Origin: Deltaproteobacteria bacterium
Lineage (GTDB): Bacteria; Desulfobacterota; Syntrophia; Syntrophales; UBA8958
DNA: 56,580 nt
Assembly (NCBI GenBank): GCA_026388335.1
Contig: JAPLJZ010000012.1
Location: 1 to 56,580 of the forward strand
Direction of reading: 5' to 3'
Shown here: positions 1 to 56,580 of the stretch, piece after piece
Layout of the letters: every line of letters starts with the position of its first letter
Position numbering within the stretch: position 1 is the stretch's first letter
Translations under genes and position numbers: made by a program
The notes under the pieces: model-generated
Seen by the model: only the letters and a program-made list of their open reading frames with translations
Told to the model about the DNA's origin: nothing
Database searches by the model: none

Positions 1-156
1 GAGGATGGGCTGGATGATGCCCCGGGTCTTGATCGATGCGGCCAGGTCCTCGAGGGCCTGAATATCCATTGATTTCCGCGGTTGATCCGGATCAATCTTC
101 AGATCGATAATGGATAACTCATACAATTTGCCTTTTTCATATGCCTGTTGCACCAT
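1..156 (-). CDS. ParB/Spo0J-like partition protein, N-terminal part (truncated by window edge)
   Basis: Only the first 52 codons are inside the window. The reading frame begins at an ATG with a strong Shine-Dalgarno sequence (AAAGGAGGAG, 7 nt spacing). It contains IDLKIDPDQPRK followed by LEDLAASIKTRGIIQPIL, the start of the ParB N-terminal nuclease/CTPase-like domain (family knowledge: conserved PxQPR box and the 'L..SI...G..QPI' helix). The CTP-binding box and the DNA-binding helix-turn-helix lie outside the window. It could be a chromosomal ParB, a plasmid or element-type ParB, or a ParB-like regulator; the visible part cannot decide. A promoter-like element lies about 80-110 bp upstream. 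Confidence 0.8.
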   Translation of the reverse strand, partial: MVQQAYEKGKLYELSIIDLKIDPDQPRKSMDIQALEDLAASIKTRGIIQPIL

Positions 157-234
157 CGCGGTACTCCTCCTTTGATTGTTATGGGCTTCGATTGTCATGG
201 TTCGCCGAACCTAAACGGGTCCGCTACCGGTATA

Positions 235-263
235 AGTTTACATATATACACTTGGAAAGTCAA
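235..263 (-). promoter_or_regulatory. Predicted sigma-70-type promoter of the ParB-like gene
   Basis: On the minus strand TTGACT (258-263) is followed after exactly 17 nt by TAAACT (235-240). It lies within a 30-bp segment (237-266) that recurs almost unchanged at 1997-2026 upstream of the next leftward gene. A transcript would start near 228 and carry a leader of about 70 nt. Confidence 0.5.
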
Positions 264-275
264 TTATTTCTATGG

Positions 276-1922
276 CTATTTCCCCAGTTTGAGACGTTCA
301 GCAATTTTCAAACGCTGGGCCGCATCAGATGCCCGCCCCTCCCTGAGAAGTAATACAGCTAGATTGCGATGAATTAAGTGGTTTTGGGGATCCATAACCA
401 AGGACTGAAGGAAATATTTATGGGCCTGATCATAATCTCCGATGAGCGTCAAGGCCCCACCCATATTATTGTTCCAACTGCTACGGTCTTTATGAATCAT
501 GGGCAGGGAGCGGGCTCTTTCAAGTATGGCAAGTGCTTCCCGCGACCGTCCCGTTTCAATCAACAGCGCCCCATAGTTGATATAATTGAGGACTTGGCGC
601 GGATATTTTTCCAGGGACAGCAGAAAGTATCTTTCGGCCTCTCGATACTGCTTCTCTGTCAACATCATTTCCGCAAAGTCACCCGCGTAAAGATCATTAT
701 TGAAATGGAGGACCTCCTGCTTCAGGAATGTTTTGTTGTCATGCCAGAGATGAGTATTCAAGGTATAAGAATAGGCAGTAAAATAAACCGCAATAGCCAT
801 GAGGATTATCCGCAGGATTCTCTTGTGATCCCCCCCTGTCTTCGCCAGCAGCCAGGCAACACCTAAAGCTACGAAGGACATGGGAAGGTAGAGCCAGCGC
901 ATGGCGATCAGGGATACGGAAACCTTGGCGACACAATTGAGGACCGGCAGCAATGTCAATGTAAACGCGATTCCTGAGAAGAAGAGCAGACGTTCTTTCC
1001 GCAAGAAATACCACAACACCGCAAGACAGAGAACGAACAAGAAGGAGCACAGCGCCATGCCCGAAAGCAAGGAGGGCGGATAAACAACGGAAAAGCTGTG
1101 CAGATTATAGGGAATGAAAATAAGTTTCAGATTGTAGCTAAGAAGATAGGGAACAAAATAGAGCCTCATCCCAACATCATCCGGGATGATGAAAGGAGCG
1201 GACACAACTGCTTTTCTGAGGAAAAGATAGACACCCACGATGATCATGTATGGAACATAGCTTTCCATTTCCCGTCTGAGGTTGTTTTCTTTTACTAATA
1301 GGCGCTGACAGAGGAAGAAAATCGGCAGCGCCATCAGACCGAATTCCTTGGAAAATACGGCACCCACGAAAGCTATGAGAGAAACAGCCAGCAAGACAGG
1401 CGATTCCTTCTTCCACCAGTTGAGGTAACCATACAGTGAGACCAGAATAAAAAGGGTCGCCAGGATATTATTTCTCGAAACAATCATGGACAGGGATTCC
1501 GTATGTACAGGATGGAGGGCAAAAAGGAGGGCCGCCCAAAAGGCCCCCTGCCTGTATCCGGTCAAATGAAGGAGCAACTCATACAGGATGAAGCACGTTA
1601 TGAGGTGAAGAATCAGATTTGTAGTACGGAATCCGGTAGCCTTCATCCCCCATAATTTGTAGTCGATAAAGTAGGTGATGTTGATCAGGGGCCGGTAATA
1701 GCCCGTGTGAAATATTCCTTTGTCCCGTGGGTCAGCAATGCCGTCTTCCTGGGAAAGGTAAGATGAAAGGGACTGAAGCTGGGTAATATAGGGATTATCT
1801 CTGATCAGCGTCTGATCATCAAAAATGAAATCTCCCGTAAACGTCGGCAGGTAGGCAATGACGACGAGAAAGGCAATGATGACATAATGTATAAATCTCT
1901 TTCGCATAAAATCTTTTTTCAT
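276..1922 (-). CDS. TMTC-like TPR membrane protein, putative GT-C glycosyltransferase
   Basis: A polytopic membrane protein of 548 residues with an N-terminal hydrophobic half and about four tetratricopeptide repeats from residue ~410 to the C-terminus (for example NYINYGALLIETGRSREALA). After the first membrane segment comes GDFIFDDQTLIRDNPYI, an Asp-Asp pair at the position where GT-C enzymes carry their catalytic acidic residues; HPVHTESL follows the fourth hydrophobic stretch. This layout matches the TMTC family, whose animal members O-mannosylate secreted proteins; bacterial relatives are mostly uncharacterised. It is a paralogue of the two proteins at 13786-17621. Start choice is uncertain: the next ATG at 1907 is equally possible and neither has a clear Shine-Dalgarno sequence. 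Substrate and sugar cannot be read from sequence. Confidence 0.8.
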   Translation of the reverse strand: MKKDFMRKRFIHYVIIAFLVVIAYLPTFTGDFIFDDQTLIRDNPYITQLQSLSSYLSQEDGIADPRDKGIFHTGYYRPLINITYFIDYKLWGMKATGFRTTNLILHLITCFILYELLLHLTGYRQGAFWAALLFALHPVHTESLSMIVSRNNILATLFILVSLYGYLNWWKKESPVLLAVSLIAFVGAVFSKEFGLMALPIFFLCQRLLVKENNLRREMESYVPYMIIVGVYLFLRKAVVSAPFIIPDDVGMRLYFVPYLLSYNLKLIFIPYNLHSFSVVYPPSLLSGMALCSFLFVLCLAVLWYFLRKERLLFFSGIAFTLTLLPVLNCVAKVSVSLIAMRWLYLPMSFVALGVAWLLAKTGGDHKRILRIILMAIAVYFTAYSYTLNTHLWHDNKTFLKQEVLHFNNDLYAGDFAEMMLTEKQYREAERYFLLSLEKYPRQVLNYINYGALLIETGRSREALAILERARSLPMIHKDRSSWNNNMGGALTLIGDYDQAHKYFLQSLVMDPQNHLIHRNLAVLLLREGRASDAAQRLKIAERLKLGK

Positions 1923-1994
1923 TGATTGATGATATCTTGAATATTTAAAACCCTCCCCAAAATAAAGGGACTTTGCAGAGATCAGGATATCCGA

Positions 1995-2023
1995 GATTTA
2001 CATTCGTAAACCTGGAAAGTCAA
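1995..2023 (-). promoter_or_regulatory. Predicted sigma-70-type promoter of the TMTC-like gene at 276-1922
   Basis: On the minus strand TTGACT (2018-2023), 17 nt, then TAAATC (1995-2000). The segment 1997-2026 matches 237-266 in about 25 of 30 positions, including identical 7-nt and 14-nt ends. Both copies stand 75-110 bp upstream of a leftward start codon. Confidence 0.5.
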
Positions 2024-2129
2024 TTAAAAACGGCCACATTATTTTTTCATGTTTCCCCATTCCCCTCCATAATTCAGGGCAAAACTTTTTGTTGGTCGTC
2101 AATTACTATATAATATCAAATAGATGCCA

Positions 2130-2148
2130 TATGCCGGGATCCGGCATA
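2130..2148. repeat. Inverted repeat, 8-bp arms
   Basis: TATGCCGG-gat-CCGGCATA, a perfect 8-bp inverted repeat with a 3-nt centre, isolated in AT-rich DNA. It could be a regulator binding site or a short hairpin; there is no T-run, so it is not a typical terminator. Confidence 0.5.
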
Positions 2149-2450
2149 CCCCAAAGCCTCGACAATGATCGCCGAATGATCTATTTAATTAACGAATATT
2201 CGCCATATAATAACCTCCGGCACCCCCATGAGCAAGATTGTTGCCCAACCTTTTCACAAACAATGGGCGTTGCGGGCAAGGGGGCATTAAATAGGGCTTG
2301 ATTTTTATTGGCAGACAAGTTAATCAATCCTATCTATATGTGGCGATAGAGATATTTTTGAGGCAAGGGAATCGCTTGCGGACGAAAAAAGTGCTGCTTC
2401 GCGAAAAAATGAGCAACCGATCTGTCATGAGCAGTTTTGTTCAAATTCTC

Positions 2451-2482
2451 GCTCATGAGCATCCTTAGAAAGCTTCTATAAT
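2451..2482 (+). promoter_or_regulatory. Possible promoter of the rightward glycan operon with palindromic operator
   Basis: A perfect TATAAT occurs at 2477-2482, only 7 nt before the ATG at 2489, so a transcript from it would be leaderless or nearly so. The -35 position (near 2454-2459) is poor and falls in the palindrome GCTCATGAGC (2451-2460). A weak -35 overlapped by a palindrome would fit an activator-dependent promoter, but this is inference. Confidence 0.3.
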
Positions 2483-2488
2483 AATTCT

Positions 2489-3589
2489 ATGCTTAACAAT
2501 AAAACCGTCGCCGTTGTCATCCCCGCTTACAACGAAGAAAATCAAATTCTTCAAGTTCTTGAGAGTATGCCTTCCTTCGTCGATCGCATCATTGTTGTCG
2601 ATGACTGCTCCACGGATGGAACAGCAGCTGTTGTCTTGAATCTTATTTCCAAGGCTGATCAAAATAAATCCGGTCTAAAAATAGCAAAGAAAGAATTCGC
2701 GCAAACGAGATACAACCGGGCGGAAATGGTTCTTAACGACATGACCATTAAAGAGTCTGAATATTACACGCCCGCTATTATTACGAATAAGCAACCTGAT
2801 GACGACCGAATCATTTTTATCAAACATACAAAAAACGGCGGCGTCGGGGCGACTATTGCCAGTGGCTATAAATGGTGTCTCGATCATCATATCGACTGCA
2901 CCGCAGTCATGGCAGGCGACGGTCAGATGGACCCTGAGGAATTAGAATCTATTTGTACGCCCGTAATTTACGAAGATGTTGATTACGCTAAAGGCAATCG
3001 TTTAATTCATCGCAGCGCCTGGCTGGTGATTCCCAAAACAAGGTATCTTGGTAACTCCATTTTATCCATCCTGACAAAAATCGCCTCCGGTTACTGGCAC
3101 ATTTCCGATACCCAATCAGGATATACGGCAATTTCCCTGCGCGCCCTGCAATCTATCAAGATTTACGATATTTATAAAAGTTACGGAATGCCCAACGATT
3201 TGCTTGTCAAGTTGAATATCGGGTTCTGCACGATCAAGGAAGTCGGGATAAAACCGATCTATGATATCGGTGAAAAATCCAAGATGAAATTATATAAAGT
3301 TATTCCCCGTATTTCCTGGTTGCTGTTGAAATCATTTTTCAAAAGGTTATGGATTAAATATCTTATCAGGGATTTTCATCCGCTTTTTTTGCTGTATCAT
3401 TTTTCGTTCTTCCTTGGCATCATGTCGGCGCCCTACATGCTGAAAATACTCCTGATCATGATGTTTACGAATGAAAATGTGCCGGCCCTGACCATGTTAG
3501 CCTTTATATTCCTCTTTACCAGTGCCTTTCAATCCCTGTTATTTGCCATGTGGATGGACATTCAGGATAATGAAAGGCTTTATAAGTGA
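2489..3589 (+). CDS. Family 2 glycosyltransferase (polyprenyl-phosphate sugar synthase type) with C-terminal membrane helices
   Basis: GT-A fold glycosyltransferase. The N-terminus VAVVIPAYNEENQILQVL and IIVVDDCSTDGT are the GT2 nucleotide-binding motifs; GDGQMDPEEL near residue 150 carries the metal-binding acidic residues. Residues ~55-100 are an insertion relative to short Dpm1-like enzymes, and the C-terminus has two hydrophobic segments (~285-355) that would anchor it in the membrane. It begins the rightward operon and overlaps the next gene by 4 bp (ATGA). It probably moves a sugar from a nucleotide to polyprenyl phosphate or a lipid-linked glycan; the exact donor is unknown. No Shine-Dalgarno sequence is visible before the ATG, consistent with the leaderless promoter proposed upstream. 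Confidence 0.85.
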   Translation: MLNNKTVAVVIPAYNEENQILQVLESMPSFVDRIIVVDDCSTDGTAAVVLNLISKADQNKSGLKIAKKEFAQTRYNRAEMVLNDMTIKESEYYTPAIITNKQPDDDRIIFIKHTKNGGVGATIASGYKWCLDHHIDCTAVMAGDGQMDPEELESICTPVIYEDVDYAKGNRLIHRSAWLVIPKTRYLGNSILSILTKIASGYWHISDTQSGYTAISLRALQSIKIYDIYKSYGMPNDLLVKLNIGFCTIKEVGIKPIYDIGEKSKMKLYKVIPRISWLLLKSFFKRLWIKYLIRDFHPLFLLYHFSFFLGIMSAPYMLKILLIMMFTNENVPALTMLAFIFLFTSAFQSLLFAMWMDIQDNERLYK

Positions 3590-4755
3590 AATTATTGATT
3601 ATTACCAGCAGTTTCCCCGCCGACCAACGTATTGGCGGCATCTGGATCCCTGATCTTATCCATGGTCTGAATCATCTTGGTTGTCACGTCCATGTCCTCA
3701 CACAAAACTGTGACCGGCTTCAGACGGAATCCAAGTTATTGTGGGAGGGATGTGATATCACCTATTTCAGTTGGCATGGCGGGTGCGAGCCCCTGATTGA
3801 CATTTTTTCGAAGCTCACCTTTATTAACTTCTTGAAGGTTGCTCACTTTTTTTTGAGCGGGATAATCACTGGGAAAAAGATATGCCAACGATGGAAACCT
3901 GATTTTATCCTTGCCGAGTGGATTATTCCCGGGGGTCTTATTGCCTTAACGATCTCTGTGCTTACAGAAATCCCCTATGCTGTCAGGGCATTGGGATCGG
4001 ATGTACTGGTGGCAACCAATAAAAAAATGTTAAGGCCTTTTATCCGGTTTGTCGCGACTCGCAGTGCCATATTATTTGCCGATGGATTTGACCTTTGCAA
4101 GAAAACCTCCGCCCTTGCCGGGTCGAAAGCATGCCATTTTGCGCCTACAAACAGACAGCTCACAGACACACGCTCCAACTTTGCTGTCCCCGCGGATGTC
4201 GGCTTTTTCAGGACGGTCACCGTAGGGCGTCTCCACTTTTCCAAAGGACAGGACGTACTGATTAAGGCGGTAAAAATATTAGTGGACAAAGGTATAGCGA
4301 TCCGCTCTTATATAGTCGGCTACGGAGAAGAATACGACCATTATGTCAAAATGATCAAAGACCTGAAACTGGAAAACAATGTTTTTCTGACCGGAAAGCT
4401 GGAAGATGGAGACATCAAGGCTTTATTCAAACATGCAAATTGCATCGTCATACCTTCAAGGAGCGAAAGCATCTCCCTCATTCTTGGGGAGGCGGCAGCC
4501 GAAAAAATACCTGTCGTCGTTACAGACGCCGGGGATACGAGCTATCTGGTCAATAAATACAACTTAGGCTTGAGTATTCCAAGCGAGGATCATGTAGCGA
4601 TGGCCGCCGCGATTGAAAATATTATTACCTGTCAGACGCAGGACCAATTTACTAAAAACAGCGATTTGCTCCTTTCTTTGTTAAGCACGGAAAATGCCGC
4701 CGTGACAATTATCGAAAAATGCAGAGATTATTTGCAGAAAACCAAGGGGCTTTGA
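3586..4755 (+). CDS. Family 4 glycosyltransferase (GT-B)
   Basis: A GT-B enzyme of 389 residues. The N-terminal domain begins LLIITSSFPADQRIGGIW, with a glycine-rich acceptor loop. The C-terminal domain has VTVGRLHFSKGQDVLIKA and the donor-binding signature PSRSESISLILGEAAAEKIP, the E(x7)E region of GT4 enzymes. Start and stop overlap the preceding gene by 4 bp, indicating translational coupling. No membrane segments; it should act at the cytoplasmic face on a lipid-linked or nucleotide-activated acceptor. Donor sugar unknown. Confidence 0.85.
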   Translation: MKLLIITSSFPADQRIGGIWIPDLIHGLNHLGCHVHVLTQNCDRLQTESKLLWEGCDITYFSWHGGCEPLIDIFSKLTFINFLKVAHFFLSGIITGKKICQRWKPDFILAEWIIPGGLIALTISVLTEIPYAVRALGSDVLVATNKKMLRPFIRFVATRSAILFADGFDLCKKTSALAGSKACHFAPTNRQLTDTRSNFAVPADVGFFRTVTVGRLHFSKGQDVLIKAVKILVDKGIAIRSYIVGYGEEYDHYVKMIKDLKLENNVFLTGKLEDGDIKALFKHANCIVIPSRSESISLILGEAAAEKIPVVVTDAGDTSYLVNKYNLGLSIPSEDHVAMAAAIENIITCQTQDQFTKNSDLLLSLLSTENAAVTIIEKCRDYLQKTKGL

Positions 4756-4788
4756 TAGACCATAGCTTAAAAGGCGGGCAGATTCACC

Positions 4789-6663
4789 ATGAGTAATGGG
4801 GAACCAACAGTCGTCATCATGGCCGGCGGCAAGGGTATTCGGATGCGACCCTTCACGGAGCATGTCCCTAAACCCCTTTTGCCGGTGGGGAATAAACCTA
4901 TTATCGAAGTCGTGATAGACAAATTGATCAATGAGGGCTTTAAACGCTTTATCATCACGTTGGGATACAAAGGGGACATGATCAAAGCCAGGATAGGAAA
5001 CGGCAGGGATCGTGGCGTCCGCATATCATATACCAATGAAGATAAGCCCCTCGGAACAATCGGGGCTTTAACGCTGATCGAAGAGATACCTCGTGATCCC
5101 TTTCTGGTTATAAATGGAGACGTCCTGACCGACCAGGATCTGAGAGAGATCCTTCATCATCATGTCCGGACGCGGGCACTGGTTACTGTAGGTATAACCC
5201 GGTACGGCGAACACTCAAGATTCGGACACATTCAAAGAAATGGTGAAATATTAAATGAAATAGAAGAAAAACCGTTGGTATATTACGAAATTGGCGCCGG
5301 TATCTACGCCATGTCACCTGAGGTTATCAAAATCATTCCTAATGATTGTTTTTTTGATTTTCCCGACCTGATAAATAAAATAGAAGAACGTAACAGAATC
5401 AATTGTTTTGAGATAAAAGGATTCTGGAAGGATATCGGCCGTCCGCAAGATTATGAAGAAGTCAATAACGATATATGTCTTTTAAAACAGTTGGGCTGTT
5501 TGCCTGATGGCAACATGACACCAGCGTCGCCCAATGATACCGGAAATATCAGAATCCCCATGGCCATGCCTTCTTTATCATACGAAGAGGCGCGGGCATG
5601 CTTCGATGTGGTTTTGTCCACTTGGGTTAACGAAGGTCAGAAGGTAAAGGAATTTGAAAACAGTATCTGTCATTACATTTCATGCAACCATGCCGTGGCT
5701 TTTTTCAATGGCACTGTCGCCCTCCATGCCTTATTGGTTGCCCTGGGAATCGGCAGCGGCGATGAGGTAATTGTACCTTCGTTAACCTTTGTATCTACAG
5801 CCACAGCAGTTCTCCATACCGGCGCCCGGGCGGTATTCGCAGATATTGACGAAAAAACTTTCGACATGGCTCCTCTGGACATGGAGAAGCGAATCACTGC
5901 CAAGACAAAAGCCGTTATTGTCGTCCATTACGGAGGACAGGCCGCTGATATAGACGCGCTTTTGAACATCTGCAAAAAGCACCGCCTGTTCTTGATAGAG
6001 GATGCTGCCGAGGCCATAGGCGCCGAATACAAGGGACGTAAGGTTGGTTCCGGTGGGGGCATAGCCGCTATGTTCAGTTTTACCCCGACAAAGAATATCA
6101 CGACTGGTGAAGGCGGCATGATAACCACAGATGACGTGCACCTAGCAGATAAACTGCGGCTGATAAAGAATCACGGCTCCCCTGAACCTTACCACCATAC
6201 GATTCTTGGTTACAACTATCGCATGACGGAAATGCAGGGCGCCATAGGAGTTGAGCAGGTAAAGAAACTGCCGGCAATCCTCAAACAAAAAAGAACGATT
6301 GCAGATTATTACCAAAAAATACTCGGCGCTATTCCCGGGATTGTTCCCCCTTATGTCCCTGAATATTCCCTTCATTCATACATGATCTTCACGATCAAAA
6401 TTAACGAAGAGTATCCCCGGAGCCGCGATGAGGTGATGCAGGCATTGTATCGAAAAGGAATCGATAGCAAAATTTATTTTCCCCCTGCCCATCTGCAACC
6501 TTTTTTCCGAGAACTTTATCCACACCTGTCTTTACCGGTTTGCGAAAAAGTGTCACAATCTATTTTATCACTACCCATTTATGCAAGTTTAAGCCATCAG
6601 GAAGTTGATTATATTGCGGCCGTTTTGCATGAATTGGCACAAACGAAAGGCCCAATATCATGA
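4789..6663 (+). CDS. Fused sugar nucleotidyltransferase / DegT-DnrJ-EryC1 aminotransferase
   Basis: Two enzymes in one chain. Residues ~6-235 are a sugar-1-phosphate nucleotidyltransferase: MAGGKGIRMRPFTEHVPKP is the nucleotide-binding signature, NGDVL follows, and GFWKDIGRPQDY is typical of its end. Residues ~258-620 are a PLP-dependent sugar aminotransferase of the perosamine/ArnB type, with EDAAEAIGAEYKG and FSFTPTKNITTGEGG, where Lys ~435 would hold PLP. The linker is about 20 residues. The usual arrangement is two separate genes, so the fusion suggests one enzyme feeding a dedicated amino-sugar route. It follows the GT4 gene by 33 bp and overlaps the radical SAM gene by 4 bp. The fused frame is uninterrupted. 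Nucleotide specificity and sugar are not determinable here. Confidence 0.88.
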   Translation: MSNGEPTVVIMAGGKGIRMRPFTEHVPKPLLPVGNKPIIEVVIDKLINEGFKRFIITLGYKGDMIKARIGNGRDRGVRISYTNEDKPLGTIGALTLIEEIPRDPFLVINGDVLTDQDLREILHHHVRTRALVTVGITRYGEHSRFGHIQRNGEILNEIEEKPLVYYEIGAGIYAMSPEVIKIIPNDCFFDFPDLINKIEERNRINCFEIKGFWKDIGRPQDYEEVNNDICLLKQLGCLPDGNMTPASPNDTGNIRIPMAMPSLSYEEARACFDVVLSTWVNEGQKVKEFENSICHYISCNHAVAFFNGTVALHALLVALGIGSGDEVIVPSLTFVSTATAVLHTGARAVFADIDEKTFDMAPLDMEKRITAKTKAVIVVHYGGQAADIDALLNICKKHRLFLIEDAAEAIGAEYKGRKVGSGGGIAAMFSFTPTKNITTGEGGMITTDDVHLADKLRLIKNHGSPEPYHHTILGYNYRMTEMQGAIGVEQVKKLPAILKQKRTIADYYQKILGAIPGIVPPYVPEYSLHSYMIFTIKINEEYPRSRDEVMQALYRKGIDSKIYFPPAHLQPFFRELYPHLSLPVCEKVSQSILSLPIYASLSHQEVDYIAAVLHELAQTKGPIS

Positions 6664-7889
6664 AAATTGTCTTTATCCAGCCAGCCGCCTTTTTCTCTTG
6701 GGAAGCCCTCAATATTGGTTACCTTGGCGCGTACTGTAAAGAACACTCAAAAGAATTCTTAGAGATAAAATTCTACTCGGCCTCATTTGATAGCGAGGAA
6801 GACATCCTTGCAGGGTGTCGTGACGCCGACATAGTGGGCTATTCTTGTACATCCCCGCAAATGAAGCATGCCTTATCTCTGGCCAAAAAGATCAAAGCGA
6901 TTAATCCTCAGGTGATCAATGTGTTCGGCGGCGTCCATCCCTCGGCGTTACCGGACGCAACCTCGGCATACCCGGAAGTGGACGTTGTCGTGGTCGGTGA
7001 GGGTGAAAGATCCATGTTGGAAATCATTCAAGGTCTTCGGGAGCCGGTTATACAAAGTGCTTATATCGAAGATCTTGATACGATACCCCATCCTGACCGA
7101 CATCTCATCAAATTGGAAAGGCACCTGAAAAAGACGGAGAATCTTGAAGGTCGCAGGGTCACCAGTATCTTCACGACGAGAGGATGCCCTTTCAAATGTG
7201 TTTTTTGCGCATCACATGCGGTCTGGAAGAGAAAACAACGCACCAGGAGCCCCGAAAATATTGCCGAGGAGTTTGCAATCCTCGCAAAGGATTGGCAAGT
7301 TGATCATATCAGTTTTGCCGACGATGAGGTTGGCCTTGACAGGAAACATTTCTCTCAACTCTGCGATTTGCTGATAAAAAAGGACTTACACATCAGTTGG
7401 GGATGCAACATGGTCGTAAGTGTCATGGATGCCGAGCTACTTAAAGCGATGTGGGCAGCAGGTTGCAGGGAATTGTGGTTAGGGGTTGAAAGTGGTTCCC
7501 CAAGCATTTTGAAGGATATGCATAAACCGTTTAATTTGAAAGATATTCGCAAGGCCTTTAAAATTACAAAAGAGCTTGGATTCATTAGACGTGCTTATAT
7601 CCTTTTGGGAATGCCTAATGAGACCTTGGAAGACATCGAAATGACGGACAGGCTCATCGAAGAAATCGAGCCTGATGTCGTAGGCTTTACCATCCTCGCA
7701 CCATTCCCCGGTACGGCGGCCTACGACTCACAGGTCCATCGGGATATTGATTGGTCTGAGGTTGACGAATATCATAATATATTTACAAAAACAAAGACAC
7801 TGACCAATCAGGAACTGCATCAGCTCCAGAAAAAATTCGTTAAAAAATATCATGACAAGATCGCCTTCCACCACAAACTTTATGATTGA
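6660..7889 (+). CDS. Radical SAM enzyme with B12-binding-like N-terminal domain
   Basis: The N-terminal third (residues ~1-130) resembles a cobalamin-binding Rossmann domain: VGYSCTSPQMKHALSLAKKI, then FGGVHPSALP and VVGEGERSML. The radical SAM core starts at TTRGCPFKCVFCASH, with the cluster cysteines at 176, 180 and 183 (CxxxCxxC); WLGVESGSPSILKDM matches a later strand of the barrel. Family knowledge: such proteins methylate or rearrange unactivated carbons or modify lipids and sugars. Its position between a sugar aminotransferase and a flippase-like gene suggests a modification of the glycan or its lipid carrier, which is inference. Its start overlaps the preceding stop (ATGA). Confidence 0.85.
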   Translation: MKIVFIQPAAFFSWEALNIGYLGAYCKEHSKEFLEIKFYSASFDSEEDILAGCRDADIVGYSCTSPQMKHALSLAKKIKAINPQVINVFGGVHPSALPDATSAYPEVDVVVVGEGERSMLEIIQGLREPVIQSAYIEDLDTIPHPDRHLIKLERHLKKTENLEGRRVTSIFTTRGCPFKCVFCASHAVWKRKQRTRSPENIAEEFAILAKDWQVDHISFADDEVGLDRKHFSQLCDLLIKKDLHISWGCNMVVSVMDAELLKAMWAAGCRELWLGVESGSPSILKDMHKPFNLKDIRKAFKITKELGFIRRAYILLGMPNETLEDIEMTDRLIEEIEPDVVGFTILAPFPGTAAYDSQVHRDIDWSEVDEYHNIFTKTKTLTNQELHQLQKKFVKKYHDKIAFHHKLYD

Positions 7890-7907
7890 TCGGGCCAAGA
7901 CCTCATC

Positions 7908-8858
7908 GTGAAGATTTTCAAACCCAAAAACACCCCTAACTGGAAGAGGTTTTATAGCAACCTTTTATTGTTGGCCGTTTTGACCGGTGTGACAGCCTAT
8001 GTTCTGCACACGTTCAATGAAATGGCCACCTTTCATTACCAATTAAGGGTATCCTCGCTACTCCTCAGCTTTTTTTTCCTGGCCCTTACCTATCCTCTGA
8101 GTATCCTGGTCTGGATGCTTATCGCCAAGGGATTTGGCTTGAAGAGCTCCTTTTTTTCCGCGGCCCACATATGGAGCTTATCGCAACTGGGAAAGTATTT
8201 ACCTGGTAAAGCAGGCTTAATCCTGATGCGTCTCGATGCTTATCCTCCCAATACGAAAAAAAGCGTCCTTATGGCGACGGGCGTTGAAACCATCGCGGCA
8301 TTATCGTCAGCATGCATATGGGTTCTTATTGCCATGGCTTTTCTGCCCGCCCTGATCCCCGCATATGTCCGTTACGCGGCAGTCGCGGGAATCATCCTCT
8401 TTTTTTTCATCCTCTACCCGCCGGCATTAAAAAAGTCCGCCAACTCGCTCCTGAAACTTCTGAAGCGTACACCCCTTGAATTGCTGCCCAGCTATAAGTT
8501 GATGCTGTCAATGATCGGCGTAAACATGCTGATCGGCCTACCTTACGGACTGGGCCTGCTTTTCACCTTTCAGTCATTGCATGAAATCAGTTGGACCTAT
8601 TTTTTGACAATCGTAGGTGCTTTTTACGTAGCCGATGTGGTCAGTATCGCAGCATTTTTCGCACCCGCCGGCATCGGGGTTCGTGAGGGCATTATCTTTC
8701 TTATCCTCCCGACATTTATCCCCAAAGAGATTGTAATTCTGGCAGCGCTGCTGATCAGATTAATGAGCGTAATCATCGAAATATCTCTCGCCGCCATCAT
8801 TGTTTTACTCGACAGAAATTTTTCCTTCAAAAAGGATGGCTGTGACAGGAAGGGTTGA
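7908..8858 (+). CDS. Flippase-like / LPG-synthase transmembrane domain protein (UPF0104)
   Basis: A membrane protein of 316 residues with about eight hydrophobic segments. SQLGKYLPGKAGLILMR is the hallmark loop of the UPF0104/LPG_synthase_TM family, and the C-terminal part has DVVSIAAFFAPAGIGVREG followed by a long hydrophobic stretch, also family-typical. Members work beside glycosyltransferases and are thought to move or bind lipid-linked sugars. The start is GTG, 18 bp after the radical SAM stop. It is the last gene of the rightward operon and converges on the next leftward gene across about 40 bp. Confidence 0.8.
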   Translation: MKIFKPKNTPNWKRFYSNLLLLAVLTGVTAYVLHTFNEMATFHYQLRVSSLLLSFFFLALTYPLSILVWMLIAKGFGLKSSFFSAAHIWSLSQLGKYLPGKAGLILMRLDAYPPNTKKSVLMATGVETIAALSSACIWVLIAMAFLPALIPAYVRYAAVAGIILFFFILYPPALKKSANSLLKLLKRTPLELLPSYKLMLSMIGVNMLIGLPYGLGLLFTFQSLHEISWTYFLTIVGAFYVADVVSIAAFFAPAGIGVREGIIFLILPTFIPKEIVILAALLIRLMSVIIEISLAAIIVLLDRNFSFKKDGCDRKG

Positions 8859-8900
8859 TGTTCGCCCCTCTCCGGAAGCGGGTTCCTATGATCATAATAC

Positions 8901-10313
8901 TTATGTCTTTTGCTCTATACCCGCAATTTCCTTTGCCTCTCCAATCAGGATAATCCATCCGATTATCGTCGCAAAAGTGGACCAGTAGACGTAACGGAAA
9001 TCGTCCGCCGATGATATCAGGGCATAACCGGCTATATACAAAAGCGCTGATAAAAAAAGAGTAAAACAGATTGCAAATTGCTGCCTTGATTGAGGAATGC
9101 GTTTTATACCCATCAACGCAACAATAAGGCCGGCGATAATAATGTAGATCCAAATCCATGGCCGAAAGAGATATGTTCCCGAGAAAAGAATTAAATAACT
9201 GATGGTTGCTACCGAATAAAAAGGTCTACGACTCTGATGATTTTCCTGAATCACCAATACTCCTGCAACCGAATTCCAAGACCAATCAGAATAGCGCAGG
9301 AGGGCAAGAAAACAATCAAGCTTGTGGTCAATCCATTGGGGCCAATATGCGAGGACCGAGTTGATCCAGACCGAGTTCAGCTCGGCAAGCCGTCCCGGGT
9401 CTCTTGTCATAGTTAACGGCGCGGGATAGTCAAGCCCGTAATGGTCATAAAAGAGGTAATTGCCACTATAGGGGTTATAAAAATGCTTGACTGATTGCAT
9501 ATTAAACCGTGCTTTGTCATTTATGATCCAATCCGGGAATAAAGGTTTGTCAATGCGCAGAGAAATACCCGCCAGATCATAAAGCTGTATGTACTGAACA
9601 AAATGGTCTCTTTGGGGCTTGACAACGACATTTAGCAACGGCTGAGCGCCAAGGAGGAGAATAAAAAGGATAATCGACAGATACATCGTCCTACGGGAAA
9701 CAAGATTGCAGACGCCATCCCAGCATCGTGACAGCGCACAGGCAAACAGCGGCACCATTGGAATCGCCGCCGCGATCGCATTATGGCGGACAAGGCTTCC
9801 GTAAAAAAGCAGGAGGCCGGCCAGAAAAGCGGCACACCGCACTGCTTTTCTGGCCGGCTGGTCTGCATTGAGAATCCAGACAAACAACGCTGTCGCCGCA
9901 AGATAAGAATGCGCCATTTGCACATCTTTCCAGATGACACCGGCATAAATCAGCATATTCGGAGTAATTCCAACCACCAGAAACAAAAGGGGGTAGATTC
10001 CACGCCAACGAGTCATGTACACCCTGGTCAACAGATATAGTCCCGTCCAGAGCAAGGCGGATTGCAGTACCAACATAAGCAAGGGACCATCATGAATGTA
10101 AATTAACCCACGCCATAGAAGGCTCATTGCAATCGGATGGGCGTCGCTTAACACCCCGAGCTTCGCCTGCTGGTATTGTTCCATGCTGTCTGAAGAGAGA
10201 AATCCTGGGTAAAAAACCGCGATGACGAAGAGAAAACCCGATAGGGCAAGAATTCTTGAGAATAAAGAACTGCGTAGATGAAATACGATATTATGCAAAC
10301 TACCAAACCTCAT
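8901..10313 (-). CDS. Large polytopic membrane protein, putative GT-C type glycosyltransferase
   Basis: 470 residues with some ten hydrophobic segments and a larger extracytoplasmic loop at ~230-330. The first loop carries YPGFLSSDSMEQYQQAK, an acidic pair plus a polar patch as found in the first loop of GT-C enzymes, followed by SDAHPIAMSLLWRG. I do not recognise a specific family with certainty; DUF6020-like proteins look similar. It is the last gene of the leftward cluster, 6 bp after the DUF2304-like gene. A role in transferring or polymerising polyprenyl-linked sugars is inferred from context only. Confidence 0.6.
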   Translation of the reverse strand: MRFGSLHNIVFHLRSSLFSRILALSGFLFVIAVFYPGFLSSDSMEQYQQAKLGVLSDAHPIAMSLLWRGLIYIHDGPLLMLVLQSALLWTGLYLLTRVYMTRWRGIYPLLFLVVGITPNMLIYAGVIWKDVQMAHSYLAATALFVWILNADQPARKAVRCAAFLAGLLLFYGSLVRHNAIAAAIPMVPLFACALSRCWDGVCNLVSRRTMYLSIILFILLLGAQPLLNVVVKPQRDHFVQYIQLYDLAGISLRIDKPLFPDWIINDKARFNMQSVKHFYNPYSGNYLFYDHYGLDYPAPLTMTRDPGRLAELNSVWINSVLAYWPQWIDHKLDCFLALLRYSDWSWNSVAGVLVIQENHQSRRPFYSVATISYLILFSGTYLFRPWIWIYIIIAGLIVALMGIKRIPQSRQQFAICFTLFLSALLYIAGYALISSADDFRYVYWSTFATIIGWIILIGEAKEIAGIEQKT

Positions 10314-10319
10314 TGATAT

Positions 10320-10676
10320 TTATTCTGATTTTTTCTCGGGGCCAACAATTACTATTTTCGCATCACGAATAGCCAATGACCTAACCATATCGGCCATCTG
10401 GGTCTCAAGTCTCATATGGCGTGCCCGAGAAAGAAAAACTTCTCGAATGAGGATACCTGCCAAACCAAAAATAATGAGCTCGGTCAGTTGCTCTAACTCA
10501 AAAAACCGGGAGAGAATTTGCCCGTGTGATTCAAATTGTGCCCATAAAGAGAGGAGAGTAATCCCGATCAGCATTAGCATCCATGCGCGTCGGCCTGATC
10601 TGGCAAGGAAAATCCAGTCAATCCAGAGAGCAAGAATTAATATTAGCTGTACTGCTGCAAATAAGTACTTATCCAT
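10320..10676 (-). CDS. Small membrane protein, DUF2304-like
   Basis: 118 residues with three hydrophobic segments (~4-25, 32-48, 62-80) and a charged tail (SRARHMRLETQMADMVRSLA). The layout and the terminal 'LE.Q...L.R.LAI' helix resemble DUF2304 proteins. These very often sit directly beside a GT2 polyprenyl-phosphate sugar synthase; here the preceding GT2 gene overlaps it by 8 bp. It may act as an accessory or membrane partner of that enzyme. Family assignment is tentative. Confidence 0.6.
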   Translation of the reverse strand: MDKYLFAAVQLILILALWIDWIFLARSGRRAWMLMLIGITLLSLWAQFESHGQILSRFFELEQLTELIIFGLAGILIREVFLSRARHMRLETQMADMVRSLAIRDAKIVIVGPEKKSE

Positions 10677-11418
10677 TTTGAAAAATATAAATCATGAAGA
10701 GATCTTTCAATATCGTCATTGCATTAAGATTGGTCTGACCTTTTTCAATCACCTCCTGGGAATAGCTAATGCGTACAGGACTCTCTGCATATGAAAGATT
10801 ATTTTTGCTGACAATCTGTTTGAATTCGGTTGCATGGGCCATCCTGGCCTGCCGCAGGTGAATGAGATTTGCACACTTACGCCCAAACATACGATAACCG
10901 TTGTGTGAATCCGAAAGTCTTAATCCTGTTAAAAACAATTCAAAAAAGATCGCAGATTTAAGCAGTAGTCTCCTAAAATAGGGGATGCTTCCGTAAACTT
11001 CCCGATTGAATCGATTCCCGAAAACTATGTCGGCCCGCTGTGACATCATCCTTTGCAACATAGCTGTCATGTCGCCTGGATCATGCTGACCATCGGCATC
11101 AATCGTACAAAAAAGATCGCAATCCAAGTTTACCCTGGCATATTGCAGTGCCGTCTGAAGGGCCGCACCTTGCCCGATATTAATGGCATGACTCAGGAGA
11201 TGAACAGAATGAAATGCCCCCGATGTTTGTATCCAAAGAGGTATTTCAACGGGAACCGCCGACCCGTCGTCTACTATTACCAAATACTTTTCGAGCAAAC
11301 ATATATCCTGGCCAGCCTCTGGAGATGACAGGAAGCTTCCGAGAGCTTCCAGGAAACTGTATAGTCTCGAACCTTCATTGTAGGTTGGCAATAGAATTGC
11401 CAATTTTTGAACTATCAA
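10669..11418 (-). CDS. Family 2 glycosyltransferase
   Basis: GT-A domain enzyme of 249 residues. LAILLPTYNEGSRLYSFLEAL and LVIVDDGSA are the nucleotide-binding motifs, NIGQGAALQTALQYA follows, and CTIDADGQHDPGDM carries the metal-binding acidic residues. NRFNREVYGSIPYFRRLLLK fits the Dpm1/GtrB-like subgroup, but there is no membrane extension, which the adjacent DUF2304-like protein might supply. The start is TTG with GAGGGG about 9 nt upstream. A predicted promoter lies before it, so these last three genes may be transcribed apart from the upstream cluster. Confidence 0.82.
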   Translation of the reverse strand: MIVQKLAILLPTYNEGSRLYSFLEALGSFLSSPEAGQDICLLEKYLVIVDDGSAVPVEIPLWIQTSGAFHSVHLLSHAINIGQGAALQTALQYARVNLDCDLFCTIDADGQHDPGDMTAMLQRMMSQRADIVFGNRFNREVYGSIPYFRRLLLKSAIFFELFLTGLRLSDSHNGYRMFGRKCANLIHLRQARMAHATEFKQIVSKNNLSYAESPVRISYSQEVIEKGQTNLNAMTILKDLFMIYIFQNG

Positions 11419-11460
11419 GCCACTATCCCCTCACCATCACTGCGGCCTTTCCCGTTACTC

Positions 11461-11540
11461 GCTATAGACCGTGTAACTTTTTTGAGTCAAGTAATTGCTT
11501 TTTTCTCTGAGAACATACGAAGTATGATCTTGTATGTCAA
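11461..11540 (-). promoter_or_regulatory. Two predicted promoters for the GT2-DUF2304-membrane protein set
   Basis: Minus strand. The distal promoter is TTGACA (11535-11540), 17 nt, TATGTT (11512-11517), with its -35 at the very end of the upstream GT2 gene. The proximal one is TTGACT (11485-11490), 18 nt, TATAGC (11461-11466). Both fit sigma-70 spacing and lie in the 118-bp gap, the only substantial gap within the leftward sugar cluster. Confidence 0.5.
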
Positions 11541-12256
11541 CGAGGGAAAATGTTGTATCTTAAAATGCACCAAATCGCCCATAAGCCGTCTCTCCAGCCG
11601 ATCTTCTTCCCTTCTTCGTAAGTGCGACCATAGTATGAAACCGGGACTTCATAGATACGGAGTCCTTTTTTCGCCATTTTAGCGGTAATCTCCGGTTCGA
11701 ATCCAAAACGGTTTTCTTTTATCTGCACTCCTTGTAGGGCCTCCTTGGTAAAGGCCTTATAGCAGGATTCCATATCCGTGAGGTTTAGATTTGTAAAAAG
11801 ATTGGACAGGAGGGTTAAAAAACGGTTCCCCACATAATGCCAGAAATAAAGAACACGATGCGTGCCATGTCCGGCAAAGCGTGAACCATAAACCACATCT
11901 GCCTTTCCCGCAAGAATCGGTTGCAGGAGGACATGGTATTCCGACGGATCGTATTCCAGATCGGCGTCCTGAATAAGAATGATATCACCTGTCGCTTGAG
12001 CAAAGCCTGACCTGATGGCCCTTCCTTTACCCGTATTCTTTTCGTGAAAGATAATGCTCACGTCAGGATGGCAGATTCCGGCGAGGATATCTCTTGTCCC
12101 ATCCGTGGAGCCATCATCAACGACTATTATCTCCTTCCGGTAAGGAGTAGCAAGAACCGCGTTGATCGCTTCGGCAACGGTGGCGGATTCATTGAAAACC
12201 GGAAGGATAATCGAAAGGATAACGTCTTGCACCTGTTCACTATTTATCTTTATCAT
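11537..12256 (-). CDS. Dolichyl/polyprenyl-phosphate mannose synthase-like GT2
   Basis: A 239-residue GT2 enzyme close to bacterial and eukaryotic Dpm1 proteins: LSIILPVFNESATVAEAIN, EIIVVDDGSTDGTRDIL, FHEKNTGKGRAIRSGF, then IQDADLEYDPSEY with the metal-binding DAD. YKAFTKEALQGVQIKENRFG and EPEITAKMAKKGLRIYEVPV are typical of the C-terminal half. It would load a hexose (mannose or glucose) from a nucleotide onto undecaprenyl phosphate, the donor that GT-C enzymes such as the neighbouring TMTC-like proteins use. Its start overlaps the end of the upstream membrane protein by 17 bp. Sugar identity is not certain. Confidence 0.85.
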   Translation of the reverse strand: MIKINSEQVQDVILSIILPVFNESATVAEAINAVLATPYRKEIIVVDDGSTDGTRDILAGICHPDVSIIFHEKNTGKGRAIRSGFAQATGDIILIQDADLEYDPSEYHVLLQPILAGKADVVYGSRFAGHGTHRVLYFWHYVGNRFLTLLSNLFTNLNLTDMESCYKAFTKEALQGVQIKENRFGFEPEITAKMAKKGLRIYEVPVSYYGRTYEEGKKIGWRDGLWAIWCILRYNIFPR

Positions 12257-13808
12257 TTTCTTTCATCGCCTTATTCTCATTTCTCAGAAATAAAACACTC
12301 CACTGATCCGCATATGCTACCCGCCAGGAAGGTTCTCTAAGCATCAATAGATGGGTCCTTGATTTAGATTTGATAAGAACCATATCGTGTGGATACTTGC
12401 GTAGAAAGACGTCCCACTTTTCACGACCTTTTAGGAAATCAAAATATTCTTGCGATACCTGATCTTTATACACTGTCTCGTAACGTCCGTCCATAGCAAC
12501 ACGACAGGCGGGATAGCAGGTCCAGATGAGGTATTCTCCCCAATCAAAGTGGGGAAGAATGTTTCCCCGGATATCGTTCGCCTTGATCCAATTGACGGCG
12601 CTTACCGGGAATATAGGGGCCGGTGTCAACAGCGCAAAGCTGGGAACTGCTGTCAAAAATAGCGAGGGGTTGCTCAATAGATAAAGGGAAAACAAAAGGA
12701 CCACAGCCAACGACCTGGGAACCCACAAGCGGCGCGTGAAGAATAGACCCTCTGCTTTCCATTTCTCCCAATATTCGCAGAGCATTACCGGTACAAAAGA
12801 CCCGAATACGAGGGCAAAAAGTATGTTATGCCTGATGTGCATACATCCTAAATAAATCGTTACGGCCAGGACAAAAAAGTCAGTCAAGCCCCTTTTCCGA
12901 CGAAAAGCCAAAAAGAGGGAGGAGAGAAAAGCCAAAACAAGGAATATATAAACCGGCAAAGTCTGATAGTGGTTTCTTATGGCGTCTACAACCGACATCC
13001 ATTCTTCTATTTCCGGACGCGGCATGGCAACGGCGTAGATCATATAAGTCCAGTATTTGATGCCGTAGGGATTTATCAACGTCGCAAGCGTTGCAATGAG
13101 GCCGAGCTTTATATATGGAACATATTTCCCCCCCGATAATCCCTCGCCCAAGGCATAAAGACCAATCAGCCCGAAACCGGCAACAAATCCCCCATGGAAA
13201 TTGCACCACAGGATCTGGATCGGTGGTAACCACCACAAAACGGTCCATTTTTGAGTTTTTTTCGCATCTTCAAGGATATAGAGCGTCAGAATAAAGAAGA
13301 GATACGTGAATATCTGGGCTCTGATAGGAACATGGCCGAAAGAGATGAGCAGCATAGCGGGAATGAGGGCAATAGCAGCAGCTAAGGGATTCCCGCCTTT
13401 TTTCAATGCCGTCAGGTAGATCAGATAGATCGTGAACAGAATCACGACATAGCGGAGCAACTGCAGGCCGGCGGGACCGGAATATTTATAAATGATGTAG
13501 AAAATCACCCCTGTCAGCCATTCATGGTAAACCCAGAGAGGTTTTGTCGGTGTGTAAGAAAAGATATCATGAAAAGGGAAATAGCCATCTTCCCAGAAAA
13601 CACGGCCGAAGGAAAGATAACCCCAGAGGTCATTATCTGCAATTCTTTGTGAAAACAGGGTGACGAAGAGGAGATAAAAACCAGTACCAAGTATGAGAAT
13701 CTTAATTATTTTAAAACGATCTCTTGGCAAATGGGCACCGTCTCTCAAAATGTTTGCAATTAACGACAAGCCACATCCTGTGGTGTTAAAGCATGTCCGC
13801 TTTGCCAA
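12240..13808 (-). CDS. Polytopic membrane protein, putative GT-C glycosyltransferase
   Basis: Up to 522 residues with about ten to twelve membrane segments. The first loop has SQRIADNDLWGYLSFGR, with acidic residues where GT-C enzymes bind metal and sugar phosphate, then FSYTPTKPLWVYHEWLTG. The C-terminal region includes HFDWGEYLIWTCYP and VAMDGRYETVYKD, also seen in uncharacterised bacterial GT-C-like proteins. The longest frame starts at a TTG inside the end of the upstream gene (23-bp overlap). A second TTG at 13772 has AGGA just upstream and may be the true start. It sits between a TMTC-like gene and a Dpm1-like gene, so a polyprenyl-phosphate-sugar-dependent transferase is likely but inferred. 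Confidence 0.65.
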   Translation of the reverse strand: MAKRTCFNTTGCGLSLIANILRDGAHLPRDRFKIIKILILGTGFYLLFVTLFSQRIADNDLWGYLSFGRVFWEDGYFPFHDIFSYTPTKPLWVYHEWLTGVIFYIIYKYSGPAGLQLLRYVVILFTIYLIYLTALKKGGNPLAAAIALIPAMLLISFGHVPIRAQIFTYLFFILTLYILEDAKKTQKWTVLWWLPPIQILWCNFHGGFVAGFGLIGLYALGEGLSGGKYVPYIKLGLIATLATLINPYGIKYWTYMIYAVAMPRPEIEEWMSVVDAIRNHYQTLPVYIFLVLAFLSSLFLAFRRKRGLTDFFVLAVTIYLGCMHIRHNILFALVFGSFVPVMLCEYWEKWKAEGLFFTRRLWVPRSLAVVLLFSLYLLSNPSLFLTAVPSFALLTPAPIFPVSAVNWIKANDIRGNILPHFDWGEYLIWTCYPACRVAMDGRYETVYKDQVSQEYFDFLKGREKWDVFLRKYPHDMVLIKSKSRTHLLMLREPSWRVAYADQWSVLFLRNENKAMKENDKDK

Positions 13809-15708
13809 TCAAACGCTTTTGTTCCGTCAACAGACGACGTCCAAGCTGCTGGAAATGATCGGCTGCCCGCAGATTCCCTTTTACCTTGAATACATCTGAA
13901 ATCAGTAAATAGGCCTGCCAGGAATTCTGATCCCTGCGTAAAGCCTTCTGCGCCTCACTCATGGCCTTATCGGGTTGACCTTTTTTAAGGAGAACAAGGC
14001 CGAGGTTGAAATGAAATGTAGCATCATTCGGTCTGAGTGATATGGCTTTCTTTATTTCTTCTTCCCCAGCATCCAAACCTTTTTTTTCCATCAGGATCAA
14101 TCCTTTTAAATTGTGAAGATCGGCCCTATTGGGAAATAACTTCAGAGATTCATTGGCATAATAAAGCACTTTCTCCATATCGCCGACGGCTATATAATAT
14201 TGCACCAGCGTTATATAGGTTTTATATTTATTCGTTAGATTCCCTAAGATCGGAGCATTCAGTGCCAACTGGCACTCGGCATATGCCTCGGTCAGGTGGC
14301 CGGCAGTAAGATAGGCAATCCCAAGATTGTGGTGAGGACCGTGCAGCTTCGGCGTTTTCTTGGCATTATCACTCCAGAGGGTCATCTCGTTCTTGAAAAT
14401 GTCGTTATACATGAAGGTGGTAACGCCCCAAATAATCATCATGGAAGTCACGGCAGTCACAAGCACTATGCACATGGACTTTTTTTCTGCGAAGAAATCC
14501 AGAACATTTAAAAAACCGATCACCAGGGGAAGAAAGAAAAGCATGGAGGGAAGATAATTTCGGTGTTCATAAACAAGTTCCAGGGAAAAAAATGAACCTT
14601 CGATCAAATGATTAACAAAGAAAAATAGTACGCAATAGGAGATCAATGGCATTCTACGCGCCTTCCACAAGGCAGTACCCAGAAGCATTAAAAGTGCCGC
14701 AATAGAGACAATAGTTGTCCAGGGATTGAACAATGACTTCGATATATCAATGCTGTGAATCAGCATCAATCGAGAACTGATGGGATAAAATAACAACGAA
14801 ATATAATAGAAAAAAACGCGTGGCTGGGTGAGAAGTCTCTCGCCCATGCCAAACATTCTGACCCCGTAATCAAGAGTTGAGGGGTTGGATTTTATATAAA
14901 ATAATACAAAGACGAGCCCACATGCCGTCATCACGCCTAATATTTTGATCACCCTGATGACATTGCCTCTACTGATGCCCTGAATAAAAAAGAGATCAAA
15001 CAGGATCAGTGACACGGGTAACATGGCGGCGTTTTGCTTTGAACCGAGAGCCAAGAGGAAAGAAGTGAAACAGAGGAAGTAAAAGATAACAGCCTTGGGA
15101 ACAGTCGGGGCGGTTCTGCCCCTTAAATACAAATACATGGCAATTATATAAAAAAGCGAAGCCATACTGGCCATCCGCTGGACAATATAGGTCACCGCCG
15201 GGACCTGAATTGGGTGTACCGCCCAAAGGACGGCTGACAAAAGCGCTGCCGAATAGGCATAACTTCCATATTTTTCTTTGAGTAAAGGGAGTTGCAGCAT
15301 GTTATGGATGAACAGAAAAAGGAAAACTGCCGCGAGGTAATGGATGGCAAAATTTACTACATGAAAGCCGAAGACATTCAAACCGCCGAAATAGTAATTA
15401 AGACCAAAACTGAAATAGGCGAAGGGCCGCGACCAGGTAGCATAAGAGTCAACCGGTCCATAAAGGTTCTGCTTGATCTCCGACCAGGAATAGAAGCTTT
15501 TCTCGATCTCTGCCCAGGAAAGATTATTAATTCTGATATTTTTGTTCTCAAGAATATTTACGGAATCATCGTAGTGCCACGCACAATCAAAGCTGTTCGC
15601 ATAAACAAGGAGCAGGATGGCAAAGAGCAGGACGAAGGCGCCTGCACAAATTCTCCCATCAGGAAATGTGCATTTGAAATTCAATTCGAAATCATTTTCA
15701 GCGTTCAT
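13786..15708 (-). CDS. TMTC-like TPR membrane protein, putative O-glycosyltransferase (copy 2)
   Basis: 640 residues. The hydrophobic part (~15-430) begins with NSFDCAWHYDDSVNILENKN, carrying the paired aspartates of the family, then RPFAYFSFGLNYYFGGLNVF and HPIQVPAVTYIVQRMASMAS. Residues ~440-630 hold about five TPR units (for example ATFHFNLGLVLLKKGQPDKA). It is clearly paralogous to the next upstream gene, which it overlaps by 4 bp (stop/start TGA/ATG), and more distantly to 276-1922. Family knowledge: eukaryotic TMTC1-4 transfer mannose from Dol-P-Man to protein Ser/Thr. Here a Dpm1-like gene lies in the same cluster. Acceptor unknown; the adjacent pilin is a candidate. Confidence 0.82.
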   Translation of the reverse strand: MNAENDFELNFKCTFPDGRICAGAFVLLFAILLLVYANSFDCAWHYDDSVNILENKNIRINNLSWAEIEKSFYSWSEIKQNLYGPVDSYATWSRPFAYFSFGLNYYFGGLNVFGFHVVNFAIHYLAAVFLFLFIHNMLQLPLLKEKYGSYAYSAALLSAVLWAVHPIQVPAVTYIVQRMASMASLFYIIAMYLYLRGRTAPTVPKAVIFYFLCFTSFLLALGSKQNAAMLPVSLILFDLFFIQGISRGNVIRVIKILGVMTACGLVFVLFYIKSNPSTLDYGVRMFGMGERLLTQPRVFFYYISLLFYPISSRLMLIHSIDISKSLFNPWTTIVSIAALLMLLGTALWKARRMPLISYCVLFFFVNHLIEGSFFSLELVYEHRNYLPSMLFFLPLVIGFLNVLDFFAEKKSMCIVLVTAVTSMMIIWGVTTFMYNDIFKNEMTLWSDNAKKTPKLHGPHHNLGIAYLTAGHLTEAYAECQLALNAPILGNLTNKYKTYITLVQYYIAVGDMEKVLYYANESLKLFPNRADLHNLKGLILMEKKGLDAGEEEIKKAISLRPNDATFHFNLGLVLLKKGQPDKAMSEAQKALRRDQNSWQAYLLISDVFKVKGNLRAADHFQQLGRRLLTEQKRLIGKADML

Positions 15709-17621
15709 GGAGCCGCCTGCATTAATATGGGAGCCGCCTGGGCGCCCGGATCCTCTAAACCCGGTGAGGCGGCAATTTTTTGGAAGTGGTCCGCCATTGT
15801 ATCATTTTTTTTCAATCTGAAGGCGCCGGAAATTACTGCATAAGGTTCTGACTGATTTCCATTCAGGGCAAGAGATATGCGCGCCTCTTTGATTGCCTCA
15901 TCGGGATATCCTCTTTTCAGCAGAATTCGGGCGAGGATGGCGTGATATGTGTAGGATGTGGGTTTTTCAGCAAGCCCCTTTCGTATCCATGATTCAGCTT
16001 CTTGCGGGCGGCTTTTACGAACCATAATCTCCGCAATTCTTCTGTAACTGGTATGATAAGCGGGATCCAGTCGTAGTGCTTCCTGGTGATGCATTAAAGC
16101 CCTGTCATCATCTCCTTTAATCAAATAATATTCACCCAATAATCCATGCGTCCTGCATTTACTACTTAGATTTAACGCCTGATAGGACTCAAGAGAGGTT
16201 TCAAGGGCTAAGTTCGCCTCCTTGAAGGCTTCCGGCAACCTTCCGGCAGTAAAATAGGCGGTGGCAAGATTTTGATGGACGCGGTGCAGGCGTGGCGCTT
16301 TCTCGCTGTTATCGCTCCAAAGCGATATATCATCTTTATAGATGTTGTTTTGTATATAAACGGATACTCCCTGGATGATCATTACGGCGATGATAGATAT
16401 CTTTAAAACGAGAAAAATCATTTTGTTGTTTGAAAAATATTGCAGACCCCTGATCATCATTATGGCAAGGGGAAGGAAAAAAAGCATGGAAGGAAGGTAA
16501 TTGCGGTGTTCATAAACAAGCTCCAGGGCGATGAAAGATCCTTCAATAAGATGGTTGAGGAAAAAAAAGACGATACAATAGGCGACAAGCGGCCTTTTCC
16601 TGACCAAGTAAAGAGCGGTAACAATGATGAAAATAACGGCCAAAAAAGCAGGGATGGTCGTCCAGGGCGTAAATAAGGACGTTGATATATCGATATCATG
16701 AATCAGCATCATCCGGGACGTAATCGGATAGAGGAGCAAGGATATATAGAAAATTAGCACCCGCGGTTGCGTCAATAGCCTTTCGACCATCGTAAAGGAT
16801 CGGATTTCATAGTCCGACAGGATCGTGGGGATCTCACCGATATAAAGCAGGCCAATCGCGACAACGGCAACAGCCGCAACGATCCCGTATTTCAAAGATT
16901 TTTTTAAGTTTTCTTTCGTGACACCCCGGATGAGAAACAAATCATACAGAAATATGGCCACCGGCAGCATGGCGGCATTTTCTTTTGTTCCGCAAGCAAG
17001 GACTCCGAAAAAGACGGAGGCAAGAAAAAACATCATCTTTTTCAACAGGGTTTCACTTGTTCTTCCCTTCAGGTAGAATAACATGGCCATAATGTAGAAC
17101 AAGGCCGCCATACTGGCCATTCGCTGGACGATATATGTGACGGCGGCAACCTGAACGGGGTTGATCGCCCAGAGGAATGTCGACAGCAAGGCGATGGAGT
17201 AAGCGCTCTTTTCGTATCTATCGCGAACAAGGGGAAGTTTCAGGGTATGATAAATAAACAGAAACAAGAAAAATGCCGTTAAAAAATGAATGGAAAAGTT
17301 GACTATATGATAACCAAAGATATCAAGTCCGCCGAAATAGTAATTCAGGGCAAAGCTAAAATATGAAACAGGCCGCTGCCAGTGGTCAGAGCCAATAACG
17401 CCATAAAGACCTCTTTCGATATTCACCCAGGAGAGATCCGTAATTTGAATGTTGTTATTAACAGTGATGTTTGAAAAATCATCAAAATGCAATGAACAGT
17501 CAAAGCTGTTCGAGTAAATCAGGAGGAGAAAAAAAAATAGTAAAACAAAGGCGGTGGTGTATTTCTTTATATTTGGGAAATTCCACCCTATGTCGATGGA
17601 AAAATCATCAGACTTGTTCAC
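15705..17621 (-). CDS. TMTC-like TPR membrane protein, putative O-glycosyltransferase (copy 1)
   Basis: 638 residues, the first gene of the sugar cluster after the pilin. SFDCSLHFDDFSNITVNNN gives the Asp-Asp loop; QRPVSYFSFALNYYFGGLDI and NPVQVAAVTYIVQRMASMAA match copy 2 almost word for word; ELVYEHRNYLPSMLFFLPL lies in the later membrane half. Residues ~440-615 contain TPR units (LNLSSKCRTHGLLGEYYLIK, ALMHHQEALRLDPAYHTSYR). The start is GTG with AGGG 7 nt upstream. Only 82 bp and a strong terminator separate it from the pilin gene, so it is probably transcribed from its own weak promoter or by read-through. The tandem copies look like a duplication with divergence in the TPR part. Confidence 0.82.
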   Translation of the reverse strand: MNKSDDFSIDIGWNFPNIKKYTTAFVLLFFFLLLIYSNSFDCSLHFDDFSNITVNNNIQITDLSWVNIERGLYGVIGSDHWQRPVSYFSFALNYYFGGLDIFGYHIVNFSIHFLTAFFLFLFIYHTLKLPLVRDRYEKSAYSIALLSTFLWAINPVQVAAVTYIVQRMASMAALFYIMAMLFYLKGRTSETLLKKMMFFLASVFFGVLACGTKENAAMLPVAIFLYDLFLIRGVTKENLKKSLKYGIVAAVAVVAIGLLYIGEIPTILSDYEIRSFTMVERLLTQPRVLIFYISLLLYPITSRMMLIHDIDISTSLFTPWTTIPAFLAVIFIIVTALYLVRKRPLVAYCIVFFFLNHLIEGSFIALELVYEHRNYLPSMLFFLPLAIMMIRGLQYFSNNKMIFLVLKISIIAVMIIQGVSVYIQNNIYKDDISLWSDNSEKAPRLHRVHQNLATAYFTAGRLPEAFKEANLALETSLESYQALNLSSKCRTHGLLGEYYLIKGDDDRALMHHQEALRLDPAYHTSYRRIAEIMVRKSRPQEAESWIRKGLAEKPTSYTYHAILARILLKRGYPDEAIKEARISLALNGNQSEPYAVISGAFRLKKNDTMADHFQKIAASPGLEDPGAQAAPILMQAAP

Positions 17622-17646
17622 AATGTTGCCCTTGTTCTCTTATAAA

Positions 17647-17679
17647 AAAGGGGTAAAGTTATCCTTACTTTACCCCTTT
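17647..17679 (-). terminator. Rho-independent terminator of the pilin gene
   Basis: A perfect 12-bp stem, AAAGGGGTAAAG (17647-17658) and CTTTACCCCTTT (17668-17679), with a 9-nt loop. On the minus strand the stem is followed by TTTTTTATA. It starts about 25 bp after the pilin stop codon and ends before the TMTC-like gene. Confidence 0.9.
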
Positions 17680-17703
17680 CATGTTTATAATTGTTGTTAA
17701 AAG

Positions 17704-18072
17704 TTAGGGAGTAATCACTCCTGCAGCATCGACGCTATATGTGAGGGTACCAGTCGCATGAACAGCGGTAATGGTCATGGTGCCAATCGTACCGCCAACA
17801 GACGTAGTAATACTCGGACCTTGTCTATATCCATACGAAGTTGTCAGGGTTATTAGTGATAACGTGCCTGTCGGGTTGTCGCCAAAGAAAGCCTGCGACG
17901 CTGTGTAGGCGTTCTTAGCATCCGACTTTGCCGCGGTGTTGTAACCTCTGGTCCTGTACGCCGTGAACTGCGGGATGGCGATGGCGGCCAGGATACCGAT
18001 GATCGCGATAACGATCATGAGCTCGATCAGGGTGAAACCCTTCTGTCCTTTTCTCTTACGAAATACCTTCAT
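17704..18072 (-). CDS. Type IV major pilin-like protein (PilA family)
   Basis: 122 residues. The leader [12 protein letters not shown] is cut after Gly12 by prepilin peptidase; mature residue 1 is Phe and Glu5 is present ([18 protein letters not shown]), giving a 110-residue mature pilin. Aromatic residues fall at mature 1, 24, 27, 32, 44, 50, 51, 68, 70 and 100; the first four coincide with those of Geobacter PilA. The C-terminal half is very rich in Thr and Ser ([29 protein letters not shown]) and has no cysteine pair, so no disulfide D-region. The ribosome site GAGGAGAAG stands before the ATG. It is monocistronic: sigma-54 promoter upstream, strong terminator downstream. No pilus assembly gene is in the window. 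It could be an electron-conducting or an O-glycosylated pilin; both are inference. Confidence 0.93.
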
Positions 18073-18200
18073 AATTTCTTCTCCTCAAATTTATTTGTTG
18101 ATAGTTAATCTGAAACTCGTTTGCGTCTGACTTACCCTTCCCTTTATCACCCCCTCCATTTTTTGAAGCAGTCCTGAAATTTCTATTTGCTCTGTTGGCA

Positions 18201-18216
18201 AGCAATGGACATGCCA
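18201..18216 (-). promoter_or_regulatory. Sigma-54 (RpoN) promoter of the pilin gene
   Basis: On the minus strand TGGCATGTCCATTGCT matches the -24/-12 consensus TGGCAY-N5-TTGCW, with GG and GC exactly 10 nt apart. Transcription would start near 18190, leaving a leader of about 118 nt. RpoN control of pilA with the PilS/PilR pair is established in Geobacter and Pseudomonas; no pilSR genes are in this window. Confidence 0.8.
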
Positions 18217-18385
18217 TGAGACATCTCTCGTCAACCTGATGAAGCGAAGGTCGAAAGCTCCCGTATGTAAGAACTTTTTTGGAAGCTCGCCGGCCGCTGT
18301 TCTTTTTCCATTCCTTATACAAACGAAATCATGGTGGTGATTTTCACCGGTCCGTGGTGATTTACATCAAGAAGGGGGGGGGCCG

Positions 18386-18423
18386 GGATGTCCGGAATCA
18401 GAGTTCCGGCGGTTTTGACATCC
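18386..18423. repeat. Nested inverted repeat
   Basis: Outer arms GGATGTC (18386-18392) and GACATCC (18417-18423) enclose inner arms CGGAA (18393-18397) and TTCCG (18404-18408). It follows the stop of the leftward PIN gene at 18443 and may end that transcript, though it lacks a proper T-run. Confidence 0.45.
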
Positions 18424-18442
18424 GATGCATGGTTTATCCTGT

Positions 18443-18856
18443 CTATGGTTTTTCCACCTTCAGTCCATCTATGCGCTGGAAATGTTTTTCGTCAAAGGTG
18501 AAAACATGATTATAACCCTTTCCCATACCCCTGACTCCCATCAGGGCATCGGCAAATTTGATATTACTTTCTGAATAGATACGAAGAGCCTGCCGGAAAA
18601 CATCCTCCATATCCACTTTCAACTGCGGGGTATTGATGATGGCTTCCACCATTTCCCGGACGGATTCTTTCTTGAACTTATACACCTTTTCAAGAACCCA
18701 GACGATTTCCAGTACCGTAACCGGCAATAGGTGCAGGGCAAGCCCCCGGCTACCTGAAGATCGGATCAGCCTTTCCGCGGCTGCCCGCTGTTCCTCGTCA
18801 TCCTTAATGAGAACCCGGAGAATCACACTCGTATCCACAAAAGCATTAATCGTCAT
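18443..18856 (-). CDS. PIN-domain ribonuclease toxin (VapC-like), module A
   Basis: PIN fold nuclease of about 137 residues: INAFVDTSVILRVLIKDDE gives the first catalytic Asp, VTVLEIVWVLEKVY the conserved Glu, and SNIKFADALMGV the third acidic residue. The start was placed at the ATG that overlaps the antitoxin stop by 11 bp and has AGGAG upstream; a longer frame reaching back to 18931 would run through the antitoxin gene in another frame and is unlikely. Family knowledge: VapC toxins cleave tRNA or rRNA and are neutralised by the co-expressed antitoxin. Confidence 0.85.
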   Translation of the reverse strand: MTINAFVDTSVILRVLIKDDEEQRAAAERLIRSSGSRGLALHLLPVTVLEIVWVLEKVYKFKKESVREMVEAIINTPQLKVDMEDVFRQALRIYSESNIKFADALMGVRGMGKGYNHVFTFDEKHFQRIDGLKVEKP

Positions 18857-19079
18857 TGGCGACTCCTGCTTCAATGGCTTTCTCACGGATTTCATCCAGG
18901 GACATTCCCATTCCGGGTAGAGAACCGGCAAAGTCGAAAATTGTTTTGCCTTTTCTGATCACAATCTGTTCGTCGGCCCCTTCGACCATGAGGGTATCGC
19001 CCTCATGAATGTCTAATGCTTTCCTCAATGCCTTGGGAATAGTAATCTGACCCTTCGGTAAAACTTTTACTGCCAACAT
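18846..19079 (-). CDS. AbrB/MazE/SpoVT-type antitoxin, module A
   Basis: 77 residues. The swapped-hairpin AbrB domain is plain: LAVKVLPKGQITIPKALRKA followed by LDIHEGDTLMVEGADEQIVI. The C-terminal tail (FDFAGSLPGMGMSLDEIREK) is the likely toxin-binding segment. GGAGGA precedes the ATG. Antitoxin first, toxin second with overlapping ends is the standard order. It probably binds the inverted repeat in its promoter and represses the pair. Confidence 0.88.
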   Translation of the reverse strand: MLAVKVLPKGQITIPKALRKALDIHEGDTLMVEGADEQIVIRKGKTIFDFAGSLPGMGMSLDEIREKAIEAGVANDD

Positions 19080-19114
19080 GTTTCCTCCTGCAAGCTCATT
19101 TATTCCTACTTTTT

Positions 19115-19142
19115 AAAATAGCAGGAATCTCTGCTTTGTCAA
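19115..19142 (-). promoter_or_regulatory. Promoter and likely operator of PIN module A
   Basis: Minus strand TTGACA (19137-19142), 16 nt, TATTTT (19115-19120). The spacer contains the inverted repeat AGCAG-N6-CTGCT (19120-19135), a suitable binding site for the AbrB-type antitoxin. Confidence 0.55.
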
Positions 19143-19166
19143 TCTGAATATTAGAGTTTTTTCAGG

Positions 19167-19589
19167 TCATTTGAATGGATTTCTGATCTCCACATCGTAC
19201 AGATTAGCGCCATGAGCCAGATCTTCTGTCAGCAGACACGCAGCATCCCCCTCTACGGCTGCCTGCAGGATCAGGGCGTCCCAGAATGAAATCAGATGCC
19301 TTCGCTGGATGTCTATGGCGCTTATAATTGATTGCCCGCGCAATATCACGACACGCCATTGAAGATAATCACGAACAATATCCGCGGCAGTGTCGATGTC
19401 CGCAGGCTTGGGTATCTTCCTGGTCACGGTTATAAAAAACTCCTGCAATACTTGCATGCTGAGAACGCCATTGCGGGTTTCCCACAGATCCTGCACTATT
19501 TCTTTCGCCTGCTCGTGTTTTTCGGCGGCTGTTTCATCATAGGCGTAAACAAGAACGTTCGTATCGACGAAAAACCTATCTTCTTTCAT
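19167..19589 (-). CDS. PIN-domain ribonuclease toxin, module B
   Basis: 140 residues. EDRFFVDTNVLVYAYDETA supplies the first Asp, SMQVLQEFFITVTRKIPKP the conserved Glu region and LISFWDALILQAA plus CLLTEDLAHG the later acidic residues, so the PIN active site looks complete. The ATG at 19589 is preferred because GAGGA stands 6 nt upstream; an in-frame ATG four codons earlier lacks this. It overlaps the antitoxin end by 14 bp. It is not closely similar to the module A toxin, so the two modules are not a simple duplication. Confidence 0.85.
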   Translation of the reverse strand: MKEDRFFVDTNVLVYAYDETAAEKHEQAKEIVQDLWETRNGVLSMQVLQEFFITVTRKIPKPADIDTAADIVRDYLQWRVVILRGQSIISAIDIQRRHLISFWDALILQAAVEGDAACLLTEDLAHGANLYDVEIRNPFK

Positions 19590-19821
19590 GAAGATCCTCA
19601 CGAGACCAGGTAACTTGCCCGCCCGTCCCCAAAGGCAAGCCTTGCTTAAGGCCCTTCATCTGTCGGCGCATGGCTGCGTCATAATCCCGATTCTCGTCAA
19701 GTTTATCCTTCAGAGCCTCCACCAGAAAAGCACTGAGGGATTTATCATTGATTGCCGCCGCCGCTTTGGCATTTCTCAAAATGTCTTTTGGCAAGGACAG
19801 TGTAACATTCTGTTTTTCCAT
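19576..19821 (-). CDS. Ribbon-helix-helix-type antitoxin, module B
   Basis: 81 residues. KQNVTLSLPKDILRNAKAAA gives the beta strand and first helix and SLSAFLVEALKDKL the second helix of a ribbon-helix-helix DNA-binding domain. The charged C-terminus (residues ~45-81) would clasp the toxin. The start at 19821 has GGAGGAACAA directly upstream; an ATG four codons earlier is less well placed. The promoter region carries two tandem palindromes suited to RHH dimers. Confidence 0.75.
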   Translation of the reverse strand: MEKQNVTLSLPKDILRNAKAAAAINDKSLSAFLVEALKDKLDENRDYDAAMRRQMKGLKQGLPLGTGGQVTWSREDLHERR

Positions 19822-19843
19822 TTGTTCCTCCATAACATCATTT

Positions 19844-19890
19844 CACGTGGAAACGTGTAGCACATATTTATGTGAACAGTCAAGCGTCAA
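19844..19890 (-). promoter_or_regulatory. Promoter and tandem operator palindromes of PIN module B
   Basis: Two perfect 14-bp palindromes, CACGTGGAAACGTG (19844-19857) and CACATATTTATGTG (19861-19874), have centres 17 bp apart and share the form CAC-N8-GTG. They overlap the promoter: minus-strand TTGACT (19878-19883), 17 nt, CTACAC, or TTGACG (19885-19890), 18 nt, TATGTG. This is the expected layout for autorepression by an RHH antitoxin. Confidence 0.6.
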
Positions 19891-19976
19891 GAGCATTGCG
19901 AAGTCCTAATTTTCGGGGGGTCAGACATTGAATTGTAGCGTTTTGCTAACCGATAGAAGACCGCGTTTTGTCTTTA

Positions 19977-20534
19977 TCAAGCAACGTGGTCGAAGAGGAT
20001 CTTGACCCCGATACCGATCAAAATGATCCCCCCGATGACTTCGACCCGCTTCCCAAAGATCTTTCCTAATTTATCCCCGAAGAGCATCCCCAACGCCGTC
20101 ATGATAAACGCAACTACACCAATGATGATACTTGGATAAAGAATCGGCGTCTTCAGAAACGCCAGGCTCAGGCCCACCGCCAGGGCGTCGATGCTCGTGG
20201 CTACGGAAAGCATAAGGAGAGTCAGGCCCTTCGTAGGGTCGTTGGAATGGACTTTCTCTTCATGCTGGAAGGATTCATGGATCATCTTACCGCCGACATA
20301 GAGGAGGAGGACAAAGGCGATCCAGTGGTCAAACCCGGCAATGTGATCTGCAACCGTCATCCCGCCCAGCCAGCCAGCAAGGGGCATGAAAAACTGGAAA
20401 AAGCCGAAACTTGCAGATAGGCGCAGAACCGGGGCAAATGAAACCTTGCGGCTCACAGCCCCAATGCTGATGGCCACGGAAAAGGCATCCATGCCCAACC
20501 CGACGGCAATAACCAGAATCGAAATAAAACTCAC
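19977..20534 (-). CDS. mntP: Manganese efflux pump MntP
   Basis: 185 residues, six membrane segments, the usual MntP length. The two signature acidic motifs are present in the two homologous halves: VGLGMDAFSVAISIGAVSRK near the N-terminus and VATSIDALAVGLSLAF in the middle. It exports Mn(II) from the cytoplasm. In many bacteria mntP is controlled by a yybP-ykoY riboswitch or MntR; none is seen here, because the gene follows uvrC by only 27 bp and is probably transcribed with it. Confidence 0.92.
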   Translation of the reverse strand: MSFISILVIAVGLGMDAFSVAISIGAVSRKVSFAPVLRLSASFGFFQFFMPLAGWLGGMTVADHIAGFDHWIAFVLLLYVGGKMIHESFQHEEKVHSNDPTKGLTLLMLSVATSIDALAVGLSLAFLKTPILYPSIIIGVVAFIMTALGMLFGDKLGKIFGKRVEVIGGIILIGIGVKILFDHVA

Positions 20535-20561
20535 CTGCTAACTCCCATAAACGTTACCGAC

Positions 20562-22484
20562 TCACGACGGAAGACCGTTTTCCTTCCTGAAAAAGGCAAC
20601 AATCGCGGTGGCCAGCTCCTTACCAATTCCCTTGATCTTCTGCAAATCAAGAACGGTCGCCTCCCTGATCTTTCCCATGTCTCCCAATCCCTTGAGGAGG
20701 GCCTTCCTTTTTTCCGGGCCGACGCCTGGCACCTGATCCAGCAGCGAGTTGAAATCCTCTTTTTCTTTGACTTTCCGATGATAACTTACGGCAAAACGGT
20801 GGGCCTCGTCGCGCAAACGCTGGAGAAGGAATAATGCCGCCGGCCAGCGGGAGATATCTATGGCGTCTTTCCGGGCCGGCAGGAAGACCCGGTCGCCGCT
20901 TTTCCTGTCACGCTGGTCATATTCCCGTGGCTCCTCCCCGACACCGTATCCCCCTTCCCGATCATCACCCCTTGGCCTCTCCCCGTCATGGTATCCCCCT
21001 TTGGCCAAGGCAATGACCTCAACACCGCCGATGTCCAGGTCCTTCAAGACCGAAAGGGCCACGGAGAGATGTCCTTTCCCGCCATCCACCATCAACAGGT
21101 CCGGCAGATCCCCGCTCCGGGAATAACGCCGTTTGAGAACTTCATACATCATGGCGTAGTCATCGGCGCCGGCAACCGTCCGGATGCGGAAGCGGCGATA
21201 TTGATCCTTGTATGGAGTGCCATGAGAGAAGACGACCATGGAACCGACGGCATACTCACCGCCAATATTCGATATATCGAAACACTCCATCCGCTCCGGC
21301 GTCTTCCGGAGCCCCAACGCCGTCACCAGGCGCTTCATGACCTCATCTGGACCGACGTTCTGTTGCATTATCTTCAGGGTGCTTTCGCTGTTGCGACTGG
21401 CCATCCGGACGAGGGCTCTCCCCTGCCCTCTTTTCGGAATCAGGATCTTGACGGATCGTCCCCGCTTCTCCCCGAGCCATTCTTCAAGGACGGGCCGGTC
21501 CTCGCTTTCTTCGGGAAGCATAATTTCTCCCGGAATTTCATGACCGGCGTCATAATACTGCGTAAGCACCGCCGCAATGATTTCCCCCGTCGGCAGGCCA
21601 ACCCGGATCAGGGGGAAGGTCTGTTTTCCCACCATTTTACCTGCTCTCACCTTCAGCAGGCAGACCTGGGTCAAGGCGCCCTCTCGATACAGGCCGAACA
21701 CATCCCGATCCCATGCCGTCAGGGAAGCGGTCCGTTGTATTTCCAGGGTTGTCCTGATCGATGCTATTTTGTCCCGCAAGGCGGCGGCTTCTTCGAATTG
21801 CAGTGTCTTTGCAGCGCTTTTCATGCGGGTCTCCAGGTTCTGCAACAGATCCGTCTCCCTGCCTTCCAGAAATGTCAGGGCATCCCGGACGGCGTGTTGA
21901 TAGGCTTCTTCACTGATAAGCTGGACGCAGGGCCCCAGGCAACGGCCAATCTGATACTCCAGGCAGGGCCGTCTGCGACTTCGAAGCTCCACATCCCGGC
22001 AGGTACGGAGGGGAAAGACCGTCTGGAGGAACTTCAGGGTCTCCTTGGCTGAGGCGCTGGATGGATAAGGACCGAAGTATCTCGCTTCATCCTTTTTGGG
22101 TCGCCGGACGAGCTGAAACCGGGGGAATGTCTCGGTTGCCTGCACACGAATGTGAAAGTAGGACTTATCGTCACGGAAATCAACATTATAGCGGGGCCGG
22201 TGTTCCTTGATGAGGGTATTCTCGAGGATCAGGGCCTCTTTTTCCGTATCCGTCAGTATCCATTCAATGTCCTGGATTCGGGAGACAAGAAAGGGGATCA
22301 TTGGGCGTGCATCTCCCCCTCCCAGGTAGTTCCGCAAGCGGGAACGGAGGTCCCTGGCCTTGCCGACGTAGATGACCTTCCCGGCGATGTCCTTCATCAG
22401 ATACACCCCGGGGGACCGCGGGGCAGTCTGAATTATTTTATCCAGCGGCCGTTCAGTCATGGTAACCCCATCGTTGTCCGTCAT
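20562..22484 (-). CDS. uvrC: Excinuclease ABC subunit C
   Basis: 640 residues. The GIY-YIG nuclease domain ([20 protein letters not shown]) makes the 3' incision. The cysteine-containing segment [16 protein letters not shown] and the UVR motif ([14 protein letters not shown]) follow. The RNase H-like C-terminal nuclease has [17 protein letters not shown] and [13 protein letters not shown], and the tandem HhH ends the protein ([17 protein letters not shown]). Between the RNase H part and the FLPARKDAI motif is an unusual hydrophilic insertion of about 36 residues built from two copies of a 15-residue unit starting GGY..GE.PR. The start overlaps the uvrB stop by 4 bp. It acts with UvrA/UvrB in nucleotide excision repair. 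Confidence 0.96.
20910..20999 (-). repeat. 45-bp tandem duplication inside uvrC
   Basis: Two adjacent 45-bp units (20955-20999 and 20910-20954) both begin GGGGGATAC and keep GGGGAG, GCCA and ATGA at the same offsets. The period is a multiple of three, so the frame is kept. It encodes the Gly/Arg/Glu-rich insertion in UvrC. Confidence 0.8.
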
Positions 22485-24502
22485 GCAACCTCGCCCCCCA
22501 GCTCAACCATGAGCGAGGTAAGTTCCCGGATCTCATCCCGCAGTTCCGCCGCCTTTTCAAAGTCCAGGTCCTCCGCAGCCTTTTTCATTTCCGCCTTCAG
22601 ACGTACGATCAAAGTGGCCAATTCATCTTCCTTCCCATAGGGCGCCTTTCCTTCCCGGACCAGCGGCACGGTGAGATAGTCCGCCTCATAGACCGAGGTC
22701 AGGACATTCGAGATGGTCTTCTTAATGGACTCAGGGGTGATGCCATGCTTCTGATTATACCGGGATTGAATTTTACGGCGGCGTTTTGTCTCAGTGAGGC
22801 AGGCCTGGATAGATTTCGTTATCACATCAGCAAACATGATGACCTGCCCGGAGACATGCCTCGCCGCCCGGCCGGCGGTCTGGATCAGGGATCGTTCCGA
22901 GCGGAGAAAACCCTCTTTGTCGGCGTCAAGGATAGCCACCAGGGAGACCTCGGGGATGTCAAGGCCTTCCCGGAGCAGATTTACTCCGACCAGGACGTCA
23001 AATTCTCCCAACCGCAGGTCTCTGATTATCTCCACCCGTTCCAGGGTATGGATGTCCGAATGGAGATAGCGGACCTTGATCCCCAATTCCTGGTAATAGG
23101 TCGTGAGGTTTTCCGCCATGCGCTTGGTCAGGGTGGTCACCAGGACACGCTCCCCCTTCTCCACCCGTTTCCGGATCTCCCCAAGGAGGTCGTCAACCTG
23201 ATGCTTAACAGGCTTGATGATAATCTCCGGGTCCATGAGACCGGTGGGACGGATGATCTGCTCGACAACCTGTCCATTTGCCCTCCCAATTTCGTATAAG
23301 GCCGGTGTTGCCGAGATATATATGCGCTGCTGGGGAAAGGCTTCGTATTCCTCGAAGCGGAGGGGCCGGTTGTCCAGGGCCGAGGGGAGACGGAAACCGT
23401 ACTCCACCAGGGTTTCCTTCCGGGAACGATCCCCCCGGTACATGCCGATGAGCTGCGGTATCGTTGCATGACTCTCATCAATGATCAAAAGGGAGTTTTT
23501 CGGAAAATACTCCATGAGGGTGGGGGGAGGTTGTCCCGGTTGCCGCCCGGTCAAATAGCGGGAGTAGTTTTCGATCCCCTGACAGTAGCCCATTTCCTCC
23601 ATCATCTCGAGATCAAACATGGTACGCTGTTCCAAACGCTGTGCTTCCAGCAGTTTGTTCTGGCTTTTCAGGTGGACAAGTCGTTCCCGGAGTTCCACGC
23701 GGATCTCCAACATCGCTCGGTTCAGATTATCCTTGGTCGTCACGTAATGGCTTCCCGGATAAATCGCTATTTTTGTTATTTTTTCGATCTTTTTTCTCCT
23801 CAGGGGATCAACGATAACAATATCTTCAATAACATCATCGAAAAAGGTCACCCGGAGCGCCCGTTCCTGTTCATAGGCGGGAAATATTTCCACCACATCA
23901 CCCCGGACCCGGAAGGTCCCTCGGTGAAAATCGATATCGTTTCGTTCATACTGGATTTCCACAAGACGCCTGAGCATGACGTCCCGGCCTATTTCCATCC
24001 CTTCCTCGATATAGAGCTGCATCCCCTGGTAGGCTTCGGGGGAACCGAGACCATAAATACATGACACGCTGGCCACAATAATTACATCCTGACGTTCGAA
24101 AAGGGCATGTGTCGCCGCATGGCGCAGCTTGTCGATCTCTTCGTTGATGGCAGAATCCTTCTCTATATAAGTGTCCGTGCTGGGGAGGTAGGCCTCGGGC
24201 TGATAATAATCGTAATAACTGACAAAATACTCCACCGCATTATCGGGAAAAAGGCTTTTGAATTCCCCGTACAACTGGGCCGCCAGGGTCTTGTTGTGGG
24301 CGATCACCAGAGCGGGGCGCTGAACGGCCTGGATAACCTGGGCAACGGTAAAGGTCTTCCCCGAACCGGTCACCCCCAGGAGAACCTGATGGGGAAGACC
24401 CTGTTCGATCCCCGCAGTCAGCCTGGCTATCGCCTGGGGTTGATCACCCTGGGGTTCATATTCAGAAACAATACGAAAAGGAGGCATATTTGTTTTCTTC
24501 AT
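22481..24502 (-). CDS. uvrB: Excinuclease ABC subunit B
   Basis: About 673 residues. [15 protein letters not shown] is the Walker A motif, [14 protein letters not shown] the damage-wedging beta hairpin region, [19 protein letters not shown] the helicase motif II area, and [13 protein letters not shown] and QTAGRAARH the later helicase motifs. The C-terminus carries the UVR motif that binds UvrC ([14 protein letters not shown]). The ATG chosen begins [20 protein letters not shown] and fits the family N-terminus; a GTG 24 codons upstream would add an unrelated extension. No strong promoter is visible in the ~125 bp before it. First gene of uvrB-uvrC-mntP. Confidence 0.96.
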
Positions 24503-24628
24503 TTGAACTGGATCATGTCCGTCTGGGTGACGGTCGTCATCCCTGATACCCGTGGGGCGTTCAGGAGATACCACACCGTGTACTGTTCCGGGTAGAGGTT
24601 CTCGGTGGAAAGGTGATCGGAGGAAGAA

Positions 24629-26197
24629 TCATTGCTGTTCGTCCGTCCGGCATTCCATCGCCTGGCGGATACTGCGTGAAAGATCATTAATCTTGAATGG
24701 TTTCTGGATGAAGCCGCCACACTGTTTTGCCAGAACAGCCGTTGCCTCCCTGTCCTTGCTATAGCCGGAGAGCAGGAGTATCCTGACATCGGGGTTGATC
24801 TCCTTCAGCTTTTCATAGACACGTTCCCCGTTCATGCCCGGCATGATCATATCGAGGAGGACGATGTCGATGTTATTCTTTTGCTGCCCGTAAATCTGAA
24901 GGGCCTCCTGGCCATTTCTGGCGGTGAGCACGCGGTATCCCATGACCTCCAGCAGCGACTTGCTGACCGTCACGATCTCGTCTTCATCGTCCACAAAGAG
25001 AATCGTTTCCACGCCCCGCAAGAGATGGTCAATGGAAGGCTCATTTTCCGCCACGGCCGGCTGCTGCGAAACGGGGAAATAGATCCGGAAGGTTGTGCCC
25101 TTGTTGGGTTCGGACTGCACATCGATATATCCGTCATGGCCTTTGACAATGCCATAGACGGATGCCAGCCCGAGACCTGTTCCCCTGCCCATTTCCTTCG
25201 TGGTGAAGAAGGGCTCAAAGATCCTTTCCCTGGTGGCCTCATCCATGCCGACACCCATATCGCTGATGGTCAGAAGGACATAATGGCCCGGTTTCAGCGT
25301 GAAGGGCTGGACGGGCATGGCCTGTATCATCGTATTCTCTGTCCGGACAATGATCTCACCTCCATCGGGCATGGCGTCTGCGGCATTGACGAAGAGGTTC
25401 ATTAAAATCTGCTCCATCTGTCCGGTGTCCGCTTCGACCAGGGAAAGATTTTCTGCGAAATCGAATATGAAAAGGACATCTTTCCTCATCCGCTTGAATG
25501 TCTCCACGTTTCCGCTGATGATGCTATTGAGGTCGATGGGTTTCACCTCATATCGCCCTTTGCGGGCGTATCCCAGGAGCTGTGATGTGAGTTTGGATCC
25601 ACTTTCCACGAGTTTTTCCAAAGTCATGAGGCGCGGATGAAAGGGATGGGTGGCATCGATCTGAAAAAGCATCAAGGAGAGGTGACCCTGAATGCCCATG
25701 AGGATATTGTTGAAATCATGGGCGATGCCGCCGGCGAGGGTGCCGATGGCTTCCATCTTCTGAGCCTGTCGCAACTGTGCTTCCGTCATGGCCAGCTTCC
25801 CGTTGATGAGGGCGTTTTCTTTCGACAACCTGCTGGTTTTCAGGGTGTTTTGGATCCGCTTGATTAGTTTGTCAATCTCAAAGGGCTTGCAGAGGTAATC
25901 ATCGGCTCCCCCTTTCAGGGCGGCCACGGCGTATTCGGCGGAGCCCTGCGCGGTCATGATGATGACCTGCACATCAGGGAAATTTTTCTTAATCCGCGAC
26001 AGGACGGTAAAACCATCCATCTCGGGCATCATCAGATCAAGAAGGACCAAATCACAGCCCTGATCCTGGATATAGGAGAGGGCTTTCCCGCCGTCGGTGA
26101 AGCATTGAATATCATATCCACGGCTGCTCAACAGAGTATCCAGGCTTTCGCACATGCGAATCTCATCGTCCACAACCAGAATCCGCTGTTTATCCAT
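24629..26197 (-). CDS. Hybrid signalling protein: receiver - histidine kinase - receiver
   Basis: 522 residues. Receiver 1 (~4-120) has phospho-acceptor Asp54 in VLLDLMMPEMDG and the conserved Lys in CKPFEI. The kinase has His160 in LAGGIAHDFNNILMG and an ATPase domain (~255-375) with NLFVNAADAMPDGG, ISDMGVGMDE, FEPFFTTKEMGRGTGLGL. Receiver 2 (~393-510) has VLLDMIMPGMNGERV and IQKPFKIN. There is no membrane segment or sensor domain, so input must come through receiver 1. It starts 35 bp after the HDOD-kinase gene and is very probably its partner. Confidence 0.93.
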   Translation of the reverse strand: MDKQRILVVDDEIRMCESLDTLLSSRGYDIQCFTDGGKALSYIQDQGCDLVLLDLMMPEMDGFTVLSRIKKNFPDVQVIIMTAQGSAEYAVAALKGGADDYLCKPFEIDKLIKRIQNTLKTSRLSKENALINGKLAMTEAQLRQAQKMEAIGTLAGGIAHDFNNILMGIQGHLSLMLFQIDATHPFHPRLMTLEKLVESGSKLTSQLLGYARKGRYEVKPIDLNSIISGNVETFKRMRKDVLFIFDFAENLSLVEADTGQMEQILMNLFVNAADAMPDGGEIIVRTENTMIQAMPVQPFTLKPGHYVLLTISDMGVGMDEATRERIFEPFFTTKEMGRGTGLGLASVYGIVKGHDGYIDVQSEPNKGTTFRIYFPVSQQPAVAENEPSIDHLLRGVETILFVDDEDEIVTVSKSLLEVMGYRVLTARNGQEALQIYGQQKNNIDIVLLDMIMPGMNGERVYEKLKEINPDVRILLLSGYSKDREATAVLAKQCGGFIQKPFKINDLSRSIRQAMECRTDEQQ

Positions 26198-26232
26198 TTC
26201 TCTTCAGGTCCCCCCGTAAAAAGTTTGCCCGC

Positions 26233-28368
26233 TTACGTCCTTACCGGCAGGGTAAGGATAAAGGTTGCCCCTTTGCCGGGAGCGCTGTCGCAGGTCACAG
26301 TTCCCCCTTGGTCCCTCATGAGTTGATAGACAACGGAAAGGCCGATACCGGAATGCCCTTTCCCTTTTGTGCTCACGCAGGGTTCAAAGATCTTCGTCAG
26401 AACGGCAGGGTCGATGCCCGGACCGTCGTCGCGAATCATGATCCGGATCTCCCGGCTGTCGCTCACCTGTTTCCTGGCGCCGTTACCCGCCGCTATCATC
26501 GGGATGCTTGCCGTCTCTATAAAAATATTCCCTCCCTGGTCCATCGCTTCGACGGCGTTTTTGAGAAGATTGAGCAGAATCTGTTTCATGCCGTCGCTGT
26601 CTATCGTTGTTTTCGGCAGGTCGGGTTCCAGTTGGAGATGAAAATTGATCCCCCACTGCGTTGCTGCTGCACTGCCGATCATCTTGGTTATGTTGGAAAT
26701 GAGGGTGTTGAGATCGACGGGTGTCTTTACCCGGACCTTTGATTTTTCCGCATCGGAAAGCTCCGGGAGAATGCGGGTAATGCGGTCGATCTCCTCGTGG
26801 ATGATCTGGATTTCTTTTTGTACGCCGTTGTTTTCGCCAAGTTTTAAAGCAATAATCTGGAGAAAGTTTTTAATAATGCCCAAGGGGTTGTTGATTTCGT
26901 GGGCCACCCGGCGGGTCAGCGCCATTACCGCCGCCATCCTTTCCGATTGCACCCTCCGGGCATGATCCCGCTTCAGGTGATCGGCATGCAAGGCTGCCGC
27001 GACAACATTCGTAAACAGCTTTAACAGGGGAAGACGTTTTTTCAGACAAACCACTTCTTCTTCATCGAGGCCAACGGCCACAATGCCCACCTTCTCCGAG
27101 CGGGTGATCAAAGGGGCGCAGATCAGTCCTTTTTTACCCAGGCGCCGGGCAAGCTGCTCATCCATAATTGCCCTGACGCCGTTTTCCTGATCGAGAGAAG
27201 AGAGGATCAATCCCTCCAGGAGACATCTTACGGAAATCCCCGCCTTCTGTTCCATGGACAGGGTAAGGCTGTCTGAACAGGGGTCACCGTGGTTAACAAG
27301 GACCTGGCGGTCGCTGTCATAAAGAAACAGCAGGGCCTCCGGAGCGTCGAACAGGGCACGGAGACCTTCATGAATGGCTTGAAGCATGCCTTCTTCATCA
27401 GCCGCCTCCGTCAGATTCTTCAGGGGGCCGAAAAGCATGGCCATGTCTTCGACGTCGCTCATCAGCTCGCGGCTTTTTACGCCATCGTCGTCTTCGCTGG
27501 GTGGCAGATGGTCTTTTGTTCCGATGTCGATACCCAGGGATTGGGCCATGGTCTCCATCTCTTCCTCTGCCTGGACGATCAACTCCGACGTTTCATCGCG
27601 ACTGAAGGAAAAGAAGCACATGGCATCTTCACACCGGACACTGCTGGATTCGGTCATTTCTGCCAGGATATTGGCGGCATAGACGATCTTGACCAGGGGA
27701 AATGCGGTGGCGATTCGCCCTGCAGGTTCATGGTGATAAAGAACGGCGTCTACGGTTAAGGAATCGAGATTCCATTGACTCAATAGCCAGGCGCCCACTT
27801 CCGGATGAGGCGCCCCGATTTTCCTTTCTTCATCCAGAAGATGCTGGGATTCATGAGATGCGGAAGCGTTATCGAGAACCTGGGCATACAATTCGGGGAA
27901 ATTGGCACTGAGGACCAGCCTTCCTATGTCGTGGATCATGCCGGCGAAAAAGGCCTGTTCCGTTTCCCGGTATCCTGTCTTTGCGGCAATCACCCGGGCC
28001 AGGATGGCAGAGAGCAGGGAATGGCGCCAGAATCTCTTCAGGTGGATAGCGTTATGGCCGTGGTTGCTGCTGAATACCTGATGAACGGCGGCGCTGAAGA
28101 CAAGATTTTTAAAGGTGTTCCGCCCCATCCGGAGCAGGGCTTGATCGATATGGGATATCTTTTCCTGATTTCGGTAATAAGATGAATTGGCAAGATGCAA
28201 CACCCTGCTCGTCAAGCCGGCGTCTGTTGCGAGGACACGGGACAGCTCCTGAAAGCTGATGTTATCATCACCGCAGATCTCAACAAGGCGTATCAGGATA
28301 TGGGGCAGGGTCGGCAGTCGTTTAAACGCCTTTAGGTGAGCGAGAAAATTCTGAAACCGTTCATCCAT
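26233..28368 (-). CDS. HDOD - GAF - histidine kinase protein
   Basis: About 711 residues and no membrane segments. Residues ~15-210 are an HDOD domain (LPTLPHILIRLVEI, FQELSRVLATDAGLTSRVLH, FFAGMIHDIGRLVL), a catalytically changed HD-type module that often scaffolds signalling. A GAF-like domain lies at ~325-470. The kinase core follows: ALTRRVAHEINNPLGIIKNF with the phospho-His, then LLNLLKNAVEAMDQGGNIFI, IRDDGPGIDP and FEPCVSTKGKGHSGIGLSV. The start at 28368 is preferred over an ATG five codons upstream because GGAG lies ahead of it. HDOD plus kinase in one chain, next to a REC-kinase-REC protein, suggests a cytoplasmic relay. Target unknown. Confidence 0.92.
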   Translation of the reverse strand: MDERFQNFLAHLKAFKRLPTLPHILIRLVEICGDDNISFQELSRVLATDAGLTSRVLHLANSSYYRNQEKISHIDQALLRMGRNTFKNLVFSAAVHQVFSSNHGHNAIHLKRFWRHSLLSAILARVIAAKTGYRETEQAFFAGMIHDIGRLVLSANFPELYAQVLDNASASHESQHLLDEERKIGAPHPEVGAWLLSQWNLDSLTVDAVLYHHEPAGRIATAFPLVKIVYAANILAEMTESSSVRCEDAMCFFSFSRDETSELIVQAEEEMETMAQSLGIDIGTKDHLPPSEDDDGVKSRELMSDVEDMAMLFGPLKNLTEAADEEGMLQAIHEGLRALFDAPEALLFLYDSDRQVLVNHGDPCSDSLTLSMEQKAGISVRCLLEGLILSSLDQENGVRAIMDEQLARRLGKKGLICAPLITRSEKVGIVAVGLDEEEVVCLKKRLPLLKLFTNVVAAALHADHLKRDHARRVQSERMAAVMALTRRVAHEINNPLGIIKNFLQIIALKLGENNGVQKEIQIIHEEIDRITRILPELSDAEKSKVRVKTPVDLNTLISNITKMIGSAAATQWGINFHLQLEPDLPKTTIDSDGMKQILLNLLKNAVEAMDQGGNIFIETASIPMIAAGNGARKQVSDSREIRIMIRDDGPGIDPAVLTKIFEPCVSTKGKGHSGIGLSVVYQLMRDQGGTVTCDSAPGKGATFILTLPVRT

Positions 28369-28407
28369 AAACAGCCGCTCCATTTAGATGACATGTAAGT
28401 GCCGGAA

Positions 28408-28436
28408 CATTTAGTGTAAATAACTCTGCATGTCAA
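28408..28436 (-). promoter_or_regulatory. Promoter of the HDOD-kinase operon
   Basis: Minus strand TTGACA (28431-28436), 17 nt, TAAATG (28408-28413). It would give a leader of about 33 nt to the start at 28368. Confidence 0.5.
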
Positions 28437-28456
28437 TACATAAAAATGTAAGGACG

Positions 28457-28508
28457 ACGTTAAATAAATAACGTGTAATTTAATTTATATGTTGTGCTGT
28501 TACAACAT
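28457..28508. repeat. Two inverted repeats between the divergent kinase and phaC genes
   Basis: ACGTTA-N6-TAACGT (28457-28474) and ATGTTGT-N6-ACAACAT (28489-28508) lie midway between the two divergent promoters. They are plausible regulator sites; no regulator is adjacent. Confidence 0.4.
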
Positions 28509-28552
28509 CGTTATGGTTTGATTTTTTTTGCGAGTTAATCGATATTTGCAGC

Positions 28553-28580
28553 TTGATATTATTTTGATTTCTGATAGCAT
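28553..28580 (+). promoter_or_regulatory. Possible promoter of phaC
   Basis: TTGATA (28553-28558), 16 nt, TAGCAT (28575-28580), leaving about 55-60 nt to the phaC start. Confidence 0.35.
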
Positions 28581-28644
28581 TTCACGAAGTAGAGAGATCT
28601 TTGGCCCTATAGTTTCAGAAACCGTCATCTAAGGAGGATATCCT

Positions 28645-30378
28645 ATGGAAACCGGTAAGAATGCCGCTCATAGCAGTGTTGACAGTTTCATCCACGCCCG
28701 GCAAGCCAGATTCACCATGAATCTGTCGCCCGTTACCCAGTTGCTTGCCTTCCTGGACTGGTTCCTCAACCTCGCCGATTCGCCGGGGACACAGTACCGA
28801 ATCCTTGAGGATTTCATGGAAAAAAACAAGAGTTACTGGGACTATGTCTCTCGAACCATGATCAATAACGATGGGGAGCCGGAGAAACCGATTGCCGTTG
28901 ATTCACGTTTTAAAGCGGAAGCATGGCAGCAGTGGCCCTACAACCTCATCAACCAGGCATTTCTTCTGTCAGAACAATGGTGGCATAATTCAACATCGGG
29001 CATCCCCGGCGTCTCCTCCCATAATCAGAATGTGGTTTCCACCATGGCCCGGCAACTTATGGATATATGTTCACCCGCCAACAGTCTCCTGACAAACCCG
29101 GTGCTTTTGAAGATCACCGAGGATCAGGGAGGTCAGAATCTTGTCCGGGGATGGAAAAATCTGCTGGACGACTGGCGCCGCAAGCAGAACAAGGAGCTTC
29201 CGGTGGGAACGGAGAATTTTAAACCCGGGGAAACGGTCGCCATAACACCGGGAAAGATAGTTTTCCGTAATCATATCATCGAACTGATCCAGTATGCCCC
29301 CGCCACGAAAGAGGTAGGTGCGGAACCGCTTTTAATCGTCCCGGCCTGGATTATGAAATACTACATCCTCGATCTGTCCCCTCATAACTCCCTCGTAAAA
29401 TATCTGGTGGACAAGGGGCATACCGTCTTTATGATCTCCTGGAAAAACCCCACGGCGGAAGACCGTAATCTCGGCATGGGAGACTATCAGTTCGACGGCG
29501 TCATGGCGGCTATCAACACCATTTCAAAAATTTTACCGGGACGGAAGATCCACACGGCAGGATATTGCCTGGGCGGCACCATGTTGGCTATAGTTGCAGC
29601 AACCATGGCCAGGGATGGGGATGATCGCCTGGGAAGCATGACCCTGCTCGCAGCCCAGACGGACTTTACGGAGGCGGGGGAGCTGACCCTGTTCATCGAT
29701 GAAAATCAGGTCAACTACCTGACGGATATCATGTTCGACCGGGGGTATCTGGACACGAAAGAAATGGCCGGGGCCTTCCAACTCCTCCGGGCCAATGATC
29801 TCCTCTGGTCCAGGATTATTCAAGATTACCTCATGGGTGAGCGTCGGCCCCTGAATGACCTGATGTCCTGGAACGCCGACGCCACGCGCATGCCCCACCG
29901 GATGCACAGCCAATACCTGCGGCGCCTGTTCCTGGACAATGACCTCTTCGAGGGCAGATACAAGGTCAACGAACGGAATATCGTCATCAGCGATATCCGT
30001 GTCCCCGTTTTCATCGTCGGCACCGTCCAGGACCATGTCGCACCCTGGCGATCCGTTTACAAGTTTCACCTGACGTCGGATGCGGATACGGTGACCTTTG
30101 TCCTGACCAGCGGCGGACACAACGCCGGGATCATAAGCGAACCTCAGAACACAAAGCGGACGTACCAGATGTCCACCCACCACGAAGGAGAAAAATATAT
30201 CGATACCGATCGCTGGCTGGAAGAAACACCCACGTTCAAGGGGTCCTGGTGGCTCCCATGGGAGGAATGGTTGACAGCTCATTCTACCGGTCAGACGGTG
30301 CCGCCGGAAATGGGAGCCCCGGAAAAGGGACTAAAACCCCGGGGGGACGCTCCCGGAACATACGTCCTGCAGATATGA
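28645..30378 (+). CDS. phaC: Poly(3-hydroxyalkanoate) synthase, class I-like
   Basis: 577 residues, the usual size of class I/II PhaC. The alpha/beta-hydrolase core has the lipase-like box TAGYCLGGTMLA with nucleophile Cys308; VGTVQDHVAPWRSVY holds the catalytic Asp and SGGHNAGI the His. VPAWIMKYYILDLSPHNSLV and DKGHTVFMISWKNP are characteristic PhaC motifs, and GSWWLPWEEWL lies at the C-terminus. It polymerises 3-hydroxyacyl-CoA on the granule surface. AAGGAGGATATCCT gives a very strong ribosome site. No phaA, phaB, phasin or PhaE/PhaR gene is nearby, so it stands alone. Confidence 0.93.
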   Translation: METGKNAAHSSVDSFIHARQARFTMNLSPVTQLLAFLDWFLNLADSPGTQYRILEDFMEKNKSYWDYVSRTMINNDGEPEKPIAVDSRFKAEAWQQWPYNLINQAFLLSEQWWHNSTSGIPGVSSHNQNVVSTMARQLMDICSPANSLLTNPVLLKITEDQGGQNLVRGWKNLLDDWRRKQNKELPVGTENFKPGETVAITPGKIVFRNHIIELIQYAPATKEVGAEPLLIVPAWIMKYYILDLSPHNSLVKYLVDKGHTVFMISWKNPTAEDRNLGMGDYQFDGVMAAINTISKILPGRKIHTAGYCLGGTMLAIVAATMARDGDDRLGSMTLLAAQTDFTEAGELTLFIDENQVNYLTDIMFDRGYLDTKEMAGAFQLLRANDLLWSRIIQDYLMGERRPLNDLMSWNADATRMPHRMHSQYLRRLFLDNDLFEGRYKVNERNIVISDIRVPVFIVGTVQDHVAPWRSVYKFHLTSDADTVTFVLTSGGHNAGIISEPQNTKRTYQMSTHHEGEKYIDTDRWLEETPTFKGSWWLPWEEWLTAHSTGQTVPPEMGAPEKGLKPRGDAPGTYVLQI

Positions 30379-30398
30379 TACAAGCGGGACGTTTTGTC

Positions 30399-30426
30399 TT
30401 GACAATTACAACCGGATATGATTAAT
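30399..30426 (+). promoter_or_regulatory. Predicted promoter of the rpmH-rnpA-yidD-yidC-khpB-mnmE block
   Basis: TTGACA (30399-30404), 16 nt, ATTAAT (30421-30426), about 45 nt before the rpmH start codon. It begins only about 20 bp after the phaC stop. Confidence 0.5.
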
Positions 30427-30470
30427 GGCGCATCTTCGCATGGTCATTTACTTCACTGAGGCTTGAAAAG

Positions 30471-30608
30471 ATGAAAAAGACACTAAGAACTATAAGTAAT
30501 ACAAGCAGGAAAAGAACCCATGGCTTCCTTGTCCGCATGGCTACGAAAGGCGGCAGGCTCGTCCTTAACCGCCGGCGGGCAAAAGGAAGGAAAAGACTGG
30601 CTGTTTAG
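30471..30608 (+). CDS. rpmH: 50S ribosomal protein L34
   Basis: A 45-residue frame. [20 protein letters not shown] followed by [13 protein letters not shown] is the L34 signature. The N-terminus ([12 protein letters not shown]) differs from the common MKRTYQPS form but the length is normal. GAGG lies 9 nt before the ATG. It heads the classical block, with rnpA right behind. Confidence 0.95.
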
Positions 30609-30661
30609 CCTTGCCAAAAGACAGGTCTGTGCGCCCCGGCGCACTTGTATCTGCATATCCC

Positions 30662-31009
30662 ATGGAAAATTCAACCTTTGGCAAACTGGAAAGGGTACAC
30701 AAAAGACGAGATTATTTGACGGTCTATCAACAGGGGGTTCGCACACATTCAGAGCATTTTACCTGTATCGTATGCCCGAACCCATCAGGAACCAGACGGC
30801 TGGGGATCACCATTATAAAAAAGGTGGGAAACGCTGTCACAAGAAACAGGATCAAACGTCTCATTCGGGAATTTTACCGTTTGCATAAGCCGAGGTTGCC
30901 GGCTTCTCTTGATATCGTGATCATGGTGAAGGTCCGTACATCGTTGCCAACACATCACGAGGTACGGAGGGAGCTGGAAAGGCTTTTAATTAGAACCAGG
31001 GATGAATAA
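30662..31009 (+). CDS. rnpA: Ribonuclease P protein component
   Basis: About 115 residues. [20 protein letters not shown] is the typical start, and [20 protein letters not shown] is the RNR-containing RNA-binding helix that defines RnpA. It assists the RNase P RNA in maturing tRNA 5' ends. The frame is open back to a TTG at 30611, which would add 17 residues unlike the family, so the ATG is preferred although no clear ribosome site precedes it. It overlaps yidD by 8 bp. Confidence 0.92.
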
Positions 31010-31238
31010 TAAGATATTTTCACAAATCCCGGCAAACATACTTGTTTTGCTTATACGTCTATATCAGTTGTTCGTCTCCCCGATCCTGCCCCCATCCTGT
31101 CGTTTTTACCCGACCTGCTCTGAGTACGCCATTCTGTCCATTCGGCGTCATGGCCCTTGGAAGGGCTCTTTAGCCGGTCTGAAGCGTCTCGGTCGCTGTC
31201 ACCCCCTGAACCCCGGTGGTTACGACCCTGTAAGATAA
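31002..31238 (+). CDS. yidD: Membrane protein insertion efficiency factor YidD
   Basis: 78 residues. [20 protein letters not shown], then [18 protein letters not shown] and [15 protein letters not shown] contain all family hallmarks, including the three conserved cysteines. An amphipathic N-terminal helix places it on the inner face of the membrane, where it helps YidC-dependent insertion. Confidence 0.95.
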
Positions 31239-31259
31239 TTGAAATACGGGAGGTTATGA

Positions 31260-32885
31260 ATGGATAAGCGGACCATTCTTGCCATTGTTCTATCAGTGGC
31301 GGTCATTCTCATCTACCAGATGTTTTTTATGAAGCCACCGGTGAAGCAGCCCCCGGCGACTACGAAAGAAAGTTCACAAACAACGAAGAAGGCTGAAACG
31401 GCATCCCCTTCCCCCGCGCCGTCCACACTGACGCAGACAGGAATCAAGGCGGCGAACCCAGCTAAAATTACATCGGCAGTAGCGGAACGTTTCATCTCTG
31501 TGGAAACCCCCCTGTACACTGCGCAGTTCACCACCAAAGGAGGGGCCATCCAGTCCTTCAAGCTCAAGGGTTATCGACAAAAACTGGGTGAAAACTCCAA
31601 ATTGATTGAACTGGTGGATGTAAGTATGGGTATGCCCCGGCCCCTGACCGTTTCCTTCCCCGGGTCCACCGTTGATCTCCCCGCAGAGGGGATGTATGAT
31701 AGTGATTCAAAAAGTCTCGATCTGACCAAGGGTAAAGAAAGCCAGCGTTTGATTCTTCAGCAGACCATCGCCGGGGTCATGAAGGTCGAGAAAACATTTA
31801 CGTTTCATCCCGACCGCTATGCCATCGACCTCGAAGTTCGCGTGTACAACCTCACGGCAACCCCCATAAACCAGAATGCCAGTCTCAACTGGAACCAGTA
31901 TGTCGATCCTAAGGAGGAAACGGACAGTTGGAGTCATAAAGGTCCCGTGGCCTTCGTCGCCAAGGATATTGAGCGTATCGAGGTCAAGAAAATCGAGGGA
32001 GAAAAGATCCTGGGACCGGATGTCACCTGGGGCGGTTTTGAAAGCAAATACTTCATGGCGGCAGTAATCCCCCAAAACCCGTCTCTGACCAGTTTTGCCA
32101 TGTCCAAAGACAACCGGGACATGGTCACGGTCAGCCTGCGGGGACCTAAGAACCTCATCCCGGGAGGACAGGACGGCTCGTTCATCTACACCCTCTTTCT
32201 TGGTCCGAAGGACTATTCCATCCTCAAGGCTCAGAAGGTAAATCTTGAAGACGCCATCGATTTCGGTTCATGGCTGAAATGGCTGGCCATGCCCATGCTG
32301 ATCACACTTAAATGGCTTTACCAGTACGTTCATAACTACGGCATCGCCATAATTATTCTGACCATTCTCATCAAGCTTATCTTCTGGCCCCTGGGCAACA
32401 AGAGCTACGAATCGATGAAACAGATGCAGAAATTGCAGCCGAAGATGAAGGAGCTTCAGGCAAAGTACAAGGGCGACCGACAGAAACTCAGCCAGGAGAC
32501 TATGGCCCTCTACAAGACCCACAAGGTCAATCCCATGAGCGGCTGTTTGCCCATGATCATTCAGATTCCCGTTTTCTTTGGTCTTTACAAAGCCCTTCTG
32601 TATGCCATTGAACTCCGGCACTCACCATTCTTCTTTTGGATTCAGGATCTTTCCGATAAGGATCCATATTATATAACCCCGATCATCATGGGCGGCACGA
32701 TGTGGATTCAGCAGAAAATGACGCCCATGAGCGGCGACCCGATGCAACAGAAGGTTATGCTGTTTATGCCGATTATATTTACTTTCCTTTTTCTGAACTT
32801 CCCTGCCGGACTTGTTATCTACTGGTTGCTAAATAACGTGATCAGCATCGGGCAGCAATACTATATCAACAAGCGACATGCTTAA
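31260..32885 (+). CDS. yidC: Membrane protein insertase YidC
   Basis: 541 residues, the Gram-negative form. One N-terminal membrane segment (ILAIVLSVAVILIYQMFF) is followed by a Pro/Thr/Ser-rich linker and the large periplasmic beta-sandwich domain (~75-325). The conserved five-segment core runs from YGIAIIILTILIKLIFWPLG to the C-terminus, with KMKELQAKYKGDRQKLSQE as the cytoplasmic coiled hairpin and NPMSGCLPMIIQIPVFFGLY after it. GGGAGGT precedes the ATG. It inserts membrane proteins alone or with SecYEG. Confidence 0.96.
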   Translation: MDKRTILAIVLSVAVILIYQMFFMKPPVKQPPATTKESSQTTKKAETASPSPAPSTLTQTGIKAANPAKITSAVAERFISVETPLYTAQFTTKGGAIQSFKLKGYRQKLGENSKLIELVDVSMGMPRPLTVSFPGSTVDLPAEGMYDSDSKSLDLTKGKESQRLILQQTIAGVMKVEKTFTFHPDRYAIDLEVRVYNLTATPINQNASLNWNQYVDPKEETDSWSHKGPVAFVAKDIERIEVKKIEGEKILGPDVTWGGFESKYFMAAVIPQNPSLTSFAMSKDNRDMVTVSLRGPKNLIPGGQDGSFIYTLFLGPKDYSILKAQKVNLEDAIDFGSWLKWLAMPMLITLKWLYQYVHNYGIAIIILTILIKLIFWPLGNKSYESMKQMQKLQPKMKELQAKYKGDRQKLSQETMALYKTHKVNPMSGCLPMIIQIPVFFGLYKALLYAIELRHSPFFFWIQDLSDKDPYYITPIIMGGTMWIQQKMTPMSGDPMQQKVMLFMPIIFTFLFLNFPAGLVIYWLLNNVISIGQQYYINKRHA

Positions 32886-32897
32886 TCGAGGTGATGT

Positions 32898-33836
32898 ATG
32901 AACATGACGGAAATTGAAGGCAAAACCATTGATGAAGCCATAGAAAAGGCCTGTAGTGAGTTTGGGGTCCCCCGGGAAAAGCTAAATGTCGAAATCGTCT
33001 CGGAAGGATCGCAGGGGTTTTTCGGGCTCGGCGCCAAACGGGCAAAGATCCGGGCCCGTTTACTGTCTATTCACATGGCGGAGGAAACCTTTGAAAAACC
33101 TGTGATAAAAGCTGCTGCTGTCCAGCCGGTGGTCGATGCCGTTATCCCTCCCCCCAGAAAAGAAGGGAGACCGGTAAAAAGGGAAACCGCCAGAGAACAT
33201 ATAAGGGAAACAATTAGGGAACCGGTGAGGGATTCCCCCAGAGAACATATAAGGGGAACTACCAGGGGGCCTGTCACTGAAATCACTACGGAAACGGCGA
33301 GGGAAACTTCTAAGGAACCTGCCAGAGAACATAATCAGGAAACAGATGATGAACTGGCCATGAAGGCCAAAACGCTCCTCTCCGGGATTTTAGAGCGCAT
33401 GAATATCGAAGCGCCCGTTACCGCCGATGCGCGGGAAGACGCCATTGTTCTCAATATCCAGGGGGACGGCGGCGGTCTGTTGATCGGTAAGCGGGGGCAG
33501 AATCTCGACGCCCTTCAATATATTGTCAACAAGGCCACCAACCGGTCCGGGGAAGACAGAAAAATGATCGTCATCGATACGGAGGCCTACCGGAAACGAA
33601 GGGAAGACGCCTTGGTATCACTGGCGGAAAGGCTGGGACAGAAGGTCAAGAAGACTAGAAAAGCCGTCACCGTCAGTCATATGAACGCCCACGACCGCCG
33701 GATTATCCACTTGACCCTGCAGACGGACTCCTCGCTCACAACAAAGAGTCGCGGCGAGGGGGAGTACCGCAAGATCATTATCATGCCGGCCAGAAGTGAA
33801 CGGGAGCGGGCAGTGATCAAGCCAACGGCTAACTAA
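32898..33836 (+). CDS. khpB: Jag/KhpB RNA-binding protein
   Basis: 312 residues. The Jag N-terminal domain (EGKTIDEAIEKACSEFGVPR, EGSQGFFGLGAKRAKI) is followed by a low-complexity linker, a KH domain (~165-240; GGGLLIGKRGQNLDALQYIV) and an R3H domain (~250-310; MNAHDRRIIHLTLQTD). Linker residues ~83-149 are built on repeats of the type 'RE(H/P)IRET', rich in Arg, Glu and Thr, longer than usual. The protein binds RNA with KhpA in Gram-positives; its role in proteobacteria is less clear. It follows yidC by 12 bp, in the standard position. Confidence 0.93.
   Translation: MNMTEIEGKTIDEAIEKACSEFGVPREKLNVEIVSEGSQGFFGLGAKRAKIRARLLSIHMAEETFEKPVIKAAAVQPVVDAVIPPPRKEGRPVKRETAREHIRETIREPVRDSPREHIRGTTRGPVTEITTETARETSKEPAREHNQETDDELAMKAKTLLSGILERMNIEAPVTADAREDAIVLNIQGDGGGLLIGKRGQNLDALQYIVNKATNRSGEDRKMIVIDTEAYRKRREDALVSLAERLGQKVKKTRKAVTVSHMNAHDRRIIHLTLQTDSSLTTKSRGEGEYRKIIIMPARSERERAVIKPTAN
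33191..33340 (+). repeat. Degenerate coding repeats in the khpB linker
   Basis: CAGAGAACATATAAGGG occurs at 33191-33207 and 33239-33255 (48-bp period). CAGAGAACATAA recurs at 33323, 84 bp further on. All offsets are multiples of three, so the expansion kept the frame. Confidence 0.75.
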
Positions 33837-33839
33837 GAA

Positions 33840-35216
33840 ATGGACGATACCATTGCCGCCATTGCCACCGCCCCGGGGGCGGGTGGAATTGCCGTTGTCC
33901 GCATCAGCGGCCCGCAGGCAGAAGACATTGCCCTTCACCTCTTCCGGATGAAGAACGGCCAACCGCCGGTTCTGGAAACCCACCATCTCTACTACGGTCA
34001 CATTCTTTCCCCTGAAGGGGGCGCTATCATCGATGAGGTCATGGTCGCCCTCATGCGAGCCCCCCGTTCCTACACCGGTGAAGACGTCCTGGAAATCCAT
34101 GGTCACGGAGGTTATCTTCTCCCCCAAAGGATATTGGCGGAGGTCCTCAAGGCGGGGGCGCGTCTTGCCGAACCCGGTGAATTCACAAAAAGGGCCTTCC
34201 TCAACAATCGGATGGACCTTTCCCAGGCCGAGGCGGTGGCGGATATGATCGCTGCCCAGACTGATCGGGGACTAGAGCTTGCACAGGCGCAATACCAGGG
34301 CCGACTCTCCGGAAGTCTCGAAAAGCTGCATGCAGAACTTGCCGATATTCTGGCTCTTCTGGAAGCCGCCATCGATTTTGTCGAGGATATTGATGATCTT
34401 CCCGAGGACAAGTCTATCCCGAAGCGGCTTCAGGATATTGTTCAAGATCTCAACAGACTGGCAGCGTCTTATCGGGAGGGAAAGATATTAAAGGACGGCG
34501 TCAGCGTTGTCATCGCCGGTCGGACCAACGTCGGCAAGTCAAGTCTTCTGAACCATTTCCTGGGAGAGCAAAGGGCTATTGTTACGCCGATCCCGGGTAC
34601 AACGAGGGATTTTATTGAGGAACCGGTCAGAATCCATGATATTGTCGTCAGATTGACGGATACGGCGGGGATCCGAAAAACAGGGGAAGCCATTGAGCAA
34701 GCGGGCATTGACCTGGTATGGCAGCGTGTGGCGGCAGCCGACGCGGTATTGATCCTCCTGGATGGCTCGGAAGAGATGACGGCGGAAGATGTAGAAATCA
34801 TTGAAAAGCTCCGAGGCAAACCGCTCATTCCCGTCGTCAACAAGGCAGATCTGCCCCAGACTCTCTCTGAAGAAGAAATCTCCCGGCTCCTGCCTGGGAA
34901 AGTCGCTATCCGAATCTCCGCTAAATACGGCAACGGCCTGGAGGATCTGCAGGAGGCAATTTACCGGCATTTCTGTCGAGACCGGAGCGATAATCCCTCC
35001 GCTGATATCATCACCCATATGCGCCACAGGCTCGCCATTGAAAGGGCGGTCTTCCATCTCTGCGAAGCTACGGCAGGGTCAGTAAGGGGCGTATCGCCGG
35101 AACTGACGGCTGCCGACCTCCGGGACGCCCTCGACGCTCTCGAAGAAATAATCGGAAAAACGGCAAACGACATGATCCTCGCACGAATTTTTGCCTCCTT
35201 CTGCATCGGAAAATAA
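33840..35216 (+). CDS. mnmE: tRNA uridine-5-carboxymethylaminomethyl modification GTPase MnmE
   Basis: 458 residues. The N-terminal folate-binding domain (IAAIATAPGAGGIAVVRISG; EPGEFTKRAFLNNRMDLSQA) is followed by a helical domain into which the G domain is set. GRTNVGKSSLLNHF is the P-loop, TPIPGTTRDFIEE switch I, LTDTAGIRKTGEAIE switch II and VVNKADL the guanine motif. The C-terminal FCIGK carries the essential Cys. With MnmG it makes the wobble-uridine cmnm5 modification. It begins 3 bp after khpB. No mnmG follows; the block ends here. Confidence 0.96.
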   Translation: MDDTIAAIATAPGAGGIAVVRISGPQAEDIALHLFRMKNGQPPVLETHHLYYGHILSPEGGAIIDEVMVALMRAPRSYTGEDVLEIHGHGGYLLPQRILAEVLKAGARLAEPGEFTKRAFLNNRMDLSQAEAVADMIAAQTDRGLELAQAQYQGRLSGSLEKLHAELADILALLEAAIDFVEDIDDLPEDKSIPKRLQDIVQDLNRLAASYREGKILKDGVSVVIAGRTNVGKSSLLNHFLGEQRAIVTPIPGTTRDFIEEPVRIHDIVVRLTDTAGIRKTGEAIEQAGIDLVWQRVAAADAVLILLDGSEEMTAEDVEIIEKLRGKPLIPVVNKADLPQTLSEEEISRLLPGKVAIRISAKYGNGLEDLQEAIYRHFCRDRSDNPSADIITHMRHRLAIERAVFHLCEATAGSVRGVSPELTAADLRDALDALEEIIGKTANDMILARIFASFCIGK

Positions 35217-35568
35217 AACTTCCCTTCCATTTAGAGCTTGTCCGTAAATAATCCTTACCAGCTCGCATCCCATATTCACGCCACCTTTTCCCGTGTCTCA
35301 ATCGTAAAATCCTCGACGTAGCGCTGCTACGCCTGCGGTTTTACTCAATCGACCCAGAAAAATATGACGTAAATCTGGGCGCGATCTCAGGCAAAATTAT
35401 TTACGGACAAGCTCTTATTCTTTTACTCTTTACAAAGACCGTCCATTTCAGTATATTCCTTGGCAGTGGCGAGCAACTTGAGAGCGGAATCGACAACCCC
35501 ACCCTCACCCCATGAAATATTTTAACCGGCAAGTGAGCAATACATATCTTTAAGGGAGGTATGCAACC
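35217..35568. other. Intergenic region holding a MITE-like element
   Basis: No gene. Bases 35234-35414 form the inverted-repeat element described separately. The rest (to 35568) is leader sequence for the next gene, ending in a strong ribosome site (GGGAGGT); I see no clear promoter there. Confidence 0.7.
35234..35414. mobile_element. MITE-like element, 181 bp
   Basis: Perfect 19-bp terminal inverted repeats, GAGCTTGTCCGTAAATAAT at the left and its complement at the right end, are flanked on both sides by TTA (35231-35233 and 35415-35417), a probable 3-bp target duplication. Inside is a second palindrome, CGTAGC-GCT-GCTACG (35317-35331), extending imperfectly to GTAAAA/TTTTAC (35304-35344). 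It encodes nothing. IS5-type elements can make TNA duplications, so mobilisation by such a transposase is possible; none is in the window. It also separates mnmE transcription from the next gene. Confidence 0.8.
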
Positions 35569-36708
35569 ATGCGCAAGACTTTGATTTTATCTTTCCTTGT
35601 CCTGTTAAGCATCCTTGCTTTTGCGCCGGCTTACGGCCAGGTCAAATGTGTTGACGCCGAAGGGGAAGCGGCAATTGTCGACAATGATCGTCCCTCGGCG
35701 AAGATGGAAGCCATCGCCCGGGCCAAATGGCAGGCCATTGAGCAGACCGTGGGGGTTGACGTCAAGGCGGGGAGCTTTGTCTCCAACTTTGCCCTCGTCG
35801 AGGATGTCATGAAAACCCAGGTGGGGGGAGCGGTGAAGAAATTTACCGTCTTGAGTCAGGATGAAAAAAAGGACGTCCTCACCGTTAGAATCAACGCCTG
35901 TGTGGAGCCGAAAAAGGCTCAGGAAGCTATCTCCTCGGAGCTGGCCCTGAACAATGGCATTGCCGTCTTCATCCCCGCCAGAAAACCGCAGGCGGAGCGG
36001 GGAGGGTCCGTTTACGAAGAGACCAACATCCTGTCGGAAAACCTGATTGGGAAGCTGACGGATCAGAATTACAAGGTCGTCGATGTCGCTCCGACCCAGG
36101 CCGTGGACGCCGCCGAGATCGAGAGGGCCTTCAAGAGCGGCAGCACCCTCGCCGTCCGGAGCATGTTCTATAAATTCCTCTCCAATATCATCATTATCGG
36201 CAAGACCGATTATACGATCTCTACCAAAAAAGGCGAAGACATTGGTTATGGGCTCTCGATGCCCTTCAATAACGTCACCGTCAGGCTTACCTACCGGATG
36301 GTGGCCCGAAACAACAAGACCGGGGCGATGGAAATCCTCACCGCCGGAACGGAACAGGGCAAAGGCATCCGGAATAACGTCGAAGATGCGGCAGCGGAGG
36401 CCCTCAAAGACGTAGCGGAAAAGATCACCCCCAAGCTCCTGGACAAGGTCGCCCACTATATTCAGGGGAACATCAAGAAGATCCGTCTGCAGATCAATGG
36501 CGTCGGCGACCTCGACACGAATATGGAAATCAAGGGCATCCTGCAAAATATCGTCTGGGTCTCGGAAGTGGAAGAGAAGGAAATGGGCGCGTTCATTGTC
36601 AGTTATCCGGAAAATTCCGTCTACCTGGCTAACAGCATAAAACAGAAGGGGAATTTTACTATAACTAACTTTACACCTTACTCACTCACAATTAATTATC
36701 AGAAATAG
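35569..36708 (+). CDS. Secreted FlgT/LPP20-like protein
   Basis: 379 residues with a clear signal peptide (TLILSFLVLLSILAFAPAYG). After it, VDAEGEAAIVDNDRPSAKME and AIARAKWQAIEQTVGVDV match the N-terminal domain of FlgT/LPP20-type periplasmic or surface proteins ('Ala-rich helix after a GxA strand'). The middle (~130-320) has alternating beta strands and a helix like nucleotide-binding-free CsgG/TolB-N folds, but I cannot name it. No flagellar gene is present. The CsgG-family lipoprotein begins 15 bp later, so the two likely work together at the outer membrane. Confidence 0.7.
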   Translation: MRKTLILSFLVLLSILAFAPAYGQVKCVDAEGEAAIVDNDRPSAKMEAIARAKWQAIEQTVGVDVKAGSFVSNFALVEDVMKTQVGGAVKKFTVLSQDEKKDVLTVRINACVEPKKAQEAISSELALNNGIAVFIPARKPQAERGGSVYEETNILSENLIGKLTDQNYKVVDVAPTQAVDAAEIERAFKSGSTLAVRSMFYKFLSNIIIIGKTDYTISTKKGEDIGYGLSMPFNNVTVRLTYRMVARNNKTGAMEILTAGTEQGKGIRNNVEDAAAEALKDVAEKITPKLLDKVAHYIQGNIKKIRLQINGVGDLDTNMEIKGILQNIVWVSEVEEKEMGAFIVSYPENSVYLANSIKQKGNFTITNFTPYSLTINYQK

Positions 36709-36723
36709 AAGGGGGAAATAACA

Positions 36724-37914
36724 ATGAACAAACGTTTGATATTATCTGTCTTCATGATTCTTTTCATCAGCGGTTGCGCTTCGGCGCCAAAGATTGATCT
36801 GACTGCATTCGTGTCAGACAAAGAACCTAAAATACGAATTCCGCTGGTATGTAAATCCAAATATGATGCACCGCTGCCCTTTGTGGCAGTAACCAATTTT
36901 ACCAATAACACCACCTTCGATTACGCCAACGTCGTCCAGAGCCAAGTTCAGGGTTCAGGACAGCGGACGGCCGTGGGCGGAGCGGCAGTGGGCGTGGCGC
37001 CCGGGGCTGCCGGTGTTGTATGGGGAACGAAGGAACGCTCCTCCTTCCAGGCCAATTCGCAAAGCGTTTCCCGTCAAATCAACGCCAAGCTTAGCGAGAG
37101 CATCGAAGACGGTGTCATGGATGAAATTGTCAACATGGGGGGGGCCAAGGTCTATACCCGTAAGGAGATGGACAAAGTCTTTTCAGAACAGAAATTCCAG
37201 CAGTCCGGCATGGTGGACGACGCCACCATGATCAGCCTGGGAAAACTCAAAGGCGTCAAATTCATCATCACCGGATCGGTAAATAATGTGGATCTGAAGT
37301 GGGTCTCCTACCAATCGGCAAGACAAGGCTTAGGCAAAGGCGGAAGCGGTAACGTGTGGGCGGATCTTGCCATGGCCGCCGGCGCCGCCGCCCTGGAAAC
37401 CCAGGAAGGATGGAATATCGGCACCGAGGTCACCGTGCGGATCCTTGATGTGGAAAGCGGCGAGGTGGTTTTATCGAAAAAGATGACGGGCAAGCATATC
37501 ATCGGCAAAACTCCCTACCCCAATTACGACGCCCTTATCGGCGGCATCAAGAAGGCCGCGAGCAAAAGCCTCGCGACTGCCCGTCCTGAGTTGTCCAAGT
37601 ATTTCCCCCTCAAGGGTTACGTCACTATGATCAAGAACAGTCCCGACGGCAAAGAGAAGGCCGTACGGATCAGCGTCGGGGAAAAAGTGGGGATTAAATC
37701 GGGAAACGAACTCTTTGTATATACCTTTGAAGAGATGGAAGATCCCATGTCGGGTAAGAAAGAATGCGACGTCCAGAGACTTCCGGTCAGCTTGATCGTA
37801 TCGTCCGACCAGTTGCAACCGAACGTCGCCTGGGCAATGGTAGATGCGAGCAAGCCGGAGCAGCTCCGCATGATCAAAGTCGGGCAGCTTGTGGAGAGGA
37901 AACCCCTTAAATAA
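36724..37914 (+). CDS. CsgG/HfaB-family outer-membrane lipoprotein
   Basis: 396 residues. The lipoprotein signal ends FISGCAS, with the lipidated Cys at about 18. LPFVAVTNFTNNTTFDY, MGGAKVYTRKEMDKVFSEQK and LGKLKGVKFIITGSVNNVDL match the CsgG fold, as do EVTVRILDVESGEVVLSKKM. The usual CsgG is about 277 residues; this has an extra C-terminal domain (~300-396). Family knowledge: CsgG forms the curli secretion pore. No curlin repeats, CsgE or CsgF are encoded here, so another substrate or a purely structural role is likely. GGGGGAAATAAC precedes the ATG. Confidence 0.85.
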   Translation: MNKRLILSVFMILFISGCASAPKIDLTAFVSDKEPKIRIPLVCKSKYDAPLPFVAVTNFTNNTTFDYANVVQSQVQGSGQRTAVGGAAVGVAPGAAGVVWGTKERSSFQANSQSVSRQINAKLSESIEDGVMDEIVNMGGAKVYTRKEMDKVFSEQKFQQSGMVDDATMISLGKLKGVKFIITGSVNNVDLKWVSYQSARQGLGKGGSGNVWADLAMAAGAAALETQEGWNIGTEVTVRILDVESGEVVLSKKMTGKHIIGKTPYPNYDALIGGIKKAASKSLATARPELSKYFPLKGYVTMIKNSPDGKEKAVRISVGEKVGIKSGNELFVYTFEEMEDPMSGKKECDVQRLPVSLIVSSDQLQPNVAWAMVDASKPEQLRMIKVGQLVERKPLK

Positions 37915-37943
37915 CAAGAAAGATGGGGTAAAGGGGTAATTAA

Positions 37944-37990
37944 AAAGCCCCGCATGACATGACCGTGAAGGTCAAATCATGCGGGGCTTT
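37944..37990. terminator. Bidirectional terminator
   Basis: A 14-bp stem, AAAGCCCCGCATGA and TCATGCGGGGCTTT, encloses an inner TGACC/GGTCA hairpin. On the minus strand it is followed by a T-run, so it is strongest for the leftward operon ending at 38067; it also lies 30 bp after the rightward CsgG-like gene. Confidence 0.9.
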
Positions 37991-38066
37991 CATTTCTGTC
38001 ATTCCCGTACCCGATCGGTTCGTGACTCCACGCTGTTTCTCTTCTGTTGACTGTGGCCTTCTGCCC

Positions 38067-38807
38067 CTATTCCATGCCCTCGATCAGGGCCATCACGTTC
38101 TGGCCCAAAACCCCGTGGTTGTATCCCCCTTCGAGGATGGCAAAATATCCGCCTTTATTACTATGGGCGGCATCCTTGACCATCTTGCCCATCTCTTTGT
38201 AATCAGCCGTGGTCAAAAGCCCTCCCCAGTCTTCAATGTGGTTGTCGAATCCGGCGGAGATACCGATAATATCCGCAGGATTTGACTCCAGAAAGGACCG
38301 GACCCCCTTGAGATAGTCGGTGCGGCTGGAGAAAGAGGGATTGTAGATATTGACATAACCCTTCGTTCCCAGGATGTTTACCGTCCCGTCTCCAAAATGG
38401 AGATCGAAGTCGAGTACGAGGGCTTTGTTGATAAGGCCCTTCCTTTTCAGCTTCTCCAGGGCAATGGCCATGTTGTTGAAATAACAGAATCCCCAGGAAC
38501 TCGCCGCTGAGGCGTGATGACCGGGCGGTCGGATCAGGGCAAAACAGGGTTCCTTGAGTCCGATCTGCGCCGCCTGGACAGCCCCGCCGGCAGCGAGGGC
38601 GGCAATATCGTATATCCCTTCGCGCCGGACCATCTCGATGTGACTCGGGGTGTGAACGGCATCGATATCTTCCGCTGTCGCGGGCACGGCGTTCACAAAG
38701 GTCACCCGCTCCTTGATGACTCCGTGCACCGCTTCGATCCGGCCGAAGGCCGCCGCCGGATCGGAGCAGTAGGACAGATTGAAATCCTTGTGATAGACGA
38801 CCTTCAT
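38067..38807 (-). CDS. HDAC-family deacetylase / acetylpolyamine amidohydrolase-like
   Basis: 246 residues, shorter than typical (300-350). The active-site parts are present: LIRPPGHHASA (the His-His dyad), VLDFDLHFGDGT (zinc-binding Asp and His), GISAGFDNHIEDWGG (second zinc Asp) and LEGGYNH (transition-state Tyr region). Family members deacetylate acetyl-lysine or acetylated polyamines; substrate cannot be read from sequence. It is the last gene of a leftward operon that also contains a Sir2 deacylase, and starts 8 bp after the EF-hand gene. Confidence 0.88.
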   Translation of the reverse strand: MKVVYHKDFNLSYCSDPAAAFGRIEAVHGVIKERVTFVNAVPATAEDIDAVHTPSHIEMVRREGIYDIAALAAGGAVQAAQIGLKEPCFALIRPPGHHASAASSWGFCYFNNMAIALEKLKRKGLINKALVLDFDLHFGDGTVNILGTKGYVNIYNPSFSSRTDYLKGVRSFLESNPADIIGISAGFDNHIEDWGGLLTTADYKEMGKMVKDAAHSNKGGYFAILEGGYNHGVLGQNVMALIEGME

Positions 38808-38815
38808 GGCGTCAC

Positions 38816-39508
38816 CTAAAAGATATTATGGGGACGAGCCCAGACAGCCTGCATCTGCTCGTCGGTCATGTAGCCCTGGTATTCATCCTTGGTGATGACG
38901 CCGTCCTTATTCTTGTCTAAGGCATTGAACTGTTCCGGCGTCATTCCTTTTATCACGATGGTCATCTCCTTGTAATCGATCTTGCCGTCCTTGTTGACGT
39001 CAATCTCTTCAAAAGTGATCACCACCGGTTTTGCAACTTCAGAAAAATGGGTCTGGACAAACTGCCATTGCTTGCCGTCTTTCTTCAGTACTGCTGTAAA
39101 GCGGCCCTTGATATCCACCGGTTTGCCTCCCTGAGCCATTATCAGGCTGGCCTTGAGCTGGATATAAACCCAGGCCACATTCCCGAAGGTGGATATATTA
39201 AGATTGCTGTAATCAATGATTTTCAACTCGGTAATCGCCGCAAAGGCTTTCTTGTATTCGGCGCTGATCTGCTCGTAACCGATGGCATCTTTCCCTTCCT
39301 CGGAACCGATGGAGATGACATCCGGTCCTTTCGCGTAGAGCGACATGACCCCTTTGAGATCCTTCGCCTTATAAAACTCACCATGCTTTTTCAGGACAGC
39401 CTTGATTTCCCCCTCTACTTTCGGACTTGCCTTCGCCTCCGTAACCGCAGGCATAACCAGCGCCCCCACGACCATCGCCATCACCAGAAAACCCATCATC
39501 CTCCTCAT
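38816..39508 (-). CDS. Exported NTF2/SnoaL-like protein with C-terminal EF-hand pair
   Basis: About 230 residues. A signal peptide (MGFLVMAMVVGALVMPAVTE) is followed by a SnoaL/DUF4440-like alpha+beta domain (~35-150; LKGVMSLYAKGPDVISIG, VAWVYIQLKASLIMA). The C-terminus holds two EF-hand loops, DVNKDGKIDYKE and DKNKDGVITKDE, with calcium-ligand positions filled. The start has AGGAGGT before it; an upstream frame extension was discarded. The pairing suggests a calcium-responsive ligand-binding protein in the periplasm. Function unknown. Confidence 0.82.
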   Translation of the reverse strand: MRRMMGFLVMAMVVGALVMPAVTEAKASPKVEGEIKAVLKKHGEFYKAKDLKGVMSLYAKGPDVISIGSEEGKDAIGYEQISAEYKKAFAAITELKIIDYSNLNISTFGNVAWVYIQLKASLIMAQGGKPVDIKGRFTAVLKKDGKQWQFVQTHFSEVAKPVVITFEEIDVNKDGKIDYKEMTIVIKGMTPEQFNALDKNKDGVITKDEYQGYMTDEQMQAVWARPHNIF

Positions 39509-39593
39509 AACGACCTCCTTCTTATCCTGATTGCGTTCGACCCCATAAGACATGATTCCACTAATCCATCTTAAATTAAAAAGCACTTGGATT

Positions 39594-40025
39594 TCAAGAA
39601 GAAATAAATCTTCTTTCCTTGAGAATCTTCAAGGTGTTCCTGGATACAGACATTGTCCGCAAGTCCTCCGGGGAGACCCAGCGGGCATCGAGGGCGTCAT
39701 CGGCGGCCTGTACCTCTCCCGCCACATATTCGGCCTCCATATCGACAACGACGAAATGATACTGAAGTTGATTTTTTGTATCATATTCAAGAAAATCAAA
39801 GGTATAGATTGGGGCGCCCGCCCTGATCTGGATACCGGTTTCTTCAAGAATTTCCCGTTCCGCCCCTCTCTGGAGGGTTTCTCCCAACTCCAGCGATCCG
39901 CCGGGAATCGCCCATAATCCTCTGCCCGGAGCGGCGGCACGCTTCACAAGGAGTACCTTTCCTTCCCTTACGACAATGGCCCCGACGCCTACAATCGGCT
40001 TTTGGGGATACTCACGTTTCGACAT
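39594..40025 (-). CDS. NUDIX hydrolase, ADP-ribose pyrophosphatase-like
   Basis: 143 residues. The NUDIX box is intact (GGSLELGETLQRGAEREI then LEETGI), preceded by VGVGAIVVREGKVLLVKRAA. LWAIPGG and the later WVSPEDLRTM fit the ADP-ribose/NADH pyrophosphatase type, but substrate specificity is not fixed by the box. It overlaps the NRDE gene by 14 bp and lies close to the Sir2 gene, whose product is an O-acyl-ADP-ribose, a known NUDIX substrate. Confidence 0.9.
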   Translation of the reverse strand: MSKREYPQKPIVGVGAIVVREGKVLLVKRAAAPGRGLWAIPGGSLELGETLQRGAEREILEETGIQIRAGAPIYTFDFLEYDTKNQLQYHFVVVDMEAEYVAGEVQAADDALDARWVSPEDLRTMSVSRNTLKILKERRFISS

Positions 40026-40800
40026 TGTTTCCTCCCAGACGAAATGAAAAGCGGGCGGTCATCCAGGCACCGTCATTCCCGTTAAATTGTCGCTCCTCAA
40101 AGAGGACACGGCCAAGATGATCGATCATCAGCACCGTGGAAGATCTTGTTCCATAAACAGGACTGGCGATGAAAACGGACGACAGGATGCGTTCCCATTC
40201 CAGACCGATACCGGTATCCGGCAGTTCGCGATCTTCAGACCGTAAGGGATCAGCCAGCAGATCGAATAAATCCTCGCTCCGGGGCCTGCCCTTCCCTTCC
40301 ACGACCTTGCGGAAGTTCTCCCTGGCCTTCCCGACCTTGGGCCAGGGCGTGTCGAGGAGATGGTTGCTGAGGCCGTGGATGCCGGGGGAAAGTTGAGTAA
40401 CACCCCCGCCCCCGCGATTGGAAAGATAATACAGTCCCGAGTCGTCTCCCAGAATCAGACTGAAGCCGTTATATCGAGAGGCCTCCTTTTGGAGCCGATC
40501 CAGATATTCTCCCGGTCGATCATCACCGGCGAGAAATCCCTTGACCAACCAGCCTCGTGAAGGGGCATTCACCTTAACGGAAAGGGGGTCACGATAATTG
40601 GTCAGGGCAGCCAGACGGCCCTTTTTTGTGATTCCCAGCCAGGTTCCCCCTTCCTTGAGGTCCCGGCCGCCCAGGATATCAGGACGGTCCTGCCAAAAAT
40701 CGGCAGGCAGAGAAGGCCGGTCGTAGAACTCATCCCGGTTAGCCGCCAGAATCAGGGGGAAATCAGAGCGGGTCCGCCAGGAAAGGATAATCAGGCACAT
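40012..40800 (-). CDS. NRDE (TANGO2-type) family protein
   Basis: 262 residues. It opens with Cys2 (MCLIILSWRTRSDFPLILAA) followed by NRDEFYDRPS, the signature that names the family, then ILGGRDLKEGGTWLGITKKG and ALTNYRDP. It is probably an N-terminal-nucleophile-like fold; the human homologue TANGO2 affects Golgi organisation and haem/lipid handling, while the bacterial function is unknown. The start overlaps the Sir2 stop by 10 bp, so the two are translationally coupled. Confidence 0.88.
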   Translation of the reverse strand: MCLIILSWRTRSDFPLILAANRDEFYDRPSLPADFWQDRPDILGGRDLKEGGTWLGITKKGRLAALTNYRDPLSVKVNAPSRGWLVKGFLAGDDRPGEYLDRLQKEASRYNGFSLILGDDSGLYYLSNRGGGGVTQLSPGIHGLSNHLLDTPWPKVGKARENFRKVVEGKGRPRSEDLFDLLADPLRSEDRELPDTGIGLEWERILSSVFIASPVYGTRSSTVLMIDHLGRVLFEERQFNGNDGAWMTARFSFRLGGNNVET

Positions 40801-41585
40801 GAGACTTCCAGTTTTTGCAGAACGGTTACGATGCCGTCCATCACCTCGCCCGCACCGCCGTGGATAACCACATCGGCATTAGCGTCATAGGGGGTTTCCG
40901 TCTTGTTGACAATCACCAGCTTCGCCCCCCCTCCCTTGGCGTATAAGGGGATGTAGGCCGCCGGATAGACGACCAAGGACGAGCCGATGACGAGGAGGAG
41001 GTCACAGTTGCTTGCCGCATAGGTTGCGTCCTTCAGCGTTTGCGGCGGCAGGGACTCTCCGAAAAAGATCACATCCGGCTTCAGAATCCCCTGACAACGA
41101 ACGCAGGCGGGGACCTCCCCGGTCCCACGGAATCTCCCCAGCAGGTCCTCCAAAGGATACCGCTCATAACAATCCAGACACTTGAGCCATTTCATGTTGC
41201 CGTGAAGTTCATATACCTTTTCGGGGCTGTTACCCGCCTTCTGGTGCAGATCATCCACATTCTGGGTGATCACACAGGTCAGTTTCCCGATTGTTTCCAG
41301 CCAGGCGATGGCCTTGTGGGCGGCATTGGGCTGGGCTTGGGCAAAGATCCCCCCCTCAAGGAGAAATTTCCATTGCTTTTTCCGTGTTTCCGGGCTGTAC
41401 AGAAAGCGCTCGATGGTGAAATCGTCGGGATCAAACTTGGACCATAGACCTCCGGGACTGCGGAAATCAGGAATCCCGGACTCCGTACTGACCCCCGCCC
41501 CCGTAAAAACAACGACCTTGCCTGCTTTAGCGATCAACGCAGCCGTCTTGTGAATCTGGTCATGGATCATGGGGGTACGATACAC
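40791..41585 (-). CDS. Sir2-family NAD-dependent protein deacylase
   Basis: 264 residues. VVVFTGAGVSTESGIPDFRS binds NAD, TQNVDDLHQKAG and VYELHGN give the catalytic His, and two Cys pairs (CLDCYERY..., CVRCQG) bind structural zinc. LKPDVIFFGESLP and VIGSSLVVYPAAYIP complete the Rossmann part. It removes acyl groups from lysine using NAD and releases nicotinamide and O-acyl-ADP-ribose. The start is GTG with AGGAG 8 nt upstream, only 11 bp after the OmpA-like gene. Confidence 0.95.
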   Translation of the reverse strand: MYRTPMIHDQIHKTAALIAKAGKVVVFTGAGVSTESGIPDFRSPGGLWSKFDPDDFTIERFLYSPETRKKQWKFLLEGGIFAQAQPNAAHKAIAWLETIGKLTCVITQNVDDLHQKAGNSPEKVYELHGNMKWLKCLDCYERYPLEDLLGRFRGTGEVPACVRCQGILKPDVIFFGESLPPQTLKDATYAASNCDLLLVIGSSLVVYPAAYIPLYAKGGGAKLVIVNKTETPYDANADVVIHGGAGEVMDGIVTVLQKLEVSCA

Positions 41586-41596
41586 TATACAAGCTC

Positions 41597-42715
41597 CTAC
41601 TTCTTGATCGTATATTCGACTGCGGCCTCGACCCGGCGGTTCTTTTGCCGGCCGGCCGCCGTCTTGTTGCTGGCGATTGGTTTGGACATGCCATAACCCT
41701 TTGAAGTTAGATGCGTCTTCTTGACGCCAAAATGCTCGATGATGTACGCTCGCACCGCTTCGGCACGCCGGGCGGAAAGATTCATGTTGTAACCTTTGCC
41801 GCCGACATTATCGGTGTGACCCTCGATTACCATTTTCAACTCCGGGTTAGCCGCCATGACATCGCCAATTTTCTTCAACTCTTGATGATACCTGGGTTTC
41901 ACATCGTATTTATTATAATCGAATTCGATATCTATCTGCACCCGGCCCTTTTCCAGCATTTCCTTCGATACGGAGGCCGCCGCTGTCGCATCCATCTTCT
42001 TAAATGCAAACACCTGCTCCGTACCTTCAGCGCATGCCTGGTTGCTCTTTTCCGACTCCTTGCCCGTAGTGTCCACAGCCGTGACCTGATAACAATATCG
42101 GCCCGCCTCTCTCAGGTCCTTATCGGGAACAGACGTCGCGGCAGTGGAGGTCATCAGGTAGAGACCGTCCCGATACACTTTATATCCCAAGGCACCGTCC
42201 ACAGGATTCCAGCTCAGATTGATCTGAGTTTCCGACGACGCCGTTGCCGTCAGTACGAGTGGTCCCAGCGCCGCCTTGGGAGTTTCCAGTGTCGTTGCAC
42301 AGGCCTGCTTACTCTGTTCCGACTCCTTGCCCGCAGCGTCCACGGACGTGACATGGTAACAATGGCGGGTCGCCCCATTCAACCCGGAGTCTGAGAGATG
42401 GGTGGCAGGATTGGCGGTGAGGTATTTTCCGTCCCGGTAAATCCTGTAGTTTGCAGCCTTCGATACGGCGTTCCAGGACACTTTGATCAGGGAGTCAGAA
42501 ACAGCAGAAGCTGAAATCTCTGTCGGCGCCACTGGGAGCGATAAAGACGACGCCGGGGTTTCCTGGTCGAAAAGACCGCCAAAATCGAATTTCCACGCCA
42601 AATTCATATTTGAATCGATTGTTCTTTCCCCAAGAGGCATTTTGGCAGAGACCCCCGAACAGAGAACAACAAGCAGGAAAAGAGCGCCCATGATAGGGTG
42701 GAACGCTTTTCTCAT
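41597..42715 (-). CDS. OmpA-family protein with two fibronectin type III domains
   Basis: About 372 residues: signal peptide (GALFLLVVLCSGVSA), two fibronectin III-like domains (~50-140 and ~145-235; both contain a 'Y.V..VD..GKESE.S.' core), and a C-terminal OmpA/Pal peptidoglycan-binding domain (~265-370; MVIEGHTDNVGGKGYNMNLS, RRAEAVRAYI, GYGMSKPIASN). The ATG with GAAAGGAG upstream is chosen over an in-frame GTG seven codons earlier. It anchors to peptidoglycan from the outer membrane or periplasm and displays adhesive-type domains. First gene of the leftward operon. Confidence 0.88.
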   Translation of the reverse strand: MRKAFHPIMGALFLLVVLCSGVSAKMPLGERTIDSNMNLAWKFDFGGLFDQETPASSLSLPVAPTEISASAVSDSLIKVSWNAVSKAANYRIYRDGKYLTANPATHLSDSGLNGATRHCYHVTSVDAAGKESEQSKQACATTLETPKAALGPLVLTATASSETQINLSWNPVDGALGYKVYRDGLYLMTSTAATSVPDKDLREAGRYCYQVTAVDTTGKESEKSNQACAEGTEQVFAFKKMDATAAASVSKEMLEKGRVQIDIEFDYNKYDVKPRYHQELKKIGDVMAANPELKMVIEGHTDNVGGKGYNMNLSARRAEAVRAYIIEHFGVKKTHLTSKGYGMSKPIASNKTAAGRQKNRRVEAAVEYTIKK

Positions 42716-42859
42716 ATAAAATACTCCTTTCTTCACAAGAATAATCCTTCCGGGATGGGAAAACCGCCTCGACTATAATCCTTAGCCCCTCTTGAGTCAA
42801 TGGAAATGCTATTGCCTATCGTCTACTTTCTATTGGCTGCTCTCCTCTAAGCTCTCTTC

Positions 42860-42889
42860 TTGACTTTCATGGCGACTTATCCATATATA
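42860..42889 (+). promoter_or_regulatory. Predicted promoter of the diadenylate cyclase gene
   Basis: TTGACT (42860-42865), 18 nt, TATATA (42884-42889), leaving a leader of about 20 nt. An inverted motif ATTGATACTATCAAT follows at the presumed start site (about 42892-42906). Confidence 0.5.
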
Positions 42890-42917
42890 CAATTGATACT
42901 ATCAATCAGGGGCCAGG

Positions 42918-44369
42918 ATGCAGCCGATATTCTCCATCATCAACAATCTCAGAATTCAGGATATTCTTGACATAATCATTGTTTCCCTGATGATCTATGC
43001 CCTCCTCATCTGGTTTAAAGACCGGGCCTCCCGCTTCGTCCTGGTTGGCATCAGCGTGGTCGGCGCCATCTACGTCACAGCGCGTTTCTTCCAGCTCTAC
43101 CTGACCACGGTTGTTCTTCAGGGTTTCTTCGCTATACTGATTTTTGTGCTGGTTGTCATCTTTCAGGAAGACCTGCGCAGGTTCTTCGAACGCCTGGCCA
43201 TTATCGGCCGGTTCGGCAAACAGGTGCGATCCGTCGGCCCTCAACATGAGGAAACGGAAGTGCTTGCGACAACGGCGGCGAACCTCGCCAGAAATCGTAT
43301 CGGCGCCCTGATCGTTCTGGGAGGAGACGACCCGCTGGACAGGCACCTCAGCGGCGGCACAAAACTGGATGGCCTGATCAGTCAGTCCCTCCTCGAAAGT
43401 ATCTTCGACCCCCACTCCCCGGGGCACGACGGCGCCGTCATCATTTACGGGAACCGCATCACCCGTTTTGGCTGCCACCTCCCCCTGTCAACGAATATGG
43501 ACAGGATCGGTGCCACGGGCCTGCGCCATACCGCCGCCGTGGGTCTTGCCGAGCGTTCCGACGCCCTCTGTATCGTCGTATCTGAAGAACGGGGCACAAT
43601 TTCTATCGCCAGGAACGAGAAAATTCAGGCCTTGAGCGGCGCGGCAGCCCTGCAAAACGAATTGGAGACCTTCTATCGGGAAATGTCTCCTGAGAAAGGG
43701 AAGACATCGCGCTTGTCTCAGGAAATCAAGAAGAACACCCGGGAAAAGGTCATCGCCCTGGTGCTGACATGCATCCTGTGGGTTATTTTCGGCTATCAGA
43801 AAGAATCGATCCGCCGCGACTTCCTGATTCCCATTGAATACCCCAGCGTCTCCCGTCAGTACATCCTGGAAGAGCCAAAACTTACGGAAGCAAAAGTGAT
43901 TCTTTCTGGTCCTACCCAGGCATTTCAACTCCTCAACCCGGAAACCCTGAAAATATCGGTGAAATTAGGGGATATTCACGAGGGGAAACAGGCAATCATC
44001 CTCACCCGTGAGATGGTGAAGGCCCCATCCAACCTCACCGTTGTAGCAGTCATCCCCCCGGAGATTACAATTACCGCCTCCCGTTTCGTGTCTGTTTCCA
44101 TCCCCGTTGACGTGCCAACCACGGGAAAGCCCCCCCGGGGAGTCGCCGTCCAGGAAATATCCGTCTCCCCTTCGGCAGTACGGGTCCTCGTCCCCGGCGC
44201 CGCCGCTTCCCAGGGAAAGATCAAGATTCAGACCGAACCGATCGATCTCTCAAAATTGGCCGACCGGACCAGCTTCGAAGTCTCCCTCCGCTATCCGCCG
44301 AATGTCAGGTTCGAGGGCGGTAAGCCGCCCGCCGTAGAGGTAACGATTAAGACGAAGAAAAAGAACTAA
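42918..44369 (+). CDS. cdaA: Membrane diadenylate cyclase (CdaA type) fused to a YbbR domain
   Basis: 483 residues. Three N-terminal membrane segments (~12-80) and the linker IFQEDLRRFFERLA precede the DAC domain (~115-250): LDGLISQSLLESIFDPHSPG, the catalytic DGA at 171-173 (HDGAVIIYGNRI), then GLRHTAAVGLAERSD and VVSEERGTISIA. The usual RHR motif reads Arg203-His204-Thr205. A further membrane helix (~270-290) leads to YbbR-like beta domains (~300-480). In Firmicutes cdaA and the YbbR-type regulator cdaR are adjacent separate genes; here they are one polypeptide. It should make c-di-AMP at the membrane. Its stop overlaps the tamB stop on the other strand by 4 bp. Confidence 0.9.
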   Translation: MQPIFSIINNLRIQDILDIIIVSLMIYALLIWFKDRASRFVLVGISVVGAIYVTARFFQLYLTTVVLQGFFAILIFVLVVIFQEDLRRFFERLAIIGRFGKQVRSVGPQHEETEVLATTAANLARNRIGALIVLGGDDPLDRHLSGGTKLDGLISQSLLESIFDPHSPGHDGAVIIYGNRITRFGCHLPLSTNMDRIGATGLRHTAAVGLAERSDALCIVVSEERGTISIARNEKIQALSGAAALQNELETFYREMSPEKGKTSRLSQEIKKNTREKVIALVLTCILWVIFGYQKESIRRDFLIPIEYPSVSRQYILEEPKLTEAKVILSGPTQAFQLLNPETLKISVKLGDIHEGKQAIILTREMVKAPSNLTVVAVIPPEITITASRFVSVSIPVDVPTTGKPPRGVAVQEISVSPSAVRVLVPGAAASQGKIKIQTEPIDLSKLADRTSFEVSLRYPPNVRFEGGKPPAVEVTIKTKKKN

Positions 44370-47300
44370 TCGAACTCGATCTTGAAAAACAGATCAAGGC
44401 TGCTCTGCTTTCCCGCCTTCGTTTCCACTTCCCAGCGCTTTGTGAAGGAATATTTCATGACGTAGAGGATATCGTCGCTGAACAGGGCTCGCCCCAGACC
44501 GACGTAAAGCTGCGGCGATAAATACTGGCCCACCGTGGAGAGAGAAGTGGTCATATCGGTCCTTCCCTGCTTGGAACGGTTAGGGGAAGTCAATCCCCCG
44601 ATCTCCAGCCCGGCGCTTTTTCTCAGACTGTCTTCGAGACCCACCGACTGTCCCTGGGCAAGGAACATTCCCGCTGATTTCAGTAGTGTCGCGGCCTGGA
44701 TTTTATCGCCGGTGTAACTCGTTCCGAAGACGATATGGGCGAGGACGTCCTGGTCCGACATGGAAGGCACGGAATAGAGGGTCACTATGGGGGTGCGAAT
44801 AGTGCCGGTCACAAGAAAGCCCGCCCGGACATCACCGACCGTCTTGACCGCCAGGATGTCGAGGGAGGCGAGCGGAAAGGGCTTGTCCTTGAAGAAGATA
44901 TGGCCCCTTTCAATAGGAAGTTTGGTATCTGCCGCGTATAGAATTCCCTGGGAAATGTGGATCTCGCCGCGGGTGCGAAGATTGTCCAGAGTTCTGCCGG
45001 CAGCGTTCATCTTGCCGGTAAACTTCCCTTCAATATCCCGGGTTTTCATGAAAACCTTTTCCCCCAGGGTGATGGAGAGATCAATATCCATAACAACAGG
45101 TGAAGATTTCGTTTTTTTTTCTACCCTGTCCATGACCCGGACATCCCGGCTCGTATGGATCATATCGGGTTCTTTGGACTCGGTGTACCGTCCTTCCGGT
45201 ACGTCGATGGCCCCGCGCAGGATCAGGCGCTCAGGGGGGCCCTCGAAAGTGAGCCGGGGATTTGCCATTATTTGGAGCTCCGGAAGATAAGCGGCCTGAA
45301 ACCGCTCCCCGGCCAGGGAACCCTTGACACGTTTTATTTTCCTGTCGCCATACCACAATGTCGTCGTTCCTTTGATACTGCCTGCTCCGGAGCGGGCGGA
45401 TATTTGCTCGACCTCGATCCGATCCTGGTAGAACCTGGCCACAGCGCCCACATCCTCTATGCGGATTCCCGTGGCCAGGATGTAGGCGCCCGCCCGGTCT
45501 AAGCGGACGGTTCCCTGATAGATCGGCGCCTGCCATGATCCGGTCATGGCCAGATCTATGGCAAGCTGTCCGTAGGTTTCCCGAACAGTTCCGGGAAAAA
45601 GGGCGCTAAGCAATCCTTTCTCCCGAAGATCTCCCTTGGCGGCAATGGAAAGAGGGCCTTCTTTGTCTATTTTCAGCGGGATTTGCGCCTTGATCGGCAG
45701 ACTGAATGTGGAGCGGATCTGGCCGTGGTTTGCGAACTTGCTCTCCAGCGTCCCCTGTAGGGCGTCGTCCTGCCAATTCCAGGCAAGGACAAGGCGCTCT
45801 TGGGAAAACTGAACTTTCCCTTTCGGGTAGGCAACGGTCCAGGCTCCTCCCGCAACCGTTGACTGCCCTTTCATGGTAAACCGCTGCTGTGGCAGCAGCC
45901 GGCCTTCCCCCTGTCCGGAGAGACGGCCTTCAGTTTCCAGCGACGGGGGTAGCAAGGGTTTGATAAGTTGAAGATCCATATCCGTAAGGCGCACCTGAAA
46001 GGTCCCTTCCCCGGGAATCGCCCCGGCCGGCGGCGCCGAAGAGGACAATACCGCCGCGACCTTTCCCTTTTCCCCAAAATCGAGGGACTGCCTCATGTCC
46101 AGACCCTTTTCATCCCACCGGATGCGGGTCTGGCCCTCCCGAATGGGCAACTTCCACGTCCCGTGCAATATTTCTCCCTTGACCATCGCCATCCCTGACA
46201 GCCGAAATGGTCCCTTTCCCGGCCACTCAATACGCATCTGCCCGTTGGTCTTACCTTCCATCTCCGTGCCCGCGGCAAGAAGATTCACCCGGCCAAGCTG
46301 GAGATCCCGCCATACGGCCGAAAGGAACTCCTGCTTTTTTTGACCATCCATACGGGCGGCCAATTCCAATTGTTCACCCTGTCGTCCCGTCAAAAGAAGC
46401 GGGGCGAGGGACATGGCATGTCCTGTGGTAACAATGTCCGCCGGCTTGACAATGGTCAAGGGGCCAAAGCGTTTGCTGTCCCAAAGGACATCCTGAATTA
46501 TTCCGGTCCAGACCGCCTGCTGATACGAACCGGCAGCCTGAATGCGCAATCCATTCTCCGGGCTCGTGACCAGCAGATCTGCACGGTGCCTACTTCTCGT
46601 CCCTCCTACTTTCAGCTCGGCCTGACGCCAGGTCGCCCCCCACAGGAGCATATTTTTCGCCGTCACTTGGGCCTTAAGATCCTTATTCCCATCCTCGGTA
46701 AGGGAAAGATCCGCCGTCAAAGATTCGATCGTTGTATGATCAAAAGCGAGGTCTTTCCCCGCGGCGACGAGATTCCCGGAGAGGAGACGGTTGCGGAACC
46801 GGAACCATCCCTGGCCCTGAAATTGCCCTTCCGCCTTGGGCAGGAGGCGAGAGAGCTTTGTAACTCGCGCCTCATAGAGGATACGGTCCCGCGCATCGCC
46901 CCGGGCGCGGACGTGGAACCCGTCTCCCTGCAAGCTCAGGTCGTCAAGATTGAGGCCTTCGTCTTTCCAGCGGGCGTTAACAGTTCCGATCAACTGCTTA
47001 CCCATCAACTGGCTGCTGAGGAACCGACCTTTCACGGCAGCCTCCACTGAAGCTCCCGGGGGCCGCCGCAAGAATCCCTCCAGGTCCGCATTGATGATGC
47101 CCTTCATTTCCGGCACCGCCCGGGAAGGGTCGATATTTCTTGCCTGGAGCGTTACGGTCGCGGCAAGACCTTTTTCCCAGGTGATATTCATACGGCCTTT
47201 GATGGTCCCTTTGCCAAGGTTCATCCGTAGCTCTTCGATGCTTGCCTGACTTTGATCCCCGGAAAAAACACCGGCGGCCTCTCCCGGTTCCCAGGCGGCA

Positions 47301-48283
47301 AAGTACGGCCGCAGGCGGAATTTCCCTTGATAGGAAGAGAGATTACCCGCGATTTCGACGGCCCCGGTAAGACGGCATTCCATACCAGCCTCACGGGTAA
47401 GGTCGAGGTCCTCGGCCCTCACGACCCCCAGAATAACCGGTACGGCTCGGGAAAAATCGACTTTCCCCTCGCCCTTGATGGCGCCCTTACGTTCTCTTTC
47501 CTCCAGAGAAAGGCTCGTGAAAGCGAGGGCATGGCGATCGACGGAAACGCCGCCTTTAAGGGTGAACCGCTCCTTAAGACCGCCGAAGATTTTTGCCGTG
47601 AATGGTCCGTTGACGTACATCGATCCGGAAGGGGCCCGGAGCCGGGCCTGGAACGCTGTCATTGGCCATGAAGACCCTTTCGGTTCGATCTTGACATCAG
47701 CGGCGAGGAAGGGGCTCATAAGGTGGGTCTGGATGGTTCCCGTCATCTTCCCTGCCTCAGCTTCCACAAGCAGGTCGTGGACGCGGGCAAAACCGTAGGA
47801 GTAGTCAACACGACAATCAGCCTTCTGGATAAGGATCTCCCGGCTCCCGCTCCGGTAGGCAAGCCCCCGAATCTCGAGCTGATCGACACGCCCCTGAAAC
47901 CATGACAGCGCTCCCGGTAATCGGGGCCAGGTCAAGTCAATAGGTTCATCGGGCCGACCATCCTGCAGGGAAACCTCCCTCAAAACCAGCTTAGCCAGCA
48001 CGACCTTTCCCAGGGGGAGCTCCCAGGGCCGCCACTGCACGCTCGCCTTTCCGATCGTAAGCCAATGTCCTTTACTAATACTAATAACCCGCAGGTCCCG
48101 AACGGCAAGTTCCGACGCCAGGGTTCCTGAAATCCCGGCGGTTTCTATCCGGGCGGGAACGAAACGAATGAGGCGGGTGACAAGATATTGCGCCCCGGTC
48201 TCGGTATAGAAAAGCCAGACCACGATTCCAGTAAACACGAGGATCGTGGCAAGAAGGGCAAGGGGTACAATCGCTTTTTTCAT
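44366..48283 (-). CDS. tamB: Translocation and assembly module subunit TamB
   Basis: 1305 residues, close to the E. coli size (about 1260). A single N-terminal signal-anchor (ALLATILVFTGIVVWLFY) is followed by a very long repetitive beta structure, the hydrophobic-groove tube of AsmA/TamB proteins. The C-terminal conserved domain (~960-1305) includes GEIHISQGILYAADTKLPIE and DQDVLAHIVFGTSYTG and ends in FKIEFD. It bridges inner and outer membrane and works with TamA in outer-membrane lipid transport and protein assembly. Its start overlaps the tamA stop by 4 bp. Confidence 0.93.
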   Translation of the reverse strand: MKKAIVPLALLATILVFTGIVVWLFYTETGAQYLVTRLIRFVPARIETAGISGTLASELAVRDLRVISISKGHWLTIGKASVQWRPWELPLGKVVLAKLVLREVSLQDGRPDEPIDLTWPRLPGALSWFQGRVDQLEIRGLAYRSGSREILIQKADCRVDYSYGFARVHDLLVEAEAGKMTGTIQTHLMSPFLAADVKIEPKGSSWPMTAFQARLRAPSGSMYVNGPFTAKIFGGLKERFTLKGGVSVDRHALAFTSLSLEERERKGAIKGEGKVDFSRAVPVILGVVRAEDLDLTREAGMECRLTGAVEIAGNLSSYQGKFRLRPYFAAWEPGEAAGVFSGDQSQASIEELRMNLGKGTIKGRMNITWEKGLAATVTLQARNIDPSRAVPEMKGIINADLEGFLRRPPGASVEAAVKGRFLSSQLMGKQLIGTVNARWKDEGLNLDDLSLQGDGFHVRARGDARDRILYEARVTKLSRLLPKAEGQFQGQGWFRFRNRLLSGNLVAAGKDLAFDHTTIESLTADLSLTEDGNKDLKAQVTAKNMLLWGATWRQAELKVGGTRSRHRADLLVTSPENGLRIQAAGSYQQAVWTGIIQDVLWDSKRFGPLTIVKPADIVTTGHAMSLAPLLLTGRQGEQLELAARMDGQKKQEFLSAVWRDLQLGRVNLLAAGTEMEGKTNGQMRIEWPGKGPFRLSGMAMVKGEILHGTWKLPIREGQTRIRWDEKGLDMRQSLDFGEKGKVAAVLSSSAPPAGAIPGEGTFQVRLTDMDLQLIKPLLPPSLETEGRLSGQGEGRLLPQQRFTMKGQSTVAGGAWTVAYPKGKVQFSQERLVLAWNWQDDALQGTLESKFANHGQIRSTFSLPIKAQIPLKIDKEGPLSIAAKGDLREKGLLSALFPGTVRETYGQLAIDLAMTGSWQAPIYQGTVRLDRAGAYILATGIRIEDVGAVARFYQDRIEVEQISARSGAGSIKGTTTLWYGDRKIKRVKGSLAGERFQAAYLPELQIMANPRLTFEGPPERLILRGAIDVPEGRYTESKEPDMIHTSRDVRVMDRVEKKTKSSPVVMDIDLSITLGEKVFMKTRDIEGKFTGKMNAAGRTLDNLRTRGEIHISQGILYAADTKLPIERGHIFFKDKPFPLASLDILAVKTVGDVRAGFLVTGTIRTPIVTLYSVPSMSDQDVLAHIVFGTSYTGDKIQAATLLKSAGMFLAQGQSVGLEDSLRKSAGLEIGGLTSPNRSKQGRTDMTTSLSTVGQYLSPQLYVGLGRALFSDDILYVMKYSFTKRWEVETKAGKQSSLDLFFKIEFD

Positions 48284-50031
48284 AGGGTGAATCCGAATCC
48301 CAGGTGGAGGCGGAACACCGGTTCGGGTGTTCCAATCTGCCTGGCAATGTCCAGTTTTATGGGACCGACGGGGGTATAATACCGGCAGCCGATTCCGGCC
48401 CCTTGGGCAAGGTCCATTTCCCGGAAGCTGTTAAAGGCATTGCCGGCATCATAAAAAGCGGCGGCGCCCCAATCTTTCCAGAGCCTACGTTCCACCTCGA
48501 CGCTTCCGACAAGGGTGTTTTTACCACCCACGACGTTACCCTTGTCATCCTTTGCCCCCAGAGACTGATAGGCATATCCACGCACGCTGTTGTCACCGCC
48601 GGCAAAATACCTGATGGCAATGGGCAGATCCTTCGATCCCTCGTTTTGTAGCGTGGCGCCTGCATTAAGCCTTGTCAGGAGCGAAAACCCCCCGATCAGG
48701 GGATAAAGGCCACTCCCGGTGAGGGTGCCCTGGATAAAACCTGTGTAGGAGCCAAGGTCCTGATGGGTCCCCCTGATTTCCGCCAAATAGGAGAAACCCT
48801 TAGTCGGCTGCACCGGATGGTCGTACTGGCGGTCAAACACGCGGAATCCCGGCATCAGGGAAAAGGTGTTCGTCTTTTGATCGCCGGCGTCGGAATCTTC
48901 CCGCAGCAACTGGAGAAAAATGGCCCCGGACTTATCGAAGAAATAGGGACGGACATGCTGCAGTTCCATGGATAACTCCTTCGTTGTGTAGGTGTCGGTG
49001 TTTTCCCGTTTGAGATTGACTTTGAGGGCCGAGTAAGTCCGGATATCTGCTCCCGGCACCGTATATCCCATGGCAACGCCCTGAAGGACAGGACTTACAT
49101 TCAGCCCCGTATCCCACTGGTGACCGGCGCCGAAGACATTCTTGTCCCGGTAATTGACAGAAAACCGCGGACCCGTATCGGTGCCGTAGCCGCCGCCGAT
49201 TTTCACCTGTTTTTCCGGTAAAGGCGTCAGTTTTATCTCCACAGGAACCCGGTTTTCTTGAGCCTTCTCCTTGTCCGTCTCAATCGGGACATCGGAATAA
49301 CGGTCGGCAAGGGTAAGGTTTCTCTGGGTCTGCCAGATCTTTTCATAAGAGAACACGTCCCCTTCCTTGAATGCAACATACCGGTTAAGAAACCTTTGGG
49401 GATACCCGGGGGCGCCGGAAAAATTGATCTTTCCAAAAAAATATTGGGGGCCGGTCACATAGACGAGATCAATATCCGCACAGGATTGACTAACCAACAC
49501 CTGAATATCGTGGACGGAGAAGCGGCCATTCAGGTAGCCCATACCGATGCTGAGATCGTAAATGCCCCTTTTTGCGTCTTCGTAGACATCATGACGCAGG
49601 ATGTCGCCTTTTTTAAGGGGAAACTTTTCGATGGCATTCCGAAAAGCCGCATTCCCTTCCCCGGGACCCTCGATACGGACAGTTACCCTTCTCACCCGCA
49701 CCGGTTCCCCCGCCGCGACCGTCACGATCACACGGAATATCCCTTCCGGTGTCATTTCCCGAGACACAGTCGCTACGGCATTGTAATAACCGAGGGATTC
49801 GAGGGCTTCCTGTATCTTCCGGGGGATTTGCTCCTGGAAATGATCGAGCCATAAGACATCCACCTTACCATCCTTGACCAGTCCGGCAGGAACGGCCAAG
49901 GCGGCCCTGACGTTTTTCAGCACGTCGCCGTCGACACCCAAAACTTTCAGCTCAACAGACTCCCCGGCAAAGGCGAAAGACGCCGCCAGACAGATGGCCA
50001 TGATCATGATCAGAGGTTTCAGTATATTCAA
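48280..50031 (-). CDS. tamA: Translocation and assembly module subunit TamA (Omp85 family)
   Basis: 583 residues. Signal peptide (IMIMAICLAASFAFAGES), then three POTRA domains (~25-265; second near RVRRVTVRIEGPGEGNAAFR, third near FFGKINFSGAPGYPQRFLNR). The C-terminal 16-strand barrel (~270-583) has YFAGGDNSVRGYAYQSLG, the conserved 'F.GG..SVRGY' lid-loop motif, and DIARQIGTPEPVFRLHLGFG ending in Leu after a Phe-rich last strand. It sits in the outer membrane with TamB. It begins 9 bp after the acetolactate decarboxylase gene. Confidence 0.94.
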   Translation of the reverse strand: MNILKPLIMIMAICLAASFAFAGESVELKVLGVDGDVLKNVRAALAVPAGLVKDGKVDVLWLDHFQEQIPRKIQEALESLGYYNAVATVSREMTPEGIFRVIVTVAAGEPVRVRRVTVRIEGPGEGNAAFRNAIEKFPLKKGDILRHDVYEDAKRGIYDLSIGMGYLNGRFSVHDIQVLVSQSCADIDLVYVTGPQYFFGKINFSGAPGYPQRFLNRYVAFKEGDVFSYEKIWQTQRNLTLADRYSDVPIETDKEKAQENRVPVEIKLTPLPEKQVKIGGGYGTDTGPRFSVNYRDKNVFGAGHQWDTGLNVSPVLQGVAMGYTVPGADIRTYSALKVNLKRENTDTYTTKELSMELQHVRPYFFDKSGAIFLQLLREDSDAGDQKTNTFSLMPGFRVFDRQYDHPVQPTKGFSYLAEIRGTHQDLGSYTGFIQGTLTGSGLYPLIGGFSLLTRLNAGATLQNEGSKDLPIAIRYFAGGDNSVRGYAYQSLGAKDDKGNVVGGKNTLVGSVEVERRLWKDWGAAAFYDAGNAFNSFREMDLAQGAGIGCRYYTPVGPIKLDIARQIGTPEPVFRLHLGFGFTL

Positions 50032-50040
50032 ATAATCTCC

Positions 50041-50793
50041 CTATTCCTGTTCAGCCTTCTGTAAATCCTTTCTCGTATCCCGACTCAGGTCCGCAGTGAG
50101 GTAATCGAGGGTCACCGGCAAGGCTACTTCCAGGAGCGGGATATGCTGCATGCCAATCCGGGCAGACTGTATGGCGCAAGAGAGAAGATGCCCTCCCTGG
50201 CGTCGGTCGTCGCTGATAAAATGAAGATGATACCCCGGGGCATTAAGAGAAGGCATGAACGGAGGCGTGTAAAAACCGGACAAGGTCCCGGCGATGTCAT
50301 AAAAATCAAAAACAACCTGATCCTTCGTCGCCTCGACGAGGGGACGGTAATTTTCCTGTTTCGGCACGGAGCGGGTCCGGACATGGGAAAAGCGGCCATC
50401 GATCCTGATCGCGTAGAGCATATTCGGCGAGGGGAGAAGCCGCTCCAGCAATGAATTGAAGGTTTCATAGGGAAGATGGGAAACCTGTCCCCTTGAGATC
50501 ATAGCTGCCTCGTTGATCTCATCGAATGTTTCGGGCTGATAAAACGTCACACAGGCAAAAGGCGTCAGAATGTCATCAGCAACGACGACCACTGTTCCGT
50601 CCGCGGCGACCTGATAGACGACACCGTCCAGGACAACCATTTCGCCGTCCAGATCGTTAAAGGTTCCCAGGCCGAAGTCGCCATGTGTCCTGACCTCGCC
50701 GATCGTGATGTTCTGCTCGTAATACCCCTCCACCAAGACATTGATGGGTGTGGAAATATAGACGCTGTTGGGGCGTAGATTCTTTTCTGACAT
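50041..50793 (-). CDS. budA: Alpha-acetolactate decarboxylase
   Basis: 250 residues, normal length. DFGLGTFNDLDGEMVVLDGV and the zinc site GYHLHFISDDRRQGGHLL (three His ligands) are diagnostic; RTRSVPKQENYRPLVEATK holds active-site Arg and Glu. The enzyme converts 2-acetolactate to acetoin, diverting carbon from branched-chain amino acid synthesis. Its ATG overlaps the stop of a small upstream ORF (TAATG). No acetolactate synthase or butanediol dehydrogenase is adjacent. Its link to tamA-tamB is only positional. Confidence 0.93.
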   Translation of the reverse strand: MSEKNLRPNSVYISTPINVLVEGYYEQNITIGEVRTHGDFGLGTFNDLDGEMVVLDGVVYQVAADGTVVVVADDILTPFACVTFYQPETFDEINEAAMISRGQVSHLPYETFNSLLERLLPSPNMLYAIRIDGRFSHVRTRSVPKQENYRPLVEATKDQVVFDFYDIAGTLSGFYTPPFMPSLNAPGYHLHFISDDRRQGGHLLSCAIQSARIGMQHIPLLEVALPVTLDYLTADLSRDTRKDLQKAEQE

Positions 50794-50993
50794 TAGTTCA
50801 TCCTTTTCTCTTTGATCCGGCCGTTCTCTTTTTTACCGCCACCAATGATAACTTTGCCGGCAATCAGCTCCCGGCTCGGCGTCTCGTCTAATGGTAGATT
50901 GAGACACGAAGCTTGCACCTTGTCAATATAAAGATCGGTAAGCAGTTTTTTCCCATTGACTTCCCCGGCAATGATGACTAAATCTTGACCCAT
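50793..50993 (-). CDS. Small hypothetical protein, 66 residues
   Basis: It begins MGQDLVIIAGEVNGKKLL and ends in a Lys/Arg-rich stretch (KKENGRIKEKRMN). I do not recognise it. Support: its stop and the acetolactate decarboxylase start share bases (TAATG), a common coupling arrangement. Against: no clear ribosome site, and only 19 bp separate its start from the divergent corA start, leaving little room for promoters. It may be a real small protein or a leader ORF for budA. Confidence 0.45.
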   Translation of the reverse strand: MGQDLVIIAGEVNGKKLLTDLYIDKVQASCLNLPLDETPSRELIAGKVIIGGGKKENGRIKEKRMN

Positions 50994-51012
50994 TAATGGG
51001 AAAGGTTACGCC

Positions 51013-52083
51013 ATGCGGAAAAATTACCGGACAAGAATTGCGAAAACCGGGCTCCCCCCGGGGTCTCTGGTCCATGTCGGGGAAAGGCATACCGAGCAGC
51101 CGCTGCTCTCCCTGATGGTTTACAACGATCAGGAGGTTAAGGAAAAGACGCTGACAGGCATCGAGGAATGCCGCGGCCTTCAGGAGCAGTCGGAGGCTGT
51201 TACCTGGCTACACGTCGAGGGGCTTCATGATATCGGCCTCATGGAAAAGTTGGGGGACCTTTATCATCTCCATCCCCTGACCCTCGAAGACATCCTCTAT
51301 ACCGACCAGCGTCCCAAAATGGAGGACTTCGGCAACTACATCTATATCGTCCTGAAGGACTTTTCTTTACCACCGGAAACGGGAGGACAGCTTCTGCCGG
51401 AACAGATCAGTATTGTCTTCGGTCCCCATTTTCTTATTTCCTTCCAGGAAAAGCAAAGCCCCCTCATGGAACCGATCCGGGAAAGAATCCGCGACGCCCG
51501 GGGCAGGATCAGAAAGGCCGGCGCCGATTACCTTGCCTATACCATCATCGACACCATTGTTGATCAATATTTCATCCTCCTCGAAAAGTTGGGAGAAAAT
51601 ATCGAATCCCTGGAAGATCAACTTGTCACCAGCCCGGGGCGAGATACCCTGCTTGCCATCCAGAACATCAAACGGGAAATGCTTTATCTAAGAAGGTCCG
51701 TCTGGCCGCTACGAGAAGCGGTTAGCGCGCTCCAGCGGACCGATTCACCCCTCATGGACGCCACAACCGATCTATATTTGAAGGACGTCTACGATCATAC
51801 CATCCAACTTATCGATACCGTAGAAACTTACCGGGACATGCTCTCCGGCATGCTCGATATCTATCTGTCTTCGGTGAGCAACCGGCTCAATGAGGTGATG
51901 AAGGTGCTGACCATTATCGCCACGATCTTCATGCCCCTGACTTTTCTGGCCGGGGTTTACGGCATGAATTTCAAGTATATGCCCGAGCTGGAATGGCATT
52001 GGGGATATTTCATGGTGTGGGGAATCATGATTACCGTCGCCCTTTTCATGGTCCTCTTTTTTAGAAGAAAAAAGTGGTTGTGA
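51013..52083 (+). CDS. corA: CorA-family magnesium/cobalt channel
   Basis: 356 residues. The long cytoplasmic funnel domain (WLHVEGLHDIGLMEKLGDLY, HPLTLEDILYTDQRPKMEDF) leads to two C-terminal membrane helices. YGMNFKYMPELEW carries the GMN selectivity motif, and the basic tail FRRKKWL matches CorA's end. It forms a homopentameric Mg2+ channel in the inner membrane. AAAGG precedes the ATG. Divergent from the small ORF and budA. Confidence 0.95.
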   Translation: MRKNYRTRIAKTGLPPGSLVHVGERHTEQPLLSLMVYNDQEVKEKTLTGIEECRGLQEQSEAVTWLHVEGLHDIGLMEKLGDLYHLHPLTLEDILYTDQRPKMEDFGNYIYIVLKDFSLPPETGGQLLPEQISIVFGPHFLISFQEKQSPLMEPIRERIRDARGRIRKAGADYLAYTIIDTIVDQYFILLEKLGENIESLEDQLVTSPGRDTLLAIQNIKREMLYLRRSVWPLREAVSALQRTDSPLMDATTDLYLKDVYDHTIQLIDTVETYRDMLSGMLDIYLSSVSNRLNEVMKVLTIIATIFMPLTFLAGVYGMNFKYMPELEWHWGYFMVWGIMITVALFMVLFFRRKKWL

Positions 52084-52136
52084 AAGGAGCGGTCTTCCTT
52101 TATATATTCACAAATTGAAATTCGAGGAGGTTTAGT

Positions 52137-52616
52137 ATGGGCGCTTTCAGAGGCAGTGACATTGTGGAAATTGCCGTGCGTATCGAGGAGAACGGGGAAC
52201 ATTTTTATCGCTATGCAATGCAGTTGGCCAAAGACGAGGATGCGAAGAAGATATTCAGCGATCTGGCGGACGCAGAGTTTCAGCACAAAAAGACCTTCAG
52301 CAGGATCTTTGCCGCCATGGACAAGGACAATCCCCCGGAGACCTACGATGGGGAATATGCAGCCTACCTGCACGATTACGTGGACAACAAGATCATCTTC
52401 AAGAAGGGTATGCTGGAAGCGGAACTGGCCAAGGTAAAGGATACCCTGGCGGCAATTGATTTCGCCATGCAGCGGGAGCTTGATTCCATCCTATATTACC
52501 ATGAAATCAAACGCTTTGTTTCTGCAAATGAACATGCCGTCATCGACGACGTGATCGAAGAAGAAAGAAAGCATTTCAAGGGGTTGTCCAACTTGAGAAC
52601 CCGTTACGCAAAATAG
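52137..52616 (+). CDS. Ferritin-like diiron protein (rubrerythrin-related)
   Basis: 159 residues forming a four-helix bundle. Iron ligands are likely in IEENGEHFYRYAMQL, DAEFQHKKTF, MQRELDSILYYHEI and EERKHFKGL, i.e. two E(x)nE..H sets. It lacks the rubredoxin tail of classical rubrerythrin. Such proteins reduce peroxide or store iron in anaerobes. GAGGAGG stands 6 nt before the ATG. It is followed after 5 bp by the aminotransferase gene. Confidence 0.85.
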   Translation: MGAFRGSDIVEIAVRIEENGEHFYRYAMQLAKDEDAKKIFSDLADAEFQHKKTFSRIFAAMDKDNPPETYDGEYAAYLHDYVDNKIIFKKGMLEAELAKVKDTLAAIDFAMQRELDSILYYHEIKRFVSANEHAVIDDVIEEERKHFKGLSNLRTRYAK

Positions 52617-52621
52617 GAAAC

Positions 52622-53971
52622 ATGAAGAGAGAACCGAATCAGGATCACGTCTTTTACCGGAATCTTAATCGTTTCTATCCGTCCATCCAGCGCGGCGCCG
52701 GCGTCTATCTCTATGACACGGAAGGGAAGGCCTACCTGGACGGTTCGGGCGGGGCGGTAGTCGCCGCGCTCGGGCATGGCCTCCGGGATCTCGAAGAGGC
52801 CATGCTTGTGCAGTTAGGCAAGGTGGCCTTTTCCCATGGCTCCCAGTTCACCTCCCCGGCCGCCGTCGAACTTGCCGAAAGGCTCGTCAACATGGCCCCG
52901 ACCGGCATGAATCGGGTTTATTTCCTCTCCGGGGGCTCGGAAGCAGTTGAAACAGCCGTCAAGATGGCCCGCCAGTATCAGGTGGACCGTGGCAAGCACA
53001 TGAAATTCAAGGTTATATCCCGCTGGACGAGCTATCACGGCAATACCTTGGGGGCCTTGGCCTTGAGCGGACATACGGGGCGACGGCGCTACTACCAGCC
53101 TCTGATCCAGCATACGCCTCATATCGTTCCGGCTTACTGTTACCGGTGTCCCTTTGGCCGGAAGCAGGAAAGCTGCGATCTCGAATGCGCCGGCGATTTG
53201 GAAAAGACGATCCTTTATGAGGGTCCCGATTCCGTATCCGCCTTTATGGCCGAACCGGTCGTGGGGGCCACCGCCGGGGCCCTGGTTCCCAAGGACGGCT
53301 ATTTTCAGAAAATCCGGGAAATCTGTGACCGCTATGACGTCCTGTTGATAGTTGATGAGGTCATGACCGGCATCGGCCGGACCGGCCGTAACTTTGCCAT
53401 CGAACACTGGGGGGTTGCCCCCGACATGATCGTATGCGCCAAGGGCCTTGGGGCGGGATATTACCCTGTTTTTGGTGTCATTACCACCGAGGTCGTCCAC
53501 GCGGCCATCAAAAAGGGAAACGGAAACTTCGTCCACGGCCACACCTACAGTCAGAATCCCCTGGCCTGCGCCACGGGGATCGCCGTGCTTGATTACATCG
53601 ACCGTCATGATCTGGTCGCCCGGTCCGCAAAAATGGGTGCATATCTACTTGAAAAGCTGAAGACTCTATACAGGCATACCATCGTGGGGGACGTCAGGGG
53701 TCTGGGGCTTTTCGCCGGCGTGGAATTCGTGCGCAGTCGGGAAACGAAGGAAACCTTCGATCCCACTCTGAAGATCAACGCCCTCGTGAGCAACCTTGCC
53801 TTTGACAAGGGGCTGATTGTCTATCCGGGCGGCGGGGGCGCCGACGGCATGCGGGGCGATCATGTCTTGATCGCGCCACCCTTTATCATCACGGAAGCAC
53901 AGCTCGATCAACTTGTGGCCATCCTTGACGAGGCCATCGCGGAGATTTCAAAAGAACTCGATCTCACATAA
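52622..53971 (+). CDS. Class III PLP-dependent aminotransferase
   Basis: 449 residues. YDTEGKAYLDGSGGAVVAAL and FLSGGSEAVETAVKMARQY are fold-type I class III motifs; LLIVDEVMTGIGRTG supplies the PLP-binding Asp, and CAKGLGAGYYP the PLP Lys. A cysteine cluster of the form C-x2-C-x8-C-x3-C (YCYRCPFGRKQESCDLEC) stands before it, as in one subgroup of these enzymes; it might bind metal. Substrates of the subgroup are omega-amino acids or diamines. A BKACE-type gene follows 44 bp downstream, suggesting joint use in amino-acid or beta-amino acid fermentation; this is inference. Confidence 0.88.
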   Translation: MKREPNQDHVFYRNLNRFYPSIQRGAGVYLYDTEGKAYLDGSGGAVVAALGHGLRDLEEAMLVQLGKVAFSHGSQFTSPAAVELAERLVNMAPTGMNRVYFLSGGSEAVETAVKMARQYQVDRGKHMKFKVISRWTSYHGNTLGALALSGHTGRRRYYQPLIQHTPHIVPAYCYRCPFGRKQESCDLECAGDLEKTILYEGPDSVSAFMAEPVVGATAGALVPKDGYFQKIREICDRYDVLLIVDEVMTGIGRTGRNFAIEHWGVAPDMIVCAKGLGAGYYPVFGVITTEVVHAAIKKGNGNFVHGHTYSQNPLACATGIAVLDYIDRHDLVARSAKMGAYLLEKLKTLYRHTIVGDVRGLGLFAGVEFVRSRETKETFDPTLKINALVSNLAFDKGLIVYPGGGGADGMRGDHVLIAPPFIITEAQLDQLVAILDEAIAEISKELDLT

Positions 53972-54015
53972 ATATCATCCCCGTGAAGGGGAGAATCCAG
54001 GGAAATCCAGTCATC

Positions 54016-54840
54016 ATGAACAAGGTCATTGTTACCGCCGCCATTACCGGCAGCCGCATGATGCGGGATGTTGCCCCCTATATCCCCATCACCCCGGAAG
54101 AGATTTCCCAATCGGCCATCGAGGCCTGGAAGGCCGGGGCGTCCGTCGTCCATCTCCACGTCCGGGACCCTGAAACAGGTCTGGGCAGCCAGGATGTCGA
54201 GCTTTTCCGTCGGGCTGTCGAACCGATCCGTGAAAAAACCGATCTGATCCTCAGCCTCACGACCAGCGGCATCCCGGGACGAAATCTCCCTATTGAAGAT
54301 CGTCTCGCTCCCCTAGCCCTCAAACCGGAGTTGGCATCTTTCGACGCCGGTTCCATCAACCTCGGGGGAAACGTTTTTATCAACACCCCGGATTTTCTCA
54401 ATCAGGCCGCCGCGATGATGGCGGCGGCCGGTGTTAAACCGGAAATCGAGATCTTCGATCTGGGCATGATGATGACCACCCTCCGAATGCGCCAGGAGGG
54501 AAAACTCGCCGATCCCCTTCATTTTCAGTTTGTCCTGGGAACCCCCTGGGGCGCCCCGGCGACGCCAAAGGCCTTCCTCCATATCTACGAATACCTCCCC
54601 CCGGAAGCCACCTGGTCTAATATCGGGATCGGGACAGGACAGTTGCCGATGGCCATGATGGCCCTGATTATGGGCGGCCATATCCGGGTGGGTATGGAGG
54701 ATAGCATTTACTTGCGCCGGGGAGTGCTGGCAAAAACCAACGCCGAGCTGGTGGAGAGGGTGATCAGAATTGTCAGGGAATATGGCAGCGAGATCGCCTC
54801 ACCCGCAGAAACCAGAGCAATCCTGAAACTGCCGATCTGA
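54016..54840 (+). CDS. Beta-keto acid cleavage enzyme (BKACE / Kce family)
   Basis: About 274 residues, usual length 270-310. NKVIVTAAITGSRMMRDVAP and PITPEEISQSAIEAWKAGAS, with VVHLHVRDPETG (metal-binding His-x-His) and SLTTSG, are family signatures; SFDAGSINLGG and IEIFDLGMM follow. The enzymes join a 3-keto acid to acetyl-CoA, giving acetoacetate and a new CoA ester; the founder cleaves 3-keto-5-aminohexanoate in lysine fermentation. The ATG matching the family start is used instead of an upstream in-frame GTG. It may form a two-gene unit with the aminotransferase. Exact substrate unknown. Confidence 0.88.
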   Translation: MNKVIVTAAITGSRMMRDVAPYIPITPEEISQSAIEAWKAGASVVHLHVRDPETGLGSQDVELFRRAVEPIREKTDLILSLTTSGIPGRNLPIEDRLAPLALKPELASFDAGSINLGGNVFINTPDFLNQAAAMMAAAGVKPEIEIFDLGMMMTTLRMRQEGKLADPLHFQFVLGTPWGAPATPKAFLHIYEYLPPEATWSNIGIGTGQLPMAMMALIMGGHIRVGMEDSIYLRRGVLAKTNAELVERVIRIVREYGSEIASPAETRAILKLPI

Positions 54841-54956
54841 AATCATTTCAGTTAATGATCAATGGGTCTTCAGACCGTACATGTTGTTTTACCGTGATTT
54901 ACCTTCTCGTTTTTCAGTATAAGTAATTTCAATAGTTTACACATCAATCTTTTCCC

Positions 54957-54984
54957 TTGACATACCGTAAAATACCCGTATATT
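54957..54984 (+). promoter_or_regulatory. Promoter of the integrase gene
   Basis: TTGACA (54957-54962), 16 nt, TATATT (54979-54984). A leader of about 60 nt ends in AAAGGAGG before the ATG. Confidence 0.6.
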
Positions 54985-55050
54985 TGCTTTAACTGCTGGG
55001 GATAGCGCTGGGGAAGCAAGAAGCGCGTCGTTATTGAAAGGAGGTTTTCA

Positions 55051-56208
55051 ATGCCAAGACAAGAACGAATAAAGACAAAACATCCGGGTGTGTATTTCAT
55101 CATGGCAGACGGGGCCAGGGGGAAAGAGAAAATTTATTACATCCTCTATCGACGCGACGGTAAGCAGATCGAGGAAAAGGCGGGCTGCCAGTTTGCCGAT
55201 GACATGACAGAAGCGAAAGCGGCAGGGGTAAGGGCAGACAGGATGAGAGGAAAGGAATTACCAAACACGGAAAAGCGAAAAGCAGCGAAGGCGGCAAAAC
55301 TTGCACATGAAGAAAAATGGACTTTATCCCGTCTCTGGAATGAATACAAGGCACAGAAACCGGATTCGAACTCCATAAAATACGATGGCTACCGGTTTAA
55401 AAAATTCCTGGAACCTAAGCATGGCAAAAAAGAACCTTCTGAGCTGCATCAGCTTGACGTGGACCGACTTCGCATCAATATCATGAAGGTCAGATCGCCC
55501 CAAACAGCGAAACATGTCCTTGAGCTTTTAAGGCGGCTATGCAATTTCGGCGTTAAAAAGCAGCTATGCCAAGGAATCAAGTTTAAGATCGAATTACCAC
55601 GAGTTGACAATCAAAGGACGGAAGATTTGAACTCGGATCAGATTAAGAACCTCTTAGGTGCCATGGAAAAGTCACCCGATAAAGAAGCTGCGGACTTTAT
55701 GAAAATGGCCTTATTTACTGGAATGAGGCGCGGTGAATTGATGAAGCTGACCTGGAATGACGTTGATTTTGACAGAGGCTTTATCCATATAACCCATGAT
55801 CCAAAAGGCGGTAAAAGCCAGAAGATTCCTTTGAATGAACAAGCACGGGTTATCTTGGAGAATCACCCGAGGTTAGCGGATCATGTCTTTATCAGGAAGA
55901 ACGGCAAACCTCTCAACGATGTTATAAATGTTCGAGTACGGTTGATACGTGATGCGGCCGGTCTTTCTTCCGATTTCCGCCCTTTGCATGGCCTTCGTCA
56001 TGCCTACGCTTCCATGTTGGCATCATCGGGGCAGGTTGACCTTTACACCCTGCAGAAACTTCTTACCCATAAGTCACCGCTTATGACGCAGCGATATGCA
56101 CACCTTCGGGATGAGACGATGAGAAAGGCGTCAACGCTGGCCGGGAATATCATTGAACAGGCAGCAAAAGCGGATGATCAGGAAGGGAAAGAAGCCGTAG
56201 GAGCGTAA
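55051..56208 (+). CDS. Tyrosine-type site-specific recombinase (phage/element integrase)
   Basis: 385 residues. An N-terminal arm-binding part (YYILYRRDGKQIEEKAG) and a core-binding SAM-like domain (~90-180; WTLSRLWNEYKAQKPDSNSI) precede the catalytic domain. Active-site residues visible: Arg226 in FTGMRRGELMKL, His313 and Arg316 in PLHGLRHAYAS, His340 in LLTHKSP and nucleophile Tyr349 in TQRYAHL. The gene has its own promoter and a strong ribosome site. It would integrate an element at an att site. No tRNA gene was recognised beside it, and the element itself probably lies beyond the right edge. Confidence 0.93.
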   Translation: MPRQERIKTKHPGVYFIMADGARGKEKIYYILYRRDGKQIEEKAGCQFADDMTEAKAAGVRADRMRGKELPNTEKRKAAKAAKLAHEEKWTLSRLWNEYKAQKPDSNSIKYDGYRFKKFLEPKHGKKEPSELHQLDVDRLRINIMKVRSPQTAKHVLELLRRLCNFGVKKQLCQGIKFKIELPRVDNQRTEDLNSDQIKNLLGAMEKSPDKEAADFMKMALFTGMRRGELMKLTWNDVDFDRGFIHITHDPKGGKSQKIPLNEQARVILENHPRLADHVFIRKNGKPLNDVINVRVRLIRDAAGLSSDFRPLHGLRHAYASMLASSGQVDLYTLQKLLTHKSPLMTQRYAHLRDETMRKASTLAGNIIEQAAKADDQEGKEAVGA

Positions 56209-56245
56209 ACAGAACAGACCAGGGATAGCGCGACGGCGCGACAAG

Positions 56246-56269
56246 CAGGGGGAACCCCTCCCCTGTTTT
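56246..56269 (+). terminator. Possible terminator after the integrase
   Basis: A 6-bp stem CAGGGG/CCCCTG with an 8-nt loop is followed by TTTT, about 40 bp after the integrase stop. Short stem and short T-run make it moderate. Confidence 0.45.
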
Positions 56270-56305
56270 CCTGGGTCACTAAGGGGACTAAGAGAGGGAA
56301 GGACG

Positions 56306-56464
56306 ATGTCAAATTTTAAGACTGGGAAAGATTTGTTAACTTGTTTGGATATCCTGCCGTTTGAACTATTCGATCACGTTATTAATGGGCTTCAACCGTT
56401 TGACAAACTCGGTAGGCCGATACCACCGCCGGACATTACCGATAAGTCAATGACCACCGCCTGA
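56306..56464 (+). CDS. Small hypothetical protein, 52 residues
   Basis: A short frame with a good ribosome site (AGGGAAGGACG) before the ATG. The protein begins MSNFKTGKDLLTCLDILPFE and contains GLQPFDKLGRPIPPPDI. I do not recognise it. Position directly after an integrase, and a length typical of small element-borne proteins, favour a real gene. Its stop lies inside a hairpin. Confidence 0.5.
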   Translation: MSNFKTGKDLLTCLDILPFELFDHVINGLQPFDKLGRPIPPPDITDKSMTTA

Positions 56465-56472
56465 GGCGGTGG
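56454..56472. repeat. Hairpin at the end of the small ORF (terminator or element end)
   Basis: CCACCGCC-TGA-GGCGGTGG, a perfect 8-bp stem with a 3-nt loop, followed by CTTGTATTT. It could be a terminator for the small gene. Such a compact hairpin followed by TTGTAT also resembles the subterminal hairpins of IS200/IS605-type ends or REP units, but no transposase is inside the window. Confidence 0.55.
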
Positions 56473-56513
56473 CTTGTATTTAGTCCTGGAAGGTACCATG
56501 GGTTTCTACTTAT

Positions 56514-56580
56514 TTAATCGAACAAGCCTTTCTGAACCTGTTCAACTTCCTTCTCTTTCTTCTCCTGCCATTTCACATAC
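56514..56580 (-). CDS. C-terminal end of an unidentified leftward gene (truncated by window edge)
   Basis: The last 21 codons of an open frame ending in TAA encode a Lys/Glu-rich helical tail (KWQEKKEKEVEQVQKGLFD). It is too short to identify. It is oriented toward the small ORF after the integrase. Could be chance; low confidence. Confidence 0.3.
   Translation of the reverse strand, partial: YVKWQEKKEKEVEQVQKGLFD

Follow-up and report, generated by a model that had tools for sequence, protein, structure and literature searches.

A CdaA-type diadenylate cyclase domain joined to YbbR repeats in a Syntrophales genome: a widespread fusion with a subfamily-specific RHR variant and a recurrent corA neighbourhood

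The locus and its protein

The window, i.e. the whole stretch of 56,580 nucleotides analysed here, is the entire contig C19 of a 4.06-Mb Syntrophales assembly (completeness 98.9%, contamination 4.9%). Three named relatives, at 89–94% protein identity, are labelled Syntrophus (two) and uncultured delta proteobacterium (one); NCBI places Syntrophus in the class Syntrophia of the phylum Thermodesulfobacteriota, which are presumably the class and phylum surveyed below. A gene with an ATG start at positions 42918–44369 of the forward strand encodes 483 amino acids. Its CdaA_N membrane domain (residues 9–86, 42942–43175, forward; PF19293, 31.4 bits against a cut-off of 23.8) precedes a DAC catalytic domain (residues 119–235, 43272–43622, forward; PF02457, 128.7 bits against a gathering cut-off of 27), behind which follow a fourth membrane helix, read from the sequence at residues ~278–293 (43749–43796, forward) with a basic N-terminal side, and two YbbR repeats. 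The second repeat (residues 395–477, 44100–44348, forward) scores 31.9 bits with PF07949 against a cut-off of 22.3, and the first (residues about 296–392, 43803–44093, forward), which Pfam misses, aligns with stand-alone YbbR in hhalign at a probability of 98.9. The open reading frame thus bears out an earlier, sequence-only reading, which had proposed a fusion of these very parts and, with it, a physical link between stimulus and synthesis across the membrane; synthesis and a probably periplasmic YbbR arm do indeed reside in one chain.

The individual assignments differ in how they were reached. A 19-residue hydropathy scan picks out residues 11–90 only, and the shorter stretch at ~278–293 stays below its pass mark; it is covered by the profile alignment with stand-alone YbbR proteins of the same phylum, which runs from residue 270 onward over 209 columns (probability 99.9). 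The two YbbR halves match each other weakly in an internal comparison (probability 19.8), Pfam calls two YbbR stretches in the related fusions L021, L044 and L084, and some stand-alone YbbR proteins have further weak matches beyond the region aligned to the fused arm. The NCBI equivalog model for CdaA, TIGR00159, covers residues 13–255 with 180.6 bits, under its curated cut-off of 188.8, and the solved structures with the best sequence matches are diadenylate cyclases, CdaA included. The protein has the CdaA_N–DAC order and the DGA motif of a CdaA, together with YbbR repeats behind a membrane anchor read from the sequence, while its RHR motif reads RHT. A structure model built from the window protein and three relatives has a mean pLDDT of 34.1 and is of no use for topology or active-site geometry.

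Divergent from the fused gene, at 41597–42736 on the reverse strand, lies a gene for an OmpA-family protein with fibronectin-type matches, which is seen at L034–L036 too. Close to the contig end, at 56218–56286 of the forward strand, the Rfam int-alpA RNA (RF02996) is matched with 40.1 bits.

Other c-di-AMP genes in the genome

The fused gene carries the one YbbR match of its genome and one of two DAC matches. The other DAC belongs to a CdaZ-like protein of 288 amino acids (L002, positions 1045–1911, contig C3 of genome G000) composed of DacZ_P and DAC, with RHI in place of RHR. The cdaA-ybbR-glmM neighbourhood was not found here, as YbbR is fused and glmM lies on a separate contig, behind a gene read as pyrG. 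A PgpH-like 7TM-HD protein is present in two pieces at contig ends, and one DHH-DHHA1 protein is encoded in addition to RecJ; both were counted in favour of a c-di-AMP cyclase. Counted against it were the TIGR00159 score below cut-off, the failure of a search of this genome to find a c-di-AMP riboswitch, and the finding that 46 of 78 loci of the class lack corA as the immediate neighbour (see below).

Distribution, selection and phylogeny of the fusion

DAC-YbbR fusions, for which the sequence-only reading had suggested a domain-order search, prove to be widespread. Counting the genome of the window itself, 27 of 41 near genomes contain a full-length fusion; one of these has an in-frame TAA (L016) and one is of a distant RHR type (L030). 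A search of the class at E<=1e-20 gives matches in 117 of 155 genomes, nearly all of them fused and some cut by contig ends; also seen are a stand-alone CdaA-sized open reading frame (G324), a DAC-only match (G012), a second, distant fusion (G307) and a distant RHR type (G027). At the level of the phylum, where the threshold was E<=1e-6, a CdaA-like match is found in 161 of 198 genomes, which does not agree with the earlier view that a c-di-AMP system is unusual in deltaproteobacteria. Eighty regions sampled from the phylum contain 55 fusions and 25 stand-alone DACs, a ratio that does not reflect frequency because the regions were chosen by hand in favour of long matches. Eight genomes (G054, G091, G208, G095, G102, G191, G136 and G132) combine a fusion with a stand-alone membrane DAC, and three (G096, G173 and G141) encode two fusions. 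In 26 chosen fusions, Pfam calls DAC in all 26, CdaA_N in 23 and YbbR in 21. Comparison of the window gene with two relatives gives dN 0.030 against dS 0.172 and dN 0.045 against dS 0.252, i.e. a dN/dS of ~0.17 to 0.18 over the full protein; for the DAC domain the two values are ~0.16 and ~0.23. With relatives in near genomes and under purifying selection, the fused gene is more than a product of chance.

Two trees were built without L005–L007 and the four CdaZ-like rows; the careful tree of 95 rows, drawn from the membrane and DAC columns with columns 169 and 205 left out, additionally omits eight near-duplicates. In this careful tree, fusions and stand-alone CdaA proteins are split with 100/100 support. 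Fusions with T, A, S, G or M as the third residue of the RHR motif occupy one side of a branch (100/97), as do those with RHH (100/99), and the RHR fusions do not form one clade. The first two groups share a side of a branch at 91/95, but an alternative that places RHH elsewhere is not rejected (p-AU 0.161); a quick tree of 103 rows shows one loss of Arg205, but there a constrained tree with RHH elsewhere scored higher. A single origin of the Arg205 loss is accordingly likely rather than proven. Similarly, one fusion event within the phylum is the simplest reading of an unrooted tree drawn from one phylum only, which falls short of proof.

Relation to known cyclases

Firmicutes-type CdaA/DacA, working with CdaR/YbbR and GlmM, shares with the window protein the CdaA_N helices, the DAC domain, a membrane-anchored YbbR partner, the HDGA motif and the RH core. 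The window protein differs from it in being one polypeptide, in having no glmM beside it, in staying under the TIGR00159 cut-off and in the changes of Arg205, Tyr187 and Thr202. It also has two YbbR repeats, where CdaR proteins from lactic acid bacteria are described as having three or four (PMC10243994). According to the text of the same paper, some streptococci have CdaA joined to CdaR (UniProt A5LQF8, E1M7C3 and V8IIN0), so the fusion as such is already in print. Judged by that description alone, these proteins likewise unite CdaA and CdaR, whereas the fusion described here is the norm across an entire class, is widespread in a phylum and includes a subfamily with Gly169 and without Arg205. 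The titles and abstract openings of the literature searched do not mention the fusion, nor do the passages of PMC8316131 that contain YbbR or 'fused'. The same literature, represented mostly by titles and abstract openings, yielded nothing on the Gly169/non-Arg205/basic-187 subfamily, on its linkage to corA or on the peptidoglycan-binding tails described below. A survey by Galperin from 2023, 'All DACs in a row' (J Bacteriol 205:e0002323), to go by its title covers DAC domain architectures and may list the DAC-YbbR fusion.

Within the phylum, stand-alone CdaA proteins are homologous to the fusions in their membrane and DAC regions, and all 25 carry RHR. A YbbR protein is encoded beside 24 of these 25, and their neighbours, as read from the sequence, include ftsH (17 loci), glmM (16) and folP (11). 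By contrast, none of 81 fusion loci, part of them with just ~1.5 kb of flank, lies in an ftsH/folP/glmM cluster. RHR-type fusions of the phylum have the same architecture as the window protein and fall on the same side of the tree, but possess Val, Leu, Ala, Ile or Thr at position 169 (36/36) and have corA beside none of the 36. CdaZ/DacZ has in common with the window protein a DAC without RHR, but reads RHI, bears a DacZ_P sensor domain instead of CdaA_N and is a separate gene.

A remodelled active site

In the 483-residue translation, HDGA (residues 170–173) is preceded by Gly169 (together 43422–43436, forward), the marker of the subfamily, and the canonical T-RHR reads Leu202-Arg203-His204-Thr205 (43521–43532, forward); an intact DGA and an RHT were what the sequence-only reading had reported. 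His187 (43476–43478, forward) stands where Listeria CdaA has its adenine-stacking Tyr187, and Ser222-Glu223-Glu224 (43581–43589, forward) belongs to the conserved core. Is RHT, then, an oddity of a single protein? An alignment of 110 DAC domains, of which 106 are CdaA-type and four CdaZ-like, argues otherwise; L016 was left out of it because of its in-frame TAA, and so were the repeat loci L001, L003 and L034–L036. Gly169 is present in 45 of the 110, all of them fused and all devoid of Arg205 (33 RHT, seven RHH, two RHA and one each of RHM, RHG and RHS), and the remaining 61 CdaA-type domains, 36 fused and 25 stand-alone, lack Gly169 and read RHR throughout. At the RHR position the CdaA-type domains thus divide into 61 with RHR and 45 without, the window protein among these. 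The four CdaZ-like domains have Ala at 169 and RHI, which makes it plain that RHR is not universal among DACs. In a set of 103 rows the changes at positions 164, 169, 184, 187 and 205 occur together, with Asp at 164 in all 42 rows without Arg205 and His or Arg at 187 in the same 42, as against His at 187 in four of 61 RHR rows. Position 202 is Leu in all 31 RHT and RHM rows and Thr in the other 11 rows without Arg205. A second set of 89 loci, which overlaps the first, has Gly169 and His187 in every case (LRHT 87, LRHS 1, LRHM 1). The changed motif reported earlier is therefore real, but it is not an isolated peculiarity: along with Gly169 and His187, RHT is the mark of a remodelled subfamily.

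Three stand-alone CdaA proteins (L110, L114 and L115) have HDGG for HDGA, and their genomes also encode RHH-type fusions. Position 126, where an Arg docks GlmM, was weighed as a sign that control by GlmM has been lost but was discarded, as it is variable in every group.

As to what these residues do, Tyr187 of Listeria CdaA is reported to stack on the adenine and the main chain of Leu188 to bind it (PMC10167629; PMC11066881), and in the S. aureus enzyme Tyr192 and Thr207, the latter just before RHR, are reported to contact base and phosphate (PMC6368335). The earlier suggestion that the third RHR residue contacts phosphate is not confirmed by the S. aureus description, in which the phosphate contact named is the Thr corresponding to Leu202 here. 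The window protein is consequently changed at two described substrate contacts (187 and 202) in addition to Arg205. Exchange of the whole RHR for AAA is reported to abolish the activity of the DisA-type enzyme of M. tuberculosis (PMC3328451) and of M. bovis CdaM (PMC13022847); as described there, the exchanges hit all three residues and do not isolate the third Arg. The literature searched, seen in part, contained no report of an active RHT protein. Nevertheless, His170, Asp171, Gly172, Leu188, Arg203, His204, Ser222 and Glu223 do not vary in any of the 103 rows, and this core, combined with purifying selection, points to an enzyme that is probably active, with retuned substrate handling, rather than dead.

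The corA neighbourhood

Some 7 kb from the fused gene lies corA (51013–52083, forward; 356 amino acids, PF01544 with 274 bits), whose product has the GMN motif and fits practically the full 292 positions of the Pfam model (2–292). Behind it follows a rubrerythrin-like gene (52137–52616, forward; PF02915), as in many relatives, and between the fused gene and corA stand tamB, tamA and an acetolactate decarboxylase gene (44366–50793, reverse). Genus relatives have tamB-tamA at the same place, and the corA of the window is best read as a separated former neighbour. Among the 78 loci of the class with at least 1150 nt downstream (four shorter loci left out), corA is directly next on the same strand in 32; it follows after one gene in nine, rubrerythrin is next without corA in 13, a corA fragment is present in one, and 23 show none of these. 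L167, where the corA match spans just 65 residues, is not among the 32. By family codes, corA is next in six of 15 (f5, f10, f14, f16, f17 and f19), is separated by a single gene in f8 and f13, and is not near in the other seven. The gap, measured to the start of the tblastn match and not to a proven start codon, is often a few bases, and seven loci read from the sequence include overlaps. At L133, L155, L157 and L158, the only loci where the intervening gene was translated, that gene lies on the opposite strand and was read as a sigma-54-type response regulator.

No corA was found, up to ~3 kb, beside any of the 71 loci from other DAC groups that served as controls (69 with at least 1150 nt downstream), so that the link hinted at by the sequence-only reading is non-random within the class. 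The controls, however, were drawn from other classes, and among RHT-type loci outside the class corA is present in one of eight, L044 alone; the link thus seems a property of the class more than of the motif. Moreover, the loci counted are related by descent and do not represent independent cases of adjacency, and the linkage may be one of shared descent. Titles and abstract openings of literature on c-di-AMP, CorA and magnesium contain no connection between c-di-AMP and CorA.

The arm and its possible input

Two of 29 distinct fusions scanned extend beyond YbbR at the C-terminus; the other 27, the window protein included, do not. L044 (2689–4434, reverse), from outside the class, carries an OmpA-family domain (59.5 bits) at its end, behind two YbbR stretches, and its stop codon is overlapped by corA; L084 (2857–4587), an RHR-type fusion also with two YbbR stretches, has LysM at its end (53.0 bits). 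Domains of the OmpA family and LysM usually bind peptidoglycan, and such tails suggest that the arm lies outside the cytoplasm with the cell wall as its input. For CdaR, the YbbR domains are likewise described as external (PMC10243994). CdaA is reported to need head-to-head pairs of DAC domains and CdaR to act via the N-terminal membrane region (PMC8573169), with effects that are positive or negative depending on the species (PMC9259658). The literature calls the way in which CdaR/YbbR regulates CdaA unclear (PMC8573169), and the signal of CdaR/YbbR unknown (PMC9259658).

Interpretation and alternative explanations

Our preferred explanation, to which we assign a probability of roughly 60%, is that the window protein is a membrane diadenylate cyclase of the CdaA kind whose covalently attached YbbR (CdaR) arm reads the envelope and sets the level of c-di-AMP. 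Three N-terminal helices and the anchor helix of YbbR would hold the DAC domain in the cytoplasm, with the two YbbR repeats in the periplasm, where the arm would read the state of the cell envelope, with peptidoglycan, or the load it bears, as the most likely cue. The arm might then move the enzyme from non-catalytic arrangements to the head-to-head, catalytic one and back, and its covalent attachment could act directly. Ion and metal homeostasis would respond to the resulting c-di-AMP level, CorA being a candidate partner. The active site, with Gly169, His187, Leu202 and Thr205, would be a subfamily variant that most likely still makes c-di-AMP.

But do the substitutions carry meaning at all? 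The protein might be an ordinary CdaA in which the third RHR residue is dispensable, Thr205, Gly169 and His187 are neutral markers of lineage, and corA is an inherited neighbour without functional tie. The RHI of all four CdaZ-like DACs, the reported absence of the stacking Tyr from DisA and CdaS (PMC6368335), the variation of position 187 among RHR enzymes and the near confinement of corA adjacency to one class all speak for such neutrality; we nevertheless consider it unlikely, though not far-fetched, given that Arg205 is kept in 61 of 61 CdaA-type domains without Gly169, that the five changes are coupled and that the gap to corA is often a few bases. The same changes could instead mean loss of function, the DAC domain having become catalytically weak or dead and serving as a membrane sensor that binds ATP or c-di-AMP, with synthesis left to the CdaZ-like enzyme. 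Positions 187 and 202 are indeed substrate contacts, altered along with 205, the genome does encode a second DAC, and in several genomes an RHR enzyme coexists with RHA- or RHH-type fusions; yet a core invariant in 103 of 103 rows and purifying selection on the DAC domain make this sensor very improbable.

Least probable of all, to our mind, is that the remodelled pocket makes another product, or takes another second nucleotide, which acts on CorA. It would account for co-ordinated pocket changes and for the corA linkage, and a CorA relative in type III CRISPR is reported to respond to a nucleotide, SAM-AMP (PMC10600005). However, that CorA is reported to be a divergent one whose N-terminal domain is larger and has a unique fold (PMC10600005), whereas the window CorA fits the Pfam model throughout; and the adenine contacts of Listeria CdaA are reported to be main-chain atoms of Leu188 (PMC11066881; PMC10167629), a residue invariant here. 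A bolder extension of the envelope-reading cyclase is a distinct cyclase branch, present across a Gram-negative phylum, with a built-in, peptidoglycan-facing YbbR arm and a site rebuilt by loss of Arg205 and gain of Gly169 and His/Arg187, whose product directly gates or tunes the CorA encoded in its operon; we hold this to be quite unlikely as a whole.

Returning to the envelope-reading CdaA, its significance is severalfold. In a natural fusion the CdaA–CdaR pair has a set stoichiometry and geometry, and two relatives with OmpA-family or LysM tails point to the cell wall as the input. Which part of RHR is needed for catalysis is put to the test by the coupled loss of Arg205. Recurrent adjacency of corA would make magnesium/cobalt transport a candidate target of c-di-AMP and, should the CorA-gating branch prove true, anaerobes would possess a one-protein signalling line from the cell wall to magnesium.
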